Below are positions 1-25,489 of a stretch of DNA of 25,489 nucleotides, one piece after another; positions within the stretch are counted from its first letter, which is position 1; the number at the start of each line of letters is the position of its first letter. Under the pieces are notes generated by a model, which saw only the letters and a list, made by a program, of their open reading frames with translations, had not been told where the DNA came from and made no database searches. Location: positions 1 to 25,489 of the IMG/VR virus record IMGVR_UViG_3300037882_001185; one strand, written 5' to 3'. The DNA comes from a virus. Both the position numbers and the translations under genes were made by a program.

Positions 1-289
1 CCAGTGCCGCGTTGGCCTGGGATATCGCTCGATTGGCGAGGTTGATACCGAAGCGGCGAGCGGCGTCTTCGCCGTGGGCGCGCAGGGCATCCTGTTCCGC
101 CAGTCCGCCCAGTCCCCCTTCCGGGAAGGACCCCGCCATCGGCGCCCACTCAGCGTCAGTGTACCCCGCCTTCTGCGCCCACTCTGGCATCATCTTCGGA
201 CGCTGCATGTGCGCAGGCAGCCCCGTCGCATTCGGCGACGGAGTCGCTTGAGGGTTCGGCGGCGGAGGAGTCAGTGGACGACGAGGCAT
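1..289 (-). CDS. Small proline-rich protein, cut by left edge (candidate internal virion protein)
   Basis: The reading frame opens with ATG at 287-289 behind a strong Shine-Dalgarno (AAGGAG, 6 bases before the start) and stays open to the left edge, giving 96 residues. It begins MPRRPLTPPPPNPQATPSPN, continues with a stretch containing PEWAQKAGYTDAEWAPMAG, and ends in an alanine-rich, probably helical segment. It starts 9 bases after the stop of the 305-residue gene upstream, so it is the next gene of the same leftward operon. I recognise no family. Its place at the end of the virion block, after other small Ala/Gln-rich proteins, suggests an internal virion (ejection) protein or the N-terminus of a larger one. 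That role is inference from position only. Confidence 0.7.
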   Translation of the reverse strand, partial: MPRRPLTPPPPNPQATPSPNATGLPAHMQRPKMMPEWAQKAGYTDAEWAPMAGSFPEGGLGGLAEQDALRAHGEDAARRFGINLANRAISQANAAL

Positions 290-298
290 AGAAACTCC

Positions 299-1216
299 TT
301 ACCGTGGGTTCCCAAGTAGATCCGGTTCCTCGGGTTGCGCAACGGGCGCGAAGAGTTCTTCGAGCTGCTGCAAGGACTCCGCGTCCCCCATCTCGGCCTC
401 CGCGATGGATGCCTCCAGATCCGCGTCGATAGCCCCACCGTAGAGCTGCGTCACGCGCTTACGGATAGAGCCCGCTCCGGCCGGAATCACCGTCGCGGGG
501 GCTGGTGCCTGAGCGCCGCCAGGGCCGTTCGGGCCGCCTGGGGGAACCGCAGCTTTGGCAGTGCGGGCCTTCGCGTGCTCCTCCATCTGGCGCATGTACT
601 CGCGCACAATCTTGGCGTCGTCCGAAGTCTCACGGAGCTGTTGCAGCTCCGTCTGCAAGTTGCGCTTGGCTGGCGTGACAGCATTCCAGCGAGTCATGCC
701 CGGCACTTCCTGGAAATCCGGGTTCGTCCGGGCTTCTCCCTGGAGTGCCGCTTCCTGGTCGGCCAGAGCGCGACGTGCGACCGAGTACGCGGCTTCACCC
801 ACTTCCGGGATCTTCTGCTCCGGTTGGCGTAGGTTCTTCTGCGTCATCGAATCCAGGTAGCGGACCCGCGCCTGCGCCGTCGGGTCCATCATCTTCGAGA
901 GCCCGCCGCCGATGGCGGAGGTTACATTCTTGACCCCCGCGCCGAAGGTGCTCAAGCCGCGGAGACCCAGCTCCTGCTGTTGGGTAGCCTCGACCGCGCG
1001 GTTGTGCCGGCCGTCTTCTTCGAGGCGTGCCGCATTCTGCGCTGCCAGCATGGAGTCGCGTTTCTCCATGCGCGCCAACCCTTGCGCGTCCTGGTCTGCT
1101 TTGTTGCGGGCGATCCGGGCGCGAATGACCGAGTCCCCCAGAGCCGCAAGGCCCTGCCCTACGCCACCAGGAGTGGCGAGGGAGTTGTAGTCAATACGTG
1201 GCGCTGGAATACCCAT
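299..1216 (-). CDS. Candidate internal virion (ejection) protein, 305 aa
   Basis: The 305-residue protein begins MGIPAPRIDYNSLATPGG. The start at 1214-1216 is chosen because AAGGA sits 5 bases upstream and the previous stop lies 8 bases away. The frame is open further upstream, but that would overlap the preceding gene by about 400 bases and reads as non-protein-like sequence. Residues 30-100 are rich in Ala, Arg, Gln and Glu and look helical (KADQDAQGLARMEKRDSMLA). A short glycine-rich patch (GAGVKNVTSAIGGGLSKMMD) follows, then more helix, a Pro/Gly linker (PPGGPNGPGGAQAPAPA) and an acidic C-terminus. No catalytic motif is visible. The composition and the position after the tail fibre suit podophage internal virion proteins that are ejected with the DNA, but there is no sequence match I can name. 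Confidence 0.78.
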   Translation of the reverse strand: MGIPAPRIDYNSLATPGGVGQGLAALGDSVIRARIARNKADQDAQGLARMEKRDSMLAAQNAARLEEDGRHNRAVEATQQQELGLRGLSTFGAGVKNVTSAIGGGLSKMMDPTAQARVRYLDSMTQKNLRQPEQKIPEVGEAAYSVARRALADQEAALQGEARTNPDFQEVPGMTRWNAVTPAKRNLQTELQQLRETSDDAKIVREYMRQMEEHAKARTAKAAVPPGGPNGPGGAQAPAPATVIPAGAGSIRKRVTQLYGGAIDADLEASIAEAEMGDAESLQQLEELFAPVAQPEEPDLLGNPR

Positions 1217-1224
1217 GGTTGTCC

Positions 1225-1947
1225 TTACCGACGGAAATAGTCTTGGTTGGAGCCGGTGTCGAATTGCTTCTGCTGAGCCGGGGCAGCACTGCCATTCCAG
1301 GCGTCCATGAAGTTGCCCCCAGCACCCATCAGGCTGCCGACTGTCGTCCAGTCCTTGCCCGCGTTTTGCGCCCGGTCGAAACGGTTCTGCCCGCGCATGT
1401 TCACCTGCTGAAGCTGGTCTTCGAGGCCCGCATTGCGGAGCTGCTCCATGGCGCGGATGTCGCTGATCTGGTGGCCATAGCGTTGGTCGTCGATACCCGA
1501 CTCCAGGAGGGCGCCACTTTGCCGGCTGCCGACCCGGCGCAGCATGGAGGCGTCTCCAGCCACCATTCGCTGACGCCCAGTTGCGGCTCCAGTTCGCTCG
1601 GCCACTCCACGCCCCCACGCATGGGCGGCGCCCCCCATGTCTGCGCCTGGGTTGGAGCCACCCCCGACTTGCGCCAAGGACTGGTCAATGAGCGCAGTGT
1701 CTTCCGCTTGCTGCCCGTACTCTGGAGCCATGTAGGCTTGCAGCGTCCCCCCGATGCCGTTGAGGCGCGCATCGTTTACCCCTTCGTATTGGCGTTGGAA
1801 CCCTTGCTGGGCGGCTTTCTGCTGGGCGTAGTAGGCTTGGAGGTCCTGCTGGTTCTGCCGGTTGGCAGCACTAAGGGCGTGCTGCTGCTTGTAGGCACCG
1901 TAGGCGCCCAAGCCTGCACCAGCCACACCAAGGAGAGCACCGTACAT
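1225..1947 (-). CDS. Candidate internal virion protein with hydrophobic N-terminus, 240 aa
   Basis: The start is ATG at 1945-1947, sharing one base with the previous stop (TAATG) and preceded by GGAGG 6 bases upstream. An in-frame TTG two codons earlier is less likely. The protein begins MYGALLGVAGAGLGAYGAYK, a small-residue hydrophobic stretch of about 18 residues that could insert in a membrane, followed by a Gln/Ala-rich helical region (QHALSAANRQNQQDLQAYY). The C-terminal third has GSLMGAGGNFMDAWNGSAAPA and ends near QDYFRR. A GxxxG-like N-terminal helix plus long Gln/Ala helices resembles the composition of small podophage ejection proteins. This is a compositional argument only. It is translationally coupled to the 349-residue gene upstream. 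Confidence 0.78.
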   Translation of the reverse strand: MYGALLGVAGAGLGAYGAYKQQHALSAANRQNQQDLQAYYAQQKAAQQGFQRQYEGVNDARLNGIGGTLQAYMAPEYGQQAEDTALIDQSLAQVGGGSNPGADMGGAAHAWGRGVAERTGAATGRQRMVAGDASMLRRVGSRQSGALLESGIDDQRYGHQISDIRAMEQLRNAGLEDQLQQVNMRGQNRFDRAQNAGKDWTTVGSLMGAGGNFMDAWNGSAAPAQQKQFDTGSNQDYFRR

Positions 1948-2996
1948 TACCAACCTCCGCGGGAAGACCCGCCAAACCAGGACTGAGACTGCCGGGGGTT
2001 CCGGTCGACGGCGTTAGCCAGCGAATTGAGCCCGCTGCCCCATGCCTGTGATTGCTGTTGCTGCCCGAACTGGTTGATCTGGCGCTGCTGCTGATTGCCC
2101 GCGTACTGCGCTGCCGCCGACGTGGTGGCACTGTGGATGCCGTCAAGCTGCGCACGCAGAGCGTCCGCGTCGCTGATGTCGCCCGAGTTCACAAGGCCCA
2201 GAAGCTGCGCCCGTGATTGCTGGTCATTGGTGCGGAACTGCGCCTGCGCTTGGTCGGCGTTGGACGCGGCTTGGATCGCCTGAGTGTCCCGAGTCCGGGC
2301 AACCTGCCCGCGCCCTTCGACATCCACGGACCCGCCCTTGAGACCGCGCGAGGCAGCACTCTGGACCGACCCCTTGAGGTTGTTGCCGTAGTCTTCCTCG
2401 ACGTTGGCGAGGTCGTTCTGGAGGCGGTTCTGGACGATCCCCTGCTGCCAGCCCGCGCGTTCTTCGCTGCCGAAGTAGTCGTTGACCTGCTGTTCATAGC
2501 CTTCGCGCTGCGAAGTTTGGTCTTGCTGGCGCAGAGCTTGGTTGATCTCGTCGTCCGTCATCGGCTGGCCTTTAGCCGTGCGGTCACGCACCTGGGCGGC
2601 CAGCGCCGAGTTCGGGTCTACACGCTGGAACCAGTCCGCGCCAGCCCGGTTCTGCGCATTCTTGACTGCTGCGCGGTGCTCAGCCTGCTGCCGGCGGAAT
2701 GCCGCGCGGCCCTTCTTGTAATTGCTGTAGCCCCGGAAGCCCTGCATGACGCCCGCCACCGGGTTCAGCATGCCCATCGCCATGTTCTCAGTCGAGTAGC
2801 GGTTGCCGCCGACGCCCAGGTTCTCCCGCACGAACTCGCGGTTCGATTGCCCCGCCGTGTACTGAGTAGTGTTTGGCCCCGTGCCAATCACTGACGAGGA
2901 AGTGCGCGAGTACCCCAAAGACGGGTCAGCCGTATTGGCCGCCGTCGTGCGCTGGGTGTTTGCCGCTCCAAGGTAGTCATCGTAGGTGTAGGGCAT
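1947..2996 (-). CDS. Candidate internal virion protein, 349 aa
   Basis: The 349-residue protein begins MPYTYDDYLGAANTQRTT, with its ATG 3 bases after the tail-fibre stop. The N-terminal 80 residues are Thr/Ser/Asn-rich. Residues 85-260 look like long charged and glutamine-rich helices (for example RQQAEHRAAVKNAQNRAGAD and QQVNDYFGSEERAGWQQGIV). The C-terminal part is very Gln/Ser-rich and ends SQSWFGGSSRGGW. No signal peptide or catalytic motif is visible. Together with the next two genes it forms a run of Gln/Ala-rich proteins after the tail genes, the usual place of ejection proteins in podophage genomes. The alternative is a late structural protein of unknown role. The last base of its stop codon overlaps the ATG of the next gene, indicating coupled translation. 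Confidence 0.8.
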   Translation of the reverse strand: MPYTYDDYLGAANTQRTTAANTADPSLGYSRTSSSVIGTGPNTTQYTAGQSNREFVRENLGVGGNRYSTENMAMGMLNPVAGVMQGFRGYSNYKKGRAAFRRQQAEHRAAVKNAQNRAGADWFQRVDPNSALAAQVRDRTAKGQPMTDDEINQALRQQDQTSQREGYEQQVNDYFGSEERAGWQQGIVQNRLQNDLANVEEDYGNNLKGSVQSAASRGLKGGSVDVEGRGQVARTRDTQAIQAASNADQAQAQFRTNDQQSRAQLLGLVNSGDISDADALRAQLDGIHSATTSAAAQYAGNQQQRQINQFGQQQQSQAWGSGLNSLANAVDRNPRQSQSWFGGSSRGGW

Positions 2997-2999
2997 GGG

Positions 3000-4604
3000 T
3001 TAGTACCAGATCAAGATTGCACCAGCCGCGCCTGAACCGGCGCCGCCACTATCACCGCAACCGCCGCCGCCGCCAGGAGCGACGCCGTTCGTGTATGTGC
3101 CGCCGCTGCTGCCGTCCGACGTGGAGTACCCGATACCGCCTGCGCCACCTCGCGGACAATCGCCGCCAAGTCCTGCGAACCAGCGGCCCGAAGCGTGGTC
3201 AATGTAGTCGCCGTGCTGCCCGTAGCCGCCGTTGATACCGAACCCCGCGACAGACCCGTCAAAGGCTACTGTGCCCCCGTTTGCGATGCCTACTGCATCC
3301 CCAGGGTTTCCGCCATTACTTGTGACGAGTGCCGTAGCAACACGAGAAATCTTTGAGAGGCCACCTGCGGTGGGAGCCCCGCCGGAAGCGCCCCCCGCCC
3401 CCACGTCGACGGTCAGGGTCTCGCCTCCAGTGACCGTCAGAACTGCTGTAGCGTATCCGCCGCCGCCGCCGCCAGAAGTCGTCCGAAGGCCGCCGCCGCC
3501 GCCGCCGCCGAAGACTTCGACGCGGATCTTGGTGAGCCCCGCAGGGACGACGAAGCTGTTCGTGCCCGCCGCTTGGTACGCCGACAGGGAGGAAAAGCTC
3601 GCCGCCAGCCCCTGGGCTTGGGAGAGGTTGACAGCGTCAGTAGCGGCGACTCCCGCCGCAAGGTTCGTGATCTGTTGCGCGCCCATGTTGATGGGGCCAG
3701 TCATCGTCCCACCCGCCAACGGCAGGTAAGTAATGAGCTGGCTGTAGTTCACCGCGTCCGTGGCGACAGTGCCCGCGGCGAGACCTGTGATCTTGTTGGC
3801 GCCCATGGGCAGCGGAGCTGCCATCGGGGTCGTGCCGTCGAGGCGCAGGAAGTAGGTTTGCAGAGCGTTCCACACTGAGGTGTAGGCAGCAAACTGGTTC
3901 ATGGTGACAGCGTCTTGAGCGCCTACGCCGTCGCCAACGTTCGTCAGCCGGAAGCCACCCATCGACTGGTTGGCAGTGAAGGCGACCGTACCCGTGCGAC
4001 GGATAAGGTCCGCGGTGTTGCCGACAGCAGTTGCCAGTGTAGTGCGAGCGAGGGCTTCCTCTTGCAGGGCTGCTTCGACTGTCACCGCGACGAAGTAGCC
4101 GCCCGCGTCGTAGATGGCGATGAGGCTGGCGCCGTCGGAGACAGAGACAGTCTGGAGGCGGGTCAGAAGCCCGGCCCCGGATTCAAAAGCGGCGATCGTG
4201 ATGATCGTCCCGACCGTCTGCGCGGCCAGGGTCACTTCCAGGAAGCCGCCGTTATCGGCGACACCCAGAACGGAGGCCGTCGGCAACTTGACGCTGTTGA
4301 CGTAAACGAAGACGTTGAGGGCAGTGAACGCCGCGCTCCAGGTGACCGTGGTCAGGAATGCAGTCTGTGACGCCGTCGCCGTGATGTCCTGCGTACCAGC
4401 CAAAGCCTGGGCCGTAGCCGCCGCGACGTTGGTCAGGGTGCCGTCTGCGTTCGTGACCGCGCGCTGCCGGAGGCAGAGCTGGTTCACCACGTTCATCAGG
4501 GCGTTCAGTTCCGAGTCGACACCCAGAGGCGCCGGCGAGTCGAGCCCGTTGTTGGCGTCACGAAGGAAGTTCGTGACACGAGCGGCAAACGGAGCGTGCG
4601 GCAT
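3000..4604 (-). CDS. Tail fibre with phage repeats and glycine-rich receptor-binding tip
   Basis: This 534-residue protein is probably the host-recognition fibre. Residues 1-200 form an N-terminal part expected to attach to the tail (virion end). Residues 215-330 hold three degenerate repeats of a type common in tail fibres: MGGFRLTNVGDGVGAQDAV (215-233), MGANKITGLAAGTVATDAV (267-285) and MGAQQITNLAAGVAATDAV (307-325). A short strand FVVPAGLTKIRVEVF (351-365) leads into a glycine-rich domain (366-534) with several runs of five to seven Gly, ending GAAGAILIWY. This layout matches glycine-rich tip domains of tail fibres and adhesins, in which loops between glycine-rich strands contact the receptor. 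The ATG at 4602-4604 follows AGGA with 7-base spacing. The next gene starts 3 bases after its stop. No separate chaperone gene is seen beside it. Confidence 0.9.
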   Translation of the reverse strand: MPHAPFAARVTNFLRDANNGLDSPAPLGVDSELNALMNVVNQLCLRQRAVTNADGTLTNVAAATAQALAGTQDITATASQTAFLTTVTWSAAFTALNVFVYVNSVKLPTASVLGVADNGGFLEVTLAAQTVGTIITIAAFESGAGLLTRLQTVSVSDGASLIAIYDAGGYFVAVTVEAALQEEALARTTLATAVGNTADLIRRTGTVAFTANQSMGGFRLTNVGDGVGAQDAVTMNQFAAYTSVWNALQTYFLRLDGTTPMAAPLPMGANKITGLAAGTVATDAVNYSQLITYLPLAGGTMTGPINMGAQQITNLAAGVAATDAVNLSQAQGLAASFSSLSAYQAAGTNSFVVPAGLTKIRVEVFGGGGGGGLRTTSGGGGGGYATAVLTVTGGETLTVDVGAGGASGGAPTAGGLSKISRVATALVTSNGGNPGDAVGIANGGTVAFDGSVAGFGINGGYGQHGDYIDHASGRWFAGLGGDCPRGGAGGIGYSTSDGSSGGTYTNGVAPGGGGGCGDSGGAGSGAAGAILIWY

Positions 4605-4690
4605 GAAGGGATCCTAGCAGGAGGCGGAGGGAAGGGAAGGGGTACTAGTGCGTGATGCGCGCGAGAATTGGAGGATACGCCATGGGGTCC

Positions 4691-7102
4691 TTAGACGCGA
4701 GCGCCGGTCGCGGAGTTTACGAGTATGAGACCGTTGAATCCGACACCGTCGTAGAGAGCGCCAGCATTGTGATTTATGCCGAGGGAACCGAAGAGAAGTA
4801 CCACGCTGGAGCTAGCTTGGCGAACGCCGTACAGACTTCCTGGGGAGCCCTGGGCAGCCGCGTTCATGCGGTCGTAGTAAGTGAACCCGGTGTCGACGGT
4901 TCCGGCCGCGCTGTGGATAACTGCATGGCGGTAAGTCGCGCCACCGAAGGACGAACTGAATGTGCCGACGCTGAGGTACGACCCAGACGGAAGCTCCATA
5001 ATGCTGCTGTACGCGGGGCTCACCGCGACACTGAACCGGCTAAGAGGGGTCCAGTTCCCCGAGGAATCCGTTATTACTGCCGAGTAGAAGTCCTCGCCAG
5101 AATCCGCGCCTGCCGGCAGGTTCGTGACGGGCGTGCCACCAAAGTCCACCCCGTACGTGTAAACCACTTCGCCGCTGGCGACCATGCAGTTATTCTTGAC
5201 GCTCTGAAGGTTGCCACCGACGCCCTGACTGCTTTGCGCAATTATGCCCGTCGTGGCATGAACCGAGGCATTTCCTCTGCACCACTGACCACCCGCGTCA
5301 CGGGGGGAGGCAATGGACCCAGAGACAATAATTATATGGCTCCCCGAGAGCTTCATGGTCCGGACTTGCGGGGAGGTCAATTCTGAGATCGTGTGATTGG
5401 TCAGACGATTTACCGGGGAATCCGTGGTCTCTGGTCTCCAACTGTCCAGAGACGAACCAGTAAAGGAGCAAACGCCCTCGCGCGGGCTTCCGCTGACGTT
5501 GAGGAACGCGCCACCAACAAACATCCGAGAACCGGAATCAACGAAGCAGAACACCGAGCCGTCGAACGTCGGAGTCCACGTAGCGTCCAGTGCCCCCGTA
5601 GTCGCGTCGACCCGGCCCCCGTAGCCTCTTACGACACCGCCGAACGTGGATCCTGCGGCCGTCGTTCCGATATACACGGATGATCCAGATGCTAGCACGC
5701 AGACCGGCACCGACACCGCGATATTCGGGTTCCACGCGGTCCAGAGCCCCGTCGACATATTTAGGCACGCGGCGTAGTTTCTTGTGTAGGTACCGCTGGC
5801 GTCCGTAACTGTGGTGAACGCTCCCACCACGTAGGCCAGGGCGCCAACTACGTGAATGTCTTCGACAACCCCGTTGGCCTTGACTAAACTATTGTCGCCA
5901 ATCGCATTGACGACGGTGAGAACAACGCTCTCAGTGTCTGTGCCACCATCGTTCGAGGCAGTGATATTGATATTGTAGGTGCCGGGCTCCGTGGGGGTCC
6001 CAGAGATCGCTCCGGTCAAATGGTTGATACCAGTGAGCCACGACGGCGCAGAGACCACGTCGTAAAAGATTGGCCCAGCCCCGGTAGCGGTAATGGTGTA
6101 CGCCCAGAACACGTCTTCGGTGACGGAGCCGGTTAGTGACGACGTGATAACCGGGGGAGCCGGCGCCACTACTGGGGGCGGGGTCGGCGGCGGAGTGGGC
6201 GGAGGGGGGATAACCTCTCCGCTGTCTTCGATCGTCTCCTCGGTATAATACGGGATGACGTTAGAGACCGTCCAGGCGCTCATCATGGGCGCCGCAGCGT
6301 TCATCTCGGCGTTGGTGGCGTCCCACGCCCCATAGAGGGGGCCGAAGAACTGGGGGCCAGTGTAGGCAGGGACCGAGGACGCGACGCCAAGCCAGATCTG
6401 GTCCGCGCCAATCACAGCGATGTCGGTGTAGGTGACAGGCTGAAGCCCGTAGTCTTCGGCGGAGGTCGGGGCCGAGGCATCGGCGAGGCTGAAGCGGACG
6501 ACGCGGTGCCGGCAGAGGCAGTACAGGCGCGTCCCGTCGACGACGGCGCGCAGCACTTCCCGGCAGTTGGGAGCGTTGACGGTGCCCTCCCACACGAGGG
6601 AAGTCGCGGTGACAGTCACCGTCGCGAGCTTGCCGCGGACGCCGTCGAAGATGTAGAGCTTGCCTCCGGCGAAGGCCGCTGCGGTGGACTCGGCGACAAT
6701 CCCGTGGAGTTCCGCGAGGACTACGCCAGCCGTCGACATGAGACGCACGCCTCCGCGCGCCAAAGGGGCGACGAGAGTGCCCGCGCTGTAGAAGGTCCAG
6801 CGGTGGCCGCCAGAGGCAAAGAGGTACTCAGCAGAAATTGCTGGGGTTGCAGTCGCCGTGAGGACACTGACGCCGAAGTCAGTCAGGACGTAGTAGGCGG
6901 ACGGAGTGCCGTCGCTCGCAATATCGAGAGGCTCCGCCGACAGCTCCGCGGACTCCCCGAGGAAGTCGACGCCTCCGCCGCTCGCGCGCTGCGCGATCAG
7001 GACTCGGTTGTAAAGACCTCCGCAGGCGGCGTACGTCGTGCCGTGCTTCGTGAGGCGAGTGATGTAGCCGAAGCGGGTGTCGCGCGTGTAGGTCGTGGTC
7101 AC
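4691..7102 (-). CDS. Mosaic tail protein: propeller, proline hinge, Ig-like domain, second propeller
   Basis: The 803-residue protein starts at GTG 7100-7102, directly after the stop of the nozzle gene, with AAGGG 6 bases upstream. Residues 1-285 contain short strand-rich repeats consistent with a beta-propeller. Residues 298-318 are a proline hinge (PPPPTPPPTPPP). Residues 319-398 match the He_PIG/cadherin-like Ig pattern: SAPSWLTGINHLTGAISGTP then GTYNINITASNDGGTDT. Residues 405-803 look like a second propeller with DUF5122-type repeats (AYVVGAFTTV, RMFVGGAFLNVSG, each followed by aspartate/tryptophan turns such as DATTGALDATWTPTFDG). It probably sits at the tail tip or side as a spike or receptor-binding component; the role is inferred from domains and from its place between nozzle and fibre. 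The DNA of the C-terminal half is visibly less GC-rich than its neighbours. Confidence 0.82.
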   Translation of the reverse strand: MTTTYTRDTRFGYITRLTKHGTTYAACGGLYNRVLIAQRASGGGVDFLGESAELSAEPLDIASDGTPSAYYVLTDFGVSVLTATATPAISAEYLFASGGHRWTFYSAGTLVAPLARGGVRLMSTAGVVLAELHGIVAESTAAAFAGGKLYIFDGVRGKLATVTVTATSLVWEGTVNAPNCREVLRAVVDGTRLYCLCRHRVVRFSLADASAPTSAEDYGLQPVTYTDIAVIGADQIWLGVASSVPAYTGPQFFGPLYGAWDATNAEMNAAAPMMSAWTVSNVIPYYTEETIEDSGEVIPPPPTPPPTPPPVVAPAPPVITSSLTGSVTEDVFWAYTITATGAGPIFYDVVSAPSWLTGINHLTGAISGTPTEPGTYNINITASNDGGTDTESVVLTVVNAIGDNSLVKANGVVEDIHVVGALAYVVGAFTTVTDASGTYTRNYAACLNMSTGLWTAWNPNIAVSVPVCVLASGSSVYIGTTAAGSTFGGVVRGYGGRVDATTGALDATWTPTFDGSVFCFVDSGSRMFVGGAFLNVSGSPREGVCSFTGSSLDSWRPETTDSPVNRLTNHTISELTSPQVRTMKLSGSHIIIVSGSIASPRDAGGQWCRGNASVHATTGIIAQSSQGVGGNLQSVKNNCMVASGEVVYTYGVDFGGTPVTNLPAGADSGEDFYSAVITDSSGNWTPLSRFSVAVSPAYSSIMELPSGSYLSVGTFSSSFGGATYRHAVIHSAAGTVDTGFTYYDRMNAAAQGSPGSLYGVRQASSSVVLLFGSLGINHNAGALYDGVGFNGLILVNSATGARV

Positions 7103-8581
7103 TTAGAGCCCTTTTGCGCCGACGGTGTAGGAGAAAGCGATGCGATCGACGTAGAAACCGGTGCCGACGAGCCCGGTCAAACGGAAGGCAGGAGCTTCGC
7201 TGTTTTCGAGCACGGCGATGTCGACCATGGAAGAGGTCGTACCATCTAAGGTACAGATCTTCTCCAGCTTGGTGTAATCGCGGACATCGTAGAGGCAGTA
7301 CACGGCGGGGGTTCCGGCGCCCGAGAAGTCCATCGTAGCGATGAACTTCCATTCGCTGGGGGCGTCGAAGTCCAGGTACGGAGTCTCGAAGGTGTACGAT
7401 GAGCCGTCGGCGTAGCCGGCGTCGAAGCGGTAGATGTCGGAGCCCGAGCGGAGGTACAGTTGGCCCAAGTGCTCGACGACGGCAGTGGCGCTGACCCCGT
7501 CTGGCAGTTCGTACTTGGTCCAGCCGGACTTTTTGGACGACGGAGAAGTCATATAGCGCCACGCCACAGTGCCGAAGAAGCAGTAGTAAGCGCTGCGTGC
7601 CTGCGACCACACGGATAGAGGGGTCGTGGCGGACAATAGGGTGGTCTCGGGGAACACAGGAGCGCCGATGTCTCCGTCGATGAGCTGCCCGTTGTACTGT
7701 GACCGCCGCAACGAGGAGAAGGTCCCGCGGGAGAAGTAGATCAGATCGCCGCGGACGTTGGCCAGTGAACCCGGATACTGGACACCAGGGCCGTTCAGGA
7801 TGCGAACAAGCTGCATCTGAGCCGGTGACGGGTGCATCTGCCAGAGTTGCATGGAGTCGGTAAAGCAGACGGCCATCAGGTCGTCGTAGAAGGACAGCCC
7901 TTGGATGGTACGGTCGCCGGTGGCGTGGCGGATGACAGGCAGGAAGCCCGCGTCGCCTTCAGTCGTCCAGTCCTCGATCCCCCCGACAGTGCCGCAGAAC
8001 CAGACGGCCCCGTTCGTATTGTCGATAGCGCACATCTTCTCCTGGATCTTCAGGATAGTGGGGCCGGGGAGAAACGGGAGGAGGACCTTGGTGGATACCG
8101 GGTCGTTCGAGGGGACGTACGCCGGGGGCGGAACACCGTTCACGTCTGGAACTGGCGTGTCCTTGATCCAGTGCAGTTCGTAGTTACCACCCGCGGCTGC
8201 GCTGCGCTTGACGATGAGAGCGGGGTAAATACCTTGCGCGCTGTCCGCGTCCCAGGAAGAGACCGAAGTCACCTCAGTCACGGAGCCATCGGCGTAGACG
8301 GTGCCATCACCGAGGAAGTCGTAGACGATAGGAACGGGGCCCATGATCGCGCCGGGCTTCGAGTGCCCCGCCGCCAGGGCACAGCGGAGACTCCCGCCGA
8401 CCGAGTAGAGGCCGACGCTGGCAGAGTCGACTTGGGCCACAAGGCGTAGGCCGTCGCGCTCAGTGAACGTCCCGTCCGTGATGAGGTCCAGGTTGACCGC
8501 TTTGCGCAGCGTCTTCGGGTCCGCAGAGTCCAAGACTGAGCGGACATCGACGCCGGTCCAGCTGTCGAAAGCCTTACGCAC
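7103..8581 (-). CDS. Tail nozzle / DNA-stabilisation-like beta-propeller protein, 492 aa
   Basis: The start is GTG at 8579-8581, three bases after the adaptor stop; no in-frame ATG lies near. The N-terminus, with VNLDLITDGTFTERDGLRLV (residues 29-48) followed by GLYSVGGSLRCALA, is the usual opening of podophage nozzle or P22 gp10-like proteins, where a first blade is built around an arginine/aspartate turn. The remainder has repeated strand-turn-strand blocks (AVWFCGTVGGIEDWT, LSFYDDLMAVCFTDSMQLWQ, GQLYLRSGSDIYRFD) that suit a propeller. In that family the protein sits below the adaptor ring and closes the tail channel. Gene order adaptor, nozzle, tail protein agrees. The length is close to the P22 gp10 class. 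Confidence is high for a tail-tube or hub role and moderate for the exact homology. Confidence 0.85.
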   Translation of the reverse strand: MRKAFDSWTGVDVRSVLDSADPKTLRKAVNLDLITDGTFTERDGLRLVAQVDSASVGLYSVGGSLRCALAAGHSKPGAIMGPVPIVYDFLGDGTVYADGSVTEVTSVSSWDADSAQGIYPALIVKRSAAAGGNYELHWIKDTPVPDVNGVPPPAYVPSNDPVSTKVLLPFLPGPTILKIQEKMCAIDNTNGAVWFCGTVGGIEDWTTEGDAGFLPVIRHATGDRTIQGLSFYDDLMAVCFTDSMQLWQMHPSPAQMQLVRILNGPGVQYPGSLANVRGDLIYFSRGTFSSLRRSQYNGQLIDGDIGAPVFPETTLLSATTPLSVWSQARSAYYCFFGTVAWRYMTSPSSKKSGWTKYELPDGVSATAVVEHLGQLYLRSGSDIYRFDAGYADGSSYTFETPYLDFDAPSEWKFIATMDFSGAGTPAVYCLYDVRDYTKLEKICTLDGTTSSMVDIAVLENSEAPAFRLTGLVGTGFYVDRIAFSYTVGAKGL

Positions 8582-8584
8582 GGG

Positions 8585-9316
8585 TCAATCGCCCCAATAA
8601 CCGGGGGGCTGCCACGCAGCGTCGTAGGCGAAGGCGCTGATCGGCAGCCCTGGCCCCTGCTGAGGCACGCACTTCTGCGACGTGTCACCGCCGAGGATGG
8701 TGCCGCTGTTCTCCGTCTGCCGGCCCTTCACTTGGCGGATGTACGCCAGATGTGAGTCGCGCATGTCCTGGGAAACTTGCTGGCCGATGCGCGGGCGCAG
8801 GTGGATCTCCGCGCGCTGCGTGACCGCTTCCCCGTCGAGGGACACCAGATCGGTGTCGTTGACGAGGGCATTCGGCCGCAGGTAGCCACGGATGGTGAGA
8901 GCGTTGTAATACGTCGCGTCCGGCTTCGGTGAAATGTTCAGTTGTTCGTTGTCGAACCAGAAGTCCGTCGGGCGCCCACTGGAATTGACGAGCGCGTTCC
9001 GGCGCTGCTGCGACGGGTCCGCGGAGAGCGGCAGGAGCTTGCCCGAGGTGGCGTCGACAACGTAGACTTCCATGTACCGGCCGGGGTCCATGGAGTCCGG
9101 GAAGTCGTAGGTACTGACATCCGTTGTCAGTGCGATGGGAAGGGAGGCCGCAAGGCGGAGCCAAGCGTAGTCAGTCAGCTCAGACACCGCCCGGCGGATA
9201 CAGGAGTCGATCAGCTTCAGCGCCCGCGCTCCACGGTCGCCGCCAGTGTTCAGCGTGCAACGAGTCATTACTTCGTCGCGCGTCTGGGCGAGCGTCCATG
9301 GGGCGTCGAGAGCCAT
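8585..9316 (-). CDS. Head-tail adaptor protein, 243 aa
   Basis: The protein begins with a helical segment carrying ALKLIDSCIRRAVSELTDYA, followed by WLRLAASLPIALTTDVSTYDFPD, then GRYMEVYVVD, the SGRPTDFWFDNEQLNISPKP block and TIRGYLRP. This order (a helix ending in a Trp, then strand with Tyr-Asp-Phe-Pro, then RPTDFWF) is typical of phage adaptor or tail-connector proteins that bind beneath the portal. The C-terminal 60 residues include HLAYIRQVKGRQTENSG and a proline/glycine tail ending PPGYWGD. The ATG is preceded by GGAG 6 bases upstream, inside the end of the 264-residue gene. It is followed by the nozzle gene, as expected for successive rings of a short tail. Confidence 0.85.
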   Translation of the reverse strand: MALDAPWTLAQTRDEVMTRCTLNTGGDRGARALKLIDSCIRRAVSELTDYAWLRLAASLPIALTTDVSTYDFPDSMDPGRYMEVYVVDATSGKLLPLSADPSQQRRNALVNSSGRPTDFWFDNEQLNISPKPDATYYNALTIRGYLRPNALVNDTDLVSLDGEAVTQRAEIHLRPRIGQQVSQDMRDSHLAYIRQVKGRQTENSGTILGGDTSQKCVPQQGPGLPISAFAYDAAWQPPGYWGD

Positions 9317-9319
9317 CTA

Positions 9320-10114
9320 TTACTCCATGCTGATGGCGCCGAGGCCACCGGTTGCAGGTGCGGGGGCCGCTTTGGACTTGGCCTTGGATTTCCCCCTGGC
9401 CTTGGAATCGTCTTCGAGATCCGCCGGGAGCAGAGCCTCGACGCGAGCGGCCTCCATCGCCTTCGCTTGGGCCTCGAACTTCTGCTCCGCCTCCAAAGCG
9501 TCGAACTCTTTCAAGCCTTCGATGGGGCCGGCTTTGTCCTGTAGGGCGGCTGCGGCTTCCTGTTCCTTGGCGACCTCGCGCAGCTTGACGGCGGCGTTCG
9601 GGTCGATCATGGGGGAAGCGCACAGCTTGCTCATCGGGGCCGTCGAGACTTCGTTCACGGTGAGAACACCGAGACGCATCAGAGACAAGGTGATGGCAGT
9701 GGCGTCTTCGTGGGGGAGGAAGACTGGGCCGAGGGCTTTGGTGACGAGGTCCACCAGGGCGGCGTCAGCGACCAGAGCCTGCGGGATATGCGGGTTGACG
9801 CCCTTGGTGCCGGCGAGCTTCTCCAGCTCGGCATTGACGACATCACAGAAGTCGTCGAAGGTGGTGTAGATTTCATCGACGATCTCGCCGTACATGGCAC
9901 CGCGCAAGCGGCCATATTCAGCGCTCAGGTCGGGGATGACATGCCAGTAGTGTTCCGCCGAGAGACCGCTGGCCGGGCGCTCGACAACGAGTTCCTGGCG
10001 AGTGGTGCGGCGTACTTTGGCGCGCAGAAGGGGGACTTCGTGCTTGCCGATGAACTTGAAAATATCCGAGGTGCCGTTTTTGAACGAGCACTGATAAGTG
10101 GGTACCTTGAGCAT
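9320..10114 (-). CDS. Unknown virion-region protein, 264 aa
   Basis: I do not recognise the family. The protein starts MLKVPTYQCSFKNGTSDIF behind AGGAG with 8-base spacing. Residues 60-160 look like packed helices (GRLRGAMYGEIVDEIYTTFD, EKLAGTKGVNPHIPQALV). Residues 180-235 form a strongly charged Glu/Ala/Lys helix (KLREVAKEQEAAAALQDKAG, EFDALEAEQKFEAQAKAMEA), probably a coiled coil. A basic KARGKSKAKSKAA tail follows. It lies directly after the terminator behind the major capsid gene and 3 bases before the adaptor start, so head completion, a minor head protein or an assembly factor are all possible. The stretch that includes NPHIPQALVADAALVDLVTKALGPVF could be a folded core. Function is not assigned. 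Confidence 0.8.
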   Translation of the reverse strand: MLKVPTYQCSFKNGTSDIFKFIGKHEVPLLRAKVRRTTRQELVVERPASGLSAEHYWHVIPDLSAEYGRLRGAMYGEIVDEIYTTFDDFCDVVNAELEKLAGTKGVNPHIPQALVADAALVDLVTKALGPVFLPHEDATAITLSLMRLGVLTVNEVSTAPMSKLCASPMIDPNAAVKLREVAKEQEAAAALQDKAGPIEGLKEFDALEAEQKFEAQAKAMEAARVEALLPADLEDDSKARGKSKAKSKAAPAPATGGLGAISME

Positions 10115-10154
10115 GGGGGAATCTCCTGTGCGGGCAAGAATAGAGGGGCGCTAC

Positions 10155-10188
10155 AAAAAAGCAACCCCAAGGGCTTTGCCCTTGGGGT
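10155..10188 (-). terminator. Intrinsic terminator after the major capsid gene
   Basis: Read on the minus strand, a perfect 11-bp stem (ACCCCAAGGGC at 10188-10178 pairing with GCCCTTGGGGT at 10174-10164) with a three-base AAA loop is followed three bases later by six T. This is a classical rho-independent terminator. It lies 60 bases past the capsid stop and 41 bases before the next start, so transcription from the portal/capsid block probably drops here, letting capsid transcripts outnumber the adaptor and tail ones. Read on the plus strand, the hairpin is not followed by a T run. Confidence 0.9.
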
Positions 10189-10247
10189 CACTCCGGCACC
10201 GTCAGTTCCCGCAGGAGGAGACGGGTTCCGCCCGGTGCCAGTAGAAG

Positions 10248-11330
10248 TTACAACGCGACCGACACGACCGCGTTAGCGTTCGGGTTGTTGCAGAAGAAGG
10301 TCTGGCGCCAGTCGAGGCTGGCTTTCAGATTGCGGACTTCGGCAGACGGTGCGGCGACGCTGAACGACCAGTCGTTCTTGTTGAACAGGCCCAGGGTCCA
10401 GGTGTCCTCGCAGAGGATGTAGCACCGGAGGGTCCAGGGGATGGTCGGGGCGTACAGGGCGTCCAGGTCATCGAACGTGGGGTCGATTTCCATGGGGATG
10501 GTCATGTAGCGCAGGCCAGAGTCCGCGATGTTGAGATCGAGTTCTTTGGTCTGGGTCGCCGTGATGTCGATGCGGCCGTTGTTGTTGCGCAAGAACCGGC
10601 GGTAGCGATCGGCGAAACCGCGCCCGACGATGATGCGGAACTTGCCCCGCTTGTTGCCGCGGCTCTTGAGGCGGGCGGCCCAGAAGGCGCTGTTCATGCC
10701 CTCTTCAAGGGTGCCGCCCAGGGAGTACGTCAGGCCGCTGGCGAAGTAGTGCTGCCACTTGCTGTCGCTGCGCAGGATGTTGCCGTAGCTGCCGAGACGG
10801 TTGAAGGGGAGAGCGGCATCCAAGCCGAGGGTGCGCTTGGCGTCGGTCGAACCGTCGAGGTGCAGGATGCGGTCATAGCTGGTCTTGGCGGCGTCGCGGA
10901 AGTTGTCGACCTTCTCGGCGATGAGATTGCGCAGGCGCGTTTTCTCGCTGACCGACATCGGGCTGGCCAGGGTCTTCGACTGGCTGTTGAACTCGACTTC
11001 GTAGCCGGCGTTCATCATGTCGTCGTCCCAGATGGTCAAGCCGCGGTGCTCGTTGTAGACCGCAAACTCCGAGCCCTTGGTGGGCATGTTCTCGCGGAAC
11101 TCCATGAGGTCCGAGCGGGTCCAGCCCTGGTTTTCGCCAGTGTCGCTGACCTGATAGCCGACGCGGACAATACCCTGCGCCATGTCGACCACCTTGCGGC
11201 GTTCCATAGCGAACTCGCCGAACGGCATCGCCTGACGGTCGAGGAGGATCGAGTTCTGGCGATTCAGGTAGCCCGCGTCAGCGGACTGAACAAGCTCCTG
11301 ATACACCAGGGGAGGAACGGAGACAGCCAT
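10248..11330 (-). CDS. Major capsid protein, 360 aa
   Basis: The assignment rests on position (portal, scaffold, this gene, terminator) and on capsid-like character. It is a 360-residue soluble protein, with no low-complexity runs and a balanced alpha/beta composition. It begins MAVSVPPLVYQELVQSADAG, continues through RKVVDMAQGIVRVGYQVSDT and a helix with EKTRLRNLIAEKVDNFRDAA, and has HLDGSTDAKRTLGLDAALPF and a C-terminal half with KRGKFRIIVGRGFADRYRRF and TIPMEIDPTFDDLDALYAP. The segment giving residue tyrosine-aspartate-arginine after the helix and the glycine-rich LGLDAALPFNRLGS loop recall capsid proteins of other podophages, but I cannot name a close relative. The ATG is preceded by AAGGA. 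Confidence in the capsid role is high from context and in fold assignment lower. Confidence 0.87.
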   Translation of the reverse strand: MAVSVPPLVYQELVQSADAGYLNRQNSILLDRQAMPFGEFAMERRKVVDMAQGIVRVGYQVSDTGENQGWTRSDLMEFRENMPTKGSEFAVYNEHRGLTIWDDDMMNAGYEVEFNSQSKTLASPMSVSEKTRLRNLIAEKVDNFRDAAKTSYDRILHLDGSTDAKRTLGLDAALPFNRLGSYGNILRSDSKWQHYFASGLTYSLGGTLEEGMNSAFWAARLKSRGNKRGKFRIIVGRGFADRYRRFLRNNNGRIDITATQTKELDLNIADSGLRYMTIPMEIDPTFDDLDALYAPTIPWTLRCYILCEDTWTLGLFNKNDWSFSVAAPSAEVRNLKASLDWRQTFFCNNPNANAVVSVAL

Positions 11331-11357
11331 GGGGAGGTCCTTTCAGGACGGTAGGGG

Positions 11358-12527
11358 TTAGGCCGGAACGCCGTGAGTCATAACGTAGTCGTCGTACTCA
11401 GCAGTTCCGCGTTTGGGGAGGGAAACAGGGGTGGGGGAAGGGGTGGCTCGGAGGGTGGGCTGGACTTGGACGCGGGGGGCCGCAGGAGCAGAAGCGCGGG
11501 CTACAGCGTGCTCAAGGCAGGCTGCGAATCGAATACGCATCTCGATGGGATCGTTGAGGAGATGGAGGGGGAGGCCGGCTTCGCGGCGGCGGGCTTCGGC
11601 ATAGAGGGCTTTGCGAACATCGGGCCACTTGGCGGCACCGACTCGGGCAGCAGCTTGGCTTTCCTGGCCGGCGACCCATTGAACGGTCTGTTCGACTGGG
11701 TTCTGCTGAGGGGCTTGCTGTTGCTGGGGGGCGGGGGCACGCTGTTGTTGCTGGACGGGCGCAGGGGCGGGCTTCTTGATCGGCGCCAGGGTGGCGAGGA
11801 TCTTAGCGCGAGCGTCTGCGTTGATGTCCATGCTCTCGAACAGCTTGTCGACGACCTGCTCCACCGAGGTGACATCCGGGGCTACCGGCTCACCAGCGGG
11901 CTGGTAGCCGTGGCTTTCGAGAATCTTACCGAGGGCTTGCACCGCTTCCGGGTCCTTGTCGCGCAGGCCGAACCCGAGGTTCTGCCAGCCGATCACGGAC
12001 TGGAATTGGATGCCGCGTTCGGCGGCAGCCTGGGAGATGTCGAACCCGAACTTCGCTGCGGGGCGAAGGCGGTCCAACTCGGTCTTGTATTGCTTGATGC
12101 GGTGACGGGTGCGGCTGTGGTAGCCAGCGAGTTCGGCCTCGTCCGCGTCCTTGAAAGGCGCGTCTTCGGGGGTGTCCTCAGCCGGAGCCGCCTTGTTCTC
12201 GGTGTCCTCGCCAGCGGGCGTAGGAACCGGAGCGGCGTCAGCCGCAGGCGTTTCGATTGGCTTCTTCTCTGGCGGTGTCAAGCGATCAAGAACGTCGCCT
12301 TCCCCAAGAGGCTTGATCCCGACCGGAGTCGGAGACATGCCTTTACTTGGGTCGGCATCCGAGGCTTTCGCGTCGGGTGTCTGCGTCTTGTCACTCGCAA
12401 CGGGCGGGGTTGCAGGTACGCCACCAGTCGGAACCGGCGTGACGGCCGGAGTCGATTGGGCAGCAGGGGACGGGGTTGCTGCGGGGGCCGGGCTGGGTAC
12501 CGGGTCCGGGGGGATGCTATCGGGCAT
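11358..12527 (-). CDS. Capsid assembly scaffold protein, 389 aa
   Basis: The gene sits between portal and major capsid genes, the conserved place for a scaffold. Residues 1-130 are a disordered Pro/Ala/Thr/Glu-rich arm (PDSIPPDPVPSPAPAATPSP). Residues 130-165 form a charged helix (YHSRTRHRIKQYKTELDRLR), then AAKFGFDISQAAAERGIQFQ and a region whose tail DVTSVEQVVDKLFESMDINA contains helices. A glutamine-rich linker (PVQQQQRAPAPQQQQAPQQN) follows, with a helical C-terminal segment (LHLLNDPIEMRIRFAACLEH) and an end KRGTAEYDDYVMTHGVPA that may bind the capsid subunit. The disordered, highly charged and helical character and the absence of catalytic motifs suit scaffolds. The start follows AGGAG with 8-base spacing. 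A same-length frame on the opposite strand is an artefact of skewed composition. Confidence 0.85.
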   Translation of the reverse strand: MPDSIPPDPVPSPAPAATPSPAAQSTPAVTPVPTGGVPATPPVASDKTQTPDAKASDADPSKGMSPTPVGIKPLGEGDVLDRLTPPEKKPIETPAADAAPVPTPAGEDTENKAAPAEDTPEDAPFKDADEAELAGYHSRTRHRIKQYKTELDRLRPAAKFGFDISQAAAERGIQFQSVIGWQNLGFGLRDKDPEAVQALGKILESHGYQPAGEPVAPDVTSVEQVVDKLFESMDINADARAKILATLAPIKKPAPAPVQQQQRAPAPQQQQAPQQNPVEQTVQWVAGQESQAAARVGAAKWPDVRKALYAEARRREAGLPLHLLNDPIEMRIRFAACLEHAVARASAPAAPRVQVQPTLRATPSPTPVSLPKRGTAEYDDYVMTHGVPA

Positions 12528-12575
12528 GGTAGGGGCTCCTGAAGGTTCGCAAGGGGAAACTAGAGTCTATGCTGA

Positions 12576-14795
12576 CTAGCCGACCTGGGGCCGGTTAGGG
12601 ATTGATTCTGGGCCGGGGGCTCCGTCCATCGGCTTGCCGCCTCCGCCGCCTTCACCCTGTTCCGAGTCAAGGCCAGGGAGTGACGGGGGCGGCCCGCCGG
12701 AAGCTCCGGCAGGCCCCATCATCGGGACGGGGGCGATCTGGAAGAACCTGCTGATGCCCTCGAAGCGGCCCATCTCGCGCGCCACTTCATCCATGATCTC
12801 AGGGCCTTTGGCAGTCAGGCCGAAGTTCTTCGCCATCTGCGCGAGAACCGCGAGCTGGGCTTGGGCCTTCTCCGCGTCTGGGCGTCCCGTGCTGCCGGCC
12901 TTCACCGTGAGGTGGAGTTGGCGCCAGAGGGCCTCGCGGTTCGTGGGGGGCCAGAACGCCCCAGGCCCCGCGAGGGCCTTGACGTTCGGCTCCGGGAAAA
13001 GGGTGTGCGCCATGTCCAAGAGGCAGGTCGCCACGTCGGTGTATAGGTCTTCGATTGTTCCGCGCCGGTAGTCCGCGAGGGCGTCCGTGCCCTGCTGAGC
13101 GGTCGCCGTTTCGGTCGCCGAGTTGCTGACGCCCACTGCGCCACCTGACACCAGCGATACGCCCGCCATCCGTTGCAGATCCATCTCTGCGCGGGAACTG
13201 TCCGTAAGCTGCGGGTTGTACGGCGCCGTCGCGGTCTCTTTGACCGCGGCGCTGATCTCGTCTGGCATGTCCAGCTCGATCACTTCGTACGGTAGGGCGT
13301 TCTTGTATTTACGCGCCTCTCCGCGAGAGAAGGCTCCGCGCTTCACCAGGATCCGCGGGAACGACGCCTTTTTGGCGTGGCGGTCCAGCGTCCGCATGAG
13401 GTTGACTTCCTCTTGGGCTGGGCGTTGCAGAGTGGTGCTGGAGATACCCGTGAGGCGCCCCGTCACGCGGTTGAACAGGAACGGGATAAACGGGAACCAC
13501 ATGCGCCACACCACGCGCGGCGTGTACTTGGCCAGGAAGCGCGTGAGCCCCTTGGCGTAGACGTAGACACAGTTTGTCTGCCGGTCCCAGCATTCCCACA
13601 GCTCTACTTGCTTGCCGATGGCTTTGCTGGTGAGCTGCTCATCGCGCGACGACGGGTCGCCGCTGGCCGAGGTGGTCGAGTTGTTCGTCGCCCCCACCGG
13701 CGACAACGCTTTCGCCTCTTCCGGCGTCAGAGCATACTTGGCGACGGTTTCGTCCTTGTCGCCGTAGACTCGGTGCTGGATGCGCTTGCTGCGCCAGAAG
13801 TCCTCTGGGCGAGTGATAGACCAGTCGAAGCGGATGTCTTCTGGCTGCACGAAGTCGATCGGCAAACCGATCCAACTCGCGACTTCCGGGAGGTCGTTAG
13901 GAGTGATGGGCTGCGTACCGGCTTCGATGCCCTGCGCCTGCACTTCGCGCGGGTCGGGGGCCATCTGCGCCATGCCGGTCATCGGGTCGACGACTGGTGC
14001 GCCGGTCATCGGGTCCATCGCGGGCATGGGGATGCCCGGCTCGTCTACGATCTGCTGGCGCAGAGTAGCCGCAAGGTACGTGCGAACGGTAGCTTCCAGA
14101 GCAGTGAAGCGGGCCATCTCGGCCGTCCCCGGCTGGATGTCGCCCGCCAGAACCTTCGCCTGCCAGGAAGCGTAGAGGGCGTAGTTGTCCTGCTGGTCAT
14201 TGAAGCGCAGGTTGCCCAGCGGGTCCTTCTTCAGGTCCTCTTGCTGGTTCACCTTGACGAACATGATGGAGTTCGTCTCAACGTCCTGGATCGCGCCCGC
14301 GAGCTGCTGCCGGAAGCGCGATTCTTTGAGCAACCGTTTGGCGAGGACTTCCGACGTGCGTGCGAGCTTCACCAGCTCGGGTGGTGCACTGCCGGGGAGT
14401 TCGCCGATGATCGCTGGTTGGCCAGTCATCGGGTCAATCTGGGGGAGGCCGGTCAGCGGGTCGGTCGCCATCTCTGGCTCAGGTGCCCAGACAGCGTCTT
14501 CGATGTTGACGCGGATGTCTGCGTCGCGGCTGTTCAGCATCGACATCAGCGTGTATTGATTGCGCAGGATGTGGTTGGTGCCGACGGCGTCCTGAGCGTC
14601 CAGGGCCATGCAGTCGTTGTTCACGTACTTGCGGTCGCTGTCAAAGGACCGGTACCACTTCTCCAGCGGGGCCGGGATGTCCGTCTCCTGCGTATATTCC
14701 TGAATCAGCGCCGCGTCCGCTGCGGCCGAAGAGTCGGCGGGCGTGGCGTTGGCATTCTCTGGCGGAGCGCCGGGCTCGTCGAGTACATCAGGCAT
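12576..14795 (-). CDS. Portal protein, 739 aa
   Basis: This large portal protein forms the dodecameric ring at the capsid vertex through which DNA is packed and released. Residues 43-100 carry the opening helix and LEKWYRSFDSDRKYVNNDCM, and 140-190 carry RTSEVLAKRLLKESRFRQQL and DVETNSIMFVKVNQQED. The central region has WIGLPIDFVQPEDIRFDWS (309-326) and KQVELWECWDRQTNCVYVYA, followed by VVWRMWFPFIPFLFNRVTGR, a strand-helix block typical of the portal stem/wing. Helical QEEVNLMRTLDRHAKKAS and a C-terminal Gly/Pro tail follow. Two insertions of DP(M/L)TG repeats occur at residues 112-130 and 261-280. The long length is usual for podophage-type portals. It is preceded by the membrane protein gene, 3 bases away. 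Confidence 0.92.
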   Translation of the reverse strand: MPDVLDEPGAPPENANATPADSSAAADAALIQEYTQETDIPAPLEKWYRSFDSDRKYVNNDCMALDAQDAVGTNHILRNQYTLMSMLNSRDADIRVNIEDAVWAPEPEMATDPLTGLPQIDPMTGQPAIIGELPGSAPPELVKLARTSEVLAKRLLKESRFRQQLAGAIQDVETNSIMFVKVNQQEDLKKDPLGNLRFNDQQDNYALYASWQAKVLAGDIQPGTAEMARFTALEATVRTYLAATLRQQIVDEPGIPMPAMDPMTGAPVVDPMTGMAQMAPDPREVQAQGIEAGTQPITPNDLPEVASWIGLPIDFVQPEDIRFDWSITRPEDFWRSKRIQHRVYGDKDETVAKYALTPEEAKALSPVGATNNSTTSASGDPSSRDEQLTSKAIGKQVELWECWDRQTNCVYVYAKGLTRFLAKYTPRVVWRMWFPFIPFLFNRVTGRLTGISSTTLQRPAQEEVNLMRTLDRHAKKASFPRILVKRGAFSRGEARKYKNALPYEVIELDMPDEISAAVKETATAPYNPQLTDSSRAEMDLQRMAGVSLVSGGAVGVSNSATETATAQQGTDALADYRRGTIEDLYTDVATCLLDMAHTLFPEPNVKALAGPGAFWPPTNREALWRQLHLTVKAGSTGRPDAEKAQAQLAVLAQMAKNFGLTAKGPEIMDEVAREMGRFEGISRFFQIAPVPMMGPAGASGGPPPSLPGLDSEQGEGGGGGKPMDGAPGPESIPNRPQVG

Positions 14796-14798
14796 GGG

Positions 14799-15389
14799 TT
14801 ACTTTCCGAGCTGCTTACGGAGGAAGGACTTCACGAACCCGTTGCTGGTCTTCAGTTTGACTTCATCCACGCCGTTAGCCAGCGAGGTTTTGAGTGCCTG
14901 CGAGTTTACGACCAGAGCCACCGCGATGGCGAGGACAGTGATGAGGGAGAAAAGGCCGAGGTAGGGCAGAGCTTCGCCTACCGCAAGCAACGCCGCGCCT
15001 CCGCCAATGCCTGCCCAACCTCCGATGCGTAGGAAGGAGGCGACTGGGTAAGCAAATGCGAGGGCAAAGGCAACACAGCCAAGAACGATGCTGGCCACTC
15101 CAAACCACCACAGGTAGGCTTGTCGAGCTTCGAGCTTGGCTCGCTTGGCTTCGGCTTCGGCAAGGTCGGCTGCTGCACGGTATTCACTCGCTTTCTTGCG
15201 GAAGAAAGCCGCCTCCTCTGACGGCTTGGTTCCCGCAGGAAGCTCAAGGCGTGGGTCGGAGGGGGCGGCAATAACAGGAGGTGTGGGGGCGAGGCACCCC
15301 AGCCAACGGAGGGGGGCGCAGCCAGTGCAGAGCACGAGGATCAACACGAGCGCGACAAGGCTCCAGCCGTACATGCGCCATGCGTTCAT
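14799..15389 (-). CDS. Multi-span membrane protein, 196 aa (candidate lysis protein)
   Basis: The start is ATG at 15387-15389, overlapping the preceding stop by one base (TAATG). The frame is open further up but those 61 residues overlap the neighbour. Residues 1-24 read as a signal or anchor (WSLVALVLILVLCTGC), with a cysteine at 24 that would be a lipobox only with an unusual Cys at -3. Residues 50-85 form a charged helix (EEAAFFRKKASEYRAAADLA), probably a coiled coil. From about 88 onward two or three hydrophobic segments follow (YLWWFGVASIVLGCVAFALA, LFSLITVLAIAVALVVNS), then a basic tail. It and the 92-residue gene before it are membrane proteins interrupting the virion block, so a holin or spanin-like lysis function is a candidate. 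No family match is claimed. Confidence 0.75.
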   Translation of the reverse strand: MNAWRMYGWSLVALVLILVLCTGCAPLRWLGCLAPTPPVIAAPSDPRLELPAGTKPSEEAAFFRKKASEYRAAADLAEAEAKRAKLEARQAYLWWFGVASIVLGCVAFALAFAYPVASFLRIGGWAGIGGGAALLAVGEALPYLGLFSLITVLAIAVALVVNSQALKTSLANGVDEVKLKTSNGFVKSFLRKQLGK

Positions 15390-15667
15390 TACGGAGCCTT
15401 CCCTGGGGAGACTGTAGCGCCGACGGGCAGAAGTCCAGCCTTGATAAGGATTTCCCGGTGCACCTGGACTTCGATACTGATGGCGTCGACGCGAGCGGGG
15501 AGGCCGCGGATCTCGGCGTAGAACATGGTTGCCCAGACGATCGCTCCGGCGATTAGCGCCCAGGTGCGCCACGTTGCGCTGACATTGCCCTCGGGGTCGA
15601 TGCGGGCCCAGGCGACCTTCGTGCGGATAGACTGAGCGGGGAAAGGTTTGGGTGGAGTGTCGGCCAT
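15389..15667 (-). CDS. Single-span membrane protein, 92 aa (candidate holin/spanin)
   Basis: The start at 15665-15667 is chosen because it has AAGGA four bases upstream and lies 7 bases after the previous stop; the longer frame upstream is Ser/Pro-rich shadow sequence over the neighbouring gene. The protein begins MADTPPKPFPAQSIRTKVAW and has one strong transmembrane segment (TWALIAGAIVWATMFYAEIR, about residues 35-54), then a short amphipathic helix (LPARVDAISIEVQVHREILI) that could be a coiled coil. Size and topology suit a small holin-like or assembly protein. Its overlap with the multi-span gene downstream suggests the two act together. Function is inference from topology and coupling. 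Confidence 0.75.
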   Translation of the reverse strand: MADTPPKPFPAQSIRTKVAWARIDPEGNVSATWRTWALIAGAIVWATMFYAEIRGLPARVDAISIEVQVHREILIKAGLLPVGATVSPGKAP

Positions 15668-15674
15668 GGGGTCC

Positions 15675-16262
15675 TTAGAGGGCAGCGGGGATGAGCCCGG
15701 CGAGGCTTTTGATGGAGTTGAGCTTGGCGTCGACCGAGTCGGGGTCGGGGGTTCCAGGGGTAGGATCGAGCAGCATGGCGTCGCGCACGTCTTGCAAGTT
15801 GATGGAGACGCCGGCACCGACAGCTTCGCCGAAGCTGCCCGGTACCGTGTGGTCGACAGTCTGCGCTTCCCAAACGGCGATCGCGAGGTTCTCGGGGGAC
15901 AGCGTGGTGAAGGGAGTAATGTGCCCTTCTAGGACGCCGACAGCGTACGAGATCGTAGACGCGGTGAAGGTGAACGAAGTTCCGCCCGCGAGGGTTCCGG
16001 CAGTTCCGAGGACCACCGCCCCAGCAAACGAGAAGGAGGTCTGGAAACGCGCGGCGATGAACCCGGCTTTGACGGCATGTACCCAGGCGCTGCCGGGCGC
16101 GTACCCCAGAGGGACAGCCGCGTACTCGGACCAGTATTCGTTGACAAACATATTCCGGGCTGCCCCGGCTTTGTTGAAGTTGCTGCGGTCCCCGGAGACC
16201 GTGCTGCCGCCAAGGGCCCGTCCAGGCCCCTTCGACAGCACGTTGTAGTTCCCGAGGAGCAT
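15675..16262 (-). CDS. Virion-type structural protein, 195 aa
   Basis: I do not recognise a named family. The protein starts MLLGNYNVLSKGPGRALGG; the ATG at 16260-16262 lies 3 bases past the stop of the upstream gene. Residues 35-125 are strand-rich with small residues (VHAVKAGFIAARFQTSFSFA, GTLAGGTSFTFTASTISYAV). The C-terminus, with VPGSFGEAVGAGVSINLQDV and DAMLLDPTPGTPDPDSVDAK, resembles the short conserved ends of many phage tail-end or head-fibre proteins (a helical SFGE-containing motif followed by a proline linker and a terminal helix). It is the last gene of the six-gene structural block before the membrane protein pair. A capsid decoration or fibre-associated role is plausible but inferred. 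Confidence 0.75.
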   Translation of the reverse strand: MLLGNYNVLSKGPGRALGGSTVSGDRSNFNKAGAARNMFVNEYWSEYAAVPLGYAPGSAWVHAVKAGFIAARFQTSFSFAGAVVLGTAGTLAGGTSFTFTASTISYAVGVLEGHITPFTTLSPENLAIAVWEAQTVDHTVPGSFGEAVGAGVSINLQDVRDAMLLDPTPGTPDPDSVDAKLNSIKSLAGLIPAAL

Positions 16263-16265
16263 GGC

Positions 16266-17417
16266 TTAGGCCCAGCCTACGTCCAAGTGCCCGTAGAACG
16301 CGGAGTTCGTCGGGGTTGCCGCGCCGTGGTAGAGCAGCCACGCGAGACACGCGCCGTCGCGTACACGAGGGAGACTCGGGACTTGGTGCATCAGGTCGCG
16401 CTCAGCGGCCACACCAACCGTCGTCATGGGGAGAGTCAGGAGCGGAACGTACAGGACGTTCGCCAGTTCGCCTGACAGGTAGGAGGCGGACAGGTTGAAC
16501 TGGGTGCACAAACGGAGGCCGGAATCCCCGGCGGCCAGCGGCATGGCTGGGCCATACTTACCGGAGCCGGTACCTGAGTACACGATGAGCCCGTTCGCCG
16601 CGGCGGTCTTGCCGATCGGCAGGGTGTTCGGGGTCAGGTTGCCCGCGTTGTCCGACTGGTCAGTGTAGGTGAGGCGGATGCTCGGAGTCGCCGCGCCCAT
16701 CGCGGTGGAGTTCGAGTTAACCACCATAGCCTGAACGCCGGCACCGTTGGTGTACCGGGGTAGGACGCAGGTAGTCGAGTGAACGCCAGTGCCGGCATCC
16801 GTGATATCAATGGCCGTCCCGGCAACTGCGTTCGCGTAGCTCGTGGCCAGCTTGAACGTGGTGTCGGTGACGTAGATCGTCCAGTAGTCTGTGGCCAGAG
16901 ATAGGCCCGCTGGGAGCGTGGTGGTCGTGGTCAACTGAACGCGGGTCGTGTGGTCGAGCTGGTTGTTGCTGTGGGTGCAGACATCAGTGCCGGGGTCAGC
17001 CGTGAACGTGCCGAGAGTGGTAAGAGCGTTGGTCAACGCTTGGTCGCCCGTCGTGGTGACTGAGGTGATGCGGTACCAGCCGAGGAGATCGACCAGCATG
17101 GCCACTGCGGGCATTGTGGTGCCGGCTGCGCTGAACGACGAGGCGTTGATGATGTGCTTGGTCTCCGGGCTAACGTCGCCGCCGTGCTGGATCCCGGTCG
17201 CATTGGCCGTAGTGTCCTTCAACTGCTGGAACGCCAAGTTGGTACCAGTATTGATAATGGCGTCCGCACCCGGGTTGCCACCCCCACGGAACAGACTGGA
17301 CCACTCGCCCGCTGTAGCTGCCGTGGTCGGCAGCATGTTCTTGTTCCAGTCCACGCGCTTGAACTTGCGCGACACGGAAACCTTATTGATAAAGTCGTCG
17401 AAGGAGGAATAGCCCAT
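16266..17417 (-). CDS. Structural protein, paralogue of the 284-aa gene, with inserted module
   Basis: The 383-residue protein is a paralogue of its upstream neighbour. Shared blocks are HGGDVSPETKH (78-88), VLPRYTNGAGVQ (218-229), the LTYTDQSDNAGNLTP block (249-263), KYGPAMPLAAGDSG (287-300) and the end region SLPRVRDGACLAWLL (348-362). The difference is about 80 extra residues (roughly 135-216) between the WYRI and LPRY blocks. This insert, with TTTTLPAGLSLATDYWTIYV and TFKLATSYANAVAGTAIDIT, is a module I recognise from other phage structural proteins, where short repeats of this type link strands. It starts 3 bases after the neighbour's stop. A surface (decoration or fibre) protein is likely; the exact place in the virion is not shown. 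Confidence 0.82.
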   Translation of the reverse strand: MGYSSFDDFINKVSVSRKFKRVDWNKNMLPTTAATAGEWSSLFRGGGNPGADAIINTGTNLAFQQLKDTTANATGIQHGGDVSPETKHIINASSFSAAGTTMPAVAMLVDLLGWYRITSVTTTGDQALTNALTTLGTFTADPGTDVCTHSNNQLDHTTRVQLTTTTTLPAGLSLATDYWTIYVTDTTFKLATSYANAVAGTAIDITDAGTGVHSTTCVLPRYTNGAGVQAMVVNSNSTAMGAATPSIRLTYTDQSDNAGNLTPNTLPIGKTAAANGLIVYSGTGSGKYGPAMPLAAGDSGLRLCTQFNLSASYLSGELANVLYVPLLTLPMTTVGVAAERDLMHQVPSLPRVRDGACLAWLLYHGAATPTNSAFYGHLDVGWA

Positions 17418-17420
17418 GGG

Positions 17421-18275
17421 TTAGTTCCAGGTGGTGGTGAGGATGCCATGAAGCGAGACGCCCGAAAGCGACCCCTGGGGGCAGCACAAAAGGTTGAGGT
17501 ACGCGCCGTCTTCGATCTCCGGGAGACTCGGGCGGTCAGTGACGTAGTTGACTTCGACCGGCGCGGCTTGTTCGCGCAGGATGAAGTTGGCGAGCGGCTT
17601 GACGAGGACGAAGGTGATGAGGCCCACGTCGGCGCCGAGCATGGTCACAGACTCGATGGACCGGGCGCCCGTGTCGGTCCCCTGGAGGGCGAGGAAGGGC
17701 CCCTGGGCCAAGGCGTTCGCGTTTTGCGAACTGACTATGGCGCCGTTGAACGTCGCGGTATTGCAGATGCAAATCGGGGTCGTCCGACCTGCTACGCCGT
17801 CTTGGTTGGTGTAGCTCACCGTGAAGGACTGGCCGCCAGTCTGCGCGCCCACGAGGACTGGCATGATCTGGACGCCCGCGCCGTCGGTGTACCGGGGCAG
17901 GGGGACTGTGTTGTCCATCACCTGCGGGTCGGTGTCGCCCTGGTCGACGAAGGGGTAATACAGCAGGTAGTCGCAGAGGCAGAGGACCAGCGGAAGTCCG
18001 GTGCTACTGGTCGAGAGAATCAAGGTTTCGCGAAGATGCTTAGTCGCCGGGGCTACGTCGCTGCCGTGGAACAGCCCTTCGTTGCCGGCCAGGACCGCAG
18101 CGACTAGCGGGGTGTTGGCGTAGTAATTCGGGACTGGGTTCCCAGGAGACATGCTCATGTCGAACCAGATACCGGCGACCGTCGTCACTGCGGGCGTTTT
18201 GCGGAACGAGTAGCGCCGAACACGCCCCTGCGTTTCAGCATCCACTGTGGCTCGGAGGTTCGGGAACCCCGCCAT
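17421..18275 (-). CDS. Structural protein, paralogue of the 383-aa gene, 284 aa
   Basis: The 284-residue protein has the same core as the following gene: HGSDVAPATKH (70-80), PLPRYTDGAGVQ (125-136), VSYTNQDGVAGRTTP (153-167), GPFLALQGTDTGA (192-204), and DRPSLPEIEDGAYLNLL (247-263). Between the YYP and PLPRY blocks it has only a 17-residue loop where the paralogue carries its insert. The N-terminus starts MAGFPNLRATVDAETQGRVR and includes AGIWFDMSMSPGNPVPNYYA. The composition (Thr/Gly/Ala-rich, no signal, no catalytic motif) and the neighbours indicate a virion protein, perhaps a capsid or fibre component. Tandem duplication with later insertion is the simplest explanation of the pair. Confidence 0.82.
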   Translation of the reverse strand: MAGFPNLRATVDAETQGRVRRYSFRKTPAVTTVAGIWFDMSMSPGNPVPNYYANTPLVAAVLAGNEGLFHGSDVAPATKHLRETLILSTSSTGLPLVLCLCDYLLYYPFVDQGDTDPQVMDNTVPLPRYTDGAGVQIMPVLVGAQTGGQSFTVSYTNQDGVAGRTTPICICNTATFNGAIVSSQNANALAQGPFLALQGTDTGARSIESVTMLGADVGLITFVLVKPLANFILREQAAPVEVNYVTDRPSLPEIEDGAYLNLLCCPQGSLSGVSLHGILTTTWN

Positions 18276-18276
18276 G

Positions 18277-18717
18277 TTAGTTGACCTGGGCCGTCATGGT
18301 GCCGGGGGCGAAGATCGGCTGGATCGGGGAACTGATCGGGAGGTTCGCGGACAGGGCGCCTGACACCAGAATCATGGTCGCGCCTGACACTTCGAGGCCG
18401 ATCGAGAAGTAGGTGGCAGTCGCGGAGCCCGCTGTGCACTGGCCGAAGGTGACAGCCGCGACGTTGGAGATCGTGTCCAGGGCCCGGCTGAACCCGCCAG
18501 CGGTGCGCGGCACAGCGACTCGCGCGTACCCGGTGTACGCAACTTCGTTCGTCGCCTGGGTTCCAGCCTCGCCGGGGTCCGCCGTGTGAAGAGCAATGTA
18601 GAAGTTCCCGGCGGCCACGCTGGCCAGGAGCCCCGCCGCGTCTCCGATGTCCGCGAAGTCGATGTTGAGGAACAGGAGGTCGAGGAGCGCACCCTCAGCG
18701 GCGTCAGACATGCTCAT
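18277..18717 (-). CDS. Tail-fibre-like / structural protein, 146 aa
   Basis: The core FYIALHTADPGEAGTQATNE (residues 39-58) followed by VAYTGYARVAVPRTAGGFSR is the hallmark of a widespread small phage structural family annotated as tail fibre protein. The first part has an aromatic-hydrophobic strand then Ala/Asp/Pro, the second YxRV and a serine/arginine turn. The pattern continues with VAAVTFGQCTAGSATATYFS and ends in ISSPIQPIFAPGTMTAQVN. N-terminal residues MSMSDAAEGALLDLLFLNID are the helix found in this family. The start has AAGGA 6 bases upstream; a second ATG two codons on is also possible. In relatives the protein is a small virion component near fibres or capsid, but its exact role is not well known. 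Confidence 0.87.
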   Translation of the reverse strand: MSMSDAAEGALLDLLFLNIDFADIGDAAGLLASVAAGNFYIALHTADPGEAGTQATNEVAYTGYARVAVPRTAGGFSRALDTISNVAAVTFGQCTAGSATATYFSIGLEVSGATMILVSGALSANLPISSPIQPIFAPGTMTAQVN

Positions 18718-18726
18718 GGAAGATCC

Positions 18727-19440
18727 TTATGGGACGAGGATAGAAGTGAGCTGGTCGCCGGTGTAAACGAAGGTCTTAGAGGGGTACTTCCCGGTCCCGA
18801 CGATGCTGGTCAACCGGTTGTTGCCGTCATAGACGAAGACTTGTGTACCGTACCCATCGGTCATGCTAGTCAATAGTTCGCCCGTGTAGGCCAGCGTCCG
18901 GCCCACGGCGTCAAGCTGTAAAGTCTCGCGTGCATCCCGCGGAGTGTTGGCGTCGAGAAGCTCAAGGCCCGTTACGCCGCCCCCGATGACGGCCGCGGAG
19001 TCGATCCAGCCGGGGTCGATCTTGCCATCTCCGCGCGCTTGGGGGACAGCGTCGGGGGTCGGGGTAACAGTAACGGTAAAAGGGAGCACAACGTCGGTGC
19101 CATCGGTACCGACGTTGGCAGAATAAAGGCTCGCCGTGTCGGGTGCCAGAGCCTTGTAAACCGGGTACGCCGACCCTGGTGCAAGCTGGCCCGCTGCGGC
19201 TGTGAGAGAGTAAACGACGTTGACAGAAAGGCCGGTGAGCCCGTCGAGTTCTCCGCCAGTAACCAGCTCGAAGCGCTGGAGGGCGACATCCCCGACGAGC
19301 CCATCGTACCCAGTAGCTGCTGAGGCCAGGGCGTACCGCCCCGCAGCCTGCAAGTACACAGGCTGACCGCGGCGAAAGCCGTGGCCATCCTGGTACTTCC
19401 AAGCCGCTGTCCGACCTCCCGGTTGGGTTGGGCCGGGCAT
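18727..19440 (-). CDS. Structural protein with YD-like C-terminal repeats, 237 aa
   Basis: Residues 26-105 form a module frequent in phage fibre proteins (GQPVYLQAAGRYALASAATG, LVGDVALQRFELVTGGELDG, LSVNVVYSLTAAAGQLAPGS). A proline linker near 124-135 and the DGKIDPGWID motif (138-147) follow. The C-terminus has three approximate repeats, LAYTGELLTSM (183-193), FVYDGNNRLTSIV (202-214) and FVYTGDQLTSILV (224-236), spaced about 20 residues apart and resembling YD/RHS-type strands. The protein is probably virion-attached. No Shine-Dalgarno better than weak is seen before the ATG at 19438-19440, and the start lies 11 bases after the upstream stop, so translation may rely on coupling. Confidence 0.82.
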   Translation of the reverse strand: MPGPTQPGGRTAAWKYQDGHGFRRGQPVYLQAAGRYALASAATGYDGLVGDVALQRFELVTGGELDGLTGLSVNVVYSLTAAAGQLAPGSAYPVYKALAPDTASLYSANVGTDGTDVVLPFTVTVTPTPDAVPQARGDGKIDPGWIDSAAVIGGGVTGLELLDANTPRDARETLQLDAVGRTLAYTGELLTSMTDGYGTQVFVYDGNNRLTSIVGTGKYPSKTFVYTGDQLTSILVP

Positions 19441-19451
19441 GGCGGTTCAGC

Positions 19452-20318
19452 TTACGAGACGACCAACGGGACGAGGTCGACGGTATTGGCCGACGCCACG
19501 AACACGTTGTACGATTCGGCGTCGTACGGCTGGTTGGCCGTCAAGGCGCCGCCGGTGACGGTGATGACATCCGCTGCGTCGAGCACCCACACGTCCACGT
19601 TCTGACCGACACCCGGGGCTTCGTTGAAGAGCAGGGCCCGCGCCGAGGTGGTGCCGGCGGAAGTGATGGTCACGACTTGGCCAGCAGTCTTCGCGACTTG
19701 CAGGGGCGGCGTGATGGCGACGTTGATCTCGGTCGTGCCGTTCAGGGAGATGGTCGTGGCGGTAGCGTAGTAGATCTGCGAGTCGGCAGCACCGGCGCCG
19801 GTGGCAACCGTGATCTGATCGCCGACCAGAATGGTGTTGGTGTCAGCACCTGAGCTGGCGATCGACATCAAGGTCGAACCCACGAGCAAGTTCGCCGCGG
19901 TCGTGCCTTTGATCGAGAGAGTCGCGTCCGCGATGGCAGTGCCGCCGCCGTACGCAACCACATAGCCCAGGGCCGGAGCAACCTGATCGCCACGAGCGCG
20001 GAACTTGGCCGCAGTCGGGCCACCGAGGCCGGTGAACATCGCCACAACGCGGAGCTGATTGGACAGGGCCAGGGCGCCGCCGATGGTGTTCTGGGGGACG
20101 TTGACGGTGGTCGGGAGGGCGAACGCCTTGTTGCCCGAGATGCTCTGCTTGAAGCTGGCGAACTTGGTCGGGCTGTTGTTGGCCGGGCTGTTGGCGCCGT
20201 ACAGGGTTGCGCCAGCAATACTGCGCAGGGTAATGTGATTACCGACCTGGAAGGGGGAGGTGGTGTTGAGAGTGACCGCAGTCGCGGTGACGCTCTTGAT
20301 GACGGTGGCGGAAGCCAT
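19452..20318 (-). CDS. Strand-rich structural protein, 288 aa
   Basis: The 288-residue protein starts MASATVIKSVTATAVTLNTT behind GAGGA with 6-base spacing. It is dominated by short Thr/Ala/Gly/Val strands, for example TLNTTSPFQVGNHITLRSIA, GYVVAYGGGTAIADATLSIK and TILVGDQITVATGAGAADSQ. The last third (WVLDAADVITVTGGALTANQ) resembles decorative phage protein modules. Only two Met other than the start and little charge suit a virion surface protein. I do not recognise a family with a known function. It opens the six-gene structural block behind the terminase region, after a 95-base intergenic gap. Confidence 0.78.
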   Translation of the reverse strand: MASATVIKSVTATAVTLNTTSPFQVGNHITLRSIAGATLYGANSPANNSPTKFASFKQSISGNKAFALPTTVNVPQNTIGGALALSNQLRVVAMFTGLGGPTAAKFRARGDQVAPALGYVVAYGGGTAIADATLSIKGTTAANLLVGSTLMSIASSGADTNTILVGDQITVATGAGAADSQIYYATATTISLNGTTEINVAITPPLQVAKTAGQVVTITSAGTTSARALLFNEAPGVGQNVDVWVLDAADVITVTGGALTANQPYDAESYNVFVASANTVDLVPLVVS

Positions 20319-20367
20319 GGGGTGTCCTCGGGGAGGAAGGGGTGTGGTGTCAGAATCTAGACGGAGC

Positions 20368-20381
20368 CAGGGTAGACCCTG
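20368..20381. promoter_or_regulatory. Short palindrome in the gap before the structural block
   Basis: CAGGGT, two bases, ACCCTG is a perfect 6-bp inverted repeat in the 95-base gap between the 98-residue gene and the 288-residue gene. The two-base spacer is too short for a stable RNA hairpin, so protein binding is a likelier use than termination. No good promoter or T run accompanies it. It may be chance. Confidence 0.25.
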
Positions 20382-20413
20382 ACGGCGTTCATACTACTGG
20401 GCTATTTCGGACT

Positions 20414-20710
20414 TCAAGGGGCAACTGTGACGTGACGGAACAGGACCGGCTTTCCGACCAGGGTGGAAGCGAGGAACTGCTTGCCAGTCACGGTCTTACA
20501 CCATATCTGCCCTGCCTTATCTTGGTACAGATCGTAGGGCTTCAGGAGCAGGGCTTGCTCGGGTGTTAGGACAATTCTCCATCCCAGATGGTTTCGTATG
20601 TGACACAGAACCCGGCCCGGTTCGGTGGGGTGCGGGTAGTTAGAAGACCCGCGGTAGTACACGAGTGGGATCTTCCAGCTCGGTTTCCCCAGGGAGGAGT
20701 TCGTCGACAT
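20414..20710 (-). CDS. Unknown small protein overlapping terminase 3' end, 98 aa
   Basis: The frame runs through WKIPLVYYRGSSNYPHPTEP, CHIRNHLGWRIVLTPEQALL and KPYDLYQDKAGQIWCKTVTG, ending RHVTVAP. The ATG at 20708-20710 gives 98 residues and a 71-base overlap with the terminase gene, but it has no good Shine-Dalgarno. A GTG at 20660-20662 (82 residues, 23-base overlap, GGAAG 9 bases upstream) is a plausible alternative. No family is recognised. The sequence outside the overlap reads as a normal compact protein. It may be a packaging accessory or an unrelated small virion protein. Confidence 0.6.
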   Translation of the reverse strand: MSTNSSLGKPSWKIPLVYYRGSSNYPHPTEPGRVLCHIRNHLGWRIVLTPEQALLLKPYDLYQDKAGQIWCKTVTGKQFLASTLVGKPVLFRHVTVAP

Positions 20711-22304
20711 CGCTGGCGAACCACGCCTTCGCAGGGTCTCGCTTGGGCTTGGGACTGTCGCCCTCCGTATTGTCCCAAGCAAGCTGCTCCATCGGCCCGA
20801 GCTTCCCCAGTTCTGGGAGTTCGACCTTCGCCGACGGGCGGCGCACTTCGGTCCAGGACAGAAGAGGCAGGTACTGCGTATCGACGATGTCGTCTACTTC
20901 GGATACGCCCCGCTGCCCAGTGAAAGCCATGAACTGGGGTATCACCACTTCACGGGTGAACTGGCTGTCGATGTGAAAGACTTTGCCGGCGGCCATATGG
21001 GCGACGAGGCCGCTGGCATGCTCGCCCTTGTTCGTGGTGCGATTGAAGGCGATGATGCGGGGGTAGACGCGGCGGGCTTCTTGCTCGCGTCTATACGCGC
21101 CCTGCGCGGTGTTCCACAGCCCGCCCTTCTCGATAAAAATGCCCTTGGCGTCGAACTTCTGGTACAGGTCGAACGTCGCCTTGTGCCCGATATCGGGGGT
21201 GACTTTGGCGTGGTAGGGGTCGACGAAGTACAGGTTATCGTCGATATCGACGGCGAAAGGCTGGCTGACGTGGGGGTCGCCGTTCTCGTTTGTACCAAAA
21301 TCGGTACTTATGTACCAGCGCAGGTTCGCGGGGAACTTCTCGCGGGGGAGTAACTTGAACCACTTGCGCTGGAACAGCATGCCGGAATCGAGGAGCGGGT
21401 CCTGTTGATACATCGCCTGCCAGATCCATTCCTGGCCCGCTTCGATCTTGGTCTGCTTCGTCAGTCGACACCACTCGTCAGTGAAGCGTTCCTTATGGAC
21501 TGACTCGCCGGCCTTCCGCCAGGAGCAGTCTTCGGTGGCCACCATCGGGTAAATACAGTTCGTCCACGGACGGGCGCGGAGTTTGAGTAGGCGCCCGATC
21601 AGGTCTTCGGGGTGCCATCTCTGGTGGATGACGACGATCGCTCCATACGGGTGGAGACGCGACTCGGCGACGGACAGGAGGAACTTGAAGACGTGTTCTT
21701 GATGGAGTTCGCTGCGCGCCTCCTGTTCGTTCTTGAAGGGGTCGTCGACGACCAGGACGTGCGCGCGGCGCCCAAGGGAGCCGCCGTCGACGCCGATGAA
21801 AGTCGCCTTGCCGCCGAGGGTCGAGGTGAAGTAGTCCTTGGCGTTGGATGTTCCAGAGAGGGCGAGTTTGGGGTGGATCTCGGCGAACCGCGGGTCGTTG
21901 ATGCGGTTGCGGGTGTCTTCGCCCACCTTCTGCCCCAGATCGGCTCCGTGGGTGACGTAGATGAAGTCCCAGTCGGGGTGCCGGCCCATGGCGTGGCTGA
22001 TGAAGTGAACGCCTGACATCAGGGTCTTGCCGATACCGGGGGGTGTCTGAAGAATCAGGCGCGGGCCGCCATTACTCTGGGACGGGTTCTTCTCGCCCTG
22101 CTCCACCAGTTTCAGCACCCCATCCAGGTGCATGCAGATCTCGCGGTGCACACCACCGGTGATCCACTTAGGCTCGAAGGCTTCGATCTGGCTCAGGACG
22201 GAAGTGCGCGCCTTGAGTTGCAGGGCGGCGGCGTTCGCGTACTGGGACCGGATGTCACTCTTCGAGGTAGTCGTCGGCAACGGGGGCTGGAGCGGGGCTA
22301 ACAA
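20640..22304 (-). CDS. terL: Terminase large subunit
   Basis: The 554-residue DNA-packaging motor has both enzyme domains visible. The ATPase has Walker A TPPGIGKT (87-94), Walker B VLVVDD (183-188) and the coupling motif VVIHQRWHPEDLIGRLL (224-240). The nuclease has STDFG with Asp335, IEKGG with Glu392 and a late acidic DDIVD (471-475) as expected metal ligands. The start is TTG at 22302-22304, chosen because GAGGAG lies 7 bases upstream and no in-frame ATG or better GTG is near. This overlaps the preceding gene by 50 bases. The product recognises and cuts concatemeric DNA and pumps it into the prohead through the portal. Regulation at the level of translation by the weak start codon is possible. 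Confidence 0.96.
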   Translation of the reverse strand: MLAPLQPPLPTTTSKSDIRSQYANAAALQLKARTSVLSQIEAFEPKWITGGVHREICMHLDGVLKLVEQGEKNPSQSNGGPRLILQTPPGIGKTLMSGVHFISHAMGRHPDWDFIYVTHGADLGQKVGEDTRNRINDPRFAEIHPKLALSGTSNAKDYFTSTLGGKATFIGVDGGSLGRRAHVLVVDDPFKNEQEARSELHQEHVFKFLLSVAESRLHPYGAIVVIHQRWHPEDLIGRLLKLRARPWTNCIYPMVATEDCSWRKAGESVHKERFTDEWCRLTKQTKIEAGQEWIWQAMYQQDPLLDSGMLFQRKWFKLLPREKFPANLRWYISTDFGTNENGDPHVSQPFAVDIDDNLYFVDPYHAKVTPDIGHKATFDLYQKFDAKGIFIEKGGLWNTAQGAYRREQEARRVYPRIIAFNRTTNKGEHASGLVAHMAAGKVFHIDSQFTREVVIPQFMAFTGQRGVSEVDDIVDTQYLPLLSWTEVRRPSAKVELPELGKLGPMEQLAWDNTEGDSPKPKRDPAKAWFASDVDELLPGETELEDPTRVLPRVF

Positions 22305-22707
22305 CGGGGGTCTCCTCGGGGGCGGGGGTCTTCAGTTCCTCGAACTGGGCTTCGATGACCCGTGCGAGTTGGGAGAGGGGCATCCGCTTGATGTCTTCGG
22401 GGTCGATCGGGAGGTTCTCCAAGTCGGCCGCACGGTCCTCATCAACCTCTGCCGTCTTCGCGTCAGGGAGGCGCTTCTTGACGAGGGCGTCTAAGAGCTT
22501 CAGTCTTTGTTCGTCGGAGAGTGCAGTCGCGGTACCAACTTCCTCCCCGGTTACAAGGTCGATTTTCTTCAGGTGCCCCGTGAGGGCGGCTTCGATCTGG
22601 AGGGCGAGACAGGCCGCGGCTGGGATGCCTTGCCGGAGCTGCTTTGTGGTCAGCTCGACTCCGTCACCGCGGACGGGGCCTTTGGCTCGGATGAGGGCGA
22701 ATGCCAT
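22255..22707 (-). CDS. Candidate terminase small subunit, 150 aa
   Basis: The 150-residue protein lies directly upstream of the large terminase and overlaps it by 50 bases. It starts MAFALIRAKGPVRGDGVELT behind AGGAG with 7-base spacing. The middle has helical segments (LRQGIPAAACLALQIEAALT, LSDEQRLKLLDALVKKRL) and the end is acidic and proline-rich (TPAPEETPVVSPAPAPVADD). No clear helix-turn-helix is visible, so the call depends on position and size rather than motif. In tailed phages the small subunit binds the packaging site and regulates the large one. The alternative is an unrelated early-late protein of the same operon. It is the first gene of the leftward cluster. Confidence 0.6.
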   Translation of the reverse strand: MAFALIRAKGPVRGDGVELTTKQLRQGIPAAACLALQIEAALTGHLKKIDLVTGEEVGTATALSDEQRLKLLDALVKKRLPDAKTAEVDEDRAADLENLPIDPEDIKRMPLSQLARVIEAQFEELKTPAPEETPVVSPAPAPVADDYLEE

Positions 22708-23071
22708 CGCAGGTCTCCTACCGAGAAGTTAGCAGGGCCAGCTCCAATAGCAAACGAACCTTCACAACTTATCGTATGTTCACACCTGTTTACTATGCCA
22801 AAACCCACGCCGCGGAGGGAGGGGGGTGCCCTACCTCGCGGGTCCCATCGCCCGCCCCCACGCGACTCGACTTCGGTACCCTCTCCCCTCTCCCGCCCTC
22901 CTGTCGCTCCTCCCCCTCTTGCGAGCGAGTCTCGTCTGGCACACCTGTCTACTCCTGCGAAGTATTGCGCCAGACGTTGCAAGGTAAAGCCCTGGTGGAT
23001 GTCTCGTCTGTCTAATGGGCTGGCGGATCGGGTAGGGGCATCGGTGGGCAGGGGCGCACGGTGGCAATTCC

Positions 23072-23127
23072 TGGCGGGGCAGCTCTGGAGGTGTAGTTTT
23101 GGAGGTACAGCTCTGGCGGGGCAGTTT
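23072..23127. repeat. Four 14-bp tandem repeats with alternating ends
   Basis: Four direct units of 14 bases are contiguous: TGGCGGGGCAGCTC (23072), TGGAGGTGTAGTTT (23086), TGGAGGTACAGCTC (23100) and TGGCGGGGCAGTTT (23114), followed by a partial unit TGGAGGGG. Their last three bases alternate CTC/TTT/CTC/TTT, so a 28-bp higher-order unit is present. They lie in the gene-free region, as iterons would, but they could also be operator or simple repeat sequence. Confidence 0.65.
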
Positions 23128-23152
23128 TGGAGGGGTCGGGGTCGGGGGCGGG

Positions 23153-23173
23153 TGTGTAGGATTTCCCTACACA
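23153..23173. other. 8-bp stem hairpin
   Basis: TGTGTAGG, five-base loop ATTTC, CCTACACA forms a perfect 8-bp stem immediately after the 14-bp repeats and a G-rich run. No T tract follows on either strand within a few bases, so it is not a standard terminator. It may belong to the repeat/origin structure. Confidence 0.5.
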
Positions 23174-23235
23174 TGGGTCCAAACAGAGTAGCAAAGTCAT
23201 AACACCTTTATTTTCAAGTCCCTCCCTTATCTCTA

Positions 23236-23363
23236 TTCACTTGTCTATTATGCTCTATGAGGTTTGGGGGTACCCCTCTTCCGGTAGGGGGTAGGTGGGC
23301 CGTAGGGTGGGCCACCCCCACCCCCCACCCCCGAAGCTTCTAGACCCCCATTAGACAAGTGAA
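23236..23363. repeat. 12-bp inverted repeat framing a G/C-run segment
   Basis: TTCACTTGTCTA at 23236-23247 and its exact complement at 23352-23363 face each other across 104 bases. Between them are the palindrome GGGGTACCCC, several runs of G, a GGGTGG/CCACCC inverted repeat and runs of C, giving strand asymmetry that switches from G to C. The arms belong to the TGTCTA motif family. A pair of binding sites or an origin-like element is possible. Confidence 0.6.
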
Positions 23364-23381
23364 GCGGCCCCCACAACCCCC

Positions 23382-23399
23382 GCAACCCCAATGGGTTGC
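23382..23399. other. 7-bp stem hairpin
   Basis: GCAACCC, loop CAAT, GGGTTGC is a perfect 7-bp hairpin. Downstream on the plus strand comes CAACTTATCTAGTG and, after 13 bases, a run of five T. The distance is too great for a classical terminator. It could be a regulatory structure or an origin component. Confidence 0.45.
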
Positions 23400-23507
23400 A
23401 ACTTATCTAGTGCTTTTTGCGTACGAAATGCTCTGTCTCAGCTGTCTAATAAAAGCGTAATGTCCGCCAAACGTGCACGATATGCTCCGAAGTGGGCGCG
23501 GAGGGAG

Positions 23508-23535
23508 TTTCCAGGGGGTGCCGAGGTGATATAAT
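23508..23535 (+). promoter_or_regulatory. Extended -10 promoter for the rightward genes
   Basis: TGA directly before TATAAT (23530-23535) makes a consensus extended -10 element. A TTTCCA at 23508-23513 (four of six bases of the -35 consensus) lies 16 bases upstream. The expected start of transcription is about 23541-23543, at the ATG of the next gene, so no room remains for a Shine-Dalgarno in the message. Sigma-70-type host polymerase is the likely user. Confidence 0.75.
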
Positions 23536-23541
23536 GAGAGC

Positions 23542-24243
23542 ATGACCTACACCACTCCCCAAGCCTTCCGTCCCTACATTCCATCCTTCGGGGATAAGAC
23601 CCCCAAGCGCCGCGACACCGTCACGCCCCTCGCTTGCTGCGCAATCGAGTCTGTGGCGAAAGCGTGTGGCGTCTCCTGTGTCACAGCCTGTGGCGTGTGG
23701 GATCACGTTCGGCGCCACGCCTTCACCAATCCCTACGCCTATTCTCTGACCCTTGGCCACGTGCTGTCCGATGCTCCGGCGTGTCCTGACGATATCGCCA
23801 ACCCCCCAGACGGGTGTCTCGTCACTGTCCGCCACGCCTCATGGCGTGGCCAGTATGACGGGCGCACCCTCCGCGTCTATGACACTGGGACTGGCCCTCT
23901 ATGGGTGCTCCGCGACAGTATGGGCCTTACCGGCATCGTGCGCGCCGACACCTGGGAAGATGCCTACGAATGCGCGGAAGATGAACTCTTTCCCGAGGCG
24001 GACCAGACCTGGGAAGGAATGGCGGAAGACTGCGACCACAAGGGGCCCATCGATACCCTCCCCGACGCCGCATGTTGGCAAGAGGCGTACGGATTCCGCC
24101 CAAACGGTCCGAACGCTACGGACACGTTCCACCACGGAGTCTATGCTAAGGACTTGAACGGGGAAGCGCTGGACCGTCTGACCCCAGCCCTTGCCAAGCA
24201 TTTGAAGCTGGAAGTCTTCCTGTCTTTCCCCCAAGACTACTGA
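23542..24243 (+). CDS. Cysteine-rich phage protein, 233 aa (leaderless message)
   Basis: The first rightward gene starts at ATG 23542, about 7 bases beyond the -10 element, and lacks a Shine-Dalgarno. The protein has ten cysteines, five of them in residues 32-50 (CCAIESVAKACGVSCVTAC), which may bind metal. The middle part with IVRADTWEDAYECAEDELFP (132-151) resembles a block I know from phage hypothetical proteins, in which an acidic WEDAY-helix follows a strand; the end with EAYGFRPNGPNATDTFHHGV and AKDLNGEALDRLT (202-214) also matches that family's end. No function is established for it. The early position suggests an accessory or takeover gene. The next gene begins 41 bases downstream. Confidence 0.85.
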   Translation: MTYTTPQAFRPYIPSFGDKTPKRRDTVTPLACCAIESVAKACGVSCVTACGVWDHVRRHAFTNPYAYSLTLGHVLSDAPACPDDIANPPDGCLVTVRHASWRGQYDGRTLRVYDTGTGPLWVLRDSMGLTGIVRADTWEDAYECAEDELFPEADQTWEGMAEDCDHKGPIDTLPDAACWQEAYGFRPNGPNATDTFHHGVYAKDLNGEALDRLTPALAKHLKLEVFLSFPQDY

Positions 24244-24284
24244 CCCACTCTTGACACCATCACCCCCAACGAAGGCATAGCCCA

Positions 24285-24617
24285 ATGCCCGACGAAAGGC
24301 CCAACGCCATGGATGCCAAAGAGATCCGCGCTGCCCTCGCCTTCCCCGACATGAAACCGGCTGACTACCGGGTCAAGGAAAGCGACACGCCAGAGGAAAT
24401 CGCTTGCGCTCTGCTCAACTGTAATGATTGGCCCGCGCGCTGGAATGCGGACTACTGGTCTGCGAGCATCTGCCTTGCCCTCAAGCAACGGGACCGGGCT
24501 AGGGGGCTGGAAGTGGCACGCATTCTCAAGCGCCACATTGGCACCGGTGGACAGACCCCCGACGCGTGGCTCATGGCCTACATCAAGGGCATGGGCATCA
24601 ATCCGGAGCTTGCCTGA
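24285..24617 (+). CDS. Small unknown protein, 110 aa
   Basis: The 110-residue protein starts MPDERPNAMDAKEIRAALAF. ATG 24285 (GAAGG 9 bases upstream) and ATG 24309 (AAAGG 9 bases upstream) are about equally supported, giving 110 or 102 residues. The core is helical and acidic at first (KPADYRVKESDTPEEIACAL), then has WNADYWSASICLALKQRDRA and a basic helix (RGLEVARILKRHIGTGGQ), ending YIKGMGINPELA. No family is recognised. It lies in the rightward cluster after the leaderless gene, 41 bases away, and is probably on the same transcript. Confidence 0.72.
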   Translation: MPDERPNAMDAKEIRAALAFPDMKPADYRVKESDTPEEIACALLNCNDWPARWNADYWSASICLALKQRDRARGLEVARILKRHIGTGGQTPDAWLMAYIKGMGINPELA

Positions 24618-24658
24618 ATGGTTGAGACCTGAGCGACGCGGGCCCGAGTTTTGAGCCT

Positions 24659-24675
24659 GCGCGAGATTTTCGCGC
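24659..24675. other. 6-bp stem hairpin in leader
   Basis: GCGCGA, loop GATTT, TCGCGC forms a perfect 6-bp stem between two rightward genes. No T run follows on the plus strand, so it is not a classical terminator. It directly precedes the C-run tract. Confidence 0.4.
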
Positions 24676-24679
24676 CCAA

Positions 24680-24698
24680 CCCCACCCCACCCCACCCC
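24680..24698 (-). repeat. Four CCCC runs with single-base spacers (G-quadruplex motif on minus strand)
   Basis: Four runs of CCCC separated by single A residues read on the minus strand as GGGG-T-GGGG-T-GGGG-T-GGGG, a textbook four-tract G-quadruplex motif with one-base loops. On the sense (plus) strand it is a C-rich i-motif sequence in the message leader of the 162-residue gene. Its position 35 bases before that ATG makes a role in transcription or replication possible. Only sequence suitability is shown. Confidence 0.6.
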
Positions 24699-24732
24699 GT
24701 ATTTACCCACTCCCACCCCCGGAAACCCTCCC

Positions 24733-25221
24733 ATGCGCACCATCACCACAACCGTGTACCTGTTTGACGAATTACCCACCGACAAGGCCAAGGAAGCGGC
24801 ACGCGAGTGGATGGCAGAAGTTGAGGCGGACCGCTATGACGACAGTGACTTTTGTGCTGTCCTGAAAGCCTTGGATGGGCAAAGCCGGGAGGACTTAGCC
24901 CGCCTTGCCTCGACTCTGCCCGACTACCAGTACCCTCTGACGGGCTTCTACGCGGAGTACGATGCTTTACAGGCTGTGGCGGAGGTCTTGGGAGACGAGA
25001 GTCAGGACACTGACATCCGAACCTTGCTCCGCGCCGCGCACCGTGCCGTGTGGATGTGCTGCCAAGCGGATCAAGAGGCAAGCCAGGAACGGGGTGCCCT
25101 GGAAGAAACCATCCGCGCGAATGAATACGAGTTTACCGAAACCGGGAGCGCGCAGTCCATCCTTGACACCGCGCGCCTAGTCACTACTCAACACACTCAA
25201 CCCCAAGGCATCGAGCTATGA
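24733..25221 (+). CDS. Small phage protein of the N-terminal TTTVYxFDEL type, 162 aa
   Basis: The protein begins MRTITTTVYLFDELPTDKAK then EAAREWMAEVEADRYDDSDF. This opening (hydrophobic strand, FDEL, helix AKEAAREW) and the late ETIRANEYEFTETGSAQ (124-140) are hallmarks of a phage hypothetical family I know from other tailed-phage genomes. The function of that family is unknown to me. The middle has CCQADQEASQERGALEETIR. The start has only a weak GGAAA eight bases upstream. Its TGA stop overlaps the ATG of the next gene (ATGA), indicating translational coupling with the hexapeptide-repeat gene. Confidence 0.8.
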   Translation: MRTITTTVYLFDELPTDKAKEAAREWMAEVEADRYDDSDFCAVLKALDGQSREDLARLASTLPDYQYPLTGFYAEYDALQAVAEVLGDESQDTDIRTLLRAAHRAVWMCCQADQEASQERGALEETIRANEYEFTETGSAQSILDTARLVTTQHTQPQGIEL

Positions 25222-25489
25222 CCCTATCCTTCGTCCCCGTCCACCCGCGAGACAACCCCAACCTGGAACCCGTGCCGGCCGGCGCACCCGTGCCCTGGGC
25301 ATCCCCGCATGGCTGGTTTCGCACCCTTGGCCATCCCCTGTCCCGGATTGAAGGGAGCGCGAAGGTGGCACCTGCGGCCCGGGTCTGTGATTCGGCCCGA
25401 GTCTATGGTTCGGCCCGAGTCTATGGTTCGGCCCGAGTCTATGGTTCGGCCCGAGTCTATGGTTCGGCCCGAGTCTATGGTTCGGCCCG
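25218..25489 (+). CDS. Hexapeptide-repeat (left-handed beta-helix) protein, cut by right edge
   Basis: The frame opens with ATG at 25218 (coupled by ATGA to the previous gene) and stays open to the right edge, giving 90 full codons. The N-terminal 52 residues are unique (TLSFVPVHPRDNPN, PHGWFRTLGHPLSRIEGSAK). From about residue 53 the sequence becomes hexapeptides: AARVCD, then SARVYG repeated. The SARVYG pattern (small residue, Ala, Arg, Val at the inward position, polar, Gly) matches known phage and bacterial hexapeptide-repeat proteins that form left-handed beta-helices, with three hexapeptides per coil. One degenerate and five perfect repeats lie in the window. Role unknown; candidates are a fibre-like or rigid filament protein. 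It is the last visible gene of the rightward cluster. Confidence 0.8.
   Translation, partial: MTLSFVPVHPRDNPNLEPVPAGAPVPWASPHGWFRTLGHPLSRIEGSAKVAPAARVCDSARVYGSARVYGSARVYGSARVYGSARVYGSA
25375..25489. repeat. 18-bp tandem repeat in the coding sequence
   Basis: One degenerate unit at 25375-25392 is followed by five identical units CGGCCCGAGTCTATGGTT starting at 25393, 25411, 25429, 25447 and 25465, and a partial unit at 25483-25489. The unit keeps the reading frame (six codons). Because the five units are identical down to the third codon positions, they have not had time to diverge, so recent slippage or recombination is indicated. The repeat continues past the window edge by an unknown number of copies. 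Confidence 0.9.

Follow-up and report, generated by a model that had tools for sequence, protein, structure and literature searches.

A perfect hexapeptide-coding repeat at the end of a viral contig lies in a predicted YdcK-type beta-solenoid gene of a family common in phages

We have analysed a stretch of 25,489 nucleotides of viral DNA (IMG/VR record IMGVR_UViG_3300037882_001185, positions 1 to 25,489, hereafter the window) whose right end falls inside a gene with short repeats. This gene comes fourth in a set of rightward genes (starts at 23542, 24285, 24733, and 25218), and lies opposite to a leftward block that carries the terminase, portal, head, and tail-fibre genes. The features considered here are the following:

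20640..22304, minus strand: large subunit of the terminase, with which the leftward structural block begins (PHROG phrog_38, E=4e-63)
23508..23535, plus strand: weak promoter-like match, TTTCCA-16-TATAAT, immediately ahead of the ATG at 23542
23542..24243, plus strand: first rightward gene, without a match to a known family (profile and PHROG search)
24285..24617, plus strand: second rightward gene, likewise without a match to a known family (profile and PHROG search)
24733..25221, plus strand: upstream overlapping gene, phage protein without assigned function (phrog_5162, phrog_10310)
25218..25489, plus strand: predicted hexapeptide-solenoid gene, 5' part, cut by the contig end (open frame, ATGA overlap, PF18836 E=1.3e-7)
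25374..25391, plus strand: degenerate unit AARVCD preceding the array (codon table)
25391..25489, plus strand: perfect 18-bp tandem array of exactly 99 bp, five full units and a partial one (TRF, k-mer break simulation)

Promoter-like matches were no more frequent in the window than in shuffled sequences. In the one listed, six bases separate the end of TATAAT from the ATG at 23542 (23530-23544), and with this spacing the mRNA of the first rightward gene may be leaderless. The gap of ca. 0.8 kb between the divergent blocks (22708-23541) contains runs rich in C as well as a direct repeat of 28 bp (23080-23133), and is possibly a control region or an origin. The upstream gene (24733..25221) had no close relative in IMG/VR or among GenBank phages and the terminase had none in IMG/VR, and therefore we have no sibling phage with the full solenoid gene; the context of a gene from a phage without close relatives has been read by analogy.

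The frame 25218-25487 is open off the contig edge and reads MTLSFVPV...SAKVAPAARVCD(SARVYG)x5SA. The 18-bp unit coding for SARVYG, TCGGCCCGAGTCTATGGT, is found in exact copies at 25392, 25410, 25428, 25446, and 25464 (25392-25481), and TRF gave the array a score of 209 with a period of 18 bp and 6.4 copies, including the degenerate unit AARVCD. The next array in the window scored 87, so that the SARVYG array is not due to chance. The five exact units in an open frame described in the initial annotation were thus confirmed, as was the overlap with the gene upstream, since the ATGA at 25218-25221 is shared between the TGA stop of that gene and the ATG of the solenoid gene, which does run off the edge. 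The exact DNA pattern of two consecutive units had no match in IMG/VR.

The protein (P0001) was just above the gathering cut-off of PF18836 (B_solenoid_ydck), with 31.4 bits against 30 (E=1.3e-7), which bears out its description as a hexapeptide-repeat protein, and it also matched PHROG families without known function (phrog_7964 and phrog_5070). By this profile match we place it, as a new member, among the YdcK-type hexapeptide beta-solenoids, a family common in phages. Its relatives comprised 42 loci in IMG/VR, 14 in species genomes (including Rothia, Actinobacillus, and Bartonella) and 40 phage records, so the kind of gene is already known and widespread, and the SARVYG locus is ordinary for its family. 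Most relatives conserve an N-terminal cap, GG[WY][IV]E...NLS, and many have a C-terminal domain with a GC motif. The usual cap is absent from P0001, of which AKVAPAARVCDSARVYG resembles by eye AYVAPTAYVGPDAWVYG of a second cap type in L011 and L028; its C-terminus lies beyond the contig end. The NCBIfam equivalog YdcK_fam (NF040481) gave 14.7 bits against a cut-off of 350 for this protein cut by the contig end. Models of defence systems gave no match, and we found nothing in the literature on the function of phage YdcK-type proteins. Proteins of phrog_7964 and phrog_5070 (e.g., orf229 of Sfi19 and its relatives) share with P0001 the repeats, the location in phage genomes and the lack of an assigned function, and differ from it at the N-terminus.

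The architecture of the relatives is varied. At L028:5854-7629 the hexapeptide solenoid is fused in-frame to a putative amidoligase (PF12224, E=1e-29); L004, L010, L036, L037, and L038 carry from ca. 3 to 9 tandem paralogous hexapeptide genes each; and in L004, L012, and L034 the C-terminal domain is a different one, with weak matches to DUF5758, below the cut-off, in L012 and L034.

The sole solved sequence relative that we found is YdcK of Salmonella (PDB 2f9c, 2pig; E=0.0055 for 2f9c), a longer bacterial protein that shares the PF18836 repeat profile with P0001 but has degenerate repeats, whereas the units of P0001 are identical in DNA. This relation is the single indication for the left-handed beta-helix proposed at first annotation; AlphaFold folded the repeats without confidence, and the low-confidence solenoid superposed best on a bactofilin. 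For P0001 strands were predicted in a model too poor to use (pLDDT 43.8), and for the relative L013 both ends were confident and the repeats had pLDDT <50. Foldseek ranked YdcK first, without significance. In VIA-align the best superposition was with bactofilin (Z 10.1, rmsd 2.2 A, 89 residues), and that with YdcK had an rmsd >10; since pLDDT is <50 throughout the solenoid, this ranking does not decide the handedness. One coil of a left-handed beta-helix takes three hexapeptides and therefore the five SARVYG units would make fewer than two.

The same superposition raises the alternative of an intracellular filament formed by end-to-end polymerisation of a bactofilin-like protein. Bactofilins (PF04519) are also beta-solenoids of short repeats, and relatives gave weak matches to the bactofilin profile, one of them (L051) marginally above the cut-off. 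However, the superposed solenoid is the low-confidence part of the model, P0001 itself had no match to PF04519, and the folded domains present at both ends in many relatives would block stacking. We consider this unlikely.

The initial annotation had raised the possibility of a length-variable phage filament or adhesin, in which the copy number tunes a rigid beta-helix. Beta-solenoids do occur in phage fibres, and the length of the array differs between some relatives, but the genomic context speaks against this idea. The gene lies outside the structural block, on the strand opposite to the terminase, portal, head, and tail-fibre genes, P0001 has no hydrophobic, signal-like N-terminal stretch, and where the neighbours of the relatives are named they are early, replication or regulatory genes. 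The solenoid gene is found by cro, AcrIIA6, and Gam/Sak4 genes in Sfi19, by Gam and Rad52 in phiRM10, by a recombinase and an exonuclease in 587AP2, before primase-polymerase-helicase in Boilgate, before an RNA polymerase in Aer_P220, after DNA and RNA polymerase genes in phiXacJX1, near an Xre regulator in AP1 and by replication genes in Javan64. In the Vibrio phages, BF766P1, KF-1, and P26059A the neighbours were mostly unnamed, and in P26059A one gene named tail fiber protein lies ca. 3 kb away. Annotated relatives keep the gene mostly among early, replication or regulatory genes. None of the relatives examined had it within a recognisable head-tail module, which argues against a virion filament, and we regard such a role as quite improbable. 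Even less credit can be given to a hexapeptide acyltransferase, as in the deposited names “putative acyltransferase”: such repeats are typical of these enzymes, but no acyltransferase family matched P0001 in the profile search, the relatives gave just weak Hexapep matches below the cut-off, and the near uniform repeats in variable number are unlike an active site.

Comparison of closely related genomes indicates that these arrays can evolve far faster than their flanks in some lineages. L002 and L003 share 5997 of 5998 upstream bases, yet in L003 several units are altered and one further SARVYG unit is present; L032 and L039 are 99.5% identical downstream and have 7 and at least 8 units, respectively. 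In Vibrio phages 1.034.O and 1.034.X the flanks are identical over 4.8 kb, and the genes are 260 and 255 codons long, respectively; 1.139.A and 1.139.B, also with identical flanks, differ by 201 bp. Part of this variation may stem from errors of short-read assembly, since the frames are broken in 1.139.B and 1.209.O. Turnover is not universal either, as Sfi19, Sfi18, and CHPC919 (98-100% identity) have a single length of 690 bp. In each of the 71 arrays that gave a usable background, the codon identity between units for the same residue exceeded that background, often at 0.8-1.0 against ca. 0.35, the excess being small in some arrays. The identity of the five SARVYG units is therefore normal for the family. 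The recent expansion and length variation first suggested for this locus hold for the family, on account of the near-identical relatives and the codon locking, but not for every lineage. In the five Vibrio phages at L044-L048 (1.034.O, 1.034.X, 1.139.A, 1.139.B, and 1.209.O) GenBank carries “CRISPR spacer” features within the hexapeptide gene; the repeat within the coding sequence was apparently mistaken for a CRISPR array.

The perfectly 18-periodic tail of the window (25391-25489) measures exactly 99 bp, which is a standard assembler k-mer size. In de Bruijn assembly, a perfect tandem array makes the graph loop at the first k-mer composed purely of repeat, and a contig that enters the array must stop there. 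We simulated the break with the own flank of the window and perfect arrays of varied length at k=99; all those tried of at least 117 bp ended the contig after exactly 99 periodic bases, and those of up to 108 bp were passed through. Simulations in the COBRA paper gave the same rule, with an end sequence equal to maxK for metaSPAdes and MEGAHIT and to maxK-1 for IDBA_UD, and 99 bp was used there (PMC10914622). We propose that the contig ends at 25489 because the perfect array is longer than the k-mer of the assembler. On this evidence, circumstantial but strong and short of proof, the five visible copies are very probably the point at which the assembler stopped counting rather than a property of the phage: the copies themselves are observed, but their number was probably set by the k-mer, and the true perfect run probably has at least 6.5 units if this explanation is right. 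In 40 related contigs, 11 contig ends lay inside the hexapeptide gene (ca. 750 bp) against 2.0 expected, and one contig (L031 and L043) is broken at both ends, each inside what is apparently the same hexapeptide gene. That contig, with an 84% match, was considered as a sibling phage and discarded because its DNA did not match the window at the right end. A halt within the array at exactly k bases might also suggest that the units were multiplied by the assembler, but a de Bruijn contig writes only k-mers found in reads, so that at least one perfect repeat stretch of 99 bp should exist, and codon-locked arrays are frequent in finished relatives as well, which makes an artefactual array highly improbable. 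Short-read contigs can break off exactly k bases into a perfect array such as this one, so that copy numbers read at contig edges may reflect software settings.

In the solenoid pattern, positions 1, 3, and 5 of the unit are taken as outward, and A and V as inward. We compared each unit with its nearest neighbour and calculated pN/pS as non-synonymous over synonymous change at positions 1, 3, and 5; positions 2, 4, and 6 are restricted by the search pattern, which makes the ratio uninformative there. The units are not independent and the figures ignore recombination, and with this in mind the 21 young arrays gave a ratio of 2.0 (bootstrap 1.5-3.1), the 28 intermediate arrays one of 1.4 and the 30 old arrays, in which the excess is gone, one of 0.94. 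We take the apparent excess at the putative outward positions of young arrays as a lead, not as a test of positive selection.

Our preferred interpretation, to which we give a moderately good chance, is that the protein acts early as a repeat scaffold in the cytoplasm, where it would bind a partner from the host or the phage, and that its units turn over. The gene in the window would be the 5' part of one coding for a YdcK-type hexapeptide beta-solenoid protein, in which identical 18-bp units would arise by in-frame duplication and be lost likewise, through slippage or recombination, so that the array could change more quickly than other parts of the genome without loss of the open frame. By analogy with the annotated relatives, we infer that synthesis takes place early in infection and that the protein remains cytoplasmic. 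The outward side chains of the solenoid, which vary, would probably provide a binding surface for the partner, which is the weakest step, and unit turnover would alter the length and the residues of this surface.

There are known proteins that resemble this scheme in part. Qnr and MfpA are bacterial beta-solenoids, of pentapeptide repeats, that act by binding a partner, gyrase (PMC10886550). Their repeat has five residues instead of the six of the P0001 family, in which the charge of the array is mixed, not consistently acidic, and amounts to +5 over 36 residues in the window. DNA mimicry by the solenoid was considered and rejected, given these mixed charges. Another parallel is NeuO, whose variable repeats are heptanucleotides located outside the helix. 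Encoded by prophage CUS-3, NeuO is a protein of the hexapeptide class with phase-variable activity (PMC3046976), and it differs from P0001 in being an enzyme.

In more general terms, phages might use an expandable hexapeptide solenoid as a fast-evolving early binding module, with duplication setting its length and selection diversifying its outward residues, although we regard so wide a claim as rather doubtful. If true, it would be akin to an arms race with a host factor. The fast turnover in some lineages, together with the excess of amino-acid change at the putative outward positions in young arrays, makes these proteins a candidate for conflict with the host.
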